Shown: in pieces, positions 1 to 64,000 of the stretch | Layout of the letters: every line of letters begins with the position of its first letter | How positions within the stretch are numbered: position 1 is the stretch's first letter | NCBI GenBank assembly: GCA_019247195.1 | Contig: JAFAPI010000073.1 | Coordinates: forward strand, 1 to 64,000 | Source: Gammaproteobacteria bacterium | GTDB taxonomy: Bacteria; Pseudomonadota; Gammaproteobacteria; Steroidobacterales; Steroidobacteraceae | Direction of reading: 5' to 3' | Length of the DNA: 64,000 bases | The notes under the pieces: generated by a model | Databases searched by the model: none | Told to the model about the DNA's origin: nothing | Seen by the model: only the letters and a program-made list of their open reading frames with translations | Program-made: the position numbers and the translations under genes

Positions 1-629
1 GCGACCAGGCGGGCGATCAGCCCGAGCAGCTCACGCCGCTCGCCGGCGCTGAAGTCGCGCCCGCGCGCCTCGAGGCGCGGCGCGAGCGGCTCGCTGCGGC
101 GGACCGTCTCCCCGAGCCAGGCGAGGTGGTACCAGACCGCGAGATCGTGCAGGAAGGCATCCGCGGCATAACCGATGCGCTCGGGGCTGGCGAAGGTCGC
201 GGCGAGCGTGACCAGCTCCTGGTAGGGGGCGAAGCGCTGCACCATCGTCTGCGGATGCGCACGCAGACAGGCCCGCAGCAGCGCCAGGCGCTGCGCCGGC
301 TCGCGCGGCAGCGGCGCCGGCCCGAGCATCGCCAGCACGGCATCCGGCAGCGGTGCACCCTCGGCGAGGTGCGCGTCCAGTCGCTCGGAGAGGTCGCGCA
401 GTTGCTCGAGCAGCACGGGGCTGAAGTTCACCACCGCGCGCGCGGCGGGGTTGTCCTCCAGGTGAGCCGCCATGTCGGTGTAGTCCTTGATGGCGTGCAG
501 GTAAGTCCAGGGCAGGACGTACTGCCCGTCGAGCGCGTCGCGGTACGGGGGCTGGTGCATGTGCCACAGCAACACCACCGGCAGACGCGCGACGGAGGAT
601 TGCGAAGCGGCGCCGGCCGCCGGACTCAC
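1..629 (-). CDS. Glycoside hydrolase family 57 alpha-amylase-like protein, N-terminal part (cut by window edge)
   Basis: Only the first 209 or so codons are present; the gene continues left of base 1. The protein opens with the GH57 signature: a short leader, then LPVVLLWHMHQPPYRD near residue 16, followed by YVLPWTYLHAIKDYTDMA and VNFSPVLLEQL. HMHQP is the family's first conserved block. GH57 enzymes act on alpha-glucans in the cytoplasm. The start is GTG, whose bases overlap the glgC stop (GTGA), so it is probably translated by coupling from glgC. It is third in a minus-strand run glgP-glgC-GH57, which supports glycogen breakdown or remodelling. The catalytic residues lie outside the window, so the exact activity (amylase, branching enzyme) cannot be told. 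Confidence 0.85.
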   Translation of the reverse strand, partial: MSPAAGAASQSSVARLPVVLLWHMHQPPYRDALDGQYVLPWTYLHAIKDYTDMAAHLEDNPAARAVVNFSPVLLEQLRDLSERLDAHLAEGAPLPDAVLAMLGPAPLPREPAQRLALLRACLRAHPQTMVQRFAPYQELVTLAATFASPERIGYAADAFLHDLAVWYHLAWLGETVRRSEPLAPRLEARGRDFSAGERRELLGLIARLV

Positions 630-1900
630 CGCGTCAGCCGCCGCAGCATGTCTGCGGTGACCAGCACCACGCCGTTGGCGGTCACGTGGAAGCGCTGCGC
701 ATCGCTCGCGCGGTCGAGCCCGATGCGCACCTCGGCCGGGACCTCGCAGCCCTCATCGAGGACGGCGTTGCGGATGTGGCAGCCGCGTGCCACCTCGACG
801 TTGGGCAGGACCACGGAGCGCTCGATGATGCTGCGCTCCTCGACCCGCACGTTCGAGAACAGCAGTGACTCGCGCACCACCGCGCCGGAGATGATGCAGC
901 CGCCGGAGACCATCGAGTTGATGGCGGTGCCGCGCCGGCCCTCCTCATCGAGGATGAACTTGGCCGGGGGCTGCTGGACCTGGTAGGTCCAGATCGGCCA
1001 GTCCTCGTCATAGATGTTGAGCTCGGGTCGCACGTGCACCAGCTCGAGGTTGGCGTCGTAGTAGGCATCGATGGTGCCGACGTCGCGCCAGTAGCTCTGC
1101 GCGCGCGTCTTCACGTCCTGGAAGGGATAGGCGAAGACCTGCCGGTTGCCGGCGATCGCGTCCGGGAGGATGTTCTTGCCGAAGTCGTGCTGGGATGCCG
1201 CTTGCGCCGCATCCGCGGCCAGCAGGGTCTCCAGGAGCTCGGCGTTGAACACGTAGATGCCCATCGAGGCCAGCACCGAGTCCGGCCGGCTGGGCAGGGT
1301 GTCCGGCTCGAGCGGCTTCTCGGCGAAGCGGGTCACGCGGTTCCACTCCGTCGCCGTCAGAACGCCGAAGTGACGTGCGTCGCGCGCCGGCACCTCCACC
1401 ACCCCCACGGTGATGTCGGCGCCCTTCTCCACGTGGTAGGCGATCATGGGACCGTAGTCCATCTTGTAGATGTGATCGCCGGCAAGCACCAGGACGTGCT
1501 TGGGACGGTGCGAGAGGATCAGCTCGATGTTCTGATGCACGGCATCGGCGGTGCCGCGGTACCAGAGCTCACCGAGCTGCTGCTGCGCCGGCACGACCTC
1601 GACGAACTCGCCGAACTCGCCCCGCAGGTAGCTCCAGCCGTGCTGCACGTGCTGGATGAGCGATTGCGCCTTGTACTGGGTCAGGATGGAGATCTGGCGG
1701 ATGCCCGAGTTGACACAGTTGGAGAGCACGAAGTCGATGATGCGGAACTTGCCGCCGAAGGGCGTCGCCGGCTTGCAGCGGCTGGCGGTCAGATCGCGCA
1801 GCCGCTCGCCGCGCCCGCCGGCCATGATCACCGCCAGCGTGCCACCGGTCAGACGGCTGACGTAGCGGCCGGAGGAGGCGCGGGCGGGCTGGCGCGGCAT
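626..1900 (-). CDS. glgC: Glucose-1-phosphate adenylyltransferase (ADP-glucose pyrophosphorylase)
   Basis: Makes ADP-glucose from glucose-1-phosphate and ATP, the committed step of bacterial glycogen synthesis. The 424-residue protein matches the family's usual length (about 430). The nucleotide-binding start LAVIMAGGRGERL is near residue 22, followed by KPATPFGGKFRIIDF, LSNCVNSGI, WYRGTADAVHQN and LAGDHIYKMDY; the C-terminal third is the left-handed beta-helix region with repeated IIxGAVV-like turns. I chose the ATG at 1900 (MPRQPARASSG) because the family begins only some 20 residues before the AGGRG motif; an upstream in-frame start at 1936 adds 12 unlikely residues. It lies 51 bases downstream of glgP, and its stop overlaps the GTG of the GH57 gene. 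Confidence 0.95.
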   Translation of the reverse strand: MPRQPARASSGRYVSRLTGGTLAVIMAGGRGERLRDLTASRCKPATPFGGKFRIIDFVLSNCVNSGIRQISILTQYKAQSLIQHVQHGWSYLRGEFGEFVEVVPAQQQLGELWYRGTADAVHQNIELILSHRPKHVLVLAGDHIYKMDYGPMIAYHVEKGADITVGVVEVPARDARHFGVLTATEWNRVTRFAEKPLEPDTLPSRPDSVLASMGIYVFNAELLETLLAADAAQAASQHDFGKNILPDAIAGNRQVFAYPFQDVKTRAQSYWRDVGTIDAYYDANLELVHVRPELNIYDEDWPIWTYQVQQPPAKFILDEEGRRGTAINSMVSGGCIISGAVVRESLLFSNVRVEERSIIERSVVLPNVEVARGCHIRNAVLDEGCEVPAEVRIGLDRASDAQRFHVTANGVVLVTADMLRRLTR

Positions 1901-1951
1901 GGGCCTACTACACCGCAAGCGCCCCGGGGGGCGCAACCGTGCCCGCGGGCC

Positions 1952-4522
1952 CTACAGCCACTTCATCAGGCCGAGCTCGTGCGGGTGGGTGAGCAGCTCG
2001 TGATAAGGGTAGATGCGGACCTCGGTGCGGAACTGGCCGCACTCGGGCGGCTCGACGTCCAGGGCAAACACCAGGGCACCCGCACCCTCGGACTCATCGG
2101 TCGCCTGCAGCGCCGCCCGCCACAGGCCGTCGCGCGGCGGCTGCTGGTAAGAGGACAGCGGCGGCGGTGCCGCATCGGCTTCGGGCAGCAGGCGCCGGGC
2201 GCGGAACTCGACGCACACGTCCGCCGGGGTGAGCCCGTTCAGGGATGCCGCCACGCGCAACCGCAACCGCTCCCCGCGCGGCAGCTCGCGTGCGGCATCG
2301 GTCAGCAGCTCGAGCTTTACCCCCGGCCAGGCGCTGCGTACGCGCTCCTTCCACTGCGCCAAGGTGCGCGCGCCGGTGTAGCCGTCGGCGGCGAGGCGCC
2401 GGTACTGCGCGGCGGCCGGCTGGTACAGGCCCTGCGTGTAATCGAAGAGAACGCGCCGCATGTTAAAGCGCGGGATGACGCTCGCCATGGCGCGCTTGCT
2501 GCGCGCCACCCAGGCGCGCGGCACCTCGCCGGCGCCGCGATCGTAGTAAAGCGGCAGCACCTCCTCTTCGAGCGCGCTCAGGATCAGCTCGGCCTCGAGC
2601 AGGTCACGCCGCTCCGGGTCACTCACCTGTGCGGGGGGGATGCCCCAGCCGTTGTCCCCCACCCAGCCCTCCGCCCACCAGCCATCCAGGATGCTCAGGT
2701 TAAGGCGGCCGTTGATCGCCGCCTTGATGCCCGAAGTACCGCTCGCCTCGAGCGGGGCGATGGGGTTGTTGAGCCACACGTCCACGCCCGACACCAGGCT
2801 GCGCGCGAGCTGCAGGTCGTAGTCCTCGAGAAAGACGATCCGCCCGCTGAACTCCTCGCTCATCATCAGCTGGCGGATCTCGCGCAGCACGTGCTTGCCC
2901 GGCTCATCGGCCGGGTGGGCCTTGCCCGCCAGCAGCAGCAGCATGGGCCGGTCGGCGTTGTTCATCAGGCGCGCCAGGCGGGCGCGGTCGCGCATGAGCA
3001 GCGTGGCGCGCTTGTAGGTCGCGAAGCGGCGCGCGAAACCCAGAGTGAGGATCTCGGGCCGCTCTGGGTCGATGAAACGGGTGACGTGCCGCAGTTGCGC
3101 GGGACTGGCGCCCTTGCGCTGGTACTCTCGCTGCAGCCGCTCGCGTACGCTGGCCAGCATGCGCGCCTTCACGTCTTGGGCTGTGGCCCAGTAGCGCTCG
3201 TCGGACACGCGCTCGAGACCCCGCCAGAACTGCTCATCGCGCAGCCGCTCGCGCCACTCGCCGCCGAGTTCACGATCGAAGAACTCCATCCAGCGCTGGT
3301 GCAGGAAGGTGGGTACGTGCACGCCGTTGGTCACCCAGCCCACCGGGTTCTCGTCCGGACGCACCTCCGGCCACTGGTCCGAGCACAGCCGGGCGGAGAC
3401 CGCCCCGTGTACGCGGCTCACCCCGTTCACATGGCGCGTGCCATTCAGGGCGAGCCGCGTCATGTTGAAGAGGCCCGGCACCGCCGGTGCGCGCGCCAGC
3501 TCGAGAAAGCGCTCCACCGGCAGGTCGAGCTCGCGGATGAAATCCGCGTAGTGCTGCACGATTAGCTCCGGGCCGAAGGCGTCGTGTCCGGCGGCGACGG
3601 GGGTATGGGTGGTGAAGACGCACGCCGCCGCGACCGCCTCGAGTGCGGCGCCGAAGGGCAGGCCCTGGGCGAGATGCTCGCGCAGCAGCTCGAGGATCAG
3701 GAAGGCGGCGTGCCCCTCGTTGAGGTGCCACACGGCCGGCTGCACCCCGAGTTCGCGCAGCGCGCGCACCCCGCCGATGCCGAGGATCATCTCCTGGCGC
3801 ACGCGCGTGGACTCATCGCCGCCATAAAGGCGCGTGGTGATCACGCGGTCGCTCGGGGCGTTCTCGGGGGTATCGGTGTCGAGCAGGTAGACGGCGACCC
3901 GGCCCACCTGCGCCTTCCACAGCCGCGCCCGCACCTCACGCGAGGCGACGCGGAGCGAGATCGTCAGCCAGCCGCCGCCGGCGTCGCGGACCGGCTCGAC
4001 CGGCAGGTCCCGCGGATCGTGGGTGCGGTACTCGGCGTGCTGCACGCCGTCGTTGTCCACGGTCTGGGTGAAATAGCCCTGCTCATACAGCAGGCCCACC
4101 GCCACGAAGTTGGCCCGCTCGTCGCTCGCGGCCTTGCAATAGTCCCCGGCCAGCACCCCCAGGCCCCCGGAGTAGATAGGGACGCTCTCGTGAAAGCCGT
4201 ACTCGGCGCAGAAGTACGCCACGAGCGGCTGCTGCGCGTCCGCCGGCGCACCCTGCATGTAGTGGTCGAGCGTCTGCAGCGCCCGCCGGTAGCGCGCCTG
4301 GTAGGCCTCGTCCTGCGCATGTCGGTCGAGGGTCTCCTGGCCGAGAGTGCGCAGCATCAGGCGGGGGTTGCCATGGGTCTGCTTCCACAGCTCGGGATCG
4401 AGGTCCTCGAACAGGGCACGGATGGGGCGGTGCCAGCTGAACAGCAGGTTGGCGGAGAGTTCGTGGAGACGGGACAGGCTTCCCGGGATCACCGGGGTGA
4501 CTTCGAGAAGCGGATTTCGCAT
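1952..4522 (-). CDS. glgP: Alpha-glucan phosphorylase with DUF3417 N-terminal domain
   Basis: Releases glucose-1-phosphate from the ends of glycogen or maltodextrin with inorganic phosphate, using pyridoxal phosphate. The 856-residue protein begins with the DUF3417-type domain (LHELSANLLFSWHRPIRALFEDLDPELW) typical of the shorter, Thermotoga-like phosphorylase branch rather than the E. coli GlgP branch. Later blocks include YSGGLGVLAGDYCKAASD near residue 115, NEGHAAFL, FTTHTPVAAGHDAF, GVTNGVH-like GWVTNGVHVPTF, and the PLP-lysine region EASGTSGIKAAING near residue 610. It is the first gene of the glycogen run glgP-glgC-GH57 and is divergent from padR, whose palindromic promoter lies about 150 bases upstream. 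The start ATG at 4522 fits the family's N-terminus. Confidence 0.93.
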   Translation of the reverse strand: MRNPLLEVTPVIPGSLSRLHELSANLLFSWHRPIRALFEDLDPELWKQTHGNPRLMLRTLGQETLDRHAQDEAYQARYRRALQTLDHYMQGAPADAQQPLVAYFCAEYGFHESVPIYSGGLGVLAGDYCKAASDERANFVAVGLLYEQGYFTQTVDNDGVQHAEYRTHDPRDLPVEPVRDAGGGWLTISLRVASREVRARLWKAQVGRVAVYLLDTDTPENAPSDRVITTRLYGGDESTRVRQEMILGIGGVRALRELGVQPAVWHLNEGHAAFLILELLREHLAQGLPFGAALEAVAAACVFTTHTPVAAGHDAFGPELIVQHYADFIRELDLPVERFLELARAPAVPGLFNMTRLALNGTRHVNGVSRVHGAVSARLCSDQWPEVRPDENPVGWVTNGVHVPTFLHQRWMEFFDRELGGEWRERLRDEQFWRGLERVSDERYWATAQDVKARMLASVRERLQREYQRKGASPAQLRHVTRFIDPERPEILTLGFARRFATYKRATLLMRDRARLARLMNNADRPMLLLLAGKAHPADEPGKHVLREIRQLMMSEEFSGRIVFLEDYDLQLARSLVSGVDVWLNNPIAPLEASGTSGIKAAINGRLNLSILDGWWAEGWVGDNGWGIPPAQVSDPERRDLLEAELILSALEEEVLPLYYDRGAGEVPRAWVARSKRAMASVIPRFNMRRVLFDYTQGLYQPAAAQYRRLAADGYTGARTLAQWKERVRSAWPGVKLELLTDAARELPRGERLRLRVAASLNGLTPADVCVEFRARRLLPEADAAPPPLSSYQQPPRDGLWRAALQATDESEGAGALVFALDVEPPECGQFRTEVRIYPYHELLTHPHELGLMKWL

Positions 4523-4640
4523 CGAGGGCTTTCGCTGTTTTTTCGAGCGGCCGAAGTCTAGCAGCCCGAAGCCCGCGCACCGGGTGAGCCCTCTTCGTGC
4601 GCCCCGCGCGGCGAATGGACTTTTTTCTGCTACGTATAGG

Positions 4641-4669
4641 TTGACTGCTACTATTGAAGACTATATAGT
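4641..4669 (+). promoter_or_regulatory. Candidate sigma-70 promoter of the PadR operon
   Basis: TTGACT (4641-4646) and TATAGT (4664-4669) are separated by 17 bases, in an AT-rich island that stands out from the surrounding GC-rich DNA. The ATG of the PadR gene is only 8 bases past the -10 box, so a transcript from here would be leaderless or nearly so. On the opposite strand CTATACG gives a possible -10 for glgP, but with no convincing -35. Confidence 0.5.
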
Positions 4670-4670
4670 A
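4649..4670. promoter_or_regulatory. Palindromic operator candidate for PadR
   Basis: TACTAT (4649-4654) and ATAGTA (4665-4670) are inverted repeats 10 bases apart, and ACTATATAGT (4660-4669) is a perfect 10-base palindrome that covers the candidate -10 box. PadR-family dimers commonly repress their own promoter through such AT-rich dyads. Binding here would block the padR operon and could also affect the divergent glgP promoter. This role is an inference. Confidence 0.45.
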
Positions 4671-4677
4671 CTGAGAA

Positions 4678-5037
4678 ATGGATGATACTGCGGATCGTAA
4701 GTTCCAAAAGGACCTCAATGCCGGATTGGTGGCGCTGGTGCTGCTGACGGTGCTCGCGCGCAGTTCCGAGGACCTGTATGGCTACGAGATCGCCAAGCGC
4801 CTGCAGCGCGCCAACGAGGGCGAAGCCCTGTTCAAGGAAGGTACCGTCTATCCCGTCCTGCGCACGCTCGCCGCGGGGGGATTGCTCACCAGTCGCGTGG
4901 TCCCCTCCTATTCCGGACCCCCGCGCCGCTACTACCGCATCACCGACGAGGGACGCGCCATGCTCAGCCAGTGGAGTGAGATCTGGCGGCAGACGCGCGG
5001 CTTCGTCGATCGCATCATCGAAGGACCCGAGACATGA
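4678..5037 (+). CDS. PadR family transcriptional regulator
   Basis: A 119-residue winged-helix repressor of the short PadR class. Typical family blocks are visible: LVALVLLTVLARSSEDLYGYEIAKRL near residue 17-42, LFKEGTVYPVLRTLAAGGLLTSRVV near 50-75, and SGPPRRYYRITDEGRAML near 80-97, which is the wing followed by the start of the dimerisation helix. PadR proteins usually bind a dyad in their own promoter; a perfect palindrome sits over the -10 box just upstream. The stop codon overlaps the ATG of the DUF1700/sensor protein (ATGA). PadR next to a DUF1700-like membrane protein is a widespread pairing. The gene is divergent from glgP, so a link to glycogen control is possible but unproven. Confidence 0.92.
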   Translation: MDDTADRKFQKDLNAGLVALVLLTVLARSSEDLYGYEIAKRLQRANEGEALFKEGTVYPVLRTLAAGGLLTSRVVPSYSGPPRRYYRITDEGRAMLSQWSEIWRQTRGFVDRIIEGPET

Positions 5038-5957
5038 ACGCTCCCCGCTCGATCGACGAGTACCTGCGCCAGCTGCGCGCCGCCCTGGAGGGTCAGGACC
5101 CCGCGCTCATCCAGGATGCGCTTTACGACGCGGAAGAGTACCTGCGCGCCGAGGTGGCGGCCCACGCCGGTAAATCCGAGAGCGACGTCCTGGAGCTGAT
5201 CGCCAGCACCTACGGCGCACCGGAGGAGGTCGCGGCGGCCTACCGCGACACCGAGGCCAAGGTCAAAGCGGCGCTGCGCACCCCCGCGCCGCGCACCGCG
5301 GCCAGCACCTCCGCCTGGCGACGGTTCTTCGGCATCTATCTCGACCCCCGCGCCTACACCTCACTCTTTTATATGGTGCTGGCGCTCGCCACGGGCATTC
5401 TCTATTTCACCCTCGTGGTGACGGGCCTGTCCCTGTCCGCCGGTTTCGCCATCCTCATCATCGGCGTGCCCTTCTTCCTCGCCTTCATCGGCATCGCGCG
5501 CGTGATCGCACTGGGGGAGGGGCGGCTGCTCGAGGCCATGACCGGCGAGCGCATGCCGCGCCGCCCGGTGCACCCGGGTCCAAAGCAGTCCTGGTGGGCG
5601 CGCATCGGGGCGATGCTCACGGACCTGCGCACCTGGACCACCCTCGCCTACCTGCTGCTCATGCTGCCGCTCGGCATCGCCTATTTCACCTTGGCGGTGA
5701 CGATCGTGGCCGTGAGCGCCGGGTTTGTCTTCTCGCCCTTCTTAGTACTCGGGCAGAGCATCGGCTGGCTGCGCTTCAGCAGCGATGAAGACATCCACTT
5801 TCTAGGCAGCTTCGGCGCCCACCACCCCCTGCTCGCGGGGCTGGTGCTCTGCGCGATCGGGGTGGTCCTGCTCACGGCTTTCCTGCACTTCGCGCGGGTG
5901 CTGGTGCTCGGACACGCGCGCCTCGCCAAGGCGCTGCTGGTGGTACCGGGCGGCTGA
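5034..5957 (+). CDS. DUF1700-like/sensor-domain integral membrane protein
   Basis: The 307-residue protein starts with a soluble, helical DUF1700-like part (SIDEYLRQLRAAL, DALYDAEEYLRAEV, STYGAPEEVAAAYRDTEAKV; residues 5-80). The rest holds two similar membrane units, near residues 110-170 and 200-250, each with a pair of hydrophobic spans containing LYFTLVVTGLSLSAGF and AYFTLAVTIVAVSAGFVF. These resemble the 'sensor' domain found in membrane partners of PadR regulators and at the N-terminus of some histidine kinases; a final span lies near residues 275-300. It is translationally coupled to padR (ATGA overlap). The pair probably senses membrane or envelope state, but the signal is unknown. 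No kinase domain is present. Confidence 0.75.
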   Translation: MNAPRSIDEYLRQLRAALEGQDPALIQDALYDAEEYLRAEVAAHAGKSESDVLELIASTYGAPEEVAAAYRDTEAKVKAALRTPAPRTAASTSAWRRFFGIYLDPRAYTSLFYMVLALATGILYFTLVVTGLSLSAGFAILIIGVPFFLAFIGIARVIALGEGRLLEAMTGERMPRRPVHPGPKQSWWARIGAMLTDLRTWTTLAYLLLMLPLGIAYFTLAVTIVAVSAGFVFSPFLVLGQSIGWLRFSSDEDIHFLGSFGAHHPLLAGLVLCAIGVVLLTAFLHFARVLVLGHARLAKALLVVPGG

Positions 5958-5986
5958 GCCCTTCCGCGCCGCGCTACACTGGCGGC

Positions 5987-6565
5987 ATGCTCCCCATCCG
6001 GGCCCTGCTGCTGTCGCTGGTCACCACCGCCGCCTGGGCCGCGCCGCCGCCCCCGGTGGCGCCGCCCACGGGTTGCCTGCCGACCGGCAACGGCTATCTG
6101 CGTGCACGCATCCGCGGCGCCATGAACCTCGATCTCAACTGGCGCAACGCGGAGATCCAGTGCGAGGGCGGGCTGCGCCCGGATGGCAGCGGCCTGCGCC
6201 TGGCATTCGCCGGCCCGCTGCACGGTGACGGACGGCGGCTACGGTTGGTGTTCGGGGTGCAGGCGGTGCAGGAGGGGCGCGCCGGGCGCGACCTGCCGAC
6301 TAACCTGACGGTGATCTTCGAGGGGGAGGAGCGGCTCTTCGCCACCCGCGGCGATGACCACTGCACGGTCGATCGTCTCGAGCAGGAGCGCCTCGGCGCC
6401 CTGGGCGGGAGCCGGCGCACCTGGCGCATCGTCGCGCGCGGCTTCTGCGTCGCCCCCGCCAGCACCCTCGCCTCGGACGCGCGCATCCTGGTCAGCCGCT
6501 TCGACTTCGCCGGTACCGCGGTTTTCGAGGACACCGCGTCCGCTCCGGCCACCCGGGCGCCCTGA
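5987..6565 (+). CDS. Hypothetical exported protein
   Basis: I do not recognise this 192-residue protein. It has a clear signal peptide (MLPIRALLLSLVTTAAWA, cleavage after AWA) followed by a proline-rich stretch and a predicted beta-rich domain containing four cysteines (near residues 30, 60, 128 and 151), which could form disulfides in the periplasm. The start ATG follows a TACACT hexamer (5975-5980) by only six bases, suggesting a leaderless or near-leaderless message. The gene is followed immediately (stop TGA then GTG) by the DUF192 gene, so the two are likely one operon. The content GDDHCTVDRLEQERL and VSRFDFAGTAVFED gives no functional hint. Confidence 0.75.
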   Translation: MLPIRALLLSLVTTAAWAAPPPPVAPPTGCLPTGNGYLRARIRGAMNLDLNWRNAEIQCEGGLRPDGSGLRLAFAGPLHGDGRRLRLVFGVQAVQEGRAGRDLPTNLTVIFEGEERLFATRGDDHCTVDRLEQERLGALGGSRRTWRIVARGFCVAPASTLASDARILVSRFDFAGTAVFEDTASAPATRAP

Positions 6566-7054
6566 GTGCCGGCCGGCGTGCGCGTCGGGCTGACTCTGCT
6601 GGCGCTGTGGGCCGCCGCGGCCGTCTGCGCGCAGCCCGCGGATGCGCCGCTGGATCTGGCGAGTTTCCCGCGCACCGAGCTCATCGTCCGCAGCCCCGGC
6701 CCCCCCGCCGCCACCCACCGCTTCCACGTATGGGTCGCCGACACCCCAGCCCGCGCCGCACAGGGGCTCATGTTCGTCAGCGACCTGCCGCCGAGCGAGG
6801 GCATGGTGTTTCCGCTCGAGCCGCCGCGGGTCGAGAACATGTGGATGAAGAACACCTACATCGAGCTCGACATGCTGTTCATCGCCGGCGACGGGCGGGT
6901 GGTGAAGATCCTCGAGCACGCGGTGCCGCTGTCCCTCACCACGCTGAGCTCGGAGGTGCCGGTCGCGGCCGTGCTGGAACTCAGGGGTGGCTCCGTGCAG
7001 GCCCTGGGCCTCAAGCTGCACGATCGAGTGAGCTGGCAGAAGCCGCCACGCTAG
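6566..7054 (+). CDS. DUF192 family exported protein
   Basis: A 162-residue protein with an N-terminal signal sequence (VGLTLLALWAAAAVCAQ). The DUF192 blocks are clear: HRFHVWVADTPARAAQGLMFVSDLPPSEGMVF near residues 47-80, then VENMWMKNTYIELDMLFIAGDGRVVKI (residues 87-115) and AVLELRGGSVQALGL near the end. DUF192 proteins are small beta-barrels of unknown biochemical role, often secreted. GTG is the first base after the previous stop, and no better start precedes the signal peptide, so this gene is probably translated by termination-reinitiation. It converges on a small minus-strand gene with which it shares a CTAG at the two stops. Confidence 0.88.
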   Translation: MPAGVRVGLTLLALWAAAAVCAQPADAPLDLASFPRTELIVRSPGPPAATHRFHVWVADTPARAAQGLMFVSDLPPSEGMVFPLEPPRVENMWMKNTYIELDMLFIAGDGRVVKILEHAVPLSLTTLSSEVPVAAVLELRGGSVQALGLKLHDRVSWQKPPR

Positions 7055-7257
7055 CTCGGACCCAGATCCTTCAGGCGCGGAGCCGGGCGCGGCTTCTTGC
7101 GGTGGTGGGTGAGGATCGCGCCCTGCACCGGGGCACCGTAAGCGCCATGGGGGCGCTTGGCGTGCGGCGCGAACGAGCTCGGCCGCGGGGGCGGATCGGC
7201 ATCATGCGCGACGGCGATGCCGCACAGAATCAGGAGCACCGCCGGCAGGATGCGCAT
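7051..7257 (-). CDS. Small hypothetical exported protein
   Basis: A 68-residue reading frame with a convincing signal peptide (MRILPAVLLILCGIAVAHD) and a mature part rich in proline, lysine, arginine and histidine (HAKRPHGAYG, HHRKKPRPAPR). No family is recognised. The stop codon overlaps that of the convergent DUF192 gene in the bases CTAG. It lies 64 bases beyond the end of the EF-G-like gene. The ribosome-binding site is weak. The signal sequence is the main reason to believe it; it could be a chance frame. Confidence 0.5.
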   Translation of the reverse strand: MRILPAVLLILCGIAVAHDADPPPRPSSFAPHAKRPHGAYGAPVQGAILTHHRKKPRPAPRLKDLGPS

Positions 7258-7321
7258 CTGCCCAGTCTAGGCGTACCCGGCGCTGCCGGCGCCGCCGCCC
7301 ACCCGAAGTGCGGCCCGGGTC

Positions 7322-9370
7322 TCACTCCTCCTCGGCGCGCGGCCTCCAAGCCTGCGCCAGCTCCTGCTGCTTGCGCGGGGGGACCGGGTCGTAGTGACTC
7401 AGCTGCATGGTGTAGGCGCCCTGCCCACCGGTCAGCGCCTTAAGGCGCGACTGGTACTCGGCGACCTCGGCGAGCGGCACGTACGCGCTCAGGGTCGCGC
7501 GCTGGCCCGGCAAGGAGCTGTTGCCGTTGATGCGCGCACGCTTGGTGGCGAGATCGCCCGTGATGTCGCCGATGGCGCTCGCCGGGGCGGTGATCTCCAG
7601 GTGCATGATCGGCTCCAGCACGATGGGCACGGCCTTCTGCAGCGCATCGAGGAAGGCCTTGCGGCCGGCGGAGACGAAGGCGACCTCCTTCGAGTCCACG
7701 GCATGATGCTTGCCGTCGTAGACGGTGACGCGCACATCCTGGATGGGAAAACCCGCCAGTGCGCCCTCGGTGAGCACCTGCCGCACGCCCTTCTCCACCG
7801 CCGGGATGTATTGCCCGGGTATCGCGCCGCCGACCACGTCGTCGACGAACTCGAAACCCGTGCCGCGACCCAGCGCCTCGATCCTGAGGTACACCTCGCC
7901 GAACTGGCCCGCACCGCCGGTCTGCTTCTTGTGTCGACAATGCCCCTCCGCCGCACGGGTGATCGTCTCGCGGTAGGGGATGCTCGGCGGGTGCGTCTTC
8001 ACGTGCACGCCGTAGCGCTCGCTCATGCGCTCGAGCAGCACGCGCAGGTGAAACTCCCCCATGCCGTACAGCACCGTCTCGTTGACCGCGGCGTGGTGCT
8101 CGATTCGCACGCACGGGTCCTCGGCGGTGAGCTTGTGGAGCGTGTCGGCCAGGCGCTGCTCATCGCCGCGTCGCTCGGGCTCGATGGCGATGCCCAGCAT
8201 GGGCGGCGGGAAGGACACCGGCTTCAGGTGGTACTGGTCTTCGTCGTGCGAGTCGTGCAGCACCGCGTCGAGGTGCAGCTCGTCGACCTTGGCGATCGCG
8301 CAGATGTCGCCCGGGACTGCACTCGCCATCTCGCTCGTGTCCTTGCCGAGCAGCCTGAAGAGATGCGCGATCTTGATGGGCTTGCGCGCGTCGCCGACGA
8401 ACAACTGACTGCCCGGGCGGATGGTTCCCTGGTGAACGCGCAACACGCCCAGCTTGCCCACGTACGGGTCGATACTGACCTTGAAGACGTGGGCGATCAC
8501 GTGCCGTCCCGGCTCGGGCGCCACCGGCACCCGCGCCGCGGACTCGCCGCTCCCCTTTAGAAAAGGAGGCGGGTTGCCCTCGGCGGGATTGGGCATCAGC
8601 CGCTCGATGACCGTCAGCAGCTCCGCGACGCCCGCCCCGGCCTCGGCCGAGGCGAAGCAGACCGGCACCAGGTGGCCCTCGCGGAGGGCCTGCTCAAAAG
8701 GGTCGTGCAGCTGCTCCGGCGAGAGCTCCTCGCCCTGTTCCAGGTAGAGCGCCATCAGCTTCTCGTCGAGCTCCACCACCTGGTCGATGATCTGCGTATG
8801 CGCCGCCTCGCAGGAGGAGAAGTCCGCCGCGCGCCCGTGCGGCTGGAAGAAGCAGTCCACCACCCCATCCCCGCCACCGGCGGGCAGGTTGAGCGGCAGC
8901 ACCTCGGAGCCGAACGCCTCGCGCAGCTGCTGCAGCACGCTCTCGCAGTGCGCATCCCGGCTGTCGATCTTGTTGACGATGATCAGCCGGCACAGCTCGC
9001 GCTCGCGCGCATACTCCATCAGGCGCTGCGTGAAGGTATCGACGCCGCTGACGGCGCTGACCACCACCGCGACCGCCTCCACCGCCTCGAGCGCCGCGAG
9101 CGTCTTGCCGAGAAAGTCCGGGTACCCCGGCGTGTCGATGAGGTTCACGTGCACGCCGCCGACCTCGAAGCCGCACACGGCGGTGTCGAGCGAGTGCTGC
9201 AGCCGCTTCTCCTGGGGATCGAAGTCCGACACCGTGGTGCCCCGCGAGAGGCTGCCGCGGGCGCGGATCGCGCCGGCCTGCAGCAGCAGCGTCTCGAGCA
9301 GGGAGGTCTTGCCCGCGCCGGCCGGTCCCACGAGCGCGATGTTGCGGATGCCTGAAGTCGCGTACCCCAT
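7322..9370 (-). CDS. Elongation factor G-like translational GTPase (EF-G paralogue)
   Basis: A 682-residue GTPase with the EF-G domain order: G domain (P-loop GPAGAGKTS near residues 15-23, DTPGYPDF, NKID), domain II, then domains III-V (GMGEFHLRVLLERM, SIPYRETIT, GQFGEVYLRIE, GAIPGQYIPAVEKGV, VTVYDGKHHAVDSKEVAF). Against canonical EF-G it differs in the P-loop (GPAGAGKT in place of AHIDAGKT) and in switch I (RGTTVSDFDPQEKRLQHSL). It has no rpsL, rpsG or tuf beside it. It therefore belongs with the EF-G-like paralogues (the Thermus EF-G-2/mycobacterial FusA2 group), whose role in translation is unsettled. The start is ATG with GGAG eight bases upstream. Confidence 0.9.
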   Translation of the reverse strand: MGYATSGIRNIALVGPAGAGKTSLLETLLLQAGAIRARGSLSRGTTVSDFDPQEKRLQHSLDTAVCGFEVGGVHVNLIDTPGYPDFLGKTLAALEAVEAVAVVVSAVSGVDTFTQRLMEYARERELCRLIIVNKIDSRDAHCESVLQQLREAFGSEVLPLNLPAGGGDGVVDCFFQPHGRAADFSSCEAAHTQIIDQVVELDEKLMALYLEQGEELSPEQLHDPFEQALREGHLVPVCFASAEAGAGVAELLTVIERLMPNPAEGNPPPFLKGSGESAARVPVAPEPGRHVIAHVFKVSIDPYVGKLGVLRVHQGTIRPGSQLFVGDARKPIKIAHLFRLLGKDTSEMASAVPGDICAIAKVDELHLDAVLHDSHDEDQYHLKPVSFPPPMLGIAIEPERRGDEQRLADTLHKLTAEDPCVRIEHHAAVNETVLYGMGEFHLRVLLERMSERYGVHVKTHPPSIPYRETITRAAEGHCRHKKQTGGAGQFGEVYLRIEALGRGTGFEFVDDVVGGAIPGQYIPAVEKGVRQVLTEGALAGFPIQDVRVTVYDGKHHAVDSKEVAFVSAGRKAFLDALQKAVPIVLEPIMHLEITAPASAIGDITGDLATKRARINGNSSLPGQRATLSAYVPLAEVAEYQSRLKALTGGQGAYTMQLSHYDPVPPRKQQELAQAWRPRAEEE

Positions 9371-9480
9371 GGCGTATGCTCCGAGGCAGGATTTGACCGG
9401 CGCCGGGCCGGCACTCGAAGCCTACTCCCGCGGGGCGGCAGGGGGCTAGCGGTGCGCCGCGGCGCGACAAGGAGCAGGTG

Positions 9481-9654
9481 ATGGATGACGCGGCGCGCGC
9501 GGAAGCCCGGCGGCAGGAGCAGCAACTCAGGCGGCAGCGTCAGCTCGATGAGGCCCTCGCGGCGACCTTTCCCGCGAGCGATCCCGTGGCGATCGTGACC
9601 TCCATCGCCGAGGAGGACCAGGAGCCCTCGCCCCCGCCAGCGGCGGCGGGCTGA
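9481..9654 (+). CDS. Small conserved protein with TFPASDPVA motif
   Basis: A 57-residue reading frame beginning ATG at 9481 behind a good ribosome-binding site (AAGGAG, nine bases upstream). The N-terminal half is a charged, glutamine/arginine-rich helix (EARRQEQQLRRQRQ). It is followed by LDEALAATFPASDPVAIVTS, a motif I know from many small uncharacterised proteobacterial proteins that end shortly after a proline-rich tail, as here. No function is known. It is divergent from the EF-G-like gene and converges, with a single intervening base, on spoVR. Confidence 0.7.
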   Translation: MDDAARAEARRQEQQLRRQRQLDEALAATFPASDPVAIVTSIAEEDQEPSPPPAAAG

Positions 9655-9655
9655 G

Positions 9656-11017
9656 TCAGGGGGCCGTCAACTCGAGCGTCGCACCGGCCTGGTTGACGGT
9701 GGTCAGTACGATCGGCCGCCGCCATACCCGGTGCACGTAGTCCAGGACCTTACGGCTGCGCTCGAGGTCCAGCCCGCGACCGTCCACGCTCGAGTCGTGC
9801 ATCAGCTCGAGCGTGCCGTCGGTGCGGACATGCTTGGCCAGCACCACGGGGGCACCGAAGTTGTACTTGGGGGCGAGCAGCGCCTCATGCAGCGCCGGCA
9901 GCTCCGGGGTGAGCACCTTGATCTGCCCGTCGCTGCGCGCGCTGTAGCGGAACAGGCCGAGCTCCTCGGCGAGCTCGCGGGTCAGGTGGTTGCGCACGAA
10001 GGCGAAATCATCGTCCTCCACCATGATGCGCCGCGCCGCCTCCAGCCCCTGGGTCGCGATGATCTTCTCCCACATCGCAAAGCCGAGGTGGTAGGGATTG
10101 ACGCTGAGGGCCACCTGCTGCTCCGCGGCGATCGGCCGCACGACGTCCGAGTGGCACTTGATGGCATCGACGTACGCCTGCTGCGGGATGAAGTCCGCCT
10201 CGCGCAGCAGACGGGCATGCCAGTACGACGCCCAGCCCTCGTTCATGATCTGAGTGGCGAAGACCGGGTAGAAGTAAAAGGACTCCTCGCGCACCGCGAG
10301 GAAGATGTCACGCTCCCAGCTCTCCATCTCCGGGGCGTAGTTGGCGATGAACCACAGCAGGTCGCGCTCGGGGTGCGGGGGGACCGGCGCGCGCTTGCGC
10401 GGCTCGTTGCCGCCGGCGCCGTGCGCGGGGTCCAGCGCGGCGAAGCGCCGCCGGAAGGCGTCATCCACCAGGCTGCGCGGCGGCTCGAGGTACTCCGGGT
10501 AGCGCGGGCGGCGCAGCGCCAGGTCGACGTCGATGTGCTGCTCGAGCGCGAGGGCGGCGTCGAGCGTCGCCTCGACGCGCTGCGCGCCGTGCGCCTCGCT
10601 CGCCTGGCTGATCTGGCGTGCGTGCTGCGCGGCGTGCTCGACGATTCGCTCGCTCACCTGCTCCTGGCAGCGTCGGAACAACAGGTTGTTGCAGGAGAAG
10701 TCGGCGTGGCCGAGCACGTGCGCGCTGACCAGGATGTTCTCCGCCAGCCCGTTGCTCTCGGCGAGGTAGGCATGGCCCGGATTGCCGGGGAAGACCACCT
10801 CGAACAGCCGCGAGTGCCCCATGTGGCGCTGGATGAGCTGGTAGATGTAGCGCACGCCGAAGGACCAGTGCGGCATACGCACCGGCAGGCCGTACACGGC
10901 AATCTCCATCATGAAGCTGTCGGGCACCGCCTCGAAATCCACCGGGTGGAAACGCAGCCCGGAGCGGGTAGCCAGCTCCTCGATGCGTCGCAGGTAGCTG
11001 TGCCACTCGCCGCTCAC
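9656..11017 (-). CDS. SpoVR family protein (YcgB-like)
   Basis: A 453-residue member of the SpoVR/YcgB family, named for a Bacillus spore-cortex protein but widespread in non-sporulating proteobacteria. Seen in the sequence: FHPVDFEAVPDSFMMEIAVYGLPVRMPHWSFG-type N-terminal region, ESNGLAENILVSAHVLGHADFSCNNLLF near residue 85-115, LLWFIANYAPEMESWERDIFLAVREESFYFYP near 215-250, and NEGWASYWHARLLREADFI. Its start is the GTG at 11017, which overlaps the DUF444 stop as GTGA; a longer in-frame start at 11065 lies inside the upstream gene. As the last gene of prkA-yeaH-spoVR it probably acts in the same starvation or stress response. The biochemical function is unknown. Confidence 0.93.
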   Translation of the reverse strand: MSGEWHSYLRRIEELATRSGLRFHPVDFEAVPDSFMMEIAVYGLPVRMPHWSFGVRYIYQLIQRHMGHSRLFEVVFPGNPGHAYLAESNGLAENILVSAHVLGHADFSCNNLLFRRCQEQVSERIVEHAAQHARQISQASEAHGAQRVEATLDAALALEQHIDVDLALRRPRYPEYLEPPRSLVDDAFRRRFAALDPAHGAGGNEPRKRAPVPPHPERDLLWFIANYAPEMESWERDIFLAVREESFYFYPVFATQIMNEGWASYWHARLLREADFIPQQAYVDAIKCHSDVVRPIAAEQQVALSVNPYHLGFAMWEKIIATQGLEAARRIMVEDDDFAFVRNHLTRELAEELGLFRYSARSDGQIKVLTPELPALHEALLAPKYNFGAPVVLAKHVRTDGTLELMHDSSVDGRGLDLERSRKVLDYVHRVWRRPIVLTTVNQAGATLELTAP

Positions 11018-12171
11018 GTCGCCTCGCGCGCCTGGTTGCTGAAGAAGTGCTTGACGGCGCCCCACACGTCGTCGAAGTCATTCAGCGCGTAGCTGCCGGC
11101 GGCGCAGCCGGCGGCGGTGAGCTCGGCGAACAGCTTGCCGGTCTCGGTCTCGAGCTGGCGCGAGATGCCGGAGGACACCTCCACGTAGCCGGTGTAGCAC
11201 ATGTCCGCCGCGACGGTGGCGAGCGCGCTGCGCGCCTCGCCCGCGTCGCTGACCGAGTTATCCCCGTCGGAGGCGTAGAAGAGATAGATGTTGCTGCGCG
11301 AGGGGCTGTAGCGCGCCTGCATGATCTCGCGCACCTTGAGCAGTCCGGTAGAGGCGACGGTGCCGCCGCTGCCGGTGACCTGGAAGAAGTCCGGCTCGTT
11401 GAACTCCCAGGCCTCGGTCGTGTGGGCGACGAACACCGTCTCGAGCGAGCGGTACTCGCGGCGCAGGCCCTGCACCACCCAGAAAAAGAAGGTCTTCGCC
11501 AGCTTGCGGTCCCGATCGGACATGCTGCCGGACACGTCCAGCAGGAAGAACACCACCGCGTGCACCGCCGGCTGGCGGCGCCGCGCCAGCTGGCGAAAGC
11601 GCAGATCCTCGTCGGTGAAGGTCGGGGTGGCCCCGGGCGCGCCGCGCCGCTTCACCAGCTCCTTGAAGGAGCGGCGCCGGTCGAGCCGGGAGCGCGCACC
11701 GCGCCGATCCCACCCCTCGCGCACCCAGTCGCTCTCTTCGGAGGGGCCGGTGCGCGCCTTGAGGTTCGGCAGCTGCATCTCCTCCCACAGCCAGTCGACG
11801 ATGTCGTCCACCTTGAACTCGAGCAGCAGCTGCACGCCGCCGTCCTCGCGGCCGCCGGCACCCTTCTCGCCCGGGCCCTGCTGGCGGCTGGGGTCGGCGA
11901 AGGTGTCGCCCGGCTTGGCCTTGCCCTGGCCCGCGCCCTGGCGCTCCTCGGGGGAGCGCAGGCGGAAGTGATAATGCTCGAGCATGCGCACCGGGATGCG
12001 CACGGTGCGCGCCCCGGCATTGATCACATCGCCGCCGGCGATGATCTCCGGCAGGTTGGCGCGCACCGCCTCGCGCACCTTCTCGTCGTGGCGCAGCCAG
12101 TCGCGCGCGCCGCGCGAGAACAGCTCGTACCACTTGCCGCCTGACTCGCCCTTGGGGTCGTCTCCGTCCAT
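11014..12171 (-). CDS. yeaH: YeaH/YhbH family protein (DUF444)
   Basis: A 385-residue DUF444 protein. The C-terminal half carries a von Willebrand A-like fold with a MIDAS-like motif (FFLLDVSGSMSDRDR near residue 205) and YRSLETVFVAHTTEAWE. The N-terminal half holds VIRIPVRMLEHYHFR-like and a low-complexity linker rich in glycine, lysine and proline (GAGQGKAKPGDTF). In E. coli, YeaH is co-expressed with the kinase YeaG and the pair adjusts the response to nitrogen starvation; its partner is again the neighbour here. It starts 28 bases after prkA and its stop overlaps the spoVR start. The sequence is slightly shorter than E. coli YeaH (about 427). Confidence 0.93.
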   Translation of the reverse strand: MDGDDPKGESGGKWYELFSRGARDWLRHDEKVREAVRANLPEIIAGGDVINAGARTVRIPVRMLEHYHFRLRSPEERQGAGQGKAKPGDTFADPSRQQGPGEKGAGGREDGGVQLLLEFKVDDIVDWLWEEMQLPNLKARTGPSEESDWVREGWDRRGARSRLDRRRSFKELVKRRGAPGATPTFTDEDLRFRQLARRRQPAVHAVVFFLLDVSGSMSDRDRKLAKTFFFWVVQGLRREYRSLETVFVAHTTEAWEFNEPDFFQVTGSGGTVASTGLLKVREIMQARYSPSRSNIYLFYASDGDNSVSDAGEARSALATVAADMCYTGYVEVSSGISRQLETETGKLFAELTAAGCAAGSYALNDFDDVWGAVKHFFSNQAREAT

Positions 12172-12199
12172 GCTCCGCCGTCCCGCGCCCCGCTGCCTG

Positions 12200-14161
12200 C
12201 TACTCCTGCGCCAGGAGGGTCGTCACGTAGCTCAGGGCCTCCTTGGCGCTGTGCTCGTCGTAGCCGTACTCGGTCACCAGCCGCTGCTGCACCACCGAGA
12301 TCTTCTGCCGCGCCTCCTCGTCCGGGCGCGCCGTGGAGGTCACCAGGCGCAGCACGTCGCGGCGCTCCTCGAACAGGTACTGCTCGATCGCCTCGCGCAT
12401 GCGCGCGTGGCTCGCCAGCTTGAACTTCTCGCCGGCCTTGAAGGCCACCATCGCCTTGCGCACCACTTCCTGGCGGAAGGACAGCTTGCCGGAGTCCGAG
12501 ACCTTGATCTTCTCCTCCACCGAGCGCAGGAAACGCTCGTCCGCGGCGCGGTTCTCGCCGGTGATCGGATCGGTGACCTGGCGGTGGTCGAGCGAGGCCT
12601 CCACCTCATCGAGGTACTTCTCCAGCAGCTGCTGCGCCTCCTCCTCGAAGGAGGCGAACATGGCGCGGTGCACGTCCTCCTTGACCCAGCGGTTGTAGAA
12701 TTCCTTGCGCGCCGTCACCAGGTGGTCGATCCAGGCTTTTTTCTGCTTGGCGTCCATGCGCGCATCGCTCTCGATCGAGTCCTTGAGCGCGAGCAGCAGC
12801 TCCATGCTGGTCAGGCTGTGGGTGTTGCCGCGGGTGATGGCATTGGAGATGGCATTGATGACGAAGCGCGGGCTGACGCCGTTCATGCCCTCCTCGGGGA
12901 CCTCGGCACGCAGCCGCGCGGCCTCGCTGTCCGGCACCCCCTCCACCGCCTCGCCGGCATAGAGGCGCAGCTTCTTGGGCAGGTCGAGGCCCTCGCGCTC
13001 CGGCTTGGCGAGCCGCGTCAGGATGGCGAACACCGCGGCCAGGTTGAGCACGTGCGGGTCGAGGTGCACGTTGCGGAACGCCGGGGCACCGGATACCAGC
13101 TTCTGGTAGATGCGCGACTCGTCGCGATAGGACAGCGCGTAGGGGATCTTGATGATCACCATGCGGTCGAGCAGCGCCTCGTTCTCCTTCTCCTGCAGGA
13201 ACTTGTGGAACTCGGCGAGGTTGGTGTGGGCCAGGATGGTCTCGTCGAGGTGGATGAGCGGGAAGCGCGATACCTTGACGTTCTTCTCCTGGGTCAGGGT
13301 CAGCAGCAGGTAGAGGAACTCGCGCTTCACCTTCAGGATCTCGATCATCTCCAGCACGCCGCGGCTCGCCGCGTACACCGCGCCGGACCAGGACCAGGCG
13401 CGCGGGTCGCCCTCGTCGCCGATCTGCGCGACCTTGGCGAGGTCCACCGAGCCGACCAGGTCGGCGATGTCGGCGGTGGTCGGATCGTGCGGGGCATAGG
13501 TACCGATGCCGACGCGCGAGGCCTCGGCGAGGAATACCCGCTCGACCGGCACGCGCACGAAATCACCCTCGAACTCGCGCTCGACGAAGTCGCGCGCCCA
13601 GGGCGACAGCTCGCCTTGGATGTGCACCCCGTAGCGCTCGCGGAACTCGGCGCGCAGGCTGGTGGGGATCAGGTTGAGCGGGTTCTCGCGCAGCGGCGAG
13701 CCGCGGATCGCGTACAGCGCTCCCTCATCGGTGCGGCTGTACTCCTCCAGCCCCCGCTTGAGCAGGATGGCGAGGGTCGACTTGCCGCCCGAGGGGGGGC
13801 CGAGCAGCAGCAGCAGGCGTCGCCCGACGTCCGAGCCGGCCGCGGCCGCCTTGAAGTAGTCCACCACCCGGGACAACGGCTCGTCGATACCGAACAGCTC
13901 GCGCTTGAACAGGTCGCGCGCGCGCAGGTTCTCCGCCAGCTCGGGCGCGGCGGCCCGGCCATGCCAGCGCAGCATGTCCCAGATGTATTCGTGGCTGGTG
14001 CGGGCGAGTGCAGCCGGGTTGGCCGGCAGGACGTTGCTGAGGAACTCGCCGAAGGTGCCTTCCCAGCGCTGCGCGCGGTGCAGGCGGCTGAATGAACTCA
14101 GGCTGTCGATGAAGTCGGCAGTGCTGCCGTGGGACTTCTGATCACCAGCGAGCGAACGCAT
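12200..14161 (-). CDS. prkA: PrkA family serine protein kinase (YeaG-like)
   Basis: A 653-residue PrkA protein: an AAA-type ATPase module followed by the PrkA-specific C-terminal domain. The Walker A is GPPSGGKST at residues 121-129; HEYIWDML precedes it at 57-64. Later blocks are YAIRGSPLRENPLNLIP, ERVFLAEASRVGIGTYAP and VKREFLYLLLTLTQEKN, and IVVTGENRAADERFLRSVEEKIKVSDSGKLSFRQEV-like C-terminal text. In Bacillus and E. coli, PrkA/YeaG has been reported as a serine kinase, and in Bacillus as an AAA protease, important in starvation. The ATG at 14161 is preceded by AGGGAAGGA; an in-frame start at 14191 is less likely. First gene of the prkA-yeaH-spoVR operon. Confidence 0.95.
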   Translation of the reverse strand: MRSLAGDQKSHGSTADFIDSLSSFSRLHRAQRWEGTFGEFLSNVLPANPAALARTSHEYIWDMLRWHGRAAAPELAENLRARDLFKRELFGIDEPLSRVVDYFKAAAAGSDVGRRLLLLLGPPSGGKSTLAILLKRGLEEYSRTDEGALYAIRGSPLRENPLNLIPTSLRAEFRERYGVHIQGELSPWARDFVEREFEGDFVRVPVERVFLAEASRVGIGTYAPHDPTTADIADLVGSVDLAKVAQIGDEGDPRAWSWSGAVYAASRGVLEMIEILKVKREFLYLLLTLTQEKNVKVSRFPLIHLDETILAHTNLAEFHKFLQEKENEALLDRMVIIKIPYALSYRDESRIYQKLVSGAPAFRNVHLDPHVLNLAAVFAILTRLAKPEREGLDLPKKLRLYAGEAVEGVPDSEAARLRAEVPEEGMNGVSPRFVINAISNAITRGNTHSLTSMELLLALKDSIESDARMDAKQKKAWIDHLVTARKEFYNRWVKEDVHRAMFASFEEEAQQLLEKYLDEVEASLDHRQVTDPITGENRAADERFLRSVEEKIKVSDSGKLSFRQEVVRKAMVAFKAGEKFKLASHARMREAIEQYLFEERRDVLRLVTSTARPDEEARQKISVVQQRLVTEYGYDEHSAKEALSYVTTLLAQE

Positions 14162-14754
14162 CGTTCCTTCCCTCCCGTCAGAGCTGAGCACGGGCGCCGG
14201 TGTGTGCCGGCGATGCCAGCGTTCTTGAACTTAGTCCCTAGCCCTCGTACAAAAAGTGATGCCCTTCCGATCCTGAGGCTCCGATTACGTTATGACGGTC
14301 ACAGCTGCAGATTGTTCACTGCGCCATGCCGTCGCGCCACCTCCGGCGAGGCGGCGGCGCGTCTTCGGCGCACGCTCCGTCGCGCGACTTCTTTAAGTGC
14401 CTGATTGCTAAGCCTAGGCCATAAAGCGCGCGCGGGGGGTAGGCGAAGCCCGCGCCGGCGCTGCGCTGCCGCTGACAGGCGCGGCGGACGCAGCGTCGCG
14501 CGCCGCGCGCCGCGTGTCCGCGCGCGCGGCTGAAGCGAGCAGTGCGTTCCGATTTGCGCGGCGAGGCGCACGCGCGCTGAGCCAGCCTCTCGTTATTGTG
14601 AACTGTCGCACTGCGGCGCACACGAGGCTACATATCCTGCAAGCGCGGGATTTTGCGCGTCCAGGCAAAGGCTTGCCCGGCCGGCACGCGCGCAACCGCC
14701 CGCGCCGGCCTATCCCGCGGCGCGCGCAACGATCGAATTTTTCGGAGAGCGCCT
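14162..14754. other. Intergenic region between the divergent prkA and TonB-like genes
   Basis: About 590 bases with no gene I can support. It must hold promoters for two divergent operons, but I find no well-matched sigma-70 or sigma-54 promoter. In the prkA leader CGCCGG (14195-14200) and CCGGCG (14207-14212) form a small hairpin around TGTGTG. The central part (about 14410-14560) is a run of alternating GC able to form several hairpins, and the flanks are less GC-rich. A short ORF-like frame in 14514-14754 is only upstream extension of the TonB-like gene. Confidence 0.5.
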
Positions 14755-16848
14755 GTGGCCAGTGCACCCTCGACCGCCCCCCGCAGCAAGGACGCTGCCA
14801 GTTCCGCGCCCGCGAGCACCGCGGCGAGCTCCCAGCCGGCGGTCGACATCACGGCCATCACCACGCGCGACGATTTCCTGCTCGAACTCGGACAGATCCT
14901 CGACGGCCAGGCCTCGGTGCGGCCGGTCGACACGCCGGAGGCGGCCCTGGAGACGCTGAGCGCGGGCAAGCGCGCGCAGCTGCTGGTGATCGACGCGCGC
15001 GCGGTCGCCGATCTCAAGGCGGCGGTGGATGCAGCGGCGGCGCGCGCGCCGCGCGCCGTCGTGCTGGTGTTCGCCGAGGCGGCGGCCGAGAAGCAGGTGG
15101 GCACCGCCCTCAAGGGCAGCAAGGTATTCGCCGTGCTGGCGACGCCCCTCGACGTGCGCAAGACCCAGGCTGTGTTCGAGGGTGCGATCAGCGAAGCCCT
15201 GGCCAGCAAGGCCGCACCGACCGCGCCGCCTGCCGCTGCGGCCGGCGAGCTCTCGATCGGCGCTTTCCGGCCGGCCACCGCCACTCCGTACGAGCAGCGC
15301 GAACGGCGCAGCGCCGTGGCGCGCCTGCCCCTCATCCTCGCCGCGCTCGCGGTGCTGGCTCTCGCCGGGGGCGGCTACTGGTATTTCACCAAGCAGCGCC
15401 CCGCGACGAGCGCCGCGCCGGCCGCACCGGTGAGCGCCCCGGTGCGCTCCGCCGCGCCGAGCGCGCCCAAGGACGACTCGGTGCCCACCGCGCCGGCCGC
15501 CGACACGCTGATCGTGCAGGGCAAGGTGGATGATCTGCTCGAGAAGGCCCGCCTCGCCATGCACGACCGCCGCTTCACGGAGCCGGCCGGTGACAATGCC
15601 CTGGTGTATTACCGCTCCGCCGCGGCGGCCGCACCGCAGAACGGCGAGGCGCGCGACGGCCTGCAGCGCATCGCCGGCGTGCTCGGCGGGCGCTTCGAGG
15701 AGGCGCTGAACGCGGGCCGGTTCGATGAGGCGGCGCAGACGCTCGCGAACTTCAAGGCCGCGGTACCCGGGGATGCGCGCAGCGCAGCCTTTGAGCAGCG
15801 CCTGTACGCCGCAGCGATCGCGCGCGCGCTGGCCGACGCCAACCTCGATCGCGCCGCGGCGCTGGTGCGCCAGGCGCAGCAGGCGGGCACCGTGCCCGCC
15901 GATCAGCTCGCCAAGTGGCGCGGTGATGTGGCGCGGCACGTCGAGGACGCCAAGGTGACCCGCCTGGTGGGCCTGATCGGCGATCGCATCCGCGAGGGCA
16001 AGCTGAACGACGCCGACGACAGCGCCAAGGTCTACCTGCAGCAGCTGCTGGCGGCGGCGCCGACCAATGCCGCGACGGCGCGCGCAACCAAGGACGTACA
16101 AGGCGCGTACCTGCGCAAGGCGCGCGAGGCGGCGCTCGCCAAGAACACACCCGAGGAGGAGCGCTGGCTGGCCGAGGCGCGCAGTCTGGGCATGAAGCCG
16201 GCAGAGATTGCCGCGTTCCAGCGCGACCTGAGCAGCGCGCGACAGAAGGCGCAGCAGGCCGAGAGTGAGCGGCAGCTGGCGCTGGCGCGCGAGCGTCTGC
16301 GTGACGGACGCCTGACGGACCCGGCCCAGGACAGCGCCGCGTTCTATCTGGGCCAGGTGCAGGCGGCGGATCCGAACAGCACCGCGCTCGCCGAGGTCGG
16401 CCACGATCTCGCGGCGCGGCTTCTCGAGCGGGCGCGCGCGAGCGCCGGCGCCGGCAAGAGCAGCGAGGCCGACCTCGCTCTCGCCAGGCGCTGGGGCGCG
16501 GCCGAGCGCGACATCCAGGCGGTCCAGCAGCTGGCGAGTGCGCCTAAGGCGGCCACCGTCGACCCGGCCGTACTCGCAGCGACCCTCAAGCGCCTGCGTG
16601 CCCCGCCGCCGGAATACCCGCAGAGCGCCCTCGACCGGCGCATCACCGGCACGGTATCGATCGCCTTCACGGTCGACGTGACCGGCGAGCCGCGCGACAT
16701 TCACGTGGTGGAGGCCACCCCGCCGGGCGTGTTCGACAAGGCGGCCCTGGCCGCGGTGCACCACTGGCGCTACGCGCCGATGGTGGTCAACGGCACGCCG
16801 ATGGAAGTGCCCGTGCGCACGCTGATGCGCTTCGAGCTGCCGAAATAG
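14755..16848 (+). CDS. Energy transducer TonB-like protein with degenerate receiver domain
   Basis: A 697-residue protein with an unusual build. Residues 25-150 look like a response-regulator receiver fold (alternating helices and strands, QLLVIDAR near 80, VLVFAEAA near 105, VFAVLATPLD near 125) but lack the acidic pair and the KP lysine, so it is probably inactive in phosphotransfer. A single membrane span (LPLILAALAVLALAGGG) is near residue 190. A long helical, alanine-rich region of TPR-like repeats follows (240-600), then a TonB C-terminal domain from PPPEYPQSALDRRITGTVSIAF to the end (615-697). I chose GTG at 14755 because GGAG stands upstream and the sequence before it is compositionally arbitrary. 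It heads a run of four genes with a CheA-like kinase, CheY and CheX. Confidence 0.8.
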   Translation: MASAPSTAPRSKDAASSAPASTAASSQPAVDITAITTRDDFLLELGQILDGQASVRPVDTPEAALETLSAGKRAQLLVIDARAVADLKAAVDAAAARAPRAVVLVFAEAAAEKQVGTALKGSKVFAVLATPLDVRKTQAVFEGAISEALASKAAPTAPPAAAAGELSIGAFRPATATPYEQRERRSAVARLPLILAALAVLALAGGGYWYFTKQRPATSAAPAAPVSAPVRSAAPSAPKDDSVPTAPAADTLIVQGKVDDLLEKARLAMHDRRFTEPAGDNALVYYRSAAAAAPQNGEARDGLQRIAGVLGGRFEEALNAGRFDEAAQTLANFKAAVPGDARSAAFEQRLYAAAIARALADANLDRAAALVRQAQQAGTVPADQLAKWRGDVARHVEDAKVTRLVGLIGDRIREGKLNDADDSAKVYLQQLLAAAPTNAATARATKDVQGAYLRKAREAALAKNTPEEERWLAEARSLGMKPAEIAAFQRDLSSARQKAQQAESERQLALARERLRDGRLTDPAQDSAAFYLGQVQAADPNSTALAEVGHDLAARLLERARASAGAGKSSEADLALARRWGAAERDIQAVQQLASAPKAATVDPAVLAATLKRLRAPPPEYPQSALDRRITGTVSIAFTVDVTGEPRDIHVVEATPPGVFDKAALAAVHHWRYAPMVVNGTPMEVPVRTLMRFELPK

Positions 16849-16867
16849 ACGATCAGGAGAGACGACC

Positions 16868-19003
16868 ATGATGCCCGCCGCCGGCACTGACCGCCGCCGC
16901 CAACTGGTGACCGCCGCGATCGGTACCGCCCTGACGCTGGTCATGGGCCTGGTGCTGTTCTTCGGTTTCCGCCTCGCCACGCACATGCGTGCCGACATCA
17001 CCGCGCTGCAGGCGGCCAGCACGCTGCAGACCTACCCCGAGGAGATCTCGCACCAGCTGAACACGCTGCGCGATCGACTCGAGGTGCGCGCCTACGCCGG
17101 GCAGGCGCTCGCCGACCTGCAGAGCACCGTGCAGCGCTTCGACCAGGAGCTGCGCCAGATCAATGCCGCCGGTGACGTGGACGCCCCGCAGCTCGGGCGC
17201 GCGCTGCTGCTGTGGCACCAGTACGGCCCGGTGCTCGAGCCGGTCATCTCCTTCACCGGCCAGCCCTACGTCGACTCCGACAGCAGCGGCAGCTCACTGT
17301 CGCGCGAGGGACGCGCGCACTACGCCGCCGTGAAGCGCGCACAGCTGTTCGCCGCCGACAACGCCCGGCCGCTGCAGACGCAGCTCTCCACCCTCGCCCA
17401 GACCCTGCAGCGCACCTCCTCCGCCGCGGCCGCGCGGCTGCGCTCGCTGCTGCTCGGCGGTGTGCTGGCGGCGCTGGTGCTGGCCGGCGCGGCCGCCTAC
17501 TTCCAGTTCACCCGCGCGCGCCACGAGCGCGCGGCGCGCGAAGCACAGGAACAGACCCGCGACATCCTCAAGACGGTGCGTGAGGGCTTCTTCCTGCTCG
17601 ATGCCGACTATCGCATCGGCTCGGTGTGGTCGGACGCGCTCAGCAAGATGTTCGGTCGCGAGGACTTCGCCGGCCTGTCCTTCGAGGAGCTGCTGCAGGA
17701 GCTGGTATCGCCGGCCACCCTCGCCACCGCCACCAAGTACATCAAGCTGCTGTGGGGCGACCGCGCGCACGAGAACCTGATGAAGAGCATCAACCCGCTC
17801 GGCCAGCTCGAGATCACCATGGACAACGGGCACGGCGGCAAGGAGACGCGCTTCCTGCAGTTCGACTTCCATCGCGTGATGGGACCGCAGGGCATCAAGC
17901 ACGTGCTGTGCGCGGTGGGCGACATCACCTCGAGCGTGCTGCTGGCGCGCGAGCTGCACGAGTCGCAGGAGAACGCCAACGCGCAGCTGGACATGATGCT
18001 CGGCATGATGCACGTCGACCCGCTGCAGCTGGTGTCGTTCCTCGACACCGCCGAGACGGGGCTGAAACTGGTGAACACCATTCTCAAGGAGCCGGCGCGC
18101 ACCGACGCCGAGTTCCGCAAGAAGCTGAGCGGTCTGTTCCGCGAGCTGCACTCCATCAAGGGCGAGGCTTCGGCTCTGAACCTGAAGAGCGTCGCGAGCC
18201 GCGTGCATGCGCTCGAGGACATGGTGAGCGACTGCAAGAAGCGCCCCGAGCTCAGCGGCAGCGACTTCCTGCCGCTGGTGCTGAAGCTCGACGACCTGCT
18301 GGCGCACCTGCGCGGCATCCGCGAGATGGCCTCGCGGCTTACCGCGCTCAAGGACAGCGTGCCGGCCGCCCCGCCCGCTGCGGCACCCCGCGCCGAGCCG
18401 CCGCGTCCGGAACGCCGCAACGCCATCAAGGTCGAGGACCTGACGCCGATCCTGCAGTCGATGGCCGAGCGCCTCGCGCAGGATCATGCCAAGCGCTTCA
18501 AGCTGAAGCTCGCCGGGCTCGCCGAGGTGCCGAGCACCTACAGCGCCACCATCAAGGACTGCCTGATCCAGATGCTGCGCAACGCCGCGGTGCACGGCAT
18601 CGAGGCCCCCGAGGCGCGGCGTGCGGCCACCAAGGATGACGCCGGGCTGGTGCAGGTCGAATTCCGCAAGGTGGCCGAAGGGTACGAGCTGGTCTTCGAG
18701 GACGACGGCGCCGGCATCTCGGTCGAGGCGCTGCGCGCGGCGGCGCTGAAGAAGCAGCTGATCTCGGAAGAGGAAGCGGCGGGGATGGACAACCGCGCCA
18801 GCATGGCGCTCATCTTCCGCCCGGGCTTCTCCATCCAGGAGGACGTGTCCATGGACGCCGGCCGTGGCGTGGGCATGGACGTGGTGGCGCGCAGCGTCTA
18901 CGCCCTCGGCGGCAAGATCGGCGTGAGCACCCACCCCGGCAAGTACACGCGCTTCAAGATCGTGCTGCCGCCGGCGGATGCCGCCAGCAGCGCGGTCGCG
19001 TAG
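16868..19003 (+). CDS. Membrane-bound CheA-like HPt histidine kinase
   Basis: A 711-residue sensor kinase. Two membrane spans (near 13-33 and 198-218) enclose a periplasmic helical sensor domain. A PAS-like domain follows (KTVREGFFLLDADYRIGSVWSDAL onward, about 235-345), then an HPt domain with the phosphorylatable histidine at residue 428 (RELHSIKGEASAL). The C-terminal ATPase is CheA-type: N box QMLRNAAVHGIEAPE with Asn 572, and later DDGAGIS and GRGVGMDVVARSV. It lacks the DHp domain of ordinary kinases and the CheW-like regulatory and CheY-docking domains of true CheA. Its likely targets are the CheY and CheX encoded next. ATG with AGGAGAG upstream. Confidence 0.88.
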   Translation: MMPAAGTDRRRQLVTAAIGTALTLVMGLVLFFGFRLATHMRADITALQAASTLQTYPEEISHQLNTLRDRLEVRAYAGQALADLQSTVQRFDQELRQINAAGDVDAPQLGRALLLWHQYGPVLEPVISFTGQPYVDSDSSGSSLSREGRAHYAAVKRAQLFAADNARPLQTQLSTLAQTLQRTSSAAAARLRSLLLGGVLAALVLAGAAAYFQFTRARHERAAREAQEQTRDILKTVREGFFLLDADYRIGSVWSDALSKMFGREDFAGLSFEELLQELVSPATLATATKYIKLLWGDRAHENLMKSINPLGQLEITMDNGHGGKETRFLQFDFHRVMGPQGIKHVLCAVGDITSSVLLARELHESQENANAQLDMMLGMMHVDPLQLVSFLDTAETGLKLVNTILKEPARTDAEFRKKLSGLFRELHSIKGEASALNLKSVASRVHALEDMVSDCKKRPELSGSDFLPLVLKLDDLLAHLRGIREMASRLTALKDSVPAAPPAAAPRAEPPRPERRNAIKVEDLTPILQSMAERLAQDHAKRFKLKLAGLAEVPSTYSATIKDCLIQMLRNAAVHGIEAPEARRAATKDDAGLVQVEFRKVAEGYELVFEDDGAGISVEALRAAALKKQLISEEEAAGMDNRASMALIFRPGFSIQEDVSMDAGRGVGMDVVARSVYALGGKIGVSTHPGKYTRFKIVLPPADAASSAVA

Positions 19004-19015
19004 AGGAACCGCGCC

Positions 19016-19405
19016 ATGGGTAATGCGACAGTGAACGGCAAGCGTCCTTTCAAGCTGCTGATCGTCGATGACTCGAACATCATGCGGCGGCGCATCGAGC
19101 GCTCGCAGCAGTTCGAGGAACTGCAGCTGGTCGGCACCGCGGGCAACGGCTTCGAGGCGCTGGAGCTGTTCAAGAAGACCGACCCGGACGTCGTCACGAT
19201 GGACCTGACCATGCCGCGCATGGACGGCATCGAGTGCATCAGCAAGCTGGTCGCGCTCAAGCCCGCCGTGCGCATCCTGGTGATCTCCGCACTGGCGGAC
19301 AAGGCTACCGCCGTAGAGGCGATGGAAAAAGGCGCCAATGGCTTTCTCAACAAGCCCTTCACCGATCGCCAGCTGAATGAGGCGATCGCCGAGCTCATGC
19401 GCTAG
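19016..19405 (+). CDS. CheY-like response regulator
   Basis: A 129-residue single receiver domain with no output domain. Acidic pair Asp18-Asp19 (LLIVDDSNIMRRR), phosphoacceptor Asp63 (DVVTMDLTMPRMDG), the conserved Ser/Thr region (ILVISALADK) and the KP lysine (GFLNKPF) are all present, so it should be phosphorylated. It follows the HPt kinase by 12 bases, with AGAGGAA before its ATG, and precedes the CheX phosphatase by 14 bases. This implies a kinase-regulator-phosphatase circuit. The target is unknown: no flagellar, pilus or methyl-accepting chemotaxis genes are nearby. Confidence 0.93.
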   Translation: MGNATVNGKRPFKLLIVDDSNIMRRRIERSQQFEELQLVGTAGNGFEALELFKKTDPDVVTMDLTMPRMDGIECISKLVALKPAVRILVISALADKATAVEAMEKGANGFLNKPFTDRQLNEAIAELMR

Positions 19406-19419
19406 GCGAGGAAGCACGC

Positions 19420-19866
19420 ATGCTGTACGAACAAGAGCTCAAGACCTTCGTCGAGGGGACGACGAACTTCTTCGAGGTGGCGGCGCAGCATCCCGCCTCG
19501 ATCGGCTCGCCGTACCTGATGGAGGGCTCGCCCTCGGTGCACGAGTACACCGGCGTCATCAACATCTCCGGCAAGCGCGAGGGTGTGGTGTATTTCACCG
19601 CGCCCAAGGCGATGCTGACCGTGCTGCTGATGAAGATGCAGGAGAACGACTTCAGCCACGAGACCATGAAGGACCTAGTCGGGGAGGTAGCCAACACCAT
19701 CTCCGGTAACGCGCGCCGCGATTTCGGCCGCGATTTCGTCATCTCGGTCCCGAGCGTGCTGTCGGGCGAGAAGCCGGCGCTGCCGCAGCGGCCGGGTCTG
19801 CGCTCCTTCATCATCCCCATCAACTGGCGCAGCCACTCGGCCAAGCTGGTCGTGTCGCTCACCTGA
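19420..19866 (+). CDS. cheX: CheX-family phosphatase (chemotaxis protein)
   Basis: A 148-residue CheX/CheC-type protein. CheX dephosphorylates CheY-P through a conserved E-x2-N pair; here it is Glu89 and Asn92 in VGEVANTISGNAR, in the expected helix. Other family-like text: EYTGVINISGKREGVVYFTAPKAM near 43-65 and FIIPINWRSHSAKLVV at the end. One E-x2-N site is seen, as in CheX. It closes the operon of TonB-like protein, HPt kinase and CheY. A good Shine-Dalgarno (GAGGAAG) precedes the ATG. The function as phosphatase of the neighbouring CheY is strongly implied by context. Confidence 0.9.
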   Translation: MLYEQELKTFVEGTTNFFEVAAQHPASIGSPYLMEGSPSVHEYTGVINISGKREGVVYFTAPKAMLTVLLMKMQENDFSHETMKDLVGEVANTISGNARRDFGRDFVISVPSVLSGEKPALPQRPGLRSFIIPINWRSHSAKLVVSLT

Positions 19867-19938
19867 AGCGCGCGCCGCCCGCGCAATCTGTGACCGCTGC
19901 ACTCTGGGTGCCGTCACCTTTGTAGCCTCATTGCGCCC

Positions 19939-20160
19939 ATGCAACGCAGCGCCCTCGCCATCATCACGCTGCGCCGCGAGCTCGCGGCGCGCTACGCGCG
20001 CATCAACCGCCTGTGGCACAGCGCCCGCAGCGCCTACCGGCGCCTGCACGAGGCTCCAGTGCAGAACCTCACCGCGCTGCGCGGCGCCGCGCAGCGGCTC
20101 GACGCGCTCGACCGCGGCCGCGCCGCGCTGCTGCGCGACCTGAAGGCGCTCTCGGACTAG
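19939..20160 (+). CDS. Small hypothetical protein, helical and basic
   Basis: A 73-residue frame with a helical, arginine-rich sequence (RELAARYARINRLWHSARSAYRRL) and heptad-like alanine/leucine spacing. No family is recognised. It shares its stop bases (CTAG) with the convergent small membrane protein gene. There is no clear ribosome-binding site; CATTGCGCCC precedes the ATG. Coding is plausible but weakly supported. Confidence 0.4.
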   Translation: MQRSALAIITLRRELAARYARINRLWHSARSAYRRLHEAPVQNLTALRGAAQRLDALDRGRAALLRDLKALSD

Positions 20161-20360
20161 CCGCGGGCGCGCGGCCCGGCGAGCAGCCGGGCCGGCAGCA
20201 GTACGAGTGCGCGCACCAGCGCCAGTGCACCCTCGACGGCGATGCCCGCGAGACGCAGCGGCAACAGCAGCAGCCACACGAGCGGGTAGAGCAGCAGCGC
20301 CAGCAGCGCGAGCGGCCAGCACAGCACCAGCAGCAACAGCCAAAGCAGCAAGCCCACCAT
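20157..20360 (-). CDS. Small leucine-rich membrane protein
   Basis: A 67-residue, strongly hydrophobic protein (MVGLLLWLLLLVLCWPLALLALLL, then LYPLVWLLLLPLRLAGIAVEG). Its leader and core spans leave a short basic tail. Similar small proteins with a WPLALLALLLYP core appear in many gammaproteobacteria, without known function. The Shine-Dalgarno is near perfect (GGAGGTGA, five bases before the ATG), which is strong evidence for translation. It converges on the 73-residue frame and is divergent from ldcA, 63 bases away. Confidence 0.7.
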   Translation of the reverse strand: MVGLLLWLLLLVLCWPLALLALLLYPLVWLLLLPLRLAGIAVEGALALVRALVLLPARLLAGPRARG

Positions 20361-20423
20361 CGCTCACCTCCGGGCGCGGCCGGGCTGCCGCGCGTCCTCT
20401 GCCAAACCAGTCATAATGCCCGC

Positions 20424-21350
20424 ATGAGCGTGGGTGGCAGTCCACAGCCCTTCGCAGCGGCCAGCGCGCTCGCCCCCGGCGACCGGGTGGCGGTCATCGC
20501 GCCCGCCAGCGGCTTCGACCACGTCTCCTTCCACGCCGGGCTCGCGCTCATCGCCGCCCGCTACCGCCCCGAGTACGGCGCGGGAATCTTCGCGCGGCAG
20601 CGCTACCTCGCGGGTGATGATGCCCGGCGCTTCACCGAGCTGCACGGCGCCCTGAGCGACCCGGGGATCAGGGCGGTCTTCTGCGCGCGCGGCGGCTACG
20701 GGGCGACGCGGCTCCTGCCGCGCCTCCTCGGCAGCGAACCTCCCGCCCAGGACAAGCTCCTCGTCGGCTTCTCGGACATCACGGCGTTGCACCTGTGGCT
20801 GCAGCGCCATGGACGTATCAGCGTGCACGGCCCGGTGCTCACGCAGCTCGCCCGCCTGGGCGGGGACACGCTCGAGCGGCTGTTCCGCACGCTCGAGGTC
20901 GCCGAACCCCCGGCCCCACTCACCGGCACCACGAGCTATGTCGGCGGCCGCGCCGAGGGGCGCCTTATCGGCGGCAACCTCTCCGTCCTGACCCGTGTCA
21001 TCGGCACGCCCTACATGCCGCCGCTCGAGGGAGCGATCCTGCTGCTCGAGGACCAGGGCGAGCGTCCGTACCGACTCGACCGCATGTGGACGCACCTGCG
21101 GCTCGCCGGGGTGTTCGAGCGCATCAGCGGTCTCGTGCTCGGGGAGTTCACCCACTGCGAGGAGCCGGGCGCGGACTACTCGAGCGCCGAGGTGCTGCGT
21201 GAGCTGGCGCAGGCGAGCGGTGTGCCCTGCGCCGCCGGCTTCCCGATCGGTCACGGCGCGCGCAACGAGCCGGTGCCGCTGGGTGTGCCGGTGCGGCTCG
21301 ACGCCGACGACTGCAGCCTCCACTTCCTCACCGCCGCGGTGCGGTCCTAG
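20424..21350 (+). CDS. ldcA: LD-carboxypeptidase (muramoyltetrapeptide carboxypeptidase, S66 family)
   Basis: Cleaves the terminal D-alanine from tetrapeptide stems during cell-wall recycling in the cytoplasm. The 308-residue protein has the S66 layout: LAPGDRVAVIAPASGF at the start, ARGGYGATRLLPRL near residue 90, the nucleophile serine in VGFSDITALHLWL near residue 117, the glutamate in SGLVLGEFTHCE and the histidine in GFPIGHGARNEPVPLG. Length is normal. The ATG at 20424 follows a CATAAT hexamer (20412-20417) by six bases, which suggests a leaderless transcript. It ends in a shared CTAG with the convergent DUF885 gene. No other recycling genes are adjacent. Confidence 0.92.
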   Translation: MSVGGSPQPFAAASALAPGDRVAVIAPASGFDHVSFHAGLALIAARYRPEYGAGIFARQRYLAGDDARRFTELHGALSDPGIRAVFCARGGYGATRLLPRLLGSEPPAQDKLLVGFSDITALHLWLQRHGRISVHGPVLTQLARLGGDTLERLFRTLEVAEPPAPLTGTTSYVGGRAEGRLIGGNLSVLTRVIGTPYMPPLEGAILLLEDQGERPYRLDRMWTHLRLAGVFERISGLVLGEFTHCEEPGADYSSAEVLRELAQASGVPCAAGFPIGHGARNEPVPLGVPVRLDADDCSLHFLTAAVRS

Positions 21351-23068
21351 AGCAGCGCGCCGCCGCCGAGCAGCCGCGCGCGCAGCAGCGGCAGCGGCGG
21401 CGAACCATGCGCCAGCAGGGCGTCGTGGAAGGCCTGCCAGCCGGTGCGCGGGTCGGTGCCCGGCGCGACCGGGTGCTGCCGCATCCAGTCCTCGCGCATC
21501 TTGCGGATCATGAGTTTGCCCAGGGTGTACTTCAGGTACTCCGGATCGTAGGTGCCCCGCTCGGCCTGTTGCCGCGCATCGCCGGGATCGAGAAACGCCT
21601 GCGTGCGGAACATCTGCTCCGACTGGCTGACGCTCATCGTGCCGCCGTGCATGCCGAGCGCTGAGAGGAAGCGCACGTTGCGCTCGAGTGCGTTCACCAG
21701 CTGGCCCACGTGCTGCTCGGCGTCTCCGTCCCCGAGCCCCTCCTCCCACATGAGCTCCTCACCGTAGTGCGCCCAGCCCTCGCCGAAGGCATAGCTCCAC
21801 CACAGGGCCTCGAGCTTCGAGGCGCTGCGGTTCGAGTGCAGGTACTGCAGGAAATGGCCGGGCCACACCTCGTGCACGCTGGTGTAGAGCAGGCTGGCGC
21901 GGCCGGGGATGTACTCGGCACGCTCCTTCGGGGTCCAGCGCGGGTCGGGCGGGGCGATGAAGTACGTGCTCGCCTCGGTGTGCTCATAGGGACCGGGGGT
22001 ATTGATGTAGGCGAAATTGGAGCGGTTGTAGGGCGGGGCCTCCGCCACCTGCGCCTGCTGCTCGCTCGGCACGCTCACCACGCGATGCTCGATGACGAAG
22101 GCGCGCAGCTGCGCCAGCTGCGCCCGCGCCCCCTCCACCGCCCCGCCCCCCGGCTTGTGGGCCTGCATGCGGCTCACGCATGCCGCCAGCGTGCCGTGCG
22201 GCAGGTAGCGGGCGCAGGCCTCCTGCAGCGCCTGAGTGTTGCGTGCCAGGTCGGCGCGTCCGATGGCCTGCAGCTGCTCGAAGGGCAGGTCGACGCGCTC
22301 GGTGGCGCGGAGCATCTCCAGCAGCAGCGGCGTGCCGAGGGCGAAGTCCTGCGTGCCCGTCGCGCGCTGGGCCTCGAGCCAGCCCTTGAGCTCATCCATG
22401 GCACGCGCCGCAGCCTCATCGGCGGCGGCGAGCTGCGCCTGCAGGTCGCGGTCCGGCACCGCGCTGAACACGGCCGCCACGTCGTGGCGGAAGAAGTCCG
22501 CGAAGCCACCGACGCTGTCGCTCGCGTACGAGATGAAGCTCGTCGGCAGCGGCGTGCGCAGGTTGGCGCGCATCTCGGCCGTCAGGTGCGGGATGGCGCG
22601 GGCGAAGCCGAGATAGCCGCGCAGGCGCTGCGCGAGAGGCGCATAGGGCCGATTGAGGTAAACGTCCGGGTCGAGATAGCCGAGGTACCAGGCGGGATTG
22701 GTGTAGGGGCGGCGCGCCCGCTCGCGCGCGAAGAGCTCGGTATCGATGACGCTGTAGAGATATTCGCGCTCGAAGCGCTCGTCCTCGTCCAGGGCCTGGG
22801 CCGGGAATGCCGCGGCCTGGGCGCGCGCGCGCTTCAGCCGTGCCACCTCGCCCGCCAGCGCGGCGGGACTCCAGTCGGGCATTTGCCCGTCGAACTCGTG
22901 CCGCCCGGACTGTACGCCGAAGTAGGGATCTGCGCGGAAGGACTCCTCGATGAAGCGCTGCGCGAACTCGGGCCAGGTCTCGGAGCGGGCGGCCGGCGCC
23001 GGCGGCGGTGCCTTGGCGCAGGCGCCGAGCAGGACGACGATGAAAAAGCCTATCCGGTGTGATCGCAT
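21347..23068 (-). CDS. DUF885 family metallopeptidase-like lipoprotein
   Basis: A 573-residue exported protein. The N-terminus has a lipobox (VVLLGAC, lipidation at residue 17), so the protein should be anchored in the membrane facing the periplasm. DUF885 blocks are present: TWPEFAQRFIEESFRADP, PSSYVSFASDSVGGFADFF-type text, the putative zinc site HEVWPGHFLQYLHSN near residue 395, and WWSYAFGEGWAHYGEELMWEEG near 420. Members are putative peptidases of unknown specificity. It lies back to back with the CPXCG gene, 12 bases downstream of it, and shares its stop region with ldcA. Confidence 0.88.
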   Translation of the reverse strand: MRSHRIGFFIVVLLGACAKAPPPAPAARSETWPEFAQRFIEESFRADPYFGVQSGRHEFDGQMPDWSPAALAGEVARLKRARAQAAAFPAQALDEDERFEREYLYSVIDTELFARERARRPYTNPAWYLGYLDPDVYLNRPYAPLAQRLRGYLGFARAIPHLTAEMRANLRTPLPTSFISYASDSVGGFADFFRHDVAAVFSAVPDRDLQAQLAAADEAAARAMDELKGWLEAQRATGTQDFALGTPLLLEMLRATERVDLPFEQLQAIGRADLARNTQALQEACARYLPHGTLAACVSRMQAHKPGGGAVEGARAQLAQLRAFVIEHRVVSVPSEQQAQVAEAPPYNRSNFAYINTPGPYEHTEASTYFIAPPDPRWTPKERAEYIPGRASLLYTSVHEVWPGHFLQYLHSNRSASKLEALWWSYAFGEGWAHYGEELMWEEGLGDGDAEQHVGQLVNALERNVRFLSALGMHGGTMSVSQSEQMFRTQAFLDPGDARQQAERGTYDPEYLKYTLGKLMIRKMREDWMRQHPVAPGTDPRTGWQAFHDALLAHGSPPLPLLRARLLGGGALL

Positions 23069-23080
23069 GTGATTAGTCCT

Positions 23081-23395
23081 TCAGTCCAGGCGCTGCACGC
23101 GCACGGCACGCAGCGCACCCCCGTCCTCGCGCTCGATGTGCATCTCGATGGGGCGGCAGCAGACGTGGCAGTCTTCCACGTAGGCCGGCTCCTCCGCGGT
23201 CAGATCGACGCGGGTCGCCCACCGCTCACCGCAATACGGGCAGCGGATCGGCACGAACTCCTCGGGCGTGAGCGCCGTGCCCGTCCCCGGCTCCCACACG
23301 GGCTCGAGCCCGTACAGGCGATCAATGCTCGCCGCGTCGAGCCGTCCCAGGCCGCGCCGCAGACGAGCCAGTTCGGGGCTCGAGCGTCGTTTCAT
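23081..23395 (-). CDS. CPXCG motif-containing cysteine-rich protein
   Basis: A 104-residue protein whose C-terminal half is the CPXCG domain: RCPYCGERW (Cys52, Cys55) and EDCHVCCRPIEMHI (Cys76, Cys79, Cys80), probably a metal-binding knuckle. Members are usually only about 60 residues; here an N-terminal extension of about 45 residues (MKRRSSPELARLRRGL, DRLYGLEPVWEPGTG) precedes it. The ATG at 23395 gives this form; starting at the first domain residues would leave no good start codon. Function unknown. It lies directly upstream of the DUF885 gene. Confidence 0.85.
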   Translation of the reverse strand: MKRRSSPELARLRRGLGRLDAASIDRLYGLEPVWEPGTGTALTPEEFVPIRCPYCGERWATRVDLTAEEPAYVEDCHVCCRPIEMHIEREDGGALRAVRVQRLD

Positions 23396-23449
23396 CGTTG
23401 CCGGTATGCTTTTGCCGAAGGCTTCGCCGCTGCCGAGGATACCTGAACC

Positions 23450-24118
23450 ATGCCGATCTGCCGGCGCACGCTGCTGCTCGCGTTCCTCGCGCTGCCGCTG
23501 CCGGGCTGCCTCAGCAGCTACGGGCCCGAGGCGCCCGCCGCGGTCAGTCTGGCCGGCACCTGGAAGTTGGACCGGGCGGCCAGCGACGATCCGGAGCGAC
23601 TCCTCGAGCGCATGCGCGCGCAGGCGCGCAAGATCATCGAGCGGCAGCGGGCGGCGTACGCGCTGCCCCGTGCGGGCGGCGCCGAGGCGCCGCCGCCGGG
23701 ACCGATGGAGAGCGAGGCGGCCTCCGGGCGCGATCCGCTGCGACGCTCGCCGATGGCACACATCATCCAGGAAGCGGTCGCGCGCGGGGACTACCTCACC
23801 ATCCGCCAGTCCGCCGACAGCTTCGTCCTCGACTACGGCACCACGGTGCGCCGCTTCACCCCCGGCGCCCGCAGCGTCGTTTCCGCCGAGGGCGGGGTGG
23901 GCGACCAGAGCTCGGGCTGGAAGGGGCGCGAGTACGTGATCACCGTGCGCGCCCAGGTCGGGCCCACGGTCACCGAGACCTACGCGCTGACGAGCGACCA
24001 CCGCCATCTCATCGAGAGGCTCTCGATCGGCAGCGCCGAGTTGCCCGCGGTGACCCTGATGCGCCAGTACGCGCCGAGCAGCGAGACTTTGCCCCGTGCG
24101 CCGCCCACCACCGACTGA
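23450..24118 (+). CDS. Hypothetical lipoprotein
   Basis: A 222-residue protein with a lipoprotein signal (LALPLPGC, lipidated cysteine near residue 20). The mature part begins with AVSLAGTWKLDRAASDDPERLLERM, resembling lipocalin-like 'stress' proteins that open with GTWxLDxxxS; it has a helical middle with REGRAxxRxxxxAxx-like charged text, and ends in a beta-rich domain (YLTIRQSADSFVLDYGTTVRRFTPG, EYVITVRAQVGPTVTETYAL). No precise family is recognised. It overlaps the start of the gumN-like gene by 23 bases, so the two are probably co-transcribed. Confidence 0.75.
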   Translation: MPICRRTLLLAFLALPLPGCLSSYGPEAPAAVSLAGTWKLDRAASDDPERLLERMRAQARKIIERQRAAYALPRAGGAEAPPPGPMESEAASGRDPLRRSPMAHIIQEAVARGDYLTIRQSADSFVLDYGTTVRRFTPGARSVVSAEGGVGDQSSGWKGREYVITVRAQVGPTVTETYALTSDHRHLIERLSIGSAELPAVTLMRQYAPSSETLPRAPPTTD

Positions 24119-25091
24119 GCCGTTGCGGCGTGTCAGCGGTCCGGCGCTCCTCACCCTCCTTATTCTCGGCAGCGGCGGCGCCACCGCGCAGGACGTACCG
24201 GCGCCGGCCCTGCAGGAGATCGTGGTCGAGGGGCAGCACGAAGGGCCGCGGCTGTGGCGCGTGCAGCGCGGCGATCACACGCTGTGGGTGCTCGGCACCA
24301 TCGCGCCGCTTCCCAAGCGCATGGTGTGGCAGCCGGACACAGTGCGGGAGGTGCTGCGCAACACGCAGGAGGTGGTGCCGGCGTGGCCCGCCTATGGCAT
24401 CGGTGCCAATCCCTTCACCGCGCTGCGCGTGTACATCGAGTGGCGGCGGCTGCAGAAGCCCCCCGACAGCCTGCCGCTGCGCGCGACGCTGCCGGCAGCG
24501 CTCTATGCGCGGGTCGAGGCGCTCAAGGCGCGCTACGACGCCCGCGACGGCAAACTCGAGCAGATGCGTCCCATGCTCGCGGCCCGGCAACTGATGACGC
24601 GGGTGTTCGACGCCGCCGGTCTGGCGCTGCACAACGAAGTCCAGCAGAGCGTGCTGCAGCTGGCGCGCGCACAGGGAGTGCGCGTGCACCAGGACAAGCT
24701 GCGCATCGATGATCCGGTCGACGTCCTGAAGGACGTCAGCCACACGCCGCTCGATCGCGAGGTGGCCTGCCTCGAGTCCATCGTCACGCTGCTCGAGACC
24801 GACGTTCCCACGATGCAGCAGCGCGCACGCGCCTGGGCGCTCGGGGACGTGGCGACGCTGCGCGCCCTGCCGCACACCGATGAGCGCACCGCGTGCATCG
24901 CCGCCGTGTCCACCTCCGAGCGTGTCCGCAGCCTCATCGCGCGCGCCCAGGATGACTGGCTGATTGCAGTCGAGGACAGCCTGCGGCGCAACCGCGGCAC
25001 CCTCGCCGTGCAGTCGATGGACCGCCTGCTCGGCCCACAGGGCGCGCTGGCGCAGCTGCGCGCGCGTGGCTATACGGTCGAGGGACCTTAG
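24096..25091 (+). CDS. TraB/GumN family exported protein
   Basis: A 331-residue TraB/GumN protein with a signal sequence (VSGPALLTLLILGSGGATA). Visible blocks: LWRVQRGDHTLWVLGTIAPLPKRMVWQPDTVREVLRN near residues 52-90, where bacterial members carry GTxHxxP, and a helical middle. Some family members are putative peptidases related to the Tiki fold; the exact histidine of the GxH motif is replaced by alanine here (GTIAPLP), so catalysis is doubtful. The start is a GTG within the end of the lipoprotein gene; overlap and the signal peptide support it. The stop is shared with the convergent rhomboid gene (TTAG). Confidence 0.82.
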   Translation: MRRPPPTEPLRRVSGPALLTLLILGSGGATAQDVPAPALQEIVVEGQHEGPRLWRVQRGDHTLWVLGTIAPLPKRMVWQPDTVREVLRNTQEVVPAWPAYGIGANPFTALRVYIEWRRLQKPPDSLPLRATLPAALYARVEALKARYDARDGKLEQMRPMLAARQLMTRVFDAAGLALHNEVQQSVLQLARAQGVRVHQDKLRIDDPVDVLKDVSHTPLDREVACLESIVTLLETDVPTMQQRARAWALGDVATLRALPHTDERTACIAAVSTSERVRSLIARAQDDWLIAVEDSLRRNRGTLAVQSMDRLLGPQGALAQLRARGYTVEGP

Positions 25092-25969
25092 CTCGCGAGC
25101 GCCCGCGCCCACGCGAGCGCCAGCGCCGCGAGCGCGAGGGCGCCGTACAGCCACTGCGGCACCCGCTGCAGGATGCGCTGCGCAGCCGGGACGGACACGC
25201 CGATCCCCAGCAGCACTCCGACCGAGAACCCGGCGAGGTGCGCGGTGACATCCGTCCCCTCCCCCGCCGTGCCGGTCCAGCCGAGCAGCACCACGCCCGC
25301 GACGAGCGGCCCCCAGCGTCGGGCCCAGCGCTGCGGGAAGCGCAGCCGCTCGCGCCATGAGTAAGCGGCCATCGCTCCCAGGGCGGTGAAGACCGCGGTC
25401 GAGGCGCCCACGGCCCGGTGCTCGGGGCCCGCGGCGAGGGCCTCGAGCAGATTGGCGAGCCCGGCGCCGCCGACCGTGAGGCACCAGGCGAGGCCGACCC
25501 CCATCTGCCGCGCGGCCAGGTAGCCGAACCAGACGCCGGCGAGCAGATTGGCGGCGAGGTGCGGCCCGTCGAGATGCAGGGTGAGTGCCGTGAGCGAGCG
25601 CCAGTATTCCCCGGCCTGCACGCGCGCCGCATCGAGCTCCCCCACATCGAAGGCATCCAGGCGTACCGCGCCGTGGGAGAGCGCGGCCGCCACCCCGAGC
25701 AGCACCACCGCGTAGAGGACGCAGCCGACCCAGGCGTACGGATAGACGGGCGGCGGCGGCGGCGGGGGCGGCGCCGGGCGGTTCTCCTGCTCGTAGTGCT
25801 GCAGATGACGCTGCGCCGCCGCGGCATCACCCGGCGCCACCTGCAGGACAAACAGGCCAGCCGTGGCGCTGACCGATGCGGGCACCCCTACGGCCGTCAG
25901 CACCAGCAGCCGCTCCTCGCAGGCCCTGCGCCGGGGCGCGCCGTAGACCGTCACGAGCTCCTCAGCCAT
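25088..25969 (-). CDS. Rhomboid family intramembrane serine protease
   Basis: A 293-residue membrane protease. An N-terminal cytoplasmic domain (residues 1-65) is followed by a proline run and the rhomboid core from about residue 78. The catalytic serine is in VGASTAVFTALG (family GxSG; a threonine replaces the second glycine) near residue 190 and the histidine in VTAHLAGFSVG near 245. The HLDGPHLAANLLAGVWFG stretch is the rhomboid HxxxN block. The ATG at 25969 adjoins the YdcF-like gene stop. Rhomboids cleave transmembrane helices; the substrate is unknown. Confidence 0.9.
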   Translation of the reverse strand: MAEELVTVYGAPRRRACEERLLVLTAVGVPASVSATAGLFVLQVAPGDAAAAQRHLQHYEQENRPAPPPPPPPPVYPYAWVGCVLYAVVLLGVAAALSHGAVRLDAFDVGELDAARVQAGEYWRSLTALTLHLDGPHLAANLLAGVWFGYLAARQMGVGLAWCLTVGGAGLANLLEALAAGPEHRAVGASTAVFTALGAMAAYSWRERLRFPQRWARRWGPLVAGVVLLGWTGTAGEGTDVTAHLAGFSVGVLLGIGVSVPAAQRILQRVPQWLYGALALAALALAWARALAS

Positions 25970-26751
25970 CAGGGCTCGGGGCGCTGGCGGCGCAGGTGCA
26001 GCGCCGCGAGCGTGCGGCGCGCGACATCGCCCAGCAGCTCGTAGAGCGCCTCGCTCGAGCGGTCCAGTGCGCCGCTCGTGGGCAGGAAGCGCAGCCCGTA
26101 ACGCGGCGCGGCCCAGATGCCCACGGGCGCGGGCCAGACCGTGAATCCCGCGCTGCGGAACTCGGCGGCGGCGCGGTGCACGTGGCTGGCGGAGGTCACG
26201 AGGACGAGGCGCGTCACCCCCTGCGGCTGCAGCAGCCGCGCGCAGTAGCGGGCATTGTCGAAGGTGTCGCGGGAATCACCCTCCGCCCAGCGCACTTCGA
26301 GGCCGAAGTCGCGGCGCAGAGTCGCGCGCATCGCCTCCACCTCCTCGGTCGTGCCGCTTACCGCGAGCGGCAGGTGGGTGCGACGCGCGACGTAGGCGCC
26401 GTAGGCGACGCGCTCGAGCAGCTGCGCGCCAGCCACGGCCTCGAAGCCATATTCGGGGGCGTGGCGCCGCTCGCTGCCGCCACCGAGGATGACGATCGCC
26501 TGCGCGGCGCCGGCGCCGCGCACATCCAGGGGCGGCTGGCGGGCCACCGCCCGCCACAACTGGTCGGCGATCAGCGGGGTGGCGAGCAGCCACAACGAGG
26601 CGAGGCCCGCGAGCAGCAGGGCGAAGCCGCTGCGGCGCGCGCGGCCGCGGGCGAGGAGCACGAGACCGGCCGCGGCGATGAGCAGCGGCCCCGCCGGCGG
26701 CAGCACGAGCGTGCGCAGCACCCCCTTCGCTGCCAGCCAGATACTGCTCAT
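25969..26751 (-). CDS. YdcF/ElyC family (DUF218) protein
   Basis: A 260-residue DUF218 protein with one or two N-terminal membrane spans (LAAKGVLRTLVLPPAGPLLIAAAGLVLL, GFALLLAGLASLWLLAT). The soluble domain has AIVILGGGSERRHAP near residue 95, AVSGTTEEVEAM, EGDSRDTFDNARY and LVLVTSASHVHRA, all hallmarks of DUF218. ElyC in E. coli affects cell-envelope polysaccharide. The ATG at 26751 overlaps the MATE stop (ATGA) and it abuts the rhomboid gene, giving the order MATE-YdcF-rhomboid. The role here is not known. Confidence 0.9.
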   Translation of the reverse strand: MSSIWLAAKGVLRTLVLPPAGPLLIAAAGLVLLARGRARRSGFALLLAGLASLWLLATPLIADQLWRAVARQPPLDVRGAGAAQAIVILGGGSERRHAPEYGFEAVAGAQLLERVAYGAYVARRTHLPLAVSGTTEEVEAMRATLRRDFGLEVRWAEGDSRDTFDNARYCARLLQPQGVTRLVLVTSASHVHRAAAEFRSAGFTVWPAPVGIWAAPRYGLRFLPTSGALDRSSEALYELLGDVARRTLAALHLRRQRPEP

Positions 26752-28199
26752 AGGTGCGGGCGCTGCCAGGCGCCCGAGTGCCAGCGCAGAAAGAGCGTGC
26801 TGCCGAGCACGATCACGTAGATCAGCACCGCTACCCAGCCGCCGAAGGCCCCCCAGCCGAACTGCGGCAGAAAATGCACCCAGCCTGCGCCGGGGGCAAA
26901 GGTGAAGGCGTGCGCGAGTGGCACGAACAGCAGCAGGGACATCGGCAGCACCAGCGCCGCCGGCACGCGCACGTCGCCCGCGCCGCGCAACGACATGCTG
27001 CTGCCCATGTTGAGGCCGTCGAAGAACTGGTAGGCGGCCGCGAGCCACAGCAGCTGCACCCCGATCGCTACCGCGGCCGCGCCCTGCGCGTCATGGGCGC
27101 CCGCGAAGAAGGGCAGCACCCATGGGCCGCCGAGCGCGATCAGGAACCCGAGGCCGAACATGTAGAGCGCGCACAGCAGGATGATGCGGTTGCCCACCCG
27201 CATCGCCCAGGCGGGCGCACCGGCCCCGATCGACTGACCGACGAGCGTCGTGCCCGCCGAAGCGATGCCGAACCCGGGCATGTAGGCGAGCGAGGTGAGG
27301 ATGACGACCATCTGCGTCGCGGCGCCGCCGGCGGTGCCGAGGCGCGTCTGCATCATCTGGAAGATGGCGAAGCCCAGCAGGTCCGCGGCGGTCACCAGCC
27401 CCATCGGCAGGCCGAAGCGTACCTGGGCCAGCAGTCGGCGCGGGTGCAGGTGCCAGGTGAGGTGCGTGCGGTAGCGGGCGCGGTAGTGCGGGCGCATGAA
27501 CCAGGCCAGCCCGCACAACAGGCCGAGGGCCTGGGCGGCGTTGGTCGCCCAGGCCGAGCCGGCGATGCCCCAGCCGAGGTGGAAGATGAACAGCTGATTC
27601 AGCAGCGCGTTGGTCACGGTGGTGCAGATGCTGATCCACAGCGTGACGCGCGGCCGGCCGATGCCGTTGAAGAAGCCGAGCAGCGCCCATACCGCCGCTC
27701 CGACGCAGGCGCCGGCCACGCGCGGCAGCCAGAACGCACTCGCCAGGGTCTCGATCTGCGACTCGAAGCCGAAAGGAGCGAGGATCAGGTGCCGGGCGGA
27801 GCCGACCAGCACGAACAGCGGCGCGGTAACCAGCATGGCCCACAGTGCGGTCCAGACCGCCTGCGCGGCTCGGGCGTAGCGGCGCGCGCCGAAGGCCTGG
27901 GCGACCAGCGTCTGCACCGCCGTGCCGGCACCGCCGAGCACCAGCACGACCACCAGCACCAGCCACTGCACCGCGCCCACCGCGGCGAGTGCCTCGGTGG
28001 AAATGCGGCCCATGAACCACATGTCGGTGAGATTGAGGACGATCTGCACCGCACTGTTGGCCATGAGCGGCAGCGCCAGCGCCCAGATCGCCCGCTGGTC
28101 CACGTGCGCCCCGCCCGCGGGGTCGCGCCGTTGCGCCGGCAGCGGCGCAGCGCCGCCGGGCGGGCGGAAACCGCTCGCTGACGTGAGGGGGGCGTCCAT
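26748..28199 (-). CDS. MATE family multidrug/efflux transporter
   Basis: A 483-residue protein with twelve predicted hydrophobic spans and family blocks such as LALPLMANSAVQIVLNLTDMWFMGRI near residue 45, LVAQAFGARRYARA, and GWGIAGSAWAT. MATE transporters export cationic drugs and metabolites in exchange for Na+ or H+. The N-terminal 33 residues before the first span are proline-rich and variable. It is the first gene of a minus-strand run with ydcF-like and rhomboid genes and is divergent from the ParB-like gene, 58 bases away. Confidence 0.92.
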   Translation of the reverse strand: MDAPLTSASGFRPPGGAAPLPAQRRDPAGGAHVDQRAIWALALPLMANSAVQIVLNLTDMWFMGRISTEALAAVGAVQWLVLVVVLVLGGAGTAVQTLVAQAFGARRYARAAQAVWTALWAMLVTAPLFVLVGSARHLILAPFGFESQIETLASAFWLPRVAGACVGAAVWALLGFFNGIGRPRVTLWISICTTVTNALLNQLFIFHLGWGIAGSAWATNAAQALGLLCGLAWFMRPHYRARYRTHLTWHLHPRRLLAQVRFGLPMGLVTAADLLGFAIFQMMQTRLGTAGGAATQMVVILTSLAYMPGFGIASAGTTLVGQSIGAGAPAWAMRVGNRIILLCALYMFGLGFLIALGGPWVLPFFAGAHDAQGAAAVAIGVQLLWLAAAYQFFDGLNMGSSMSLRGAGDVRVPAALVLPMSLLLFVPLAHAFTFAPGAGWVHFLPQFGWGAFGGWVAVLIYVIVLGSTLFLRWHSGAWQRPHL

Positions 28200-28257
28200 G
28201 GCAACATCCTGGGCAATCCGTCATTTTCGCACACTCATTCCGCAGGGAGATTGCGCC

Positions 28258-29256
28258 ATGGCTGCCCGCGCGCGTCGTGCCCCCACCGCATCCGGCCGCA
28301 CGCGCGGCCGACTGGCACCGCAACGCGAGCGGCGCGGCCTCGAGGCCGCGGAGGTCGCGGTGGCACTGGAGGATCCGGCCATCGAGACGCTCGCCGCGCT
28401 GGTCCGCGCAGGCGGCGGTGCCGCCATCGGCGCCTACCGTGAGCCGCTCGGCGGCCGCGTGCTGTTGCTCGCCAGCCTGCCGCTCGCCGCCGTGCAGCCG
28501 ACCCCGTTCCAGCGCGACCTGTCCCCCACCCATGCCAAGCGGCTCGCGCAGGCGATCGAGGACACCGCCTCGTTCCTCGATCCGCTGATCGTGGTACGCG
28601 GGGCCGACGGCAAGCTGTGGACGCCCAACGGCCGCCACCGCCTGGCGGCGGCCAAGGTGCTGGGGCTGAAGCAGATCACCGTGCTGATCTCGCCCGATGA
28701 GCTCCTCGCCTATCGCATCCTCGCCCTCAACACCGAGAAGGCGCACAACCTGAAGGATCGCAGCCTGGAGGTCATCCGCATGGCGCGCGCACTCGCGAAG
28801 GCGCGCGGCAAGGAGGCCGAGTCCGCCTTCCGCGCCGAGTTCGAGGCCCCCGAGCTGCTCACCCTCGGGCTGGTCTACGAGCGCGCCCCCCGCTTCGCCG
28901 GCGGGGCCTACAGCCCCTTCCTCAAGAAGGTCGACCGCTTTGCCGAGCGGGCGCTTACGGTCAGCCTGCGGCAGCGCGCGGACTACGCGGCGCGCCTGCT
29001 CGAGATCGATGCGCGCGTCAAGAGCCTGATCAGTCAGCTGCAAGCGCGCGGGTTCAAATCTCCGTACCTGCGCAACTACGTCGTGGCGCGCATCAACCCG
29101 GTGCGGTTCCACAAGGCGAAGAAGGGCGACACCACCCCGCCGATGCCGCTCGCCCAGGCACTGACGCGCATGGCTGCCGCGGCCCGCAAGTTCAATCTCG
29201 GCTCGGTGTCGAACTCGGACCTCGCCTGGGTGGCGGTCGGCGCCGCCGCGGACTGA
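28258..29256 (+). CDS. Orphan ParB/Sulfiredoxin-fold nuclease-domain protein
   Basis: A 332-residue protein with a ParB N-terminal (ParB/Srx) fold. VQPTPFQRDLSPTHAKRLAQAI near residue 80 corresponds to the ParB Pro-Pro-Gln-Arg type motif, and TPNGRHRLAAAKVLG near 122 to the nucleotide-binding GERRxRA motif. A basic N-terminus precedes it, and the C-terminal half (AYRILALNTEKAHNLKDRSLEVIRMARALAKARGK) is helical. No parA and no parS site are near, so it is not a chromosome-partition ParB. Related standalone ParB-like proteins have been assigned diverse enzyme or DNA-binding roles. The ATG at 28258 follows GGGAGATTGCGCC. Confidence 0.8.
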   Translation: MAARARRAPTASGRTRGRLAPQRERRGLEAAEVAVALEDPAIETLAALVRAGGGAAIGAYREPLGGRVLLLASLPLAAVQPTPFQRDLSPTHAKRLAQAIEDTASFLDPLIVVRGADGKLWTPNGRHRLAAAKVLGLKQITVLISPDELLAYRILALNTEKAHNLKDRSLEVIRMARALAKARGKEAESAFRAEFEAPELLTLGLVYERAPRFAGGAYSPFLKKVDRFAERALTVSLRQRADYAARLLEIDARVKSLISQLQARGFKSPYLRNYVVARINPVRFHKAKKGDTTPPMPLAQALTRMAAAARKFNLGSVSNSDLAWVAVGAAAD

Positions 29257-29260
29257 GCCT

Positions 29261-31213
29261 TCAGGGAGTCTCGGGCAAGGGTCGCACCCAGCCATCGTCG
29301 CCGTAGCTGAGACCGTAACCCAGGGGAAAGAGCGGCACCTCACCGGTCGCGGCATCCGGCGGCCGTGGGCTTGCCGGCCAGGCAAAGGGCAGGCGTCCGC
29401 GCAGGTCGTAGTGCACCGTGTTGTCCGGCTTGCGGAAGAGTACGTCCGCCAGCGCGCCGCCCTCAGGCCCGGGCAGCCAGGCGGCGATGAAGCTGTCCGC
29501 GGCGTTGAGCTCGGCGTTCACCCACAACGGCCGCCCGGAGAGGAACACCGCCACCACCGGGATGTCGAGCGCGTGCAGCCGCCGCAGCAGTGCGAGGTCG
29601 TGCTTGTCAGCCGGGCTGTACTCGAGCGTTGCCACGTCACCCGCGAACTCAGCGTATGGATTCTCGCCGAAGACGACGATGGCGACGTCGGGGCGCACGG
29701 CGAACTCCCCGCTCGGACTGAGCTGCACGCGTCCGCCGGCGGCAGCCACGCAGCGCGCGATGCCGGCGTAGATCGTCTCGGCGTGCGGAAAATCCTGGTT
29801 CGGCTCGGTGCCCTGCCAGTCGATCGTCCAGCCACCGCTCTGCTTGGCGATGCTGTCGGCGCCGTCCCCGGCGACGAGGACCGACTGGTGCGGCTTCAGC
29901 GGCAGCAGTCGGTTGCGGTTCTTGAGCAGGACGAGTGACTCGCGCACCGCGCGCCGGGCCACCGCACGGTGCGCCGCCGCGCCGAGCAGACGGTAACGGC
30001 CCGCGAAGGGCCGCCGGGACGGTGCGCCCTCGCTGTCGAGGTGCGCGCGCAGCTTCACCCGCAGCACGCGGCGCACCGCGTCCTCGAGGCGCGCGGGGTC
30101 GATCTCGCCGCGGGTCACCTCCGCCTGGGTGTTGGCGAGGAGCTCACGCCAGCCATCGGGAGCCATGAGCACGTCGAGTCCGGCGTTGTACGCCGCGGGA
30201 CAACTGACCGCCGAACACCCCGGCAGCTGGGCATGGCCGTTCCAGTCCCCGAGCACCAGCCCCTGAAAGCCAAAGCGCCCCTTGAGCACCTCGGTGAGGA
30301 GGGTGTAATTGCCGTGCATCTTCTGGCCCTGCCAGCTCGAGTAGGAGGCCATGACGGTCTGCGCGCCGGCGGCGAGCGCCGCCTGGTAGCCGACGGAATC
30401 GAGCGCGAGCAGTTGCGCCTCGCTGGAGAGGTTGTCGCCCTGGTCCTTGCCCCCGGTGCCGCCGTCGCCCAGGAAGTGCTTGGGGGTGGCCAGCACGTGG
30501 GCGGCGTCCAGGTACTGCGGCGTGCCCGGCCTGCCCTGCAGTCCCTCGACCATGGCGCGCGCGTAGGCGCGCACCAGCGCCGGATCCTCCGAATAGCTCT
30601 CGTAGGTGCGGCCCCAGCACGCATCGCGCGCCACTGCCACCGTGGGTGAGAAGGCCCAGTCGAGCCCGGTAACCCGCACCTCGAGCGCGGTGATCTCGCC
30701 GATGCGGCGGATAAGCTCAGGGTCGTGCGCGGCACCCAGGCCGATGTTGTGGGGGAAGACCGTGGCGCCGGGGATATTGTTGTGGCCATGCACGGCATCG
30801 GTGCCCCAAAGGGCCGGAAGCCGCAGCTCGCCGGAAGCCTCCAGCGAGGCCGCGTAGAACCGGTCCGCCAGCGCCAGCCACTCACTCGGTGCAGCCAGTT
30901 TGTCGTCATGGGGCGATGAGTTGCCACCGTTGAGAATGGATCCGAGCGGATACCGGCGCAGCTCCTCCGGAGTGATGCTGCCGATGTCCGCCTGCACCAG
31001 CTGCCCGACCTTCTGCTCCGGCGTCATGCGCTCGAGCAGAGCGCTGATGCGCGCCTCGAGCGCCGCATCGGGTGCCGGTACGGGGGCGAGCCGCGGCCAG
31101 TGGCGCGGATCCAGGGTGGGCACCGGCTCCGCGGCACGTGCCCATGCCAGGGCGGCTGTCAGGCAGACAAGGCCGGCGCAATACGCGACCGCACGGACCG
31201 GTCTCCTGTTCAT
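29261..31213 (-). CDS. Glycoside hydrolase family 3 beta-glucosidase-like protein
   Basis: A 650-residue exported GH3 enzyme. A signal peptide (MNRRPVRAVAYCAGLVCLTAALAWARA) is followed by the (beta/alpha)8 domain: TPEQKVGQLVQADIG, PALWGTDAVHGHNNIPGATVFPHNIGLGA, KHFLGDGGTGGKDQGDN; the nucleophile Asp323 in GLVLGDWNGHA; then the (alpha/beta)6 sandwich with RESLVLLKNRNRLLPL and GRPLWVNAELNAADSFIAAWLPGPEGGALADVLF. It most resembles bacterial exo-1,3/1,4-beta-glucosidases. I chose ATG 31213 because a signal peptide begins there. It is divergent from the ECF sigma factor by 33 bases. Confidence 0.93.
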   Translation of the reverse strand: MNRRPVRAVAYCAGLVCLTAALAWARAAEPVPTLDPRHWPRLAPVPAPDAALEARISALLERMTPEQKVGQLVQADIGSITPEELRRYPLGSILNGGNSSPHDDKLAAPSEWLALADRFYAASLEASGELRLPALWGTDAVHGHNNIPGATVFPHNIGLGAAHDPELIRRIGEITALEVRVTGLDWAFSPTVAVARDACWGRTYESYSEDPALVRAYARAMVEGLQGRPGTPQYLDAAHVLATPKHFLGDGGTGGKDQGDNLSSEAQLLALDSVGYQAALAAGAQTVMASYSSWQGQKMHGNYTLLTEVLKGRFGFQGLVLGDWNGHAQLPGCSAVSCPAAYNAGLDVLMAPDGWRELLANTQAEVTRGEIDPARLEDAVRRVLRVKLRAHLDSEGAPSRRPFAGRYRLLGAAAHRAVARRAVRESLVLLKNRNRLLPLKPHQSVLVAGDGADSIAKQSGGWTIDWQGTEPNQDFPHAETIYAGIARCVAAAGGRVQLSPSGEFAVRPDVAIVVFGENPYAEFAGDVATLEYSPADKHDLALLRRLHALDIPVVAVFLSGRPLWVNAELNAADSFIAAWLPGPEGGALADVLFRKPDNTVHYDLRGRLPFAWPASPRPPDAATGEVPLFPLGYGLSYGDDGWVRPLPETP

Positions 31214-31246
31214 GGTGGCTAGGATACACACCAGAGGTCGTTGCAC

Positions 31247-31924
31247 ATGCTGGATCCGGTAACGCTCACCCGCTCGCCCGAAGTCCCCCCGCTGTGCCGC
31301 TCGGCTGCGGCCGGCGCCGAACAACTGCCGGACCTGCTGCTCATCGAGCGCTCGCGCGCGCTGGATGAGCAGGCCATCGAGGCGCTCGTGCGCCGCTACG
31401 GCCGCCGCCTGTTCCGCGTCGCCCGCAGCGTCCTCGGCGAGGACCTGCAGGCCGAGGCGGTCGTACAGGAAGTCTTCCGGGGTGCATTTGCAGACCTCAA
31501 CCGCTACGAGCCGACGGGCAAGTTCGCCGCCTGGCTGACCCAGCTGACGTATCTGCAGGCACGCGCGCTGCGCGCCCTGCCCCGTAGCCACGGGGGGACC
31601 CTCGCCACGGCCGAAAACGAGGAAGCTCTCGAGCGGCGCGAGCTGGAAGCCGCGCTGGCAGGCCTGCCGGAGGTCTTCCGCACCGTCTTCACGCTGCGCG
31701 TCATCGAGGGGATCAGCGGCATCGAGACCGCTGCCTCACTCGGCGTGCACGAGACGACCGTGCGCACGCGGCTGTACCGTGCGCACCGGCGCCTCAATAC
31801 GGAGCTGGTGCGGCGCATCCGCCAGCTGCAGCCGCCCCTGCACGACCTGCCCGCGGCACGCCTCGAGCTGCTCGTCGCGCAGGTACTGAGGCAGCTCGGC
31901 GCGCCGGCGCTACTCGCCCGCTGA
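31247..31924 (+). CDS. ECF-type RNA polymerase sigma factor
   Basis: A 225-residue sigma-70-type factor of the ECF class. Region 2 is visible as DEQAIEALVRRYGRRLFRVARSVLGEDLQAEAVVQEVFRGAFADL (residues 39-85) and region 4 as AALAGLPEVFRTVFTLRVIEGISGIETAASLGVHETTVRTRLYRAHRRL (residues 140-188), with a C-terminal tail of about 35 residues. The ATG at 31247 follows CCAGAGG. No anti-sigma gene flanks it; the neighbours are a divergent GH3 gene and a convergent SDR, with which it overlaps by 15 bases at the 3' end. The target promoters are unknown. Confidence 0.88.
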   Translation: MLDPVTLTRSPEVPPLCRSAAAGAEQLPDLLLIERSRALDEQAIEALVRRYGRRLFRVARSVLGEDLQAEAVVQEVFRGAFADLNRYEPTGKFAAWLTQLTYLQARALRALPRSHGGTLATAENEEALERRELEAALAGLPEVFRTVFTLRVIEGISGIETAASLGVHETTVRTRLYRAHRRLNTELVRRIRQLQPPLHDLPAARLELLVAQVLRQLGAPALLAR

Positions 31925-32791
31925 GGCCGACGCGGCGCTGAGGCGCTCGCTTTCGGACCACAGTCGCGCGGCGGTGCCCTCCTCGCGCGCCGCGCGGCTC
32001 GGTGTGACCGGACGCCCGCCCTCGAAATACGCGCCGCTCACGCCCGTCAGCTGCGGCGAGCTCGCAAGGTACACGCTGGCGCGCGCCCCTTCCTCCGGGG
32101 ATAGCAGCAGCCGCCGCAGGAGCAGTGAGCCCGCCGCGCGCGCCAGCGGCAGCGAGCGGAACAGGCCGGTATTTACCACTCCCGGATGCACCGCGTTGAC
32201 CGTGACTGCGCTCGTGGCCAGACGTGCCGCGAGCGCGCGCATGAACAGCAGGTTGCAGAGCTTCGAGCGGGCGTAGGCGGCGAAGGCGCCGCACTCCCCG
32301 CCCTGGGGCAGGGGCGGAAAGGCGGGCGGGCGGCCGCGCCGGTGCGCGCGCGAGGCGACGATCACGATACGAGCGGCGGGAGCGCGCAGCAGGAGCGGCA
32401 GCAGCCGTTGCGTCAGGATGAAAGGCGCCAGGTGGTTGACGGCGAAGGTGAGCTCGTACCCCTCAGGGGTGCGCGCGGCGCGCGGGGCGAGCACCGCCGC
32501 GTTGTGCAGCAGGACGTCCAGCCGCGGCAGCCGGGCGCTGAGCTCCGCCCCGAGCCGGCGCACCTCGGCGGGGCGCGCGAAGTCCGCGGCGATGCTCGCA
32601 GGCGCCGGCCGGCCCGTGGCCGCGGCAATCAACTGCGCCTGCGCGCGGGCGCGATCCGCGTCGCGACCGTGCAGCCATACCTCGGCGCCGGCCGCCACGA
32701 GCGCGCGGGCGCTCTCGAAGCCGATACCCGAGGTCGCCCCCGTGACGAGGCATATCCTGCCGGTCATACTGCCGGCGGTCGGAGCGGACAT
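31910..32791 (-). CDS. Short-chain dehydrogenase/reductase (retinol dehydrogenase-like)
   Basis: A 293-residue SDR of the classical retinol-dehydrogenase-like branch. NAD(P)-binding glycine motif TGATSGIGFESARAL near residue 18, DVLLHNAAVLAPR with the conserved asparagine region near 92, IVIVASRAHRRGR near 144, and the catalytic YARSK near 172. The substrate cannot be told from the sequence. It overlaps the sigma-factor 3' end by 15 bases and is divergent from the thioredoxin-like gene (14 bases between the start codons). Confidence 0.9.
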   Translation of the reverse strand: MSAPTAGSMTGRICLVTGATSGIGFESARALVAAGAEVWLHGRDADRARAQAQLIAAATGRPAPASIAADFARPAEVRRLGAELSARLPRLDVLLHNAAVLAPRAARTPEGYELTFAVNHLAPFILTQRLLPLLLRAPAARIVIVASRAHRRGRPPAFPPLPQGGECGAFAAYARSKLCNLLFMRALAARLATSAVTVNAVHPGVVNTGLFRSLPLARAAGSLLLRRLLLSPEEGARASVYLASSPQLTGVSGAYFEGGRPVTPSRAAREEGTAARLWSESERLSAASASAGE

Positions 32792-32805
32792 GGAGCCATC
32801 CTAAT

Positions 32806-33324
32806 ATGAGCCGCGCGCGCAGCACCCTCCTCGCCCTGGCCGCGTGCGTCGCAACGATGGCCGTGGCCGCCCCCGCGCCGGAGTTCACGCATCGGCAGCC
32901 GGGGGAGTGGCTCAACAGCGCTCCGCTCACACTGCGCGCCCTGCGCGGCAAGGTAGTACTCATCGAGTTCTTCGCCTTCGAGTGCAGCAACTGCCTCGCC
33001 TCGCGCGCCTGGCTGGAGGCGGTGGCGCGCGCCAAGGCCGACGCGGGGCTGGTCGTCGTCGCGGTGCACACCCCCGAGCTGCCGCAGGAGCGGTCCGCCG
33101 CGAACGTGCGCGAAGCAGTCCGGCGCCTGGGCATCACCGCGCCGGTGATGCTGGATGCGGACTACTCCTACTGGCGCGCGCTCGATAACGGCTACTGGCC
33201 GGCCTTCTACCTGGTAGGGCGCGATGGCACTCTGCGCGGTGGTGCGATCGGCGAGCTGCACCTCGGCACCGCCCGGGCACAGCGCCTCGAGGCTCAGATC
33301 GACGCCCTGCTCGCGGCGCGCTAG
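32806..33324 (+). CDS. Exported thioredoxin-like (redoxin/TlpA-type) protein
   Basis: A 172-residue protein with a signal peptide (LLALAACVATMAVAAPA). The thioredoxin fold carries a CSNC active site (FFAFECSNCLASRAWL near residue 62), and a cis-proline is plausible in NGYWPAFYLVG. TlpA/DipZ-like proteins reduce disulfides or methionine in the periplasm. The active-site dipeptide SN is unusual; CPxC or CxxC with other pairs are more common, and a redox role rather than an oxidase role is an inference. The gene is divergent from the SDR gene and precedes marC, four bases before its ATG. Confidence 0.85.
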   Translation: MSRARSTLLALAACVATMAVAAPAPEFTHRQPGEWLNSAPLTLRALRGKVVLIEFFAFECSNCLASRAWLEAVARAKADAGLVVVAVHTPELPQERSAANVREAVRRLGITAPVMLDADYSYWRALDNGYWPAFYLVGRDGTLRGGAIGELHLGTARAQRLEAQIDALLAAR

Positions 33325-33328
33325 CGCG

Positions 33329-33982
33329 ATGCACGGTCTGCTCAGCGCCTTCCTGCTCACCTTCGCCGGCCTGTTTCCCATCGTCAATCCGATCGAGTCG
33401 GCGCCGTTCTTCTACGGCCTGACCGCCAGCCTCGGTGCCGCGGAACGCAACGTGCTCGCGCGCAAGGTGGCCGTGAACGGCTTCGCGCTGCTGCTCGGTT
33501 CGATGGTGCTCGGTCCTTACCTGCTGGAGTTCTTCGGCATCCAGCTGCCGGTGGTGCGCATCGCCGGGGGGCTCGTAGTGACCGCGCTCGGCTGGAAGTT
33601 GCTCACCGAGGAGCAGTACTCCGACCACGCCGACTCGGACGAGCTACCCCGCAACCGGCGCCGGGCCGGCAGCTTCTACCCGCTCACCATGCCCTTGACG
33701 GTCGGGCCGGGATCGATGTCGGTGGCGATCACCATCGGCAGCCGCAAGGAGCCGGGGTTCCCGCCGCTGGCGGAGATTGCCCAGCACGCCAGCGGCGCAC
33801 TGCTCGGGCTGCTGGCCATCGGCCTCAGCATTTATCTGGCCTACCGCTTCGCGGCGGCGCTGGCGCGGCTGTTGGGGGCGACCGGCATCGAGGTGTTGGT
33901 GCGCCTCTCGGCCTTCATCCTCATGTGCATCGGCATCGAGATCCTGTGGAATGGCTGGAGCACGCTGAGCGCCCCGCACTGA
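33329..33982 (+). CDS. MarC family integral membrane protein
   Basis: A 217-residue membrane protein with six predicted spans and the MarC signature FAGLFPIVNPIESAPFFYGLT at residues 10-30 and TMPLTVGPGSMSVAIT near 112. The family was once called a multiple-antibiotic-resistance protein, but its function is not established. The ATG at 33329 is four bases past the upstream stop, giving tight spacing in a run with the thioredoxin-like gene. The next gene begins 48 bases later. Confidence 0.9.
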   Translation: MHGLLSAFLLTFAGLFPIVNPIESAPFFYGLTASLGAAERNVLARKVAVNGFALLLGSMVLGPYLLEFFGIQLPVVRIAGGLVVTALGWKLLTEEQYSDHADSDELPRNRRRAGSFYPLTMPLTVGPGSMSVAITIGSRKEPGFPPLAEIAQHASGALLGLLAIGLSIYLAYRFAAALARLLGATGIEVLVRLSAFILMCIGIEILWNGWSTLSAPH

Positions 33983-34030
33983 TTCAACACTGGCGCGGCT
34001 GCGTCACCGCGGGCATGATCCGCACCGGCT

Positions 34031-34249
34031 ATGCGAAGCGCCTACGAGCTCACCACTATCGCGCTGCGGATCTGGCTGATCGGCTGCCTGGTCGTGAGCG
34101 TGGTCTCATTGTCAGATTTCCTGTTCCGCCGGCCGCACGGCGCGGCGGCGCTGCTGCGTCGTCTCGCCGTGGGGCTACTGTGGCCGATCGCGCTGGTCAG
34201 CGGCGCCGGGCGGCGGGTGCTGCTCGGCCAGTTGCGGGGGGTGGCGTGA
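34031..34249 (+). CDS. Small membrane protein upstream of SPFH gene
   Basis: A 72-residue frame with one hydrophobic stretch (LRIWLIGCLVVSVVSLSDFLF, residues 12-33) and a second moderately hydrophobic one (LLRRLAVGLLWPIALVSG). The stop overlaps the ATG of the SPFH lipoprotein (TGATG), so translation coupling is likely and coding is supported. No family is recognised. It has no clear Shine-Dalgarno before its ATG. Confidence 0.55.
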   Translation: MRSAYELTTIALRIWLIGCLVVSVVSLSDFLFRRPHGAAALLRRLAVGLLWPIALVSGAGRRVLLGQLRGVA

Positions 34250-35019
34250 TGGCGAAGCGATGGTGGGCACTGGCACCGCTGCTGCCGCTGCTCGGCGGGT
34301 GCGGGGTCCACACCGTGGACACCGGCCACCGGGGCATCAAGACCAATTTCGGTCAGGTGGAAGGACCGCCGCTGGCGGAAGGGCTGTACTTCGTCAACCC
34401 CTTCACCACCTCGATCCACGCCATGGACGTGCGCATCCAGCGCTGGGACGGCAAGACCGAGGCGTACACCCGCGACGTGCAGGAGGCGACGGTCGAGTTC
34501 ACCCTGAACTACAAGCTGCGCCCCGAGGCGGCCGCGGACGTGTACCGCAGCGTCGGCCCGGACTGGGCCAACAAGCTCGTCGGCCAGCAGGTGTATCAGC
34601 ACCTGAAGAACGTCATCGGGCAATGGGACGCGGTCGATCTCATCTCCAACCGCCAGCGCGCCAACGATGCGGCGCAGGCGGCGATCGTGCAGGCGCTCGG
34701 CGCGAGCAACGTCGACGTGACCGGCTTCTCGATCACCGACTTCCAGTTCAGCCGCGCCTTCAATGAAGCGGTCGAGGCCAAGGTGATCGCGCAGCAGCGG
34801 GCGCAGGAGGCGCAGAACCGCACCGAGCAGACCAAGCAGGAAGCCCAGCAGAAGGTGATCGCGGCCACCGCGGAGGCGCAGTCCATGAAGATCCGCGCCG
34901 ACGCCCTCACCCAGAATCCGAAGCTGGTCTCGTGGGAGGCGGTGCAGAAGTGGGACGGCAAGCTGCCCGTCAACATGTACGGCTCGAGCGCGATCCCGTT
35001 CATCGACGTCGGCAAGTAA
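34249..35019 (+). CDS. SPFH/prohibitin-domain lipoprotein
   Basis: A 256-residue protein with a lipobox (LLPLLGGC) giving a predicted lipidated cysteine near residue 18. An SPFH domain follows (TVDTGHRGIKTNFGQVEGPPLAEGLYFVNPFTTSIHAMDVRIQ, residues 23-65) and a long helical, glutamine/alanine-rich C-terminal part (VEAKVIAQQRAQEAQNRTEQTKQEAQQKVI) as in prohibitins, likely forming coiled coils. Prohibitin-like proteins scaffold membrane proteases; no HflB/FtsH gene is adjacent. Its ATG is inside the upstream stop (TGATG). The gene converges on the Mur-ligase gene, four bases away. Confidence 0.9.
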   Translation: MAKRWWALAPLLPLLGGCGVHTVDTGHRGIKTNFGQVEGPPLAEGLYFVNPFTTSIHAMDVRIQRWDGKTEAYTRDVQEATVEFTLNYKLRPEAAADVYRSVGPDWANKLVGQQVYQHLKNVIGQWDAVDLISNRQRANDAAQAAIVQALGASNVDVTGFSITDFQFSRAFNEAVEAKVIAQQRAQEAQNRTEQTKQEAQQKVIAATAEAQSMKIRADALTQNPKLVSWEAVQKWDGKLPVNMYGSSAIPFIDVGK

Positions 35020-35023
35020 GGCC

Positions 35024-36802
35024 TCAGGTCCCCAGCAGCGCGAGCACCGCGCGGCGTGCCGGCGCCGCGTGCACCGGCAGGGCCAGTACGTCCCCGGGAC
35101 GCGCCCACTCGAGCGCACACTCCACGGCCGCGAGCTCGCTGTCGCGCTGACGGATGCTCTGCGCCGCGATGCCGCGGGCGCGCAGCGCAGCCGTGAGCAG
35201 GCGCGGGACCTCGCCGGGCTCGCGCCCGCGCAAGTGAGCCTCGTTTTCCTTCACCACGATCAGCGCCGGCGCGTGCTGCGCCGCGGCGTGCGCCAGCGAC
35301 TCGATCTCGCTGTCGCGGCGGTTGCCGGCGTGCCCGAGTATCAGCCCGAGGCGCCCGCCCGGCGGGCGCAGGCGCGCCGCGACCTGCAGCAGGCCGTGCA
35401 GCCCCGCCGGGTTGTGCGCGTAGTCGACGAGGATCACGACTCCGTCGCGCTCGAAGCGCATCAGGCGCCCCGGGTTATCCGCGGCGCGGCTGCCAAAACG
35501 TGCGTACACCGATGCGATGTGCGCAGGCTCGACCCCGAGCCCGGCCGCTGCCAGCGCCGCGGCCGCAAGATTCGCCACGTTGTAGGTGGCGCAGCCCCCG
35601 GCGCTGAGCGGCATGTCCCCTATCCGGCCCAGATCGTGCGCCGCGCCGCCATGGAAGAGCTCGAGCCGGCCTGCGCGCACGCCACAGGTCGCCCCCCCGG
35701 CGGCGCGGTGCGCGGCGAGAAGCGGATGCGCCTGCTCCAGCGCGAACCAACCCAGCGGCGGCGGCCGCGGGAAACGCCGCGGCAGCTGACCCGCCTTCGC
35801 GCGCAGCTGCGCGTCGTCCGCGTTCACGACCAGGAGCTCGCGTACCACGCCGGCGACGGTCAGCTTGACGTCGGCGAGCGCGGCCAGATCGTCGATCCCG
35901 TATTCGCCGAAGTGATCGGCGCTCACATTGGTGACCACGCCGACGCAGGCCTGCGAGAGTGCCAGGCCGCGGCGCAGGATGCCGCCGCGCGCGGTCTCGA
36001 TGACCGCAGCGGCTGCCCGGCGCTCGCGCAGGACCCGCCGCGCACCTTCCGGGCCCGCGTAGTCGCCGCCGATCTGCAATTCCCCATCGAAAAACACCCC
36101 ATCGGTGCAGCACCAGGCGGCGGGCCACCCCTGCGCACGCGCAGCCGCGGCGATGAGTCGCACGGTGGTGGTCTTGCCGTTCGAGCCGGTCACGAGCGCG
36201 GTGGGCACCGCCCGCAGCGCACTCAGATCGAGCTCGCCCGGCGCGGGCAGGGCATCGAGCGCGAAATCCGCGCCACCCGCCCCGCTGCCGAGGGTAAGGA
36301 TCGACTCATCCTGCGTATGGGGCAGATCGCGCGCCGCGGCGGCGTCGATGAGCGCGCGCAGGCGCGGCCGCGCCTCGCGCGCGCTCAGGGTCCTGAAGCG
36401 CGCCAGCGCCGCATCGGCCGCCAGGACCGGAGGCGGCTCGGGCGACGGCAGGGGCGCGGCAGACTCGGCGGCCGCCGCGCGCAGACCCGCCTCCAGCTCG
36501 GCAGTGCGCTGCGGGGCGTGCGCGGCGAGTGCCGCGCACAGGGCCCACTCGTTGACTTCGGTCGCGAGGAACAGCTGATCGACCGGCGCCGCGAGTGCCA
36601 GCGACACCCCGCCGGCGTGCGCCCGGGCGCAGATCTCACCCGCGGGCCAGCCGAGCTGCGCCCGCGCCCACTCGACCCGCTCGCGCCAGCGGGCGATCAG
36701 GGCGGCATCGGCCGCGCCAGCCTCCAGCTGCGCGCCGGTGCCGGCGAAGAAGAGGTTCGCACCCGTCAGCCGGCGCGAGCTCTCGAACGGCAGTGCGCTC
36801 AC
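35024..36802 (-). CDS. Mur ligase family protein, cyanophycin-synthetase-like without ATP-grasp domain
   Basis: A 592-residue protein. The Mur-ligase P-loop is at residues 206-213 (GSNGKTTT), followed by ETARGGILRRGLALS, GVVTNVSADHFGEYGIDDLAALADVKLTV and a C-terminal domain (RLMRFERDGVVILVDYAHNPAGLHGLL, LILGHAGNRRDSEIESLA). This matches the M domain of cyanophycin synthetase, but the N-terminal 195 residues show no ATP-grasp domain. It starts with GTG three bases after the cphA stop, so it is in the same operon. Its substrate is unknown: it could help polymerise or modify a cyanophycin-like dipeptide chain, or be a diverged paralogue. Family members sit beside cphA in other proteobacteria too. 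Confidence 0.75.
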   Translation of the reverse strand: MSALPFESSRRLTGANLFFAGTGAQLEAGAADAALIARWRERVEWARAQLGWPAGEICARAHAGGVSLALAAPVDQLFLATEVNEWALCAALAAHAPQRTAELEAGLRAAAAESAAPLPSPEPPPVLAADAALARFRTLSAREARPRLRALIDAAAARDLPHTQDESILTLGSGAGGADFALDALPAPGELDLSALRAVPTALVTGSNGKTTTVRLIAAAARAQGWPAAWCCTDGVFFDGELQIGGDYAGPEGARRVLRERRAAAAVIETARGGILRRGLALSQACVGVVTNVSADHFGEYGIDDLAALADVKLTVAGVVRELLVVNADDAQLRAKAGQLPRRFPRPPPLGWFALEQAHPLLAAHRAAGGATCGVRAGRLELFHGGAAHDLGRIGDMPLSAGGCATYNVANLAAAALAAAGLGVEPAHIASVYARFGSRAADNPGRLMRFERDGVVILVDYAHNPAGLHGLLQVAARLRPPGGRLGLILGHAGNRRDSEIESLAHAAAQHAPALIVVKENEAHLRGREPGEVPRLLTAALRARGIAAQSIRQRDSELAAVECALEWARPGDVLALPVHAAPARRAVLALLGT

Positions 36803-36805
36803 GGC

Positions 36806-39604
36806 TCAGTCTTCGGCATCCGGTGCGTAGCGCACGCCGCGCTCATCACGGATCAGGCCCTCGAGGCTGAAGGCGGCCGGCGGGGGCTCGGCGCCGGCGA
36901 GAGGGGCGGGTGCGCTCTCCAGGAGCGCGCCCCGCGTGGCCGGCGCCACGTCGCTGCCGGCGGGCTTGAACTTGGTGATCTGCTTCCACGAGCGCACCAG
37001 GGCGTCGGCGAAGATCAGCAGCAGGTCGCCGGGCTGCCCCATCTGCAGCGCCGCGGTGATGGCCTCCTGCTCGTCCGGGATCACGCTGATGGCGGCGGCC
37101 GGCACCCCCGCCGCGGCCAGCGCCGCCGCCTGGATGCGCGGCACCTCATCCGGGGCGCGTTCACGCAGATTGTCATCGCGGCGGCAAATGTAGTGATCGA
37201 AGCGGCCGGCCGCTGCGCGCGCGATGGCCACCAGATCCTCGTCGCGGCGGTCCCCCGGCCCGGCGAGCACCACGATGCGGCGGCCGCTCACGTCGAGTCG
37301 CTGCGCGAGATCGGCGAGCGCAGCCACCGCGTGGGCGTTGTGGCCATAGTCGAAGAGCACCTTGAAGGGGTGCTCGCTGAAGATGTTCATGCGTCCCGGC
37401 GCCTGGAAGAAGGTGGCGTCGAAGGTGCGCAGACCCTGGCGGATCGCGTCGAGCTTGATGCCAAGCGAAAAGGCCATCGCCGCGGCGAACATGGCGTTCT
37501 GCACGTTGTGCGTGGCGCGGCCCTCGAGGGTGGCGGGGATCAGGTGCGTCCACAGCAGCGGCAGGTGACCGCTCTTGTCGTAGAGGGTGATCATCTGCCC
37601 GTTCACACCGGCCTCGAGCGCGCAGGCGCGGCCCCCGGCCCGCACGTGCTCGCGCACCAGCTGATGCTGCGGGTTCATCGTGACGTAGCAGAGATTCTTA
37701 GCCTCGGTGTAGCCGGACATGCGCAGCACGAGCGGGTCGTCGGCGTTCAGCACCGCGCAGTCGGTCGCCACCTCGACCACGATGCGCTTCACCTCGGCCA
37801 GTTGCTCGAGCGTGTCGATGCCCTTCAGCCCGAGGTGATCAGGCTGCACGTTGAGGACCGCCCCGACGTTCACCTCGCTCACTCCCATGCCGGCGCGGAT
37901 CAGTCCGCCGCGTGCGGTCTCGAGCACGGCGAGGTCGATCTGCGGGTCCGCGAGCACCATGCGCGCGGACACCGGACCGGTCATGTCGCCCGCCACCGTG
38001 CGCTGGCCGTCGATGTACACCCCGTCGGTGGTGGTCAGTCCGGGGGTGAAGCCGGCCATCTTGGTGATGTGGGCCAGCATGCGCGCGGTAGTGGTCTTGC
38101 CGTTGGTGCCGGTGATCGCGGCGATCGGCACCCGCGCCGGCGTGCCCGGCGGGAACAGCATGTCGAGCACCGGTGCCGCCACGTCGCGCGCGGTACCTTC
38201 GCTGGGGGCGACGTGCATGCGGAAACCGGGCGCGGCATTGATCTCGCAGATGCCGCCACCGATGCTGCGGTAGCTCTCGGCGATGTTCTGCGACAGGAAG
38301 TCGACGCCGCCCACGTCGAGGCCGATGGCGCGCACCGCGCGCTCGGCCATCTCGCGGTTGTCGGGGTGAATAATGTCGGTCACGTCGGTCGCGGTGCCCC
38401 CGGTCGAGAGGTTGGCGGTGGAGCGCAGGTACACCACCTGGCCAGGCCCGGGCACGCTCTCGGGAGTGAGCCCGGCGCGCTCGAGCATCTTGAAGGCCTG
38501 TGCGTCCAGCTCCAGACGCGTCAGCACCTTCTCGTGGCCGACGCCGCGGCGCGGGTCCTGATTGACGCGCTCGATGAGAGCGCGGACGTCGTGCTCGCCG
38601 TCGCCCACCACGTGCCCCGGAGTACGGCGGGTGGCCGCCACCAGCTCGCCGTTCACCACCAGCAGCCGGTGGTCGTCACCCTCGAGAAAGTTCTCGACGA
38701 TCACCGAGCGGGAGTGCTCGCGCGCTACCGCGAACCCGTGCGCGACCTCGGCCTCGGTGGTGAGGCGGATCGAGATGCCCCGGCCGTGGTTCCCGTTGTA
38801 AGGCTTGGTGACCACCGGGAAACCGAGACGAGCCGCCGCGCGCAGCGCCTGGGTCTCGCTCTGCACGAGCTCCTGGCGTGGCACCGGCAGGCCGAGCCCG
38901 GCGAGGATCTTGTTGGTCTCCTCCTTGTCACTCGCCAGCTCGACGGCGATGTGCGGGGTGCGGCCGGTCACGGTCGCCTGGATGCGCTGCTGGTACTTGC
39001 CATGGCCGAGCTGCACCAGCGACTGATCGTTGAGGCGCAGCCAGGGGATGCCGCGCTGCTCGGCGGCGCGCACCAGCGAGGCGGTCGAAGGACCGAGCGC
39101 GCGGCGCTGGGCAAATTTGATGAACTGATCGCGCGCCTGCGGCCAGTCCCAGCCCTCCGGCACTGCACCCGGGGGTCGCAGCGCCGCGGGCAGTAGCGAG
39201 CACAGCAGGCGCAGCCCGAGCTCGCCGGCGGCGATACCTTCATCACGCTGTGCATACTCGTACACCACCGTGTACTGCCCCGGTGCCCCGGCAGTGCGGG
39301 TCTTGCCGAAGGTGACGGCCTCGCCGGCGATGTTCTGCAGCTCGATCGCGACGTGCTCGAGCACGTGCCCGAGCCAGGTGCCCTCGCCCTCGCGCATGCG
39401 CCGCAGGAATCCACCCGGCTGGCGGTAGGAGCAGCCGTGCTCGGCCAGCCCCGGCAGGGCGGCGGCGAGGGAATGGATGAAGGTATCGCCCAGGCGCGCG
39501 GTGGGCCACGCCTCGAGCGCGCCGAGGTCCAGGTCGAGCCGAATGACCGGAAAGCGGGCGTAGAGCGAGGGGCCGACGTAGACGGAGCGGTCGAGGATGC
39601 GCAT
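36806..39604 (-). CDS. cphA: Cyanophycin synthetase
   Basis: Polymerises aspartate and arginine into cyanophycin, a nitrogen and carbon store, without ribosomes and using ATP. The 932-residue protein has the expected three parts: an N domain (to about residue 170) containing GHVLEHVAIELQNIAGE, an ATP-grasp domain (FPVVTKPYNGNHGRGISIRL near 280; GGGICEINAAPGFRM near 440) that adds aspartate, and a Mur-ligase domain with P-loop GTNGKTTT at 499-506 that adds arginine. The HVLEH in the N domain fits the inverted HxxEH zinc site reported for primer cleavage in other CphA enzymes. Start chosen at MRILDRSVYVGPS. It follows cphB by 65 bases. Confidence 0.95.
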   Translation of the reverse strand: MRILDRSVYVGPSLYARFPVIRLDLDLGALEAWPTARLGDTFIHSLAAALPGLAEHGCSYRQPGGFLRRMREGEGTWLGHVLEHVAIELQNIAGEAVTFGKTRTAGAPGQYTVVYEYAQRDEGIAAGELGLRLLCSLLPAALRPPGAVPEGWDWPQARDQFIKFAQRRALGPSTASLVRAAEQRGIPWLRLNDQSLVQLGHGKYQQRIQATVTGRTPHIAVELASDKEETNKILAGLGLPVPRQELVQSETQALRAAARLGFPVVTKPYNGNHGRGISIRLTTEAEVAHGFAVAREHSRSVIVENFLEGDDHRLLVVNGELVAATRRTPGHVVGDGEHDVRALIERVNQDPRRGVGHEKVLTRLELDAQAFKMLERAGLTPESVPGPGQVVYLRSTANLSTGGTATDVTDIIHPDNREMAERAVRAIGLDVGGVDFLSQNIAESYRSIGGGICEINAAPGFRMHVAPSEGTARDVAAPVLDMLFPPGTPARVPIAAITGTNGKTTTARMLAHITKMAGFTPGLTTTDGVYIDGQRTVAGDMTGPVSARMVLADPQIDLAVLETARGGLIRAGMGVSEVNVGAVLNVQPDHLGLKGIDTLEQLAEVKRIVVEVATDCAVLNADDPLVLRMSGYTEAKNLCYVTMNPQHQLVREHVRAGGRACALEAGVNGQMITLYDKSGHLPLLWTHLIPATLEGRATHNVQNAMFAAAMAFSLGIKLDAIRQGLRTFDATFFQAPGRMNIFSEHPFKVLFDYGHNAHAVAALADLAQRLDVSGRRIVVLAGPGDRRDEDLVAIARAAAGRFDHYICRRDDNLRERAPDEVPRIQAAALAAAGVPAAAISVIPDEQEAITAALQMGQPGDLLLIFADALVRSWKQITKFKPAGSDVAPATRGALLESAPAPLAGAEPPPAAFSLEGLIRDERGVRYAPDAED

Positions 39605-39669
39605 GGGTGTTGCTCGGGTAATCGTTATTGGCGGCAACCAGAAGCGCGCGAAGAAGTCAGCTCGGCAGG

Positions 39670-40509
39670 TTACTCCTTGGGCTGCGGCAGCGAACCGGCC
39701 GAGGCGGTGTGGGTGCCCAGATCGTACGTCGCCCCCGCCACCAGGATGTGCAGCCGCAGTCCCAGCATGCACACCGGCTGCCCGTCGCTCACCTTGTCGA
39801 TCGAGGAGTAGCTCACGTCGGCGGCGTCCACGATCGTCACCCCGCCACTGCCACCCACCTCGATGCGGTCGTCCGGGCCGATGTAGGCCGCCGTGTCCTC
39901 GTCCAGTCCGATGCCGACCGCGAAGGGATTATAGGCCAGTGCCGTCAGCAGACGGCCGAGCCGGTCGCGCTGGCGGAAGTGCTGATCGATGATGAAGCGG
40001 TTAGTCAGGCCTAGACCGGGGGCGAGTCGCACGCTGCCGGCGACCATGGCCGAGCCCTCATCCCCCGAGGCGATCATGTGCTCGCTGAGGATGCTCGCCC
40101 CCGCACTCGTACCCCCGACCGTCACGCCGTGGGCGTTGCGCTGACGGATGAGCCGTGCCACCGGGGTGCCGCCGAGCAACGTGGTGAGGCGCAGTTGATT
40201 GCCGCCGGTGAAGAAAATGCCACTCGCGGCCTCGAGCCGCTGCAGGCGGCCGCCCTCCTGGCAGTCGCGACGCGTATCGAAGTCCATCACCTCGACCCGT
40301 GCGGCGCCGATCTCACGGAAGATCTGCTCGTAGCGGGGGCCGGTCTCGTGCGCGCGGCTCGCGGTCGGGATCACCACGATGTCGGCCGCGTCGCCACCGG
40401 AGAGGCTGACGAAGCGCTCGAGAATCTCCCGGTCGTTTTCCTTGTTCTCCGCGCCTCCGATCGGCACGATCCAGCCACGCCGCTCACCGTCGGGAACTTT
40501 GCTGGGCAT
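39670..40509 (-). CDS. cphB: Cyanophycinase (S51 family peptidase)
   Basis: Breaks cyanophycin down to beta-Asp-Arg dipeptides. The 279-residue protein matches the family length. VPIGGAENKENDREILERFVSLSGG opens it; the serine nucleophile is in VGGTSAGASILS near residue 135, IFFTGGNQLRLTTLLGGT precedes it, and GLGLTNRFIIDQHFRQRDRLGRL follows near 180. I chose MPSKVPDG (40509) since AAGGA lies about 11 bases upstream; a TTG start at 40545 is possible. It heads cphB-cphA-Mur ligase, so synthesis and mobilisation share an operon. Confidence 0.95.
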   Translation of the reverse strand: MPSKVPDGERRGWIVPIGGAENKENDREILERFVSLSGGDAADIVVIPTASRAHETGPRYEQIFREIGAARVEVMDFDTRRDCQEGGRLQRLEAASGIFFTGGNQLRLTTLLGGTPVARLIRQRNAHGVTVGGTSAGASILSEHMIASGDEGSAMVAGSVRLAPGLGLTNRFIIDQHFRQRDRLGRLLTALAYNPFAVGIGLDEDTAAYIGPDDRIEVGGSGGVTIVDAADVSYSSIDKVSDGQPVCMLGLRLHILVAGATYDLGTHTASAGSLPQPKE

Positions 40510-40682
40510 CCGCTGCGAAATCCTTACTGTCACGTAAGCGCTCAAGTTACCACGGCGGCGGGTCTCCTGCCCGCAGGCGTGGCACGGGCTTGGGTGCCGG
40601 CGGATTCAGGCGCGCGAGGTGCGGGAGTGGGCTGCGGCTGCCTTTGTCAAGCGGTGCGGGACAGTGCCCGCTCTCCGGCCCA

Positions 40683-41900
40683 TTACAGGGCGCGCACGCC
40701 CTCGAGGAGCCGCGCGATCTCCTCCGCAGTGCTATAGGCGGCGCAGCCCGCGCGCACGAAGCCCCCCGCTTCGCGCCCGTACACCCGTGCGACCGTGCTC
40801 GCGTAGAAATCGCCGTGCGAGACGAACACGCCGCGCGCAGCCAGCGCGCGGGCGACCGCGGCCGGTTCGCGGCGCGCGTGCGTGAAGCACAGCGTCGCCG
40901 TACGCGCCGAGTCCGGACCCGGCCCGTAGAGCCGCACCTCCGGTAGCGCCGCGAGGCCATTCCACAGCCTGCCCAGCAGCTCCGCGCCGCGCTCGTGCAG
41001 CGCCGCGCAGGTACGCGCGAGGCGCTCGCGCCGCGGCAGGTCCTCGCGACACAGCCCGGCTAGAAACTCGACCGCGGCGCCCGCGCCGACGATGCCCTCG
41101 TGATTGAGCGTGCCGGTCTCGAGCCGCTCGGGCGCGCTCTCGCTGGCGGGCACCAGCCGCGGCGCATCGAGCGCCTCGAGCCGCGCGCGCCGCCCCCACA
41201 GTACGCCCACGTGCGGCCCGTAGAACTTGTACGCCGAGCACACGCAATAGTCGCAGTCCCAGCGCCGCACGTCCGGCAGCAGGTGAGCCGCGTAGTGCAC
41301 CGCATCGACGAACACCTCGGCCCCCACCTCGTGCGCCCGCGCCGTGAGGCCGGGGACGTCGTTGATGGTCCCGAGCGCGTTCGATGCCGCTCCCAGCGCC
41401 AGCAGCTTGACCCCCGGGGTGATCTTGCGCCGTGCGTCTTCTTCGTCGAGACGGCCGTCCTCGGTGCGCAGGCGCAGCGTGCGCACCTCCAGACCGAGCT
41501 CGCGCCCTAGCACCCGCCAGGGATCCGAGTTGGCGTGATGATCGAGCTCGGTCACGACCAGGACATCGCCCGCCCGCCAGCCGCGCCCGAGCGCACGCCC
41601 GAGATGGAAGGTGAGCGTGGTCATGTTGGCGCCAAACACCACTTCCTCGGGCGCCCCGCCGAACCAGTCGGCGAACAGCGCCCGCGCGCGCCGCAGCGCT
41701 GCGTCGGTTTCCGCGCTGGTGGGATACTCCCAGTAGGTGTTGGCGTTGTGGTGCAGCAGGTAGTCGCTGACCGCTTCGACCACGGCGCGCGGCACCTGCG
41801 TGCCCCCGGGCCCGTCGAAGTAGGCGACCGGATGACCCTCGTGGCGGCGCTGCAGGGCGGGGAAATGCCCGCGGATCTCGGCGGTGCTGGCGACGCTCAT
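40683..41900 (-). CDS. Aminotransferase class V / cysteine desulfurase-like protein
   Basis: A 405-residue PLP enzyme of the aminotransferase class V fold, close to the 'cysteine desulfurase-like' group. YFDGPGGTQVPRAVVEAV is near residue 27, the cofactor-aspartate region VFVDAVHYAAHLLPDV near 196, and the PLP lysine in SAYKFYGPHVGVLWGR near 223. The active-site cysteine loop typical of true IscS/SufS is not evident, so the sulfur role is doubtful; a lyase or epimerase is possible. No iron-sulfur cluster genes are adjacent. It is divergent from the zinc-peptidase gene across an inverted-repeat-bearing promoter region. Confidence 0.85.
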   Translation of the reverse strand: MSVASTAEIRGHFPALQRRHEGHPVAYFDGPGGTQVPRAVVEAVSDYLLHHNANTYWEYPTSAETDAALRRARALFADWFGGAPEEVVFGANMTTLTFHLGRALGRGWRAGDVLVVTELDHHANSDPWRVLGRELGLEVRTLRLRTEDGRLDEEDARRKITPGVKLLALGAASNALGTINDVPGLTARAHEVGAEVFVDAVHYAAHLLPDVRRWDCDYCVCSAYKFYGPHVGVLWGRRARLEALDAPRLVPASESAPERLETGTLNHEGIVGAGAAVEFLAGLCREDLPRRERLARTCAALHERGAELLGRLWNGLAALPEVRLYGPGPDSARTATLCFTHARREPAAVARALAARGVFVSHGDFYASTVARVYGREAGGFVRAGCAAYSTAEEIARLLEGVRAL

Positions 41901-41924
41901 GGCTTCCTCGCTGGGCGCAGTGCA

Positions 41925-41954
41925 AGAGGGCGCGCCATACTAGCAGCGCCCTCT
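41925..41954. promoter_or_regulatory. Perfect 9-base inverted repeat in a divergent promoter region
   Basis: AGAGGGCGC (41925-41933) and GCGCCCTCT (41946-41954) are perfect inverted repeats around GCCATACTAGCA, which carries a CATACT -10-like hexamer (41936-41941). It sits between the divergent starts of the aminotransferase (41900) and the zinc-peptidase (41979). It could be an operator over a promoter or, in transcript, a hairpin in the peptidase leader; both are inferences. Confidence 0.5.
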
Positions 41955-41978
41955 CGTGCCTCCACAAGGAGCGGTCCG

Positions 41979-43478
41979 ATGCCGCAAGGCTGGTCCCTGG
42001 GAAGATACCTGCGCCTGCTGTACCTGGGGTGCGCCGTGGCGGCCGGAGCCACCCGCGCCGCAGACCTCCCGGGCCTGCGGGTCCTCGAGGCGGTGCGTGA
42101 CGGGGTCCAGGCGCGTACGCGGCCCGCGCCCGAGGGGTCGTGGCGTGCGCCGGTGCTGCGTCCCCTGCACGACGCGCTCGCTGCGGCCATCCAACACGAA
42201 GCGCAGTCCGGCACGACCGCGTTCGTTCTGCGCCTCGACGCCCTCGCGCAGCGCCTGGCGGGGGCCACCCCGCTGCAGCCCGCCGCACTGCTGCTCTCGG
42301 ACGAGGAAGGCGGGTACGCCCGGCGCGGATACTGGCTGCAGCGCGCGGGGCAGCCCGAGGAGTGGCACGGGGAACCCTACGTCAACATGGTGATCGACGC
42401 GGCGAGCGTGCGCAGCGGGGAGTTCGAGGAGATCTTCGCCCACGAGTCCGGGCACGTGCTGTTGCGACGCCTACTGCCACACCTGCCGACCGGCTACTCG
42501 CGCGCCCGGCACTCGAGCCTGGCCATCACCGACTATTCGACCGCCTTCGACGAGGGGTTTGCGATTCACTTTCAGGCGCTCGCCCGCCGCCTGACCGTAA
42601 ATCCCCTGCTCAGGGCCAGGGACGGCGGTTTCCCGTTCCGGCCCTACCTCGATTACTGGCAGGACGCCGCCGATGGTGTGCTGCGCATCGTCGGTGTGCG
42701 CGGCAACCTGTTCGTCCAGGCGCAGCTGCCCTGGCCTGACGCCGCCCCCGACACCGCACCCGATGCCGCCCCGCTCTTTGACCCCACGCGTCTCAAGAAC
42801 GCCCAGCAGATGATGGCGGACGAGGGGGTCATCGCCACTCTCTTCTACCACCTCCTCGATGCGGAGGTGGCCGAGCCGGCCCTGAGCGCGCGCTACGAGG
42901 CGCTGCTGCGCACGCTGCGCGCCCTGGATGCGACCGAGCTCGCCCCGGCCACCCCGGTGTTCCTGCGCCTGGTGCAGGAGCATGTGCGTCGCGCAGCCGG
43001 GGAGCGGGCACGCTGGCTGGAGCTGATCGCGCAGCTGACCTACTGCGCGACGGCGGAGCCTGCCACGGCCCGCGGCGCCGAAGCGCTGGCTCGCCTTGGC
43101 CGCAGCGGCGATGCGGAGTCCTTCGCCGCCGCCCTGGGTCCCGCCCGCCGCGCGCTGCAAGCGTGCTCGGCGCGGCTCGAGGCGGATCCCGCCCGCCTCG
43201 AGGCGGCGCTGGGCAGGGAGCTGTGGGTCGCCTCGGTGCGCCCCGAGCAGCCGCTGCGTCCGGTCAATCTCAACACGGCCGAAGCGGGCTCGCTGCGTGC
43301 GTGGCTCGGATTCGACACGGCACTCAGCGAGCACACGCTGCGCAGCCGCGACACGGACGGCCCCTTCGCCGATCTCAGCGATTTCGCGCGCCGCGTCGCC
43401 CTGACCCCGGCGTGGCTGCAGACGCTGGCGGCGGGGGCCGCGGCGGTGCAGGCCGCGGGCCCGTACGTGCGCGAATAA
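41979..43478 (+). CDS. Exported zinc metallopeptidase-like protein with C-terminal ComEA-like helix-hairpin-helix region
   Basis: A 499-residue protein with a signal-like N-terminus (LLYLGCAVAAGATRA). A zincin motif H155-E156-S-G-H159 (FAHESGHVLLRR) is followed by FDEGFAIHF with Glu192, which fits the third ligand of gluzincins. The rest of the middle is unrecognised. At residue 429 the C-terminal 70 residues begin VNLNTAEAGSLRAWLG and continue with DTDGPFADLSDFARRV, closely recalling the ComEA helix-hairpin-helix DNA-binding domain (VNLNTA...GPF...DL). A secreted peptidase joined to such a domain is unusual. ATG with ACAAGGAG upstream. Confidence 0.72.
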   Translation: MPQGWSLGRYLRLLYLGCAVAAGATRAADLPGLRVLEAVRDGVQARTRPAPEGSWRAPVLRPLHDALAAAIQHEAQSGTTAFVLRLDALAQRLAGATPLQPAALLLSDEEGGYARRGYWLQRAGQPEEWHGEPYVNMVIDAASVRSGEFEEIFAHESGHVLLRRLLPHLPTGYSRARHSSLAITDYSTAFDEGFAIHFQALARRLTVNPLLRARDGGFPFRPYLDYWQDAADGVLRIVGVRGNLFVQAQLPWPDAAPDTAPDAAPLFDPTRLKNAQQMMADEGVIATLFYHLLDAEVAEPALSARYEALLRTLRALDATELAPATPVFLRLVQEHVRRAAGERARWLELIAQLTYCATAEPATARGAEALARLGRSGDAESFAAALGPARRALQACSARLEADPARLEAALGRELWVASVRPEQPLRPVNLNTAEAGSLRAWLGFDTALSEHTLRSRDTDGPFADLSDFARRVALTPAWLQTLAAGAAAVQAAGPYVRE

Positions 43479-43545
43479 GGGCGGCCTCGCCGGCACGCGG
43501 CCGATGGCATACTGATCCTGTTGCGTCAGAACCCCTGGACACTTC

Positions 43546-45072
43546 ATGAGACCACGTCGCCGCGAGACCGCCCGTGCCGCCAGCGCCCCGAGCGAGCGGA
43601 CGCAGCGCTACCGACAGCTCCTCAATCCCTTCGACCCGGTGCGCATCTTCTCCGCCGACCAGGTCGAGGCCATGCACGAGGCTGCCCTCGGCATCCTCGA
43701 GCGCCAGGGCATGCGGGTATTGTCCCCGCGCGGCCGCGGGGTATTCGCTGCCGCCGGCGCGAGCGTCGATGAGGACACCCACATGGTGCGTCTCGAGCGC
43801 GGGCTGGTGGAGCAGGCGCTGCACACCGTCCCGGCTGAGGCGGACCTGCTGGCGCGCAACCCACAGCGCTCCTGCCGCGTGGGGGGCCGCCACGTGGTGT
43901 TTGCCCCGGTGTCGGGGCCGCCCAGCGTGAGCGACGCCGCGCACGGCAAGCACGCGGGCAACCTCGCCGACTACCAGGACTGGGTGCGCGCCTCGCAGGC
44001 CTTCGATGTGATCCACGTGCTCGGCCAGATGGTCGAGCCGCAGGACACCCCGATCCACGAGCGCCACCTCGACACCAGCTACGCGCAGCTCACCCTCGGC
44101 GACAAGGTGCCCTACTTCTACTGTCGCGGCGACGGTCAGCTGCAGGACTGCTTCGACATGCTGCGCATCACGCAGGGCATCGATGTGGCGCAGTTCAGGG
44201 CCGCACCGCACTGCTACACGATCGTCAACACCAACTCGCCGCTGCAGCTCGACCTGCCGATGACCGACGGCATTCTGTACTTCGCCGAGCATGGGCAACT
44301 GGTGATCATCACTCCTTTCACCCTGGCCGGCGCGATGGCCCCCATCACCATCGCCGGCGCGCTGACCCTCGCCCACGCCGAGGCCCTGTTCGGCATCACC
44401 CTCGCGCAGCTGGTGCGTCCGGGTGCCCCGGTCATGTACGGCAGCTTCACCTCCAATGTCGACATGAAGTCGGGCTCTCCCGCCTTCGGTACACCCGAGT
44501 ACGCCAAAGCGGCGTTCGGGGCCGGCCAGCTGGCGCGCCGCATCGGCGTCCCCTGGCGCTGCTCGAGTGCGACCGCCGCCAACGCGGCGGACGCCCAGGC
44601 AGCCTACGAGTCACAGATGAGCCTGTGGGGGGCGCTGCTGGGCGGCTGCCATTTCGTGCTGCACGCGGCGGGCTGGCTCGAGGGTGGACTCACCGCCTCG
44701 ATCGAGAAGTTCATCCTCGACGTGGAGATGCTGCAGATGTTCGCCGAGCTGTTCCAGCCGGTCGCGGCGAGTGCGGAGGAGATTGGCCTGGATGCGGTCG
44801 CCGAGGTGGGCCCGGGCGGGCACTTCTTCGCCGCAGCGCACACGATGCAGCGCTACCGCGACGCCTTCTACAGCCCCCTCGTCTCGGACTGGCGCAACTA
44901 CGGCGCGTGGACCGACGGCGGCGCCAAGACCGCCACGGAGCGCGCCGGCCGTCTGTGGCACGAGACACTGGCTGCTTTCCAGCCACCGCCGCTGGACGCG
45001 GCGGTACGCGAGGAGCTGGACGCTTTCGTGCAGCGCCGGCGCAGCGAGGGGGGCGCGCCTCCGGTGTCGTGA
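43546..45072 (+). CDS. Trimethylamine methyltransferase (MttB) family protein, non-pyrrolysine
   Basis: A 508-residue MttB-superfamily protein. LSADQVEAMHEAALGILERQGMRVLSP is near residue 38, DYQDWVRASQAFDVIHVLGQMVEPQD near 145, and TGAGLRxxA-like core text is replaced by GLTASIEKFILDVEMLQMFAELF near 375. No in-frame amber codon interrupts it, so it belongs to the pyrrolysine-free branch, where characterised members demethylate quaternary amines such as glycine betaine onto a corrinoid protein. No corrinoid protein or reductive activator gene is nearby. The substrate is unknown. It converges with the DUF6496 gene, two bases apart. Confidence 0.85.
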   Translation: MRPRRRETARAASAPSERTQRYRQLLNPFDPVRIFSADQVEAMHEAALGILERQGMRVLSPRGRGVFAAAGASVDEDTHMVRLERGLVEQALHTVPAEADLLARNPQRSCRVGGRHVVFAPVSGPPSVSDAAHGKHAGNLADYQDWVRASQAFDVIHVLGQMVEPQDTPIHERHLDTSYAQLTLGDKVPYFYCRGDGQLQDCFDMLRITQGIDVAQFRAAPHCYTIVNTNSPLQLDLPMTDGILYFAEHGQLVIITPFTLAGAMAPITIAGALTLAHAEALFGITLAQLVRPGAPVMYGSFTSNVDMKSGSPAFGTPEYAKAAFGAGQLARRIGVPWRCSSATAANAADAQAAYESQMSLWGALLGGCHFVLHAAGWLEGGLTASIEKFILDVEMLQMFAELFQPVAASAEEIGLDAVAEVGPGGHFFAAAHTMQRYRDAFYSPLVSDWRNYGAWTDGGAKTATERAGRLWHETLAAFQPPPLDAAVREELDAFVQRRRSEGGAPPVS

Positions 45073-45074
45073 GG

Positions 45075-45272
45075 TTAGCGGCTGCGGCTGCCGCTCTTGC
45101 CCTTGCGGGGGACCTTTGCGCCGCTGCGACGCGCCTCCGACAAGCCGATCGCGATCGCCTGCTTGCGGCTGGTCACCTTCTTACCGGAGCGTCCACTGCG
45201 CAACTTGCCCTGCTTGCGCTCCTTCATCGCACGTTTGACCTTGGCGCCCGCCTTCTTGCCGTATCTGGCCAT
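45075..45272 (-). CDS. Small basic DUF6496-type protein
   Basis: A 65-residue, strongly basic protein: MARYGKKAGAKVKRAMKE at the start, then KLRSGRSGKKVTSRKQAIAIGLSEARRSGAKVP. The SGKKVxSRKQAIAIGLSEAR block is characteristic of the DUF6496 small proteins found in many proteobacteria. Its basic, lysine/arginine-rich nature suggests nucleic-acid binding, but no function is known. The ATG at 45272 is preceded by GGGAGAGGG, a good ribosome-binding site that partly lies in an 8-base hairpin (45281-45299). An upstream start at 45287 would add five residues. Confidence 0.85.
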   Translation of the reverse strand: MARYGKKAGAKVKRAMKERKQGKLRSGRSGKKVTSRKQAIAIGLSEARRSGAKVPRKGKSGSRSR

Positions 45273-45280
45273 AACCCTCT

Positions 45281-45299
45281 CCCGCACTCACAGTGCGGG
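45281..45299 (-). promoter_or_regulatory. Hairpin overlapping the ribosome-binding site of the DUF6496 gene
   Basis: On the minus strand CCCGCACT and AGTGCGGG form a perfect 8-base stem around GTG. The 3' arm ends in GGG, running into GGGAGAGGG, the Shine-Dalgarno seven bases before the ATG at 45272. Such overlap could hide the ribosome-binding site, but whether it regulates is an inference. Confidence 0.45.
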
Positions 45300-45574
45300 C
45301 AGCTTTGCCCTGACCCGCGGCGTGCAGCTATCGGCTCAGGCGGCGCCCACCCGTAGGCATGTGCTGAAGGTGAGCGTCAGGCGCGCGTGTGAGGCGCACC
45401 TAACCGCACCTAACACCCCGCGCCCCTGCGACGCCGCTCCACCGCTTCAAGGGGCCCGCGTGCGCGGTGGAGGTAGGCGCGGGCCTACCCCAACCTTTTC
45501 AGTGTTGCGCTGACACGGGCATCCGTGAGCCGAGGCCTTGGCGCGACGGCGCTGGTGCACCTAGCGTTGCGACT
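45300..45574. other. Intergenic region with tandem repeat and second hairpin
   Basis: Between the DUF6496 and DUF6328 genes, with no gene that I can support. It contains a perfect tandem repeat CGCACCTAAC x2 (45395-45404 and 45405-45414) and an inverted repeat GGTAGGC (45472-45478)/GCCTACC (45483-45489) with a four-base loop, followed by CCAACCTTTT, which resembles a weak terminator or a small-RNA 3' end. The function is unknown. Confidence 0.45.
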
Positions 45575-46093
45575 ATGTCGCGCACACCGCTCTCGGCCGC
45601 CTCGGATCGACGCCTACGGCCTCCGCCTCAGGACGCACTCGCGCCGCGCAAAGGGCAGTCCCTCGATGAGGAGGTGACGATGATCGTGCGCGAGGCGCGC
45701 ATGGTGTTGCCGGGCGTGCAGGCGCTGTTCGGTTTCCAGATGATCGCGATCTTCAACCAGCGCTTTGAAACGTTGCCGGAGGGACTGCAGTTTCTGCATT
45801 TCGGCGCGCTGTGCCTGTGCGCGGTGGCGATGGCGCTGGACATCACTCCGGCTGCCTATCACCGCCTCGCTGAGCGTGGCTTCCTGACCCGCGGCTTCGC
45901 CGACATCGCCTCGCGCTGCATCGCGATGGCGATGATCGCCCTCGCCTGCAGCCTCACGCTCGATCTCTTCGTGGTGGGCTACCTGATCGGCGGCCTGCGG
46001 GCGGCCTGGTCGAGCGCGGTGCCGCTATTCCTGCTCTTCACCAGCCTGTGGATCCTCTGGCCGCTGTGGGCGCGGCAACACCGGCCACGTTGA
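45575..46093 (+). CDS. DUF6328-type membrane protein
   Basis: A 172-residue protein with a polar N-terminus (about 30 residues) and four hydrophobic spans beginning around GVQALFGFQMIAIFNQRFETLP (residue 47). The LxGVQxLFGFQxIxxFxxxFxxLP block and ITPAAYHRLAERG match the DUF6328 family. Its function is unknown. The 3' end overlaps the N-terminal extension of the DNA ligase reading frame; if the ligase starts at the GTG at 46126 the two are separated by 32 bases. Confidence 0.78.
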   Translation: MSRTPLSAASDRRLRPPPQDALAPRKGQSLDEEVTMIVREARMVLPGVQALFGFQMIAIFNQRFETLPEGLQFLHFGALCLCAVAMALDITPAAYHRLAERGFLTRGFADIASRCIAMAMIALACSLTLDLFVVGYLIGGLRAAWSSAVPLFLLFTSLWILWPLWARQHRPR

Positions 46094-46125
46094 AGGCGGC
46101 GCGCGGCCGTCTCCCAGAATCGCGC

Positions 46126-47697
46126 GTGAGCTCCCTTTCCGATCTGGTGGCAACCTCACAGCAGGTGGGGGCCACCGCGGGACGCCTCGCCAAGATCCAG
46201 ATCCTCGCCGCGCAGTTGCGCGCACTCGCCCCGCACGAGATCGCAATCGCGGTCAGCTATCTCTCCGGGGGCACCCCGCAGGGGCGCATCGGGGTCGGCG
46301 GCGCGATGCTGTATGCCCTGCGTGATGTCCCCGCCGCCGTCACCCCGTCCCTGACGATCACAGAGGTGGACGCGGCGCTGGCGGCGCTGGAGCGCGAAAC
46401 GGGCAAGGGCTCGGCGGGCCGGCGGGAGGCACGCCTGCGCGGCCTGTTCGCACGCGCCAGCACCGAGGAGCAGGAGTTCCTGGTGCGCCTGCTCAGCGGG
46501 GAGCTGCGTCAGGGCGCGCTCGCCGGCGTCATGATCGAGGCGGTCGCCGCCGCGAGCGGCGTGCCGACACCCGAGGTGCGCCGCGCGGCGATGTACGCTG
46601 CGAGCCTCGGGGAGGTCGCGCGCCTCGCCCTCGGCGCCGGCGCGGCCGCCCTGCAGCCGCTGGTGCAGTTGCGCTTGTTCTCGCCGGTCGCGCCGATGCT
46701 GGCGCAGACCGCCGCCGACGTGGCGGAGGCCCTGGCGCTGCTGAGCTCCGGGGTCGCTTTGGAGTGGAAGATGGATGGCGCGCGCATCCAGGTGCACAAG
46801 CATGGCGAGGCGGTGCGCATCTACACGCGCAGTCTCAACGAGGTGACCGCGGCGGTGCCGGAGATCGTCGCGGCCGTACGCGGCTTCGCGGCGCAGACCC
46901 TCGTGCTCGATGGCGAGGCGATCGCCCTCGATGCGCGGGGCCGACCGCATCCGTTTCAGGTCACCATGCGCCGCTTCGGCCGGCGGCTCGACGTCGAGGC
47001 GCTGCAACGCGAGCTGCCGATACAGGCGTTCTTCTTCGACTGCCTGCGCCTGGAGGAGCAGACTCTCGTCGCACTGCCCACCCGCGAGCGCTATGCCGCC
47101 CTTGCCGCGGCCGTCCCCGCCGCGCAGCAGATGCCGCGCCGGCTGGATCCGGACCTCGCCGCCGCCGCCGCGTTCTACACGGCGGCGCTCGCGGCCGGGC
47201 ACGAGGGCGTGATGGCCAAGGACCTCAATGCGGCCTACGAAGCCGGCAACCGCGGCGCGAGCTGGCTCAAGATCAAGCGCGCGCATACGCTCGACCTGGT
47301 GGTCTTGGCGGCGGAGTGGGGTCACGGGCGTCGCACCGGTAAGCTGTCCAACCTGCACCTCGGCGCCCTTGAACCCCGCACCGGGGAATACGTCATGCTC
47401 GGCAAGACCTTCAAAGGCCTCACCGACGTGATGCTCGACTGGCAGACGCAGCAACTCCTCGCCCTCGAGACGCGTCGCGATGCGCTGACCGTCTATGTCC
47501 GCCCCGCCCTGGTCGCCGAGATCGCCTTCAGCGACCTGCAGGCGAGCAGCCGCTATCCGGGCGGCCTCGCACTACGCCTCGCGCGAGTCAAGCGCTACCG
47601 GACCGACAAGCGGGCCGAGGACGCGGACACCATGGAGTCAGTGCGCCGCGTGGCGGCGGCAATGCCCACCGAGGCGGCCGCGCAGCATCCCGGCTAA
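46126..47697 (+). CDS. ATP-dependent DNA ligase
   Basis: A 523-residue ligase with the archaeal/actinobacterial arrangement: an N-terminal DNA-binding domain (SLSDLVATSQQVGATAGRLAKIQILAAQLRAL; AIAVSYLSGGTPQGRIGVG), then the catalytic nucleotidyltransferase domain with the AMP-binding lysine in EWKMDGARIQVHK (near residue 215) and LDGEAIALDARG, ending with an OB fold (GEYVMLGKTFKGLTDVML; FSDLQASSRYPGGLALR). It probably seals nicks using ATP, in addition to the NAD-type LigA expected elsewhere. No Ku or LigD genes are here. The start is uncertain: GTG at 46126 fits the family's N-terminus; an ATG at 46048 lies inside the previous gene. Confidence 0.9.
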   Translation: MSSLSDLVATSQQVGATAGRLAKIQILAAQLRALAPHEIAIAVSYLSGGTPQGRIGVGGAMLYALRDVPAAVTPSLTITEVDAALAALERETGKGSAGRREARLRGLFARASTEEQEFLVRLLSGELRQGALAGVMIEAVAAASGVPTPEVRRAAMYAASLGEVARLALGAGAAALQPLVQLRLFSPVAPMLAQTAADVAEALALLSSGVALEWKMDGARIQVHKHGEAVRIYTRSLNEVTAAVPEIVAAVRGFAAQTLVLDGEAIALDARGRPHPFQVTMRRFGRRLDVEALQRELPIQAFFFDCLRLEEQTLVALPTRERYAALAAAVPAAQQMPRRLDPDLAAAAAFYTAALAAGHEGVMAKDLNAAYEAGNRGASWLKIKRAHTLDLVVLAAEWGHGRRTGKLSNLHLGALEPRTGEYVMLGKTFKGLTDVMLDWQTQQLLALETRRDALTVYVRPALVAEIAFSDLQASSRYPGGLALRLARVKRYRTDKRAEDADTMESVRRVAAAMPTEAAAQHPG

Positions 47698-48998
47698 CGC
47701 GGTGCAGGTCCGCCCTTGAAAATGCGGCCGTCCTTCATGACGAAGGACACGTTCTTCAGCAGGTCCACGTCCTTCAGGGGATCGCCGGGAACGGCGATCA
47801 CGTCTGCGTACGCGCCGGGGGCGATCACCCCGATCTCACCACCCTTGCCAAGCAGCTCGGCAGCCCGGTTGGTCGCCGACTGGATGGCCTGCATGGGCGT
47901 CATGCCGAACTCGACCTCGCGCGCGAACTCCTGCGCGATCGGGTCGGTCCAGGGGAATCCGCCGACGTCAGTACCGAAGGCGATCTTTACGCCGGCGCGC
48001 AGCGCCTTCCTGAAGGATACGCCGTGGACCTCGACGCGCTTGCGGTCGCGCTGCCCCGCGGGCGTATCGGCGGGCTCCGGGTCGTAGTAGTAGACGGCGA
48101 GGGTCGGTACGTACCAGGTGCCCTGGCGCAGCATCTGCGCGACCTGCCCATCGGTGAGCTCAAGACCATGCTCGATCGAATCACAGCCCCCGTCCAGCGC
48201 GCGCTGCAGCCCGATGCCGCTATAGGCGTGGCAGGCGACCTTGCGCTGCCAGCCGTGCGCCTCGTCGACGATGGCGCGCAGCTCCTCCACCGTGAGGGTG
48301 GGCTGGGAGATGAGGTTGCCGGCCTTGTCCACCCAGGAACGGTGCGTCATGTACACCTTGATCCAGTCGGCGCCGTGATCGAGCTGTTCGCGCGCGGCCT
48401 TGCGTGCCTCGACGGGACCGTCGATGAGCTGCGCCCCCTTCGGCACTTCGATCTCCGGTGCATACCCTTCCAGGGGATAGCCACCGGTGGTGGAGATGGA
48501 GCGCGTCACCACGAGCATGCGCGGACCGGGGATGTAGCCCTCCTCGACCGCCTGGCGGATGCCGACATCGCCATAGCCAGCCCCCTCGGTCTCCAGGTCG
48601 CGGATCGTGGTGAAGCCCTGCTCCAGTGCGCGCCGCGCGGCGACGGTGGCACGCGCAGCGCGGTAGGCCAGCGGGTATTTGAGGAGCTGTACGTCGTAGC
48701 CGCCGGCTGCCGGGTCCTCCCCCTGCAGGAAGATATGTGTGTGGCAGTCGATCAGGCCCGGCAGCAGCGTGGCCTCACCGAGGTCGATCACCTCGGTGCC
48801 CGCAGGCACCTCCTGGCCGGGGCCCGTCACTGCGGCGATCCTATTGCCGCGGATCAGCACCTGCGCCGGCCGCGGCGCCGCACCGGTGCCGTCGATAAGG
48901 GCGCGGGCGCGCAGCACCACCGCAGGCGGGTCCGCACCGAGTGCGAGGTTGGACGTCAGGGTCAGTGACAGAAGTCCGGACAGCAGCCAGCGGCGCAT
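47694..48998 (-). CDS. Amidohydrolase family protein (imidazolonepropionase-like)
   Basis: A 434-residue exported amidohydrolase. A signal peptide (LLSGLLSLTLTSNLALGA) precedes the metal-dependent domain: LLPGLIDCHTHIFLQGE near residue 82 (HxH), WIKVYMTHRSW near 212, VACHAYSGIGL and SIEHGLELTDG for the histidine ligands, and FGTDVGGFPWTDPI near 340 with the catalytic aspartate. Members hydrolyse cyclic amides, peptides or carbamates; prolidase-like activity is common in exported forms. It shares its stop bases (CTAA) with the convergent ligase gene. The exact substrate cannot be told. Confidence 0.9.
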   Translation of the reverse strand: MRRWLLSGLLSLTLTSNLALGADPPAVVLRARALIDGTGAAPRPAQVLIRGNRIAAVTGPGQEVPAGTEVIDLGEATLLPGLIDCHTHIFLQGEDPAAGGYDVQLLKYPLAYRAARATVAARRALEQGFTTIRDLETEGAGYGDVGIRQAVEEGYIPGPRMLVVTRSISTTGGYPLEGYAPEIEVPKGAQLIDGPVEARKAAREQLDHGADWIKVYMTHRSWVDKAGNLISQPTLTVEELRAIVDEAHGWQRKVACHAYSGIGLQRALDGGCDSIEHGLELTDGQVAQMLRQGTWYVPTLAVYYYDPEPADTPAGQRDRKRVEVHGVSFRKALRAGVKIAFGTDVGGFPWTDPIAQEFAREVEFGMTPMQAIQSATNRAAELLGKGGEIGVIAPGAYADVIAVPGDPLKDVDLLKNVSFVMKDGRIFKGGPAPR

Positions 48999-49095
48999 GC
49001 GACCCTCCTTAGAGAATTCGTCCGAGGCGATGGTGCGGGCATGATGCCTGCGAGCCCCGTCGGTTCAAAGAGCCGCAGGCGGTGGGACCGCCAGC

Positions 49096-49125
49096 TTGTG
49101 GGCGGGTGCAGGGAGATGCTGTACT
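49096..49125 (+). promoter_or_regulatory. Candidate promoter of the barrel-PBP-kinase operon
   Basis: TTGTGG (49096-49101) and TGTACT (49120-49125) are 18 bases apart in the region before the 49245 gene. The match is moderate and the spacing is a base long, so this is only a candidate. Confidence 0.3.
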
Positions 49126-49244
49126 AGGAGCGGGGTGACACAACAACAAGCCTTCGGCCCCCGCGGCACCGGGCGGGCCGTGTGCCACGTGCGCGCGAGT
49201 CGCCCCTGCCTGCCATCCATCGAGCCGTCCTGCGAGGAACGCCC

Positions 49245-50321
49245 ATGCGTGCGCCGCGTCTGCTGATCCTGTTACTGCTGTGCGGCAGCTGTGCCGCCCG
49301 CGGCGAGGCGCCGCAGGTGCAGTTCCTGCTGCTGCCCAGCGCGGAGGCGGTCGGCACGTTCGCTCGCGACGCGCTCGTCACGCAACCCTACGACGAGGTG
49401 CTGCGGGCGGACATGATCCTCAGCCTGCAGCGCGGCCCGTTCCGCCTCTTCACGGAGTACCTGCTGTCGGACCACGAGGGCGACCTCGAGCGCTTTCAGC
49501 TCGGCTACCAGTTCTCGAGCGACACCGTGCTATGGCTGGGCCGCTTCCATCAGCCGACCAGTGTGTGGAACCACGACCACCACCACGGCCAGTACCTGCA
49601 GACCTCCATCACCCGTCCGGCCATCGAGGAATGGGAGGACCTCGGCGGCATCCTGCCGCAACACTTCACCGGCGCGCTGCTCGAGACCAGCCGCCCACTC
49701 GCGAGCGGCTGGCGGCTGCGCATGGCCGGCAGCGGCGGCCTGGCCCCGCAGCTCAACCCCGGAGGCCTGGAGCCCTTCGACCTCGTTCATCCGGATCACC
49801 ACCGCCGCCAGCTGGGCTACCACGCCCGCCTCTCCCTGCATCCGGGTGACCTCGATGAGAGTGGGTTCGGCGTGCTGCTGGCGCGCGAGGACCTGGCGCG
49901 CATCGGCCCGCCGGCGGCGTCGATCCTCGGGCTCGACCACGTCCAGCTCAGCCTGTACGGCGTGTTCGCCAGTTACGTGGAGGACCCGTGGCGGCTGCTG
50001 GCGGTGCTGTTTCACGCCGATGCACGGCTGTTCTTCGACGCTACCCCCTCACGGGGGGACTCCTTTGCTCTCGGCTACACGCAGGCCGAGCGGCGCTTCG
50101 GCCATGATCTCACCGCTTTCGTGCGCCTGGAGGGAACGGCGCAGGCGGCCGACTCGCGCTACCTGGGACTGTTCCCGGCCTATCCACGCAGCCGTCAGCT
50201 GGCCGGCGTGCGCTGGGACTTCGCGCCGCGCCAGGCTTTCACCCTGCAACTGACCAACAGCCACACCTTCACCGGTCACTTCGCGGACGTACGCGTGCAG
50301 TGGAGTGCGGCGCTGCTGTGA
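49245..50321 (+). CDS. Predicted outer-membrane beta-barrel protein
   Basis: A 358-residue protein with a signal peptide (LLILLLLCGSCAARG). The mature sequence has alternating hydrophobic/polar strands and many aromatic residues: FRLFTEYLLSDHEGDLERFQLGYQFSSD, LWLGRFHQPTSVWNHDHHHG, VQFRLLxxL-like, ending VRVQWSAALL, with a C-terminal strand in leucine rather than the usual phenylalanine. It is likely an outer-membrane barrel of about a dozen strands, but no named family is recognised. The HDHHHG cluster could bind metal. The stop overlaps the GTG of the binding-protein gene (GTGA), and an HK/RR pair follows, so it probably belongs to a sensing cassette. Confidence 0.72.
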   Translation: MRAPRLLILLLLCGSCAARGEAPQVQFLLLPSAEAVGTFARDALVTQPYDEVLRADMILSLQRGPFRLFTEYLLSDHEGDLERFQLGYQFSSDTVLWLGRFHQPTSVWNHDHHHGQYLQTSITRPAIEEWEDLGGILPQHFTGALLETSRPLASGWRLRMAGSGGLAPQLNPGGLEPFDLVHPDHHRRQLGYHARLSLHPGDLDESGFGVLLAREDLARIGPPAASILGLDHVQLSLYGVFASYVEDPWRLLAVLFHADARLFFDATPSRGDSFALGYTQAERRFGHDLTAFVRLEGTAQAADSRYLGLFPAYPRSRQLAGVRWDFAPRQAFTLQLTNSHTFTGHFADVRVQWSAALL

Positions 50322-50758
50322 TCGCGCGGCGCATCATCGTGCTGCTGCTGCTGCTCGGCGCACTCGCCGAGGCGTGGCCGGCCGCCCAGACGCTGGTGCT
50401 GGTGGTGCGCCGCGACAGCCCGGTGACCGATCTCGATTCGGTCACCGTGCGCAAGCTGTTCCTCGGCGTTCCGGTGCTTATCAACGGCACGCCGCTGCGC
50501 CCCATCCGTAACCGCAGCGAGCCGCACCTCGATGAGATCTTCCTGCAGCAGATCGTGGCGATGTCGCAGCCGAGTTATGACCGGCAGATCCTCAACGGTG
50601 TCAACCGGCAGGGATGGCTCGCACCGTCCGAAGCGGCGAGCGTGACGCGCGTGGCCGCGGAACTCAACGCCAATCCCAACGCGGTCAGCTTCATGTGGGA
50701 GCGCGACGTGGCCCATAATCCCAACCTGCGGGTCCTGCGCGTCCTATGGTCCGACTGA
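50318..50758 (+). CDS. Small periplasmic substrate-binding-type protein (phosphate-binding-protein-like)
   Basis: A 146-residue protein with a signal sequence (IARRIIVLLLLLGALAEAWPA). The mature part resembles PstS-like periplasmic binding proteins: LVLVVRRDSPVTDLDSVTVRKLFLGVPVLINGTPLRPIRN near residues 27-66, then LNGVNRQGWLA and NPNAVSFMWERDV. It is about half the normal length of a binding protein, so it may be a single lobe. Its GTG start overlaps the barrel stop, and its 3' end overlaps the sensor kinase start by 13 bases. Possible role: delivering or sensing a ligand for the kinase encoded next. Confidence 0.8.
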   Translation: MIARRIIVLLLLLGALAEAWPAAQTLVLVVRRDSPVTDLDSVTVRKLFLGVPVLINGTPLRPIRNRSEPHLDEIFLQQIVAMSQPSYDRQILNGVNRQGWLAPSEAASVTRVAAELNANPNAVSFMWERDVAHNPNLRVLRVLWSD

Positions 50759-52242
50759 CACACAGCCTGTGGGTACGCATGATGAGCGTGGTGCTCATCA
50801 TCCTGGCGGCACTCGCGCCGCTGCTCTACCTCGGGGTGTCCCGCATCGTCGAAGACGGCTATCAGGAGCGCTTCATCAACTCGGTGCGTGCCTACAGCCG
50901 TCTGGTCGCGGATCAGCTCGAGGCGCTCGACGCTGCGGAGTTCGAGCGCCGCGCCGGCGCGGTGCTCGACGGCGTCGTGCTGAGCGGCCAGGTGGTGTTC
51001 GCGCAGATCGTCGATGGCGAGCGCAAGATCCACAGCTCGATCACCCCCGCGCTGGGCGCGGCAAGCCCGCGCGAGGACTACACCTTCGGGCAGTCCCCGG
51101 ACCAGGTCTACTACATCTCGCACCAGGTGCGCCGGCCTGACCACGCGGTCGTGCTGCGCCTCGGCTTCGATGAGATCCCGACCAGCGAGCGCATCCGCGC
51201 CACGCAACGGCACGTGCTGCTCGCCATCGGTGGTTTCGTGGCCGTCTCCATCGGGCTCGCGCTGTGGTTGTCGGCCGTCATCGCCCGCCCCATGGTGCTG
51301 CTGCAGGAGAGCGCCAAGCGCGTCGCCAGCGGCGACGTGCACGTGCAGCTGCAGAGTCACAGCAGCATCCGCGAGGTGGCGGAGCTGAATCTGCACCTGG
51401 AGCGGATGCGCCAGGAGCTGGTGGGCACTAACGAGCAACTGACGCGCGAGATCGCCGAGCGCGAGGCCTCCGAGCACAAGCGCCTGACGCTCGAGCGGCG
51501 GCTGCTGCACCGCGAGCGCATCGTCGCGCTCGGTACTCTGGCGGGCGGCGTCGCCCACGAGATCAACAACATCATTACCCCGATCCTGCTGTACGCGCAG
51601 ATGGCCCTGGATGAGCTGCCGGCCAGCAGCGACTTGCGCGCCGACCTGCAGCGGGTCGTGGAGTCGGCCCACCGCGCCCGCAACCTGGTATGGCGTATCC
51701 TCACCTTCAGCCGCCAGTCCGACACCCAGGCCCCCAGCACCGTGTTCGCGCTGCGCGCGCCGGTCGAGGACGCCCTGGCCCTGCTGCGCGCCATCGTCCC
51801 GACCAACATCGAGGTGGTGTTCCGCTGTGAGGCCGAAGGGGTACAGCTGACCGGCGACCCCAACTTCGTGCAGCAGGTCGTCTTCAACCTCTGCACCAAC
51901 GCCCACCAGGCGATGCGCCGCGACGGCGGCCGCATCACCGTCACGCTCGCCGCCGAGGAGGATCCAGGCGAGCCGCAACTGCGGCCCGGCCGCTACGGGG
52001 TACTGGAGGTGAGCGACACCGGCGAGGGCATCGACCCGGCCGCGCTGCCTCATATCTTCGAGCCCTTCTTCACCACGCGCGAGGTCGGTGAAGGCACCGG
52101 CCTTGGCCTCTCAGTGGTGCATGGTATCGTCGAGTCGATGGGCGGTCTGATTACCGTGCGTTCCGCTTCCAAGCTGGGGACGACGTTCCGGGTATACCTG
52201 CCGGTGGCAGTCGCTCTCAGCAACGCGGCGGGAGCCGCTTAG
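50746..52242 (+). CDS. Membrane sensor histidine kinase
   Basis: A 498-residue kinase with two membrane spans (near residues 10-30 and 160-180) enclosing a periplasmic sensor domain, then a HAMP-like linker (RPMVLLQESAKRVASGDVHVQLQ). The DHp domain has the phosphorylatable His271 in LAGGVAHEINNIITPIL. The ATPase domain shows NLCTNAHQAM (N box), GVLEVSDTGEGID and FEPFFTTREVGEGTGLGLSVV. The structure resembles kinases of NtrB-like type. It overlaps the binding-protein gene and precedes the receiver gene by seven bases. The signal it senses is probably presented by the upstream barrel and binding protein. Confidence 0.92.
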   Translation: MVRLTHSLWVRMMSVVLIILAALAPLLYLGVSRIVEDGYQERFINSVRAYSRLVADQLEALDAAEFERRAGAVLDGVVLSGQVVFAQIVDGERKIHSSITPALGAASPREDYTFGQSPDQVYYISHQVRRPDHAVVLRLGFDEIPTSERIRATQRHVLLAIGGFVAVSIGLALWLSAVIARPMVLLQESAKRVASGDVHVQLQSHSSIREVAELNLHLERMRQELVGTNEQLTREIAEREASEHKRLTLERRLLHRERIVALGTLAGGVAHEINNIITPILLYAQMALDELPASSDLRADLQRVVESAHRARNLVWRILTFSRQSDTQAPSTVFALRAPVEDALALLRAIVPTNIEVVFRCEAEGVQLTGDPNFVQQVVFNLCTNAHQAMRRDGGRITVTLAAEEDPGEPQLRPGRYGVLEVSDTGEGIDPAALPHIFEPFFTTREVGEGTGLGLSVVHGIVESMGGLITVRSASKLGTTFRVYLPVAVALSNAAGAA

Positions 52243-52249
52243 GCGGCAC

Positions 52250-52648
52250 ATGGCCTCCATCCACGTCGTCGATGACGAGGTCGAGGTCGGTGCGGCGGTG
52301 CAGCGCGTGCTCGAACGCGCCGGCTTCGCGGTCACGGTCACGCACAGCGCAGCTGCGGCGCTGGCGAGCGTCGCGCTGCAGCAGCCGGACATCCTCATCA
52401 CCGACATCATCATGCCCAAGACCCACGGCGTGGAGCTCATCAAGGCGCTGCGCGCGCGCTATCCGCGCGTGCGCATCATCGCTATCTCCGGCGGTGGCAG
52501 CTTCGGCCCGCTCGCCTACAAGCCCGAGGCCATCAGCACCCACGCCTACCTCGCCGCTGCCAAGAGCGCCGGTGCCGAGGAAGTGCTGACCAAGCCCTTC
52601 GACATGCAGGACCTGCTGGCGGCGGTGCGGCGCCAGCTGCCCAACTGA
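52250..52648 (+). CDS. Single-domain response regulator
   Basis: A 132-residue receiver with no output domain: acidic pair Asp8-Asp9 (IHVVDDEVEVG), phosphoacceptor Asp52 (DILITDIIMPKTHG), IIAISGGGSF and LTKPFDMQDL with the KP lysine. An insertion around FGPLAYKPEAISTHAYLAAAKSAG lengthens the alpha-4 region compared with CheY, as in some other stand-alone receivers. It is the obvious partner of the kinase directly upstream. No DNA-binding domain is attached, so it must act through another protein or feed a further phosphorelay. Confidence 0.92.
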   Translation: MASIHVVDDEVEVGAAVQRVLERAGFAVTVTHSAAAALASVALQQPDILITDIIMPKTHGVELIKALRARYPRVRIIAISGGGSFGPLAYKPEAISTHAYLAAAKSAGAEEVLTKPFDMQDLLAAVRRQLPN

Positions 52649-52860
52649 GGGCAGCAGCGGCCTCCGCGCGGCATCGCTGCATATGCCGCGCTCACGCACA
52701 AGCTTGCGGGATGCGAGGGTCAGCTGCAGCTGGCACACGCGCCAGGTGGAACGCAATCGCATCCGCGTCTGGTTCGTCGACCGCGCGGGGGCTGGACGCG
52801 CACCGGCGCCGGGATGAAGATTCCGTTCCCCTCGATGGGGGCTTTACGGGAGGAGAACCA

Positions 52861-53490
52861 ATGAAAACGTGTACCTACCTCGGGCTCGGCACGCTCGCCG
52901 TAGCCCTCGGAAGTGTGGCGCTCGGCGCCGATACCGCGAAGTCGACCGCGAAGACGCCCAGCAAGGCCGAGCTCATCGCAAGCGCCGAATCCGCCGCCCC
53001 GCCGAGCGTCGGCAAGAACGCGACCATCGTCAACATGGGAAGCGATGGCAAGATGGAGACGCTGCGCAAGGGAACGAACGGCTGGACCTGCATGCCGGAC
53101 AACCCGACCACGCCGGGTCCGGATCCGATGTGCCTGGACAAGGCCTCGATGGATTGGGCGCACGCCTGGATGAACCACGAGACGCCGCCGGCGGGCAAGG
53201 TGGGGTTCATGTACATGCTGGCGGGCGGCACGGATGCGAGTAACACCGATCCGTTCGCCCAGAAGCCGACCGCCTCCAACCACTGGATCAAGACCGGCCC
53301 GCACGTCATGGTCGTCGGCGCGGACTCGAGCTTCTACGATGCGTATCCGAAGAACGCCGACCCGGACACCTCGCAGCCCTACGTGATGTGGGCCGGCACG
53401 CCGTATCAGCACCTGATGGCGCCGGTCGGCCCGAGTGGCCACGCGGCGGCGAAGAAGGAGGCGGCCAAGGAGCCGGCCACGGACAAGTAA
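52861..53490 (+). CDS. Conserved exported protein of unknown function
   Basis: A 209-residue protein with a signal peptide (LGLGTLAVALGSVALGAD) and a lysine-rich acidic tail (AAKKEAAKEPATDK). The mature part contains NMGSDGKMETLRKGTNGWTCMPD and MDWAHAWMNHETPPAGKVGFMYMLAGGTDASNTDPF, and ends TGPHVMVVGADSSFYDAYP. I believe this arrangement recurs in other proteobacterial exported proteins, but it has no assigned function. A fine ribosome-binding site (GGGAGGAG) precedes the ATG, with a small GC hairpin (52828-52840) upstream of it. It converges with the ABC permease gene. Confidence 0.75.
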   Translation: MKTCTYLGLGTLAVALGSVALGADTAKSTAKTPSKAELIASAESAAPPSVGKNATIVNMGSDGKMETLRKGTNGWTCMPDNPTTPGPDPMCLDKASMDWAHAWMNHETPPAGKVGFMYMLAGGTDASNTDPFAQKPTASNHWIKTGPHVMVVGADSSFYDAYPKNADPDTSQPYVMWAGTPYQHLMAPVGPSGHAAAKKEAAKEPATDK

Positions 53491-53494
53491 GCTT

Positions 53495-53530
53495 GCGCGC
53501 CCGGGCGCCCGCGGCGGGCGTCCGGCGCGC
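53495..53530. terminator. GC-rich bidirectional terminator-like hairpin
   Basis: A long inverted repeat, GCGCGCC...GCGCCCGC paired with GCGGGCG...GGCGCGC, fills the gap between convergent stops at 53490 and 53534. There is no run of T on either side, so intrinsic termination would be weak. It is the only convergent gap in the window with such a structure. Confidence 0.5.
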
Positions 53531-53531
53531 G

Positions 53532-54293
53532 CTAGCTCTTGAGCTTGTAGCCGCTGCGGAAGATCCAGGCGACCACGGCCACGCACAGCAGAAAGAACGC
53601 CAGCGTGGCCGCGGTGCTGAGCAGGACATTGACGTCCGCGACACCGTAGAAGCTCCAGCGAAAGCCACTGATCAGGTACACGACCGGGTTAAAGAGCGCG
53701 ATCTGGCGCCAGGCGCCGGGCAGCATCGCGATCGAGTAGAAGGCGCCGCCGAGGAAAGTCAGCGGGGTCAGCACCATGAGCGGCACGATGCCGAGCTGCT
53801 CGAAGCTCTCGCTCCACAGTCCGATGATGAAACCGAGCATGCTGAAGCTGACCGCCGTGAGCAGCAGGAATGCCACCATCCACAGCGGATGCACCACGTG
53901 GTAAGGGACGAAGAAGCGCGCCGTCACCAGGATCAGCGTGCCGAGCATCACGGACTTGGTGGCCGCCGCGCCGACATAGCCGAGCAGCACCTCGACGTAG
54001 GACACCGGCGCGGACAGCAGCTCGAAGATCGTGCCTGACCACTTGGGCAGGTAGATGCCGAGCGAGGCGTTCGAGACGCTCTCGGTAAGGAGTGAGAGCA
54101 TGATGAGTCCCGGCACGATGAAGGCGCCGTAGCTGACCCCGTCCACCGCCCCCATGCGCTGGCCGATGGCGGCACCGAATACCACGAAGTAGAGCGAGGT
54201 GGACAGCACCGGCGAGGCGATGCTCTGCATCAGGGTGCGGAAGGTGCGCGCCATCTCGAAGTGGTAGATCGCGCGGATGGCGTGCACGTTCAT
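53532..54293 (-). CDS. ABC-2 type transporter permease
   Basis: A 253-residue membrane permease with six predicted spans, of the ABC-2 class ([94 protein letters not shown]). It works with the ATPase encoded just upstream (its ATG overlaps that stop as ATGA) as an exporter; the pair resembles YadG/YadH. Substrate unknown. The start ATG at 54293 gives the usual length of about 255 residues; a longer frame would run into the ATPase gene. Confidence 0.9.
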
Positions 54294-55243
54294 GAGCGCG
54301 TCCGCACCAGGTTCACGAAGATCTCTTCTAGCGAGCTCTCGCTCGAGTGCAGGTCCTTGAAGTCGATGTTCAGCTCCTGCAGTCGGCGCAACAGCTGCGC
54401 GATGCCGGTATCCGAGCGCTGCGCGTCGAAGGTGTAGATAAGGGCGTGCCCGGCGTCGCCGAGCTCGAGCGGCCAGGCCCCGAGCTCGGGGGGCACACCT
54501 GCGAGGGGGCGCTGCAGCTGCAGGGTCAGCTGCTTCTTGCCGAGCTTGCGCATCAGCCGGGCCTTCTCCTCCACGACGATGAGCTCGCCGCGGTGGATGA
54601 CTCCAATCCGGTCCGCCATCAGCTCGGCTTCTTCGATGTAATGCGTGGTGAGAATGATGGTCACGCCGCGCTCGCGGAGCGCCCGCACCATGTCCCACAT
54701 CTCGCGCCGCAGCTCAACGTCCACCCCCGCGGTCGGCTCATCGAGAAACAGCACCTGCGGCTCGTGCGCGAGCGCCTTGGCGATAAGTACCCGGCGCTTC
54801 ATACCCCCCGACAGCGTCATGATCTTCGCCTCGCGGCGCTCCCACAGCGAGAGCGCGCGCAGCACCTGTTCGCAGTGGCGCGCATCGGGGGCGCGCCCGA
54901 ACAGGCCGCGGCTGAAGGTAACCGTGCTCCACACGCTCTCGAAGGCGTCGGTATGCAGCTCCTGGGGCACGAGTCCGATAAGCGCGCGGGCGGCGCGGTA
55001 CTCACGCACGATGTCGTGTCCGGCGACGCTGATGCGTCCGCCCCCGGGCGTGACGATGCCGCAGATGATGTTGATCAGGGTCGTCTTGCCGGCCCCGTTC
55101 GGTCCCAGCAGCGCGAAAATCTCGCCGCGCTCGATGCTGAGATCGATGCTGTTGAGGGCCGTGAGGCCGCTCGCGTAGGTCTTGCTGAGCCCTGCAACCC
55201 GCACGATGGGTTCGCCGGGCGCGGCGGGCGTGGAGTCGGGCAC
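54290..55243 (-). CDS. ABC transporter ATP-binding protein (YadG-like)
   Basis: A 317-residue ATPase with Walker [10 protein letters not shown] (near residue 50), signature [15 protein letters not shown] (near 149) and Walker [13 protein letters not shown] (near 170); the H-loop is TTHYIEEAE. The C-terminal DUF-type extension ([23 protein letters not shown]) is typical of ABC-2 exporters. I chose GTG at 55243, with AAGGA upstream; a longer N-terminus (55381) would contain an arginine-rich stretch unlike the family. It is translationally coupled to the permease and is divergent from asmA. Confidence 0.92.
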
Positions 55244-55391
55244 GGAATCCTTGCGTCGCAGGGGGGTGGGGAGCGGCGCGCGATTATCGCCAGCGTGGAT
55301 GTTGGCGGCAACGGTCTGGTCGGCGCGCGCCGACGCGGCGCCGCGGCGCGGTCGTCTGCGCCGACCGCGTGCGCGGTGCAATAGTGCGGCG

Positions 55392-57275
55392 ATGGACGGA
55401 CGGCGTCGCTGGTCGCGCTACGGCCTGGCCTTCGGCGCCGCGGTCGCGGTGCTGCTCGTCGCGGCGCTGCTCGGCGAGCGGCATCTGCAGCGCCCGCTGC
55501 TGCGCATGTTCGAGCGCCACCTGCACCATCCGCTCCGGCTCGGCGGCCGCTTCGAGGCGCACCTGCTCTCGCCCCATCCACGCCTCGACGCCACGGACCT
55601 CGAGATCGGCAACCCGCCGTGGAGCGCGCCCGGCAGCCTCGGCCACATCGCGCGCGTGGACATCCGCCTGGCGTGGCGCTTCGGCTGGTGGCCGCTTGAG
55701 ATCGAGCGTGTGGAGCTCGGCGGAGCCGAGTGGCATCTGCGGCGCGATGCGGAGGGTCGCGCCAACTGGACCGCGCGGGCCGAGGGAGCCGGCGCCGGGC
55801 CGCCGCTCATCCGCAGCCTCGCGATGCCCGAGGCGCGGGTCGACGTGCAGGACGAGCGTCGGCACCTCACCTTCACCGGCCAGGTGAGTGCCGGTGACGC
55901 CGGAGGCGGCCCTGCCCCGGTCCTGACTGTGGAAGCCATCGGCACGCTGAACGGCCGCCCCGCCACTTTGCACATCGAGGGCGAGCCGCTCGCCACCGCG
56001 CGGCGGGAACGCCCGTATCACTTCACCCTGCTCGAGCGCTCCGCCCCGAGCCAGCTGAGTGCGCAGGGCTACTTCCTGCATCCCTTCGATTTCCGGGAGA
56101 TCGAGGGACTCTTCCAGGCGAAGGGTCCGACGCTGCGCGATGCGTACTACCTGGTCGGTCTGAAGCTGCCGCAGACGGTGCCTTTCAGTGCCTCGGGGCG
56201 GATGTCACGCCGTAACCTGCACTTCTCGTACGCCGATCTGCGGGTCACCGCGGGGGACAGCGATCTCGACGGCTCGCTCGAGGTCGACAGCGCCGGTGGA
56301 CAGCCCCACACCACAGGAGAGCTCCGCTCGCAGCAGCTGCGGCTGGTGGACCTCGGCGGCCACCATGGCGAGGCCCAGTCGCTGGTGCCCGATACGCCGC
56401 TGCCGCTGCGGGGTCTGCGACGCAGCGAGCTGCGTATCCGCTACCGGGCGCAGCACGTCGATCTCGGCAAGGAGCGCCTGAGTGAATTGTCCCTGCTGGT
56501 CGACGCGCACGCCGCGGCGTTGCGCATCGAGCAGGCGCACGCACAGCTTGCCGGGGGGGAGCTCTCCGGCGAGGCGCAACTGGATGCTCACTCCGCCGTG
56601 CCGGCCGCGCGGCTGGAGCTGCGGCTGCAGAAGCTGCAGCTCGAGCAGCTGCAGCCCCCAGGCCGCGCACCGTTTGCCACTGGAACGCTCGATGGCCGGC
56701 TGCAGCTCGCCGGCGCCGGCCCAACGTGGCGCGCCCTCGCCGAGGGGGCGCACGGGGAGGCGACGCTGGTCATCCCCGAGGGCACGATGCGGCGGGCGCT
56801 CGCCGAGCTCGCGAGCGCCGAGCTGGCCGGTGCGCTGGGTGTGCTGCGCCACAACACGCAGGAGACACCCATCCGCTGCGCGGTGGCCACGCTCAGTGCC
56901 CAGGACGGGGTCGTGCGCACCGGTACCCTGCTGCTCGACACGGACGCTACGCTGCTCAGCGGTGCGGGTGAGCTGCACCTCGCCGACCAGACCGTGCAGC
57001 TGCGCATCCGCGGCCGGCCCAAGCATCCGACGCTGGCCCTGCGCTCGGAAGTCACGGTCACCGGCCCGCTCAAGCACCCGCACTTCGGCATCGAGAAGCG
57101 CGCGGCACTTCTGCAGGGCGGAGCGGCGGTCGCGCTCGGGGCGCTCCTCACTCCGCTCGCGGCGGGCCTCGCCTTCGTCGACCCCGGCCTCACGCACGGG
57201 GCGGACTGCGGCGCGCTGCTCGCCGAGGCGCGCAGCGAGGCACATGACTCCGCGGCTGGCCCGGTCACGCACTGA
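55392..57275 (+). CDS. AsmA family protein
   Basis: A 627-residue inner-membrane protein with an N-terminal span ([19 protein letters not shown]) and a large periplasmic beta-rich part. Blocks such as [47 protein letters not shown] and the C-terminal [42 protein letters not shown] are characteristic of AsmA-like proteins, thought to bridge the envelope in lipid transport or outer-membrane assembly. The final region ([15 protein letters not shown]) is hydrophobic. The gene is divergent from the ABC exporter and precedes the amidase gene by 78 bases. Confidence 0.88.
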
Positions 57276-57353
57276 ACAGGCGTCTATCCGGCAGCACCGG
57301 CGCGGGAAGTCGTATGATGCGCGACCCAGGGCGGCCCGCGGCGAGCACCCGTG

Positions 57354-58901
57354 ATGTCTTCGTCCCGCGCAAAAACCGCCCGCCCACTCACCCGACGGCA
57401 CGTCCTGCTCGGCATCGCGGCCAGTGCCGCCCGCCTGGAGGCGCAGGTGTCCTCAGCTGAAGACGATGCAGCAGAGCTGGCAGAGCTCGACGCGGTCGCC
57501 GCCCTGGAGCGCATGGCGCGCGGCGAGGTGAGCGCCGAGCGCTACGCCCGCGCACTGCTGGCGCGCTGTGCCGCGGGTGCATCGCTCAACGCCTGGATTA
57601 GCCTCGAGCCTGAGCGCGTCCTCGAGGCGGCGCGCGATTGCGACCGAGCGCGGCGGGCGGGGGAGCGCCTCGGCCCCCTCGCCGGTCTGCCGATGCCGAT
57701 CAAGGATAGCGTCAACACCGCGCAGTATCCGACCACCGCCGGCACGCCGGCGCTGCGCAGCTTTCGACCGCGCCATGACGCCCCCGTGGTGCACGCGCTG
57801 CGGCGGGCCGGTGCCGTCGTGCTCGGCAAGACTAACCTGCACGAGCTCTCTTACGGCTGGACCAGCAACAACCAGGCCTACGGGGCGGTGCGTAATCCCT
57901 ACCAGCCGCACCGCATCCCCGGCGGCAGCAGCGGCGGCACGGCTGCAGCGATCGCTGCGCGGATGGCGCCGCTTGGTGTGGCAGAGGACACCCAGGGATC
58001 GATCCGCGTGCCCGCGGCGCTCTGCGGACTGTACGCCCTGCGGCCGACGACGGGGCGCTACTCCACCCAAGGCGCAGTCCCCATCACCCCGCTCTTCGAC
58101 CAGGTGGGGCCGCACGCCCGCTCGGTGCGCGACCTCGCCCTGTTCGATGCGGTGCTGACCGGCGCGCCCACGAGGGCTGGGTCGACGCGCCCGCTGCGTG
58201 GCACCCGCCTGGCCGTGGTGCGCGATTACTTCTTCACCGACCTCGACCCGGAAGTGGAGCAGCTGAGTGAGCAGGCGCTCGCGCAGCTGCGCGCTGCCGG
58301 TGCCGAGCTGATCGAGGCGCAGATGCCGGGGCTCGCGGCGCTGATCGAGCGCACGACCGACCCGATCCAGAACCACGACGTGCGGTTTGCACTGCCCGCG
58401 TACCTCAAGGAGTACGGAGCACCGGTCAGCTTCGAGGCGCTGCTCGAGCAGGCGAGTGCCGATATCCGCGAGACCTTTCGTCGCGATGTGCTGCCCGGTG
58501 GCGAGCACTTCGTTTCCGCGGCGGACTATGCGGCCGCGCGCACCACGCATCTGCCGGCGCTACGACGCCTGTACCGTGATGTGTTCGCGCGCAGCGGCGC
58601 CGATGCCGTCGTGTTCCCGGCTACCCTCGTGCCCGCGCCCCTCATCGGCGAGGAGGCGGGCTTCACGATCCGCGGCCGGCGCATCGAGTTCGAGACGGGT
58701 ATGGCGCGCAACATTTCCCCCGGCAGCACTGCCGGCGTCCCCGGACTCGTCGTGCCGATCGGCCTCACCGCCGCCGGCCTGCCGGTAGCCCTCGAGTTCG
58801 ATGCGCCCGCGGGAGGCGACCGCGAGCTCCTCGCCCTGGGAGCGGCGGTGGAGTCGCTATTGCAGCGCCTGCCGCCTCCCCCGCGGGCGGGCCTGGGCTA
58901 G
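57354..58901 (+). CDS. Exported amidase (amidase-signature family)
   Basis: A 515-residue amidase. Catalytic triad visible: Lys117 in PMPIKDSVNTA, Ser192 in PGGSSGGTAAA, and the nucleophile Ser216 in EDTQGSIRVPAALCGL. The N-terminus (TRRHVLLGIAASAARLEA) looks like a Tat signal with a paired arginine, so the protein is probably exported folded. The arrangement is that of indoleacetamide hydrolase or other exported amidases, but the substrate is unknown. A GTG at 57351 precedes the ATG by one codon. The gene shares its stop region (CTAG) with the convergent Fpg-like gene. Confidence 0.9.
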   Translation: MSSSRAKTARPLTRRHVLLGIAASAARLEAQVSSAEDDAAELAELDAVAALERMARGEVSAERYARALLARCAAGASLNAWISLEPERVLEAARDCDRARRAGERLGPLAGLPMPIKDSVNTAQYPTTAGTPALRSFRPRHDAPVVHALRRAGAVVLGKTNLHELSYGWTSNNQAYGAVRNPYQPHRIPGGSSGGTAAAIAARMAPLGVAEDTQGSIRVPAALCGLYALRPTTGRYSTQGAVPITPLFDQVGPHARSVRDLALFDAVLTGAPTRAGSTRPLRGTRLAVVRDYFFTDLDPEVEQLSEQALAQLRAAGAELIEAQMPGLAALIERTTDPIQNHDVRFALPAYLKEYGAPVSFEALLEQASADIRETFRRDVLPGGEHFVSAADYAAARTTHLPALRRLYRDVFARSGADAVVFPATLVPAPLIGEEAGFTIRGRRIEFETGMARNISPGSTAGVPGLVVPIGLTAAGLPVALEFDAPAGGDRELLALGAAVESLLQRLPPPPRAGLG

Positions 58902-59791
58902 GCATCCTGGTCGAACGCGTCTAGCCGCCGCGGCCAGTCTTTCTTCAGCAGCCGTGACAGGGCGCGGTCGGCCAGCAGGCGCCCTCCGGTCTGGCAGCGC
59001 GCACAGTAGTTGGTTTCGTTGTCGGCGTAACGGATGCGCTGCACCGGGGTGCCGCACACCGGGCATGGCATGCCGAAGCGCCCGTGCACGGCCATCTCGG
59101 GCCGGAAGGCGGTGACCCCCTCCGGGAACTGCTCGCCCGCCTGCTCGCGCAGGCGCTCGGTCCACAGCAGCAGAACCGCTCGCGTCGCGTCGTACAGTCG
59201 AGCCACCTCCGCCTCAGTCAGCCGCTGCGTCAGCAGCACCGGCGAGAGCCGCGCGGCGTGCAGGATCTCATCGGAGTAGGCGTTGCCGATGCCGCTCAGG
59301 GTGCGGGGATCGGTGAGCGCACGCTTGAGCGTGTGGTTGCCGCGGCGCAGTGCCGCGGCGAACTCTGCCCGAGTCGCCTCCAACACCTCCAAGCCGCCGG
59401 GGTCCTGCCCGTCAAGCGCCGCCGCGCCCTGCACGAGGTGCAGCGAGGCGCGGCGCTTGGTGCCGGCCTCGGTGAGCGTCAGCAACCCGCTCGTGAAGGC
59501 GAGTCGTGCCAGCGGCCGCCGCTTGGCGGGGGCAGTGCCGGGCGCAAACCAGTGCAGCCGTCCGGCAATCATCAGGTGCAGCACCAGCCACAGCTCCTCG
59601 GTGAGGCCGATGGCGATGCGCTTGCCGATGCGGCGCACCTCGAGTACCGGACGTCCGTAGGCGGCCTCGAGCGGCGGTTGCGCAGTGCGCAGCACGAACG
59701 GGTTGAGGATCTCGACGCGCTCGAGACGGGCCCCCACGAGACGCCGTCGCAGCGCCTCCACGTACACCGTCACATCCGGCAGCTCGGGCAT
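58898..59791 (-). CDS. Fpg/Nei family DNA glycosylase-like protein
   Basis: A 297-residue member of the formamidopyrimidine-DNA glycosylase family. It starts MPELPDVTVYVEAL (Pro after Met; Glu at 3), then HLMIAGRLHWF near residue 75, GIGNAYSDEIL near 170 (helix-two-turn-helix), and a zinc finger CPVCG...CARC near 243-264. In Fpg the finger ends CPxCQR; here it is CARCQTGG and a C-terminal extension of about 30 residues follows, so substrate recognition may differ. Fpg/Nei enzymes excise oxidised bases and cut the abasic strand. It follows the S9 peptidase gene by 42 bases. Confidence 0.88.
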   Translation of the reverse strand: MPELPDVTVYVEALRRRLVGARLERVEILNPFVLRTAQPPLEAAYGRPVLEVRRIGKRIAIGLTEELWLVLHLMIAGRLHWFAPGTAPAKRRPLARLAFTSGLLTLTEAGTKRRASLHLVQGAAALDGQDPGGLEVLEATRAEFAAALRRGNHTLKRALTDPRTLSGIGNAYSDEILHAARLSPVLLTQRLTEAEVARLYDATRAVLLLWTERLREQAGEQFPEGVTAFRPEMAVHGRFGMPCPVCGTPVQRIRYADNETNYCARCQTGGRLLADRALSRLLKKDWPRRLDAFDQDA

Positions 59792-59833
59792 GCGCCAATT
59801 GTGCTCGCAACGGCGGCGCGGCCGGGCGTCCCC

Positions 59834-61855
59834 TCAATCGGCGCCCAGGTAGCGGTCGAACCAGCCGACGATGCGCGCCATCACGTCGGCCTGATCGGCG
59901 CGCTTGAAGAAGAAGTGTCCCTCGTCCGGATAGACAACGAACTCAGTCGGCACGCCGTGACGCCTGAGACCGTTCCAGTACTCGTAGGACTGCGACAGCG
60001 GCACCTCGGCGTCGCGGTCGCCGCCGAGCAGCAGCGTGGGGGCGTGCACCTGCTTGATGAAGGTCAGCGGCGAGCTGCGCTCGTAGACCTTCGGATCGTC
60101 GTACACCGACGCCCCGAAGTACGGGATCATCCAGGTGTCGATGTTGTTGGTGCCGTAGTAGCTCAGCCAGTCGGAAAGCCCCGCCCCCGCGACCCCCGCG
60201 TGGAAGCGGTCGGTCTGGGTGAGCGCCCACATGGTCATGTAGCCCCCGTAGCTCCAGCCCGTGATCCCGACGCGGCGCGCATCGATCGACGCCCGCGCCA
60301 GCACCGCGTCGAGTCCGCGCAGGATGTCGCGCAGGTCGCCGTAGCCGAAATCGCGCACGTTGGCGCGCGTGAAGGCCTCTCCCTGGCCATAGCTGCCGCG
60401 CGGGTTCGGCTTGAACACATAGTAGCCGCGGGCGGCGAGCACCGCGTCATAGGCATCGGGGCTCGCCGGGAAGAGCGGGTAGTGCGCATAGGCCGGCCCC
60501 CCATGCACCTCGACTACCAGCGGATAGCGCTGACCGGCCGTGACGTGCGGGGGTTCGATGAGCATGCCCTGCACGCTCAACTCATCGCTCTGCCACGTCA
60601 GGATGTGCGCCGGACCGGTCATGGGCTGAACCGCCGCGTTCAGCCGCGTGACCGCGTGCCAGCGGCCGGGGGGCCCTGCGTACACCTCCGGCGCCTGGGT
60701 GTAAGACTGGAGGATCGTGGCCGCCGTGCGCCCGTCGCGCGACAGCGAGACTCCGACGTCGCCGGGCGTCAAACCGAGCACGTTGTTGGCCCAGATCATC
60801 TGCGGACCGTGCCAGAGGGTGCGCTGCGTACCGTGCGCCACGTCGATGGCCGCGAGAACCTCCTCCCCCGCCTGAAACTCGGTGGCGATCAGCTCGCGGC
60901 TTGAACCATTCCAGGTGAGCGTCTGTACGGAGGCGCGCAGGCCGGGGGTTACGTCGACCGGCTCTGCACCGTCGAGCGACAGCACGTAGGCGTCGCCGCC
61001 GGTGATCGTCTCATCGCTCATCAGCCCGCCGATGAAGGCGACACGGCCGCCATCGCTCGCGAAGCGCGGCGAGGCGATCTGCAACGTCACGGGCGGCTTC
61101 CACAGCGGACTGAGCTGGCCCGAGCGGGCATCTATCAAGCCAAGGGCGGCGATCCACCAGTTGTCATCGCCCGAGCCGTGGGCGTAGCTCACCACGAAGC
61201 GCGCTCCGTCGGGCGACCAGTCGTACTCGTAAATGTTGACGTCCTGCGGCCCGAGCAGGCGCGGCTCTCCCCCCGTCGCCGGCAGCACGGCCAGCCGCTG
61301 CTCATAGATCTGTTGCGACAGCACCCCCGCATCGCGCGCCAGGGGGTTGAGGGGCCCCGGCGTGCGCGGCGCGCCCGCCGAGTACAGGAAAGCGAGCTGG
61401 CGGCCATCGGGCGACCAGCGCGGCACGTCCAGTGGGCCCTGGGCGTGCGTCAGGACGCGCACGTTGCCGCCGCGATCATCGGCCACCGCCAGCTGCGGCT
61501 GCTCGTGCGCATCGGTGGTCACGAAGACCAGCGTCCGTCCGTCGGGCGACCAGGCTGCGCCGTGCTCATCGCAGGCCGTACCCGGACAGGCCGTCAGTCG
61601 CACCTCCCCGCCGCCGTCGCGGGCGCGCGCCAGGTACAGCGCCGAGATATCGACGTCGGCTCCCGCGCGCTTGCCGGTGACGGTACGCCCGTACACCAGC
61701 TGGGAGCCGTCCGGGGACAGCGCCACTTCGCTCGGCGCGTGCACGGCGGCCAGGGCATCGAGCGCCGCCTCGATGCCGGCGGGGATCTCGGCGGCTCGCG
61801 CCACCGTGCTGAGCAGCACCAGGAGCAGGAAGGCGAGCGTACGGGGTGGGCACAT
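59834..61855 (-). CDS. S9 family prolyl oligopeptidase-like exported peptidase
   Basis: A 673-residue peptidase with a signal peptide (MCPPRTLAFLLLVLLSTVARA). The N-terminal beta-propeller repeats carry the SPDG motif five times (LSPDGSQLVYG, WSPDGRTLVFV, WSPDGRQLAFL, WSPDGARFVVS). The C-terminal alpha/beta-hydrolase has the nucleophile in TGWSYGGYMTMWAL near residue 530, the aspartate in LLLGGDRDAEVPLSQSYE and the histidine in DEGHFFF. It is typical of exported acylaminoacyl-/dipeptidyl-peptidases that digest peptides outside the cytoplasm. It lies 24 bases after the MFS gene. Confidence 0.93.
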   Translation of the reverse strand: MCPPRTLAFLLLVLLSTVARAAEIPAGIEAALDALAAVHAPSEVALSPDGSQLVYGRTVTGKRAGADVDISALYLARARDGGGEVRLTACPGTACDEHGAAWSPDGRTLVFVTTDAHEQPQLAVADDRGGNVRVLTHAQGPLDVPRWSPDGRQLAFLYSAGAPRTPGPLNPLARDAGVLSQQIYEQRLAVLPATGGEPRLLGPQDVNIYEYDWSPDGARFVVSYAHGSGDDNWWIAALGLIDARSGQLSPLWKPPVTLQIASPRFASDGGRVAFIGGLMSDETITGGDAYVLSLDGAEPVDVTPGLRASVQTLTWNGSSRELIATEFQAGEEVLAAIDVAHGTQRTLWHGPQMIWANNVLGLTPGDVGVSLSRDGRTAATILQSYTQAPEVYAGPPGRWHAVTRLNAAVQPMTGPAHILTWQSDELSVQGMLIEPPHVTAGQRYPLVVEVHGGPAYAHYPLFPASPDAYDAVLAARGYYVFKPNPRGSYGQGEAFTRANVRDFGYGDLRDILRGLDAVLARASIDARRVGITGWSYGGYMTMWALTQTDRFHAGVAGAGLSDWLSYYGTNNIDTWMIPYFGASVYDDPKVYERSSPLTFIKQVHAPTLLLGGDRDAEVPLSQSYEYWNGLRRHGVPTEFVVYPDEGHFFFKRADQADVMARIVGWFDRYLGAD

Positions 61856-61879
61856 GGGCGGTCCTTTCGGCCTGACCCG

Positions 61880-63115
61880 TCAGGCGCGGGCCACTCGTGA
61901 AGCGGGACGAAACAGCAGCGCGAACATCAAGAGCACCAGGGCCGCAGCGGTGGCGGGCACCAGCCAGATGGCCTGCCAGTCGTGGCCCGCCTGCGGACAG
62001 GCGCCAGCCGCGGCTCGCGCCGCAGTGCAACCAGCCTGCGGACGCGCGAAATGCTGCACGACGCTGCCGGAAACGAGCGCACCGACGAAGTAACCGAGGC
62101 CGTTGGTGATGAAGTTGAGCAGGCCCTGGGCTGCCGCACGGATGCGCACGTGGGCCTTCTGGTCGACGTAGACCTGGCCGCCGACGAAGAAGAAGTCGTA
62201 GCACACCCCGTGCAGCAGGATCGCCGCGTACAGCAGCCACATGCCCCCGCCCGCGTCGCCGCGCGCGAAGGCGAGGTAGCGCAGCGACCAGGCCAGCATG
62301 CCGATAAGCATGATGGCCTTGATGCCCCAGCGCCGCAGCAGCCAGGGCAGGAGCAGCATGAAGCCCACCTCCGACATCTGCCCGAAGGTCTGCACGTACG
62401 CCGCGTCCGCTACGCCGATCTGATTCAGGAAGGCGTTGGCGAAGGTGTAGTAGAACTGCAGCGGAATGCAGAGGAGGAACGAGCCGAGGACGAACATCTG
62501 GAAGTCCCGCTCCCGCAGCAGCTGCAGCGCATCCAGGCCGAGCGCGTCGCGGATGCTGAAGGGGGCGCCTGCCGCCCGGGGCGGGGTGTGGGGCAGGGTG
62601 AGCGAGTAGACCGCCAGCAGCAGCGACACGCCCGCCGCGAGGCGCAGCGGCAGCGCGAGGGCATCGGCATGCAACACCTTGCCGACGATCACCCCGGCGA
62701 CTATCCAGCCGAGCGTGCCGAGCACCCGCAGGTAGGGAAAGCGCGTCGCATCCTGCAGGTGGAAGAAGGAGAGCGAATTGGTGAGCGACAGCGTGGGCAT
62801 GTAGCACAGCGCGTAGAGGATCAGGAGCGCGTAGAAGGGTCCGAAGCGCGGCTGCTGCGCAAGCAGCCACAGCAGCGCCGCCCCCATGAGGTGCAGCAGC
62901 GCGAGCAGTTTCTCGCTGGCGAAGAAGCGGTCCGCCAGCACCCCCGCGAGAAACGGTGACAGCAGCGCCGCAAGCGCCGTCGCACCGTAAGCGAGTCCGA
63001 TTTCACGATCCGTGAAGTGCAGCGTCTGGCCCAGGTAAGTCCCCAGAGTGACGAACCACGCGCCCCAGATGAAGTACTGCAGGAACATCATCAGGGCCAG
63101 ACGCGCACTCCTCAT
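61880..63115 (-). CDS. MFS transporter, nucleoside:H+ symporter-like
   Basis: A 411-residue membrane protein with about 12 spans: [36 protein letters not shown] opens it, followed by [23 protein letters not shown] and, later, [44 protein letters not shown]. The opening and the QGL block fit the nucleoside/sugar:H+ symporter (NupG/XapB-like) subfamily. It sits six bases after the DUF1080 gene, so it probably imports a sugar or nucleoside handled by the neighbouring oxidoreductase and hydrolase. Confidence 0.9.
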
Positions 63116-63121
63116 GGCGCT

Positions 63122-63790
63122 TCAGTCACTGCTGCGGATGCGCAGGCCACGCACTTCGAGGCCACCCGGATGGTCACCCTGAATGCCCAGGTAGCCGCGG
63201 GGTGCGAGCCCGTAGTGCGGATAGGCCGCGAACTTGCTCGCCGCCACCTTCGCCTTCCAGTCCGGGCTGCCGAGCTCGTAGGCGACGACTTTCACCCCGT
63301 TCAGCCAGTGCTCGACGTGCCCGCCCCGCACGATGAGGCGTGTCTTGTTCCACTCCCCCGCCGCCTTCACCACCCCCGCCGGGGCGCCGTACAGGGCATA
63401 TGCGGCGGCCGCGGCGGTCAGGCGACTGCGCCCGTCGGGCGCGCCCGCGTCATCGAGCAGCTGATACTCCGGCGCGCTCCAGTAGATGTGATCGTACTCA
63501 CGGGTGCCGCGGTAGAAGATGCCGCTGTTGCCGGCCGGGCCGATCTTCCATTCGAGCTCGAGCTCGAAGTCACCGAACATGTCGCGGCTGATCAGATCAT
63601 CCACCTCGCCATCCTTGCGCAGCACGCCATCGACGAAGCGCCAGCCCGCCGGGAAGCCCTGCGCCTGCCAGCCGCGCCAGGCACCCGGCTGCATGAGGTC
63701 GCGCCACGCGTCCCTGTGCGGCTCCTGCGCCAGGGCCCACAGGGCCGGAACCACCACCAGCAATCCGAGCCACACGGCTGCCTGTCTCAT
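63122..63790 (-). CDS. DUF1080 (3-keto-disaccharide hydrolase domain) exported protein
   Basis: A 222-residue exported protein: signal peptide (LGLLVVVPALWALA), then the DUF1080 jelly-roll lectin-like fold (WRDLMQPGAWRGWQAQG, DGVLRKDGEVDDLISRDMFGDFELELEWKIGPAGNSGIFYRGT near residue 55-95, EWNKTRLIVRGGHVEHWLNGVKV near 145). Recently characterised members act on 3-keto-glycosides together with Gfo/Idh/MocA oxidoreductases, which matches the neighbour. It starts 16 bases after the upstream gene. Confidence 0.9.
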   Translation of the reverse strand: MRQAAVWLGLLVVVPALWALAQEPHRDAWRDLMQPGAWRGWQAQGFPAGWRFVDGVLRKDGEVDDLISRDMFGDFELELEWKIGPAGNSGIFYRGTREYDHIYWSAPEYQLLDDAGAPDGRSRLTAAAAAYALYGAPAGVVKAAGEWNKTRLIVRGGHVEHWLNGVKVVAYELGSPDWKAKVAASKFAAYPHYGLAPRGYLGIQGDHPGGLEVRGLRIRSSD

Positions 63791-63806
63791 CGCAATTCTC
63801 CCGGTG

Positions 63807-64000
63807 TCAGCGAGTCAAGGTGCGCGGCCGCCAGGCACCGCGGGCGACCGCGGGTACGAAGCGGGTCAGCCCGCGCGGCGGGAAGGCGAGCGTACGACCC
63901 TGCTCGGCGCTCTGGTAGGCGGCCATCAGCAACTCCACGACCGCAAGTCCGTCCTCGAAGGTGAGCCGCGGCCTCTCGCGACCGAGAAAGGCGCGCACGA
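63807..64000 (-). CDS. Gfo/Idh/MocA family oxidoreductase, C-terminal end (cut by window edge)
   Basis: Only the last 64 codons are present; the gene continues past base 64000. The tail AFLGRERPRLTFEDGLAVVELLMAAYQSAEQGRTLAFPPRG is the characteristic C-terminal helix of Gfo/Idh/MocA oxidoreductases, where FEDGLAxxELxxAxxxSAxxGRxV is conserved. These enzymes oxidise sugars using NAD. Its position before DUF1080 and the MFS gene supports a glycoside-oxidation operon. Confidence 0.75.
   Translation of the reverse strand, partial: VRAFLGRERPRLTFEDGLAVVELLMAAYQSAEQGRTLAFPPRGLTRFVPAVARGAWRPRTLTR

Follow-up and report, generated by a model that had tools for sequence, protein, structure and literature searches.

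All CheA proteins surveyed contain HPt, dimerisation, HATPase and CheW domains (PMC10542144), and in CheA-CheY-CheX chemosensory signalling a kinase with an HPt domain and a P4 ATPase works together with a single-domain CheY and a CheX bearing the E..N residues. Solitary CheX proteins, such as Vibrio VC0377 (PMC8789113), have also been described, as have nitrate sensors of the NarX/NarQ/McpN type, for which a G-x-x-R motif was reported (PMC8199190). The locus analysed here, which lies within a 64,000-nucleotide stretch of Steroidobacteraceae DNA (the window), shares a kinase with HPt and P4 ATPase, a single-domain CheY and a CheX with CheA-CheY-CheX signalling, the CheX family with the solitary proteins and the TonB_C fold with TonB. 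At positions 14755-19866 four genes, all on the plus strand and separated by gaps of 19, 12 and 14 nt, encode a TonB_C protein (697 aa, GTG start, 14755..16848; Pfam, AlphaFold2 and structure matches), a membrane histidine kinase (711 aa, 16868..19003; Pfam, AlphaFold2 and Foldseek), a CheY consisting of a single receiver domain with Asp63 (19016..19405; Pfam and motif count) and a CheX phosphatase with Glu89/Asn92 (19420..19866; Pfam, PDB CheX matches and motif count). This order and these positions had been proposed in the initial annotation, and the open reading frames and Pfam domains agree with it, as do the residues that it named in CheY and CheX. We consider it fairly probable (roughly 0.6) that these genes form a two-component circuit that is self-contained and uses CheA-type chemistry, in which the TonB_C protein is the likeliest partner or accessory in Steroidobacteraceae.

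The Pfam search assigned Hpt (1.2e-7) and HATPase_c (7.3e-12) domains to the kinase, and its AlphaFold2 model (pLDDT 85.5) consists of a transmembrane helix, a periplasmic four-helix bundle that forms the sensor part, a second transmembrane helix, a PAS domain (residues ~225-352), a long helix, an HPt domain (~385-497) with His428 and a CheA-P4-like ATPase (526-703), the transmembrane helices being assigned by reading of the model. The ATPase corresponds to CheA P4 both by sequence and by fold, P4 being its best structural match in Foldseek. Thus, the earlier description of a membrane kinase with HPt and CheA-type ATPase domains holds, with the addition of the PAS domain that it had missed. 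Among 74 kinase homologues the HxxKG motif was present in 72 and DDG.G in 73. The distance from the start of the G2-box motif to the end of the chain, scored by script in 73 of the 74 (the remaining homologue had no match to the motif and its C-terminus was left unscored), was 25-59 residues, which is too short for a P5/CheW domain. Consistently, Pfam found no CheW domain in the window kinase; it also gave no H-kinase_dim match, and no separate P3 was seen in the model, the models of the CheA dimerisation domain being of low sensitivity (PMC10542144). The kinase is not a CheA: unlike CheA, it is membrane-bound and carries its own sensor and PAS domain, it has no P3 in the model and its relatives (73/74) leave no room for P5.

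Pfam also identified the CheY (Response_reg, 8.9e-29) and the CheX (4.7e-18), the latter matching solved CheX structures in the PDB. The phospho-site motif together with KPF was found in 76/76 CheY homologues, and the E..N residues in 80/80 CheX homologues, from which we infer that CheX resets CheY by hydrolysing CheY~P. The view that the kinase, its regulator and its phosphatase make up a complete set is therefore supported at the level of a gene set with conserved catalytic residues. The two small genes are tightly packed, the CheX start lying a median of 5 nt past the CheY stop, and at or before that stop in 27 of 74 loci.

To find out how widely these genes are grouped, genome contigs were scanned with a CheX alignment, which gave 359 relatives, and the best 80 of these were taken. 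Kinase, CheY and CheX genes were found on one strand and in fixed order in 77 of the 80 loci; because these loci are the nearest to the query, this proportion need not apply to all 359. CheX was the sole search query, so gene adjacency was not selected for, and the same genes in the same order in so many genomes indicate that the grouping is more than chance. The exceptions were one locus with CheX only (L125), one with kinase and CheY on the opposite strand (L139) and one whose contig starts within CheY (L147). The gammaproteobacterial genera concerned include Steroidobacter, Cellvibrio, Marinobacter and Dichelobacter. In a 370-genome sample of the class, a CheX match at 1e-12 was obtained in 22 genomes, and the triad was present at all 13 strong-CheX loci taken; two weak-CheX loci lacked it, namely L069, on a 3.7 kb contig, and L070. 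At the latter (L070:8688-9624; a single solitary-CheX locus was read, with a weak CheX match), no kinase or CheY match adjoins CheX, unlike in the triad; a Fur/Zur-like gene, recognised by eye, precedes it. Outside the family of the window, no neighbour gene common to most lineages was seen near the triad. A lack of joint conservation, which the initial annotation had named as refuting, was not found; the conserved core, however, comprises three genes, the TonB gene having been seen with the triad in the window's family only and switching sides. Variants of the locus were also noted: L062:6242-13931 contains two tandem kinase-CheY-CheX sets and an extra CheX, and in many genus-mates (L038, L108, L115, L130 and others) a gene that by eye resembles kdpD, belonging to a 25-locus cluster, lies near the triad, downstream of CheX.

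CheA-type ATPase, CheY and CheX could also belong to a split chemosensory system whose other parts lie elsewhere in the genome. Unlike in chemosensory systems, no MCP, CheR, CheB or CheW gene was seen adjoining the triad, and the cassette contains none, as the initial annotation had stated. The genome itself (92% complete) has one MCP gene and three CheW matches, located on other contigs. However, the MCP gene is PilJ-like and lies on contig C77 with CheW and receiver genes of its own beside it, while a ChpA-like end lies on C220; a search for the remainder of a split chemosensory set, which the annotation had named as a possible source of these genes, thus led to PilJ-like and ChpA-like genes. 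No FliG match was detected in the same genome, and this, together with the separate Pil-Chp set, argues that the triad does not represent missing chemotaxis parts. Moreover, the kinase has no CheW domain for joining an array, and the triad recurs as a unit. Hence, we regard a split chemosensory system as largely refuted and most improbable. FliG was detected in no more than 13 of the 20 genomes with a triad that were examined, so flagella are dispensable.

In the same 20 genomes a PilT-family match over the cut-off was obtained in every case, which would fit an alternative in which the type IV pilus machinery receives, in addition to Pil-Chp, an input from CheY, so that a surface or nitrate-type cue would influence what the pili do. 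Many relatives' kinases carry a PilJ-type sensor domain, in several with a Pfam PilJ match, and 22 of the 74 contain a GRQR motif that fits the G-x-x-R of the nitrate sensors (PMC8199190); the PilJ-like and ChpA-like genes of the genome itself point in the same direction. The window kinase, however, has neither a Pfam PilJ match nor the GRQR motif, and the triad kinases differ from sensors of the NarX/NarQ/McpN type in having an HPt/P4 output instead of a DHp. PilT is also common, the same search matching E. coli and other controls, so the 20/20 count makes for a weak link, and the neighbours noticed around the triad in the loci read included no pilus gene. We therefore consider the pilus connection possible but doubtful. 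As a separate observation, one triad with a PilJ-type sensor in its kinase is adjoined, at L066:2947-6212, by a PP2C-Ser/Thr kinase gene and by a gene that looks NarK-like by eye.

The first gene of the cassette encodes a protein with a domain at either end that belongs to a known fold (AlphaFold2, pLDDT 85.0 overall and ~95 over residues 30-153). Its N-terminus (30-153) adopts a (beta-alpha)5 fold that matches solved receivers (3kcn, TM-score 0.73 by target), so that the annotated receiver-like character is confirmed. Strand 3 ends with Asp80, which does not vary among 29 homologues; since the acidic pair and the usual Lys have for the most part disappeared (by eye), we call this domain a pseudo-receiver despite the invariant Asp80. 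A transmembrane helix (191-213) is followed by helical repeats (251-595), which match solved TPR proteins, and by a TonB_C domain (~617-695; Pfam, 9e-18), which superimposes on solved TonB C-terminal domains (6i97_D, TM-score 0.91, 1.1 A) and is close in fold to FoxA-bound TonB. The GTG start of the gene is aligned in 14 genomes, and PADLOC returned only a marginal match (9e-4) to the protein. 

The transmembrane helix of TonB bears a Ser/His motif. The genuine TonB fold, along with four MotA/ExbB-family matches elsewhere in the genome, would be in line with the TonB_C protein being a true energy transducer and the circuit controlling energised outer-membrane transport. In contrast to TonB, though, the window protein has a pseudo-receiver predicted to be cytoplasmic, helical repeats take the place of the proline-rich spacer, no Ser/His pair was found in the transmembrane helix in the alignments read by eye, this helix is not conserved, and no ExbB/ExbD gene was seen beside the TonB_C gene. 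The TonB domain recognised at the outset is thus real, while its suggested role in energised transport has gained little support and seems unlikely to us. The protein may nevertheless couple in trans to ExbB/MotA-family proteins encoded elsewhere in the genome.

Within the family of the window, a TonB-type gene was located within 9 kb and on the same strand at no fewer than 71 of 87 triad-type CheX loci; among the matches listed, it lay upstream of the triad in 58 and downstream in 13, and 16 family loci had no TonB match nearby, some of them near a contig end and others not. None of the four CheX loci from other families of the order had a TonB neighbour (among the matches listed), nor was one seen in Cellvibrio, Dichelobacter or other loci outside the family. 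The TonB gene has been added to the triad at the level of the family, and the CheY target in the other lineages would accordingly be something else. In about 8 of the 58 upstream-TonB loci the spacing is ~1.3 kb longer. The gene filling the gap between the TonB gene and the triad in L126 and L156 encodes a protein kinase domain (Pfam), a similar gene occupies it in L129 and L142, and receiver-protein-kinase genes adjoin the triad in L060 and L071. TonB_C paralogues also occur at sites apart from the triad, and some of them form pairs with a receiver-Ser/Thr kinase, as at L153:5832-9340, where the two genes overlap; in the genome of the window (L152), the gene that comes after a TonB_C paralogue, close to the contig end, encodes a receiver, and no kinase domain was found in it. 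Such pairing suggests that the TonB_C protein may answer to that kinase. One may speculate, tentatively, about a five-gene cross-envelope relay in Steroidobacteraceae, in which the triad would drive the receiver-Ser/Thr kinase and the pseudo-receiver/TM/TonB_C protein, converting a His-Asp signal into Ser/Thr phosphorylation and passing it to the outer envelope. At L153, GspB-like and ExeA/GspA-like genes (by eye) adjoin the paralogue pair on the same strand.

On the other side of the cassette lie, divergently on the minus strand, genes for the PrkA/YeaG serine protein kinase (12200..14191; PrkA AAA, 3.6e-93), YeaH (DUF444; 11014..12171) and a SpoVR family protein (9656..11065). The divergent YeaG neighbour is kept in most genus-mates read, which could indicate that the cassette regulates this stress operon. 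Against this, the operon was not seen near the triads of Steroidobacter and Povalibacter, nor near those of other families, CheY lacks a DNA-binding domain, and the conserved upstream islands of the two operons differ. When 14 genus-mates were aligned, the stretch that separates yeaG from the TonB gene showed two such islands. That before yeaG (14290..14319, minus strand) shows a putative ECF-sigma-like spacing (GGAAC/GTGAAC, ~17 nt, GTC), judged by geometry only. The other, TGTGAACTGTCGCACTGC (consensus TGTGAAC.G...CACT; 14597..14614, plus strand), lies 141 nt before the TonB_C gene and is aligned in 14/14 genus-mates; the full 19-mer matches once in the window against 0.01 expected. A scan of loci totalling 1.75 Mb gave 36 matches to the consensus, each listed locus having one, and some loci cover the same genomes twice, so that these are not 36 independent genomes; the consensus precedes the TonB gene in the loci whose coordinates were compared. 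Control of the YeaG operon by the cassette therefore appears improbable.

We favour the self-contained circuit, which could operate as follows. The kinase would sense its signal through the periplasmic helical bundle and the PAS domain; as the signal would enter via the kinase itself, CheW, a receptor array, CheR and CheB would not be needed. The CheA-like ATPase would phosphorylate His428 of the HPt domain, which would hand the phosphoryl group to Asp63 of CheY, and CheX would hydrolyse CheY~P to reset the system. Since CheY has no output domain, CheY~P must act through a bound partner; the output would be diffusible CheY~P binding this partner, in Steroidobacteraceae probably, at a guess, the TonB_C protein, whose pseudo-receiver would lie in the cytoplasm and whose helical array and TonB-type tip would lie in the periplasm. 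We infer the phosphotransfer, the dephosphorylation and the membrane topology, the first two from conserved residues and the known chemistry of the families; to name the signal, like the output, is to guess.

Among open-licence PMC papers, we found none describing the module, which is in keeping with the earlier remark that no pathway with this exact set is described and is weak evidence of novelty. Our results suggest that a stand-alone sensor kinase, with a regulator and a phosphatase of its own, has been built anew from CheA-type chemistry, and that the three have stayed together in bacteria as unlike as Dichelobacter, Cellvibrio and Steroidobacter. If so, genes annotated as 'CheX' and 'CheY' in triad genomes would not be chemotaxis genes, and a three-protein system would become open to in vitro reconstitution.

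Follow-up and report, generated by a model that had tools for sequence, protein, structure and literature searches.

Introduction

Cyanophycin synthetase (CphA) extends its chain at the C-terminus: once an Asp has been added there, the M domain works on its side chain, and the N domain binds the polymer (PMC9262961). A Cys/HxxEH hydrolase motif in the N domain is present in 83% of nr70 CphA1 and is therefore not strictly defining (PMC9262961). The authors of that paper propose that all CphA1s have a very low primer-free activity, which is amplified by the N-domain hydrolase, and they report that the need for a primer can hold back the yield of cyanophycin in heterologous hosts (PMC9262961). 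Other forms have been described as well: CphA2, which is related to CphA, has one active site (PMC10206079), and paired synthetases are reported for betaproteobacteria (PMC5178258). A paper on Lysobacter capsici presents the locus as a two-gene cluster (PMC4742617).

Here we analyzed a cyanophycin locus in a 64,000-nt stretch of DNA (the window) that carries a third gene. Its product, encoded at 35024-36802, was given the working name MurX. We recognized no description of MurX in our searches of the open-access PMC literature.

Results

The cyanophycin operon and its occurrence

The cphB, cphA and MurX genes form one minus-strand operon, in the order cphB-cphA-X (Table 1), as had been predicted originally. 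The cphB product scored 261 bits against TIGR02069 (cut-off 126.6), identifying it as a cyanophycinase, and the cphA product scored 1097 bits against TIGR02068 (cut-off 850), identifying it as a full cyanophycin synthetase. MurX starts 3 nt downstream of the cphA stop.

Table 1. Features of the cphB-cphA-MurX operon, in positions of the window
Feature	Position	Strand	Remarks
MurX	35024..36802	-	592 aa, GTG start; CphA paralogue made up of an N domain, a probable stub of the G core and a Mur-type M domain
cphA	36806..39604	-	full N-G-M cyanophycin synthetase; N-domain Cys/HxxEH motif present
cphB	39670..40545	-	cyanophycinase; first ATG at 40509
CphA C-terminal extension, residues 880-932	36809..36967	-	variable linker, then IRDERGVRYAPDAED
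CphA C-terminal Asp932 codon	36809..36811	-	proposed to serve MurX as acceptor or docking site
M-domain P-loop GSNGKTTT, MurX residues 206-213	36164..36187	-	G206 and N208-T212 invariant in 53 sequences
MurX Asp296-His297	35912..35917	-	invariant in 53; equivalent to SuCphA1 D585/H586 by residue offset
MurX diverged CphA-type N domain, residues 4-115	36458..36793	-	from N-terminal model search; borders by eye, predicted secondary structure
MurX probable CphA G-core remnant, residues 129-195	36218..36418	-	from hhalign and structural alignment; borders inferred

A set of related loci was built from 80 of 149 relatives. The cphA gene was directly upstream, on the same strand, of 92 of the 101 MurX family members in the retrieved loci, so the place of MurX in the cphA operon is not due to chance; the other nine begin within 660 bases of an end of their locus. 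(Some contigs are counted twice among the 101, and two loci are the window's own.) In the class sample, the MurX N-terminus was found in 9 of 370 genomes and CphA over the cut-off in 19 of 370, and all nine MurX genomes were among the latter (hypergeometric 2.8e-13). In the phylum sample, which has some genomes in common with the class sample, all seven MurX genomes also had CphA, so that the co-occurrence with cphA raised in the original prediction held in both samples. For the order sample, the matches listed come from 91 genomes, of which 88 had two or more, counted as matches rather than as individually confirmed pairs. In one genome that lacks a CphA match, MurX is reduced to a remnant. 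MurX also clusters with cphA and cphB on plasmids of relatives, and the sole annotation of four plasmid relatives is 'Mur ligase family protein'.

No fourth gene was common to all loci. The commonest neighbor cluster (23 of 53 long loci) had a representative without a Pfam match. Another cluster was located upstream of cphB in 16 of the 53 long loci, and the one member scanned (L026) encodes an amidohydrolase.

Domain build of MurX

MurX matched Mur_ligase_M (residues 204-337) and Mur_ligase_C (445-573) and had no further Pfam match at E<=1; nor was an ATP-grasp family among the 25 listed of the 26 families matched in the scan with the TIGR models. The P-loop of the M domain was found at the residues originally predicted. 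Against TIGR02068, only residues 198-576 aligned, with profile positions 478-847 (295.6 bits, below the cut-off of 850). The spacing from N to M in a protein of 592 residues is too short to house an ATP-grasp G domain. MurX shares Mur-type M and C domains and the same chemistry class with MurE, MurF and FolC, but it scored far below the cut-offs of these families: 80 bits against TIGR01085 murE (cut-off 257), 34 against murF (289) and 27 against folC (163). We therefore rejected an ordinary MurE, MurF or FolC on family scores; an ordinary MurF or FolC homologue would have spoken against the original prediction. The genome's own MurE lies elsewhere (486 bits).

The AlphaFold model of MurX was confident (pLDDT 94) and superposed on CphA1 with a Z of 37.0 and an rmsd of 3.0 A over 547 aligned residues (model 4..592 to chain 1..875). 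When the N-terminal model was searched alone, the top ten rows were all CphA1 or CphA2 (Z 10.8-7.5, rmsd 3.6-5.1 A), whereas the next row had a Z of 5.9; the rows for cyanobacterial CphA2 (PDB 8fxh, 8fxi) had a Z of 9.1. MurX 4..201 aligned structurally to CphA 1..490 with 160 residues aligned and, as judged from the first and last residues of this range, the approximately 330 unaligned CphA residues would be the ATP-grasp core. By hhalign, MurX 115-178 matched CphA 141-206 (P 2.5e-4, probability 43%), the sole stretch matched; 34 of 35 N-termini were included in the N-terminus alignment. The Foldseek superposition of the N-terminal model was loose; on CphA1, its TM was about 0.5 and its rmsd 6-7.6 A. 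Sequence searches alone missed the N-domain relation, as a search of the PDB with the N-terminal profile gave no CphA and hhalign matched only the stretch above. VIM beta-lactamase rows among the MurX matches were taken as chance.

These data suggest that residues 1-195 look like a CphA N domain followed by a stub of the G (ATP-grasp) core, and we rejected a hidden ATP-grasp domain in this region. The original prediction of 195 unrecognized N-terminal residues in place of the ATP-grasp domain thus stood as far as no ATP-grasp was detectable, and did not stand in that the fold can be recognized; in a search with the structure prediction it called for, only CphA1 and CphA2 rose above background. 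It had missed this likeness to the CphA N domain and also the Asp-ended tail of the partner CphA (see below). Taken together, the profile matches and the model indicate that MurX is a CphA paralogue that kept N and M and lost G.

The order of the N and M domains and the way they are placed overall agree between MurX and CphA1 (TIGR02068; PDB 7wae, 7lg5), which also share the catalytic residues of the M domain and are encoded in the same operon. MurX differs from CphA1 in having no detectable ATP-grasp G domain, no HxxEH (0 of 53 MurX family members in the first 200 residues) and 592 rather than the approximately 930 residues of partner CphAs. CphA2 keeps the G site, which polymerizes beta-Asp-Arg, and has lost M; MurX would be the opposite reduction, with G lost and M kept. 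A second, shortened CphA was found upstream of cphA in five genomes of the same class. Like MurX, it is a reduced CphA relative adjoining cphA; unlike MurX, it carries HxxEH in the N domain, whereas a pattern search gave no P-loop for M, the N and G regions being kept and M degenerate. Its TIGR02068 matches began at position 2-4 and ended between 310 and 716, and a G-site pattern (HGRG or NGxG) was seen in two of the five, so that a working G site is putative. These are probably the paired synthetases of PMC5178258.

Catalytic and substrate-side residues of the M domain

We aligned 53 MurX sequences (52 of the 101 family members and the window's own) and 33 CphAs (32 of 35 references and the window's own). 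K210, T211, T233, E269, D296, H297, R446 and H463 were invariant in the 53 MurX sequences, and the same eight residues were common to the partner CphAs when 52 of the aligned MurX members were compared with the 33 CphA M domains. They correspond to TeCphA1 K499, T500, T522, E558, R731 and H748, which are M-domain residues (PMC9427784), and to SuCphA1 D585/H586, whose double mutation inactivates the M domain (PMC9262961); these equivalences were reckoned by hand, from the offset (198 to 487) and equal spacing. The invariance of the P-loop, the metal-ligand positions and the Asp-His pair extends to sequences that are as little as 32% identical to the window protein. Judged by these kept residues, MurX is probably catalytically competent.

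The amino-acid pocket presumably lies at positions that we assigned by sequence alignment and by reference to MurE residues. At the position of CphA D867, 90% of MurX have His (H578), and D811 is not kept among the alignment rows listed, which makes arginine uncertain as the substrate of MurX. Where CphA has D810, the window MurX retains an acidic residue (E519). All 53 MurX have Arg at position 278, and all 33 partner CphAs have Ala there; we dropped this Arg as a sign that the acceptor is acidic because 6 of 22 pattern-matched CphAs without MurX (23 examined) also have Arg. MurX is net acidic (median -15).

An Asp-ended tail on the partner CphA

The CphA beside MurX bears a C-terminal tail with a DERGVR-like motif. 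The last residue was Asp in 103 of 103 distinct MurX-linked CphAs, with E or D at -4; L068, which has a masked run in its tail, was left out of this set. In the 97 that fit the strict D-x-R-G pattern, the motif lies 9 to 12 residues from the end, and the six others read REERG and end in Asp. Neither the motif nor the final Asp was found in 23 CphAs without MurX in the locus. These 23 are those of 34 CphA-like frames that reach profile position 850 (the other 11 being second-CphA fragments or ATP-grasp proteins); one of them, L130, does not reach the family cut-off, and many of the 23 are closely related. The link of MurX to this Asp-tailed form of CphA is new here.

The final Asp codon was GAC in 73 and GAT in 30 of the 103. 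The gap between cphA and murX, measured in 61 of the 103 operons, was at least 30 nt in 15, and all 15 keep the Asp. We therefore rejected the idea that the acidic end of CphA is merely the ribosome-binding site of murX. The last 25 residues of the tail have a median net charge of about -4, and the N-domain Cys/HxxEH motif was present in 33 of 33 partner CphAs.

The CphA end was read in 12 of 22 plasmid records with CphA. Motif and Asp were present in the four operons with MurX (two closely similar pairs), whereas two of eight CphAs without an adjacent MurX end in Asp and lack the motif. Both are from Deinococcus, and in each of the two species another plasmid encodes a different CphA-like 'Mur ligase family protein'.

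Phylogeny and rates of change

On the CphA tree, the MurX-linked CphAs formed one clade with a single change; the support in a second tree was 80. The first tree held 13 MurX-linked rows, without the window's own, the alpha and the most distant gamma rows, and the second, of M domains, held 21 partner CphAs with the alpha rows included. Because of this single clade, the association of tail and MurX is not independent evidence of coupling: the 103 tail sequences do not amount to 103 events, and unrelated reasons may lie behind a joint gain of the two. In the second tree, a quick one, MurX formed a clade of its own (SH-aLRT 99) that lay apart from the partner CphAs, and its sister group was uncertain (91, long branches). 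A tandem duplication of the partner CphA as the origin of MurX is thus not supported. The distances of MurX and CphA were correlated (r 0.937), which is equally expected from plain operon inheritance. MurX changes much faster than CphA, with a median identity of 53% vs 82%.

Discussion

We consider it likely that MurX is a CphA-derived N-M ligase that has lost the G domain, which extends the backbone, and that it acts in trans with one particular type of CphA. Since CphA performs backbone extension with the G domain that is missing in MurX, the 'extend' part of the original prediction is unlikely if backbone growth is meant, and a different dipeptide polymer found no support in this analysis. 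Capping or modifying a CphA product would fit an M-type ligase, by analogy with CphA, in which this domain acts on the C-terminal Asp side chain. Most likely, MurX is an in-trans ligase. As the M domain of CphA does, it would activate the side-chain carboxylate of a C-terminal Asp using ATP and then join to it an amino acid, for which arginine is the default guess. The CphA tail may bring the two proteins together, presenting the motif and the terminal Asp to MurX. Several points count against parts of this proposal: MurX and the tail are both acidic, which does not favor binding; CphA already has an M domain of its own; and the two Deinococcus CphAs end in Asp without an adjacent MurX.

What MurX would act on can be read in other ways. 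It might do the job of the CphA M domain on ordinary polymer ends, raising arginine loading or repairing bare Asp residues, with the tail as a tether only. The kept catalytic residues and an N domain of the kind that binds polymer in CphA (PMC9262961) agree with this reading, but the changes at D867 and D811 and the fast evolution of MurX relative to CphA leave it doubtful. The same differences at the presumed amino-acid side would suit the joining of another residue, e.g. Lys, Orn, Cit or Glu, to Asp ends, which would give a modified or soluble cyanophycin; given how the pocket was assigned, and the acidic residue kept at the D810 position, we regard this as unlikely. A MurX without ligase activity, kept for oligomer formation or granule control, would account for its fast evolution, the undetectable G domain and its company with CphA, yet it is very improbable with the P-loop, metal-ligand positions and Asp-His pair invariant across 53 sequences.

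Glycogen grows from glycogenin, and cyanophycin might similarly be primed on a protein, with MurX loading the first amino acid (arginine) on CphA's own C-terminal Asp. CphA would then add Asp and Arg there, and the N-domain hydrolase, whose motif is present in all partner CphAs examined, could later free the chain. Such a start would accord with chain growth at the C-terminus and the action of the M domain on the new Asp, and with the very low side activity proposed for primer-free starts (PMC9262961). It would also accord with a terminal Asp that is invariant despite variable motif distance and synonymous codon change. However, that N-domain motif is the one that gives SuCphA1 its primer independence, so a second starter is not obviously needed, and the acidic tail has little likeness to the beta-Asp-Arg polymer; priming on CphA is thus an improbable reading as well.

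The making of the first cyanophycin units is little understood, and MurX together with the invariant C-terminal Asp of CphA makes a dedicated initiation testable. If the initiation role is true, a natural starter pair could matter for heterologous production. In the CphA family, MurX adds an M-only reduction beside the shortened CphAs without M.

Results

We found that cphB, cphA and the gene of a second Mur-ligase protein, MurX, lie together on the minus strand, as the original prediction had it, and that murX starts with GTG three bases past the cphA stop codon.

Coordinates of the operon genes, their neighbours and genes used for comparison (L-numbers are fetched loci)
Feature	Location	Strand	Remarks
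cphB, cyanophycinase	window 39670-40545	minus	above curated cut-off
cphA, complete cyanophycin synthetase	window 36806-39604	minus	above curated cut-off
MurX gene	window 35024-36802	minus	third gene of cphB/cphA group
SPFH/Band_7 protein gene	window 33925-35019	plus	convergent with murX
Class V aminotransferase gene	window 40683-41900	minus	cysteine desulfurase-like, TIGR01976; upstream of cphB, same strand
Amidohydrolase-family gene	L026 300-1850		upstream of cphB; perhaps isoaspartyl dipeptidase; cluster in 16/53 long loci
Second shortened CphA	L141 3021-5351	minus	upstream of cphA; HxxEH, G-region match
Second shortened CphA	L142 3089-5368	minus	as L141
Second shortened CphA	L143 2979-5294	minus	as L141
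Second shortened CphA	L144 3040-5217	minus	as L141
Second shortened CphA	L145 2936-4957	minus	as L141
MurX remnant, 237 codons	L224 1483-2193	minus	genome 98% complete, without CphA match; neighbours resemble dnaG and yqeY by eye
CphA-like 'Mur ligase family protein', Deinococcus plasmid	L231 4684-7183
CphA-like 'Mur ligase family protein', Deinococcus plasmid	L232 4699-7215

The sole Pfam matches in MurX were Mur_ligase_M (204-337) and Mur_ligase_C (445-573). Residues 198-576 scored 295.6 bits against the NCBIfam cyanophycin synthetase model (cut-off 850), far above any MurE, MurF or FolC model, so that MurX is not the ordinary MurF or FolC homologue considered at the outset. Its best PDB sequence matches were M domains of cyanophycin synthetases, and a separate MurE is encoded elsewhere in the same genome.

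We modelled MurX with AlphaFold2 from a 53-member alignment (52 of 101 family members plus the window protein; mean pLDDT 94.2), and the model superposed over its full length on CphA1 7wae_A (Z 37.0, rmsd 3.0 A, 547 residues aligned, model 4..592 onto chain 1..875). With the N-terminal part modelled separately (pLDDT 93.8), CphA1 and CphA2 filled the top ten rows among solved structures (Z from 10.8 down to 7.5, identity 10-16%), the next row dropping to Z 5.9, and Foldseek gave five matches at E<=0.001, all CphA1, in a loose superposition (TM about 0.5, rmsd 6-7.4 A). The 195 N-terminal residues, originally described as unrecognised, stayed so in a profile search of the PDB, which gave no relevant match, but were recognised by fold. 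Because the best structural alignment pairs 160 residues, model 4 to 201, with CphA 1 to 490, about 330 CphA residues are skipped, which we infer to be the ATP-grasp core. The sole sequence match found by hhalign was of MurX 115-178 to CphA 141-206, near the start of the G domain (P 2.5e-4, probability 43%). Taken together, these matches and the skipped residues make MurX look like a CphA that has lost its G domain but retained N and M. The N-domain HxxEH motif occurred in 0/53 MurX, and the Cys/HxxEH motif in 33/33 partner CphAs, those encoded beside MurX.

The 53 MurX sequences, with 32-67% identity to the window protein, share an invariant P-loop (G206, N208-T212), T233, E269, D296-H297, K313, R446, D460, H463 and N464, residues common to the M domains of partner CphAs. 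In 90% of MurX a His (His578) stands where CphA has D867, and among the rows shown D811 is not conserved; both positions are presumably linked to arginine binding, as we judge from MurE structures. By hand reckoning from the residue offset of the PDB match and equal spacing, the invariants include counterparts of TeCphA1 K499, T500, T522, E558, R731 and H748 (PMC9427784), and D296-H297 corresponds to SuCphA1 D585/H586, a pair that leaves the M domain inactive when both residues are mutated (PMC9262961). From its sequence, the M domain of MurX looks active. In the M-domain tree MurX falls outside the partner CphAs, its sister group being unsure. An argument from Arg278 was dropped when its control failed, the same Arg occurring in six CphAs without MurX.

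Next, we analyzed the distribution of MurX. In the fetched loci cphA lay directly upstream on the same strand in 92 of 101 family members (some contigs are represented twice), and the remaining nine MurX begin <660 bases from the locus end. Among 370 genomes sampled from the class to which the window belongs (Gammaproteobacteria, judged from names of relatives), the MurX N-terminus was present in 9 and CphA over cut-off in 19; all 9 MurX genomes had CphA (hypergeometric 2.8e-13). The proposed co-occurrence was also seen in a phylum sample of 397 genomes that overlaps in part with the class sample: 7/7 MurX genomes had CphA, and three of the seven belong to another class. In the order sample, 91/247 genomes gave a match, 88 of the 91 with two or more among the matches listed. 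Of the three remaining genomes, G970 has a CphA that stops 8 bases short of the contig end with Asp as last residue, G881 has MurX at a contig start, and G918 lacks a CphA match and carries a MurX remnant of 237 codons.

Ten CphA genomes of the class sample lacked MurX: five had a single match and five a second shortened CphA. In the latter five proteins no M P-loop was found by pattern, and the G-site pattern was present in 2/5; with N HxxEH and a G-region match, they are roughly the mirror image of MurX. Paired cyanophycin synthetases are reported from betaproteobacteria (PMC5178258).

The operon also occurs in alphaproteobacteria, on named plasmids of Shinella and Ruegeria, and in Holophagaceae MAGs (L072, L079, L083), a single series that may be misbinned. 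Large plasmids carrying cphB-cphA-murX were L230, L233, L235 and L236; in Shinella the operon is immediately preceded by a recombinase gene, with a Tn3-family transposase gene further upstream. Four plasmid records annotate MurX merely as 'Mur ligase family protein'. In the open-access literature we recognised no paper describing MurX: in their available parts, the Lysobacter capsici genome paper gives only cphA-cphB at the locus (PMC4742617), and a cyanophycin gene-cluster survey counts CphA1, cyanophycinase and dipeptidases, with MurX absent (PMC10206079).

MurX and CphA distances were correlated (r 0.937, 79 pairs; 0/999 permutations as high), which plain operon inheritance would also give. 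CphA evolves slowly (median identity 82%) and MurX fast (53%).

Past the M domain, partner CphAs continue with a linker, which spans 42-113 residues between WKQ and RG in the 100 sequences measured, and finish in a short conserved stretch, for example IRDERGVRYAPDAED, with a DERGVR-like motif 9 to 12 residues from the terminus in the 97 CphAs fitting the strict pattern. The last residue was Asp in 103/103 distinct MurX-linked CphAs (codon GAC 73, GAT 30, followed by all three stop codons); the fourth-last was Glu in 97 and Asp in 6, and the second- and third-last were variable. The gap between cphA and murX was measured in 61 operons; it reaches at least 30 bases in 15, each of which retains the Asp. 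Neither motif nor final Asp was found in 23 CphAs without MurX in the locus. Among 12 plasmid CphAs, the four with MurX, which fall into two pairs of similar sequences and include a Roseateles record flagged as unverified organism, had both, and the eight without adjacent MurX had motif in 0/8 and final Asp in two, both Deinococcus. Deinococcus plasmids (L231, L232) also encode another CphA-like protein, annotated at 693 and 838 aa, whose N-terminal part is longer; in strain KNUC1210 the end of its gene is overlapped by a second short gene labelled 'cyanophycin synthetase'. Because MurX-linked CphAs form one clade with a single change, again one clade in a second tree (support 80), these sequences do not count as independent events of association between tail and MurX; conservation of the final Asp inside the clade is the stronger fact.

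Discussion

A protein with N and M domains would be expected to carry out solely side-chain ligation, without backbone extension. Its acceptor would be a C-terminal Asp, either the polymer end or the invariant final Asp of the partner CphA tail. At the polymer end, MurX might be an extra loader or modifier. On the tail Asp, ligation would amount to protein-primed initiation of cyanophycin, which we consider unlikely: a dedicated starter would make sense because, as Sharon and co-workers propose, all CphA1s can start without primer only at a very low level (PMC9262961), but the N-domain motif that partner CphAs carry already supplies primers in SuCphA1. Although CphA already has its own M domain and MurX is net acidic, we lean towards MurX being a partner ligase that acts in trans, with the CphA tail as presenter.
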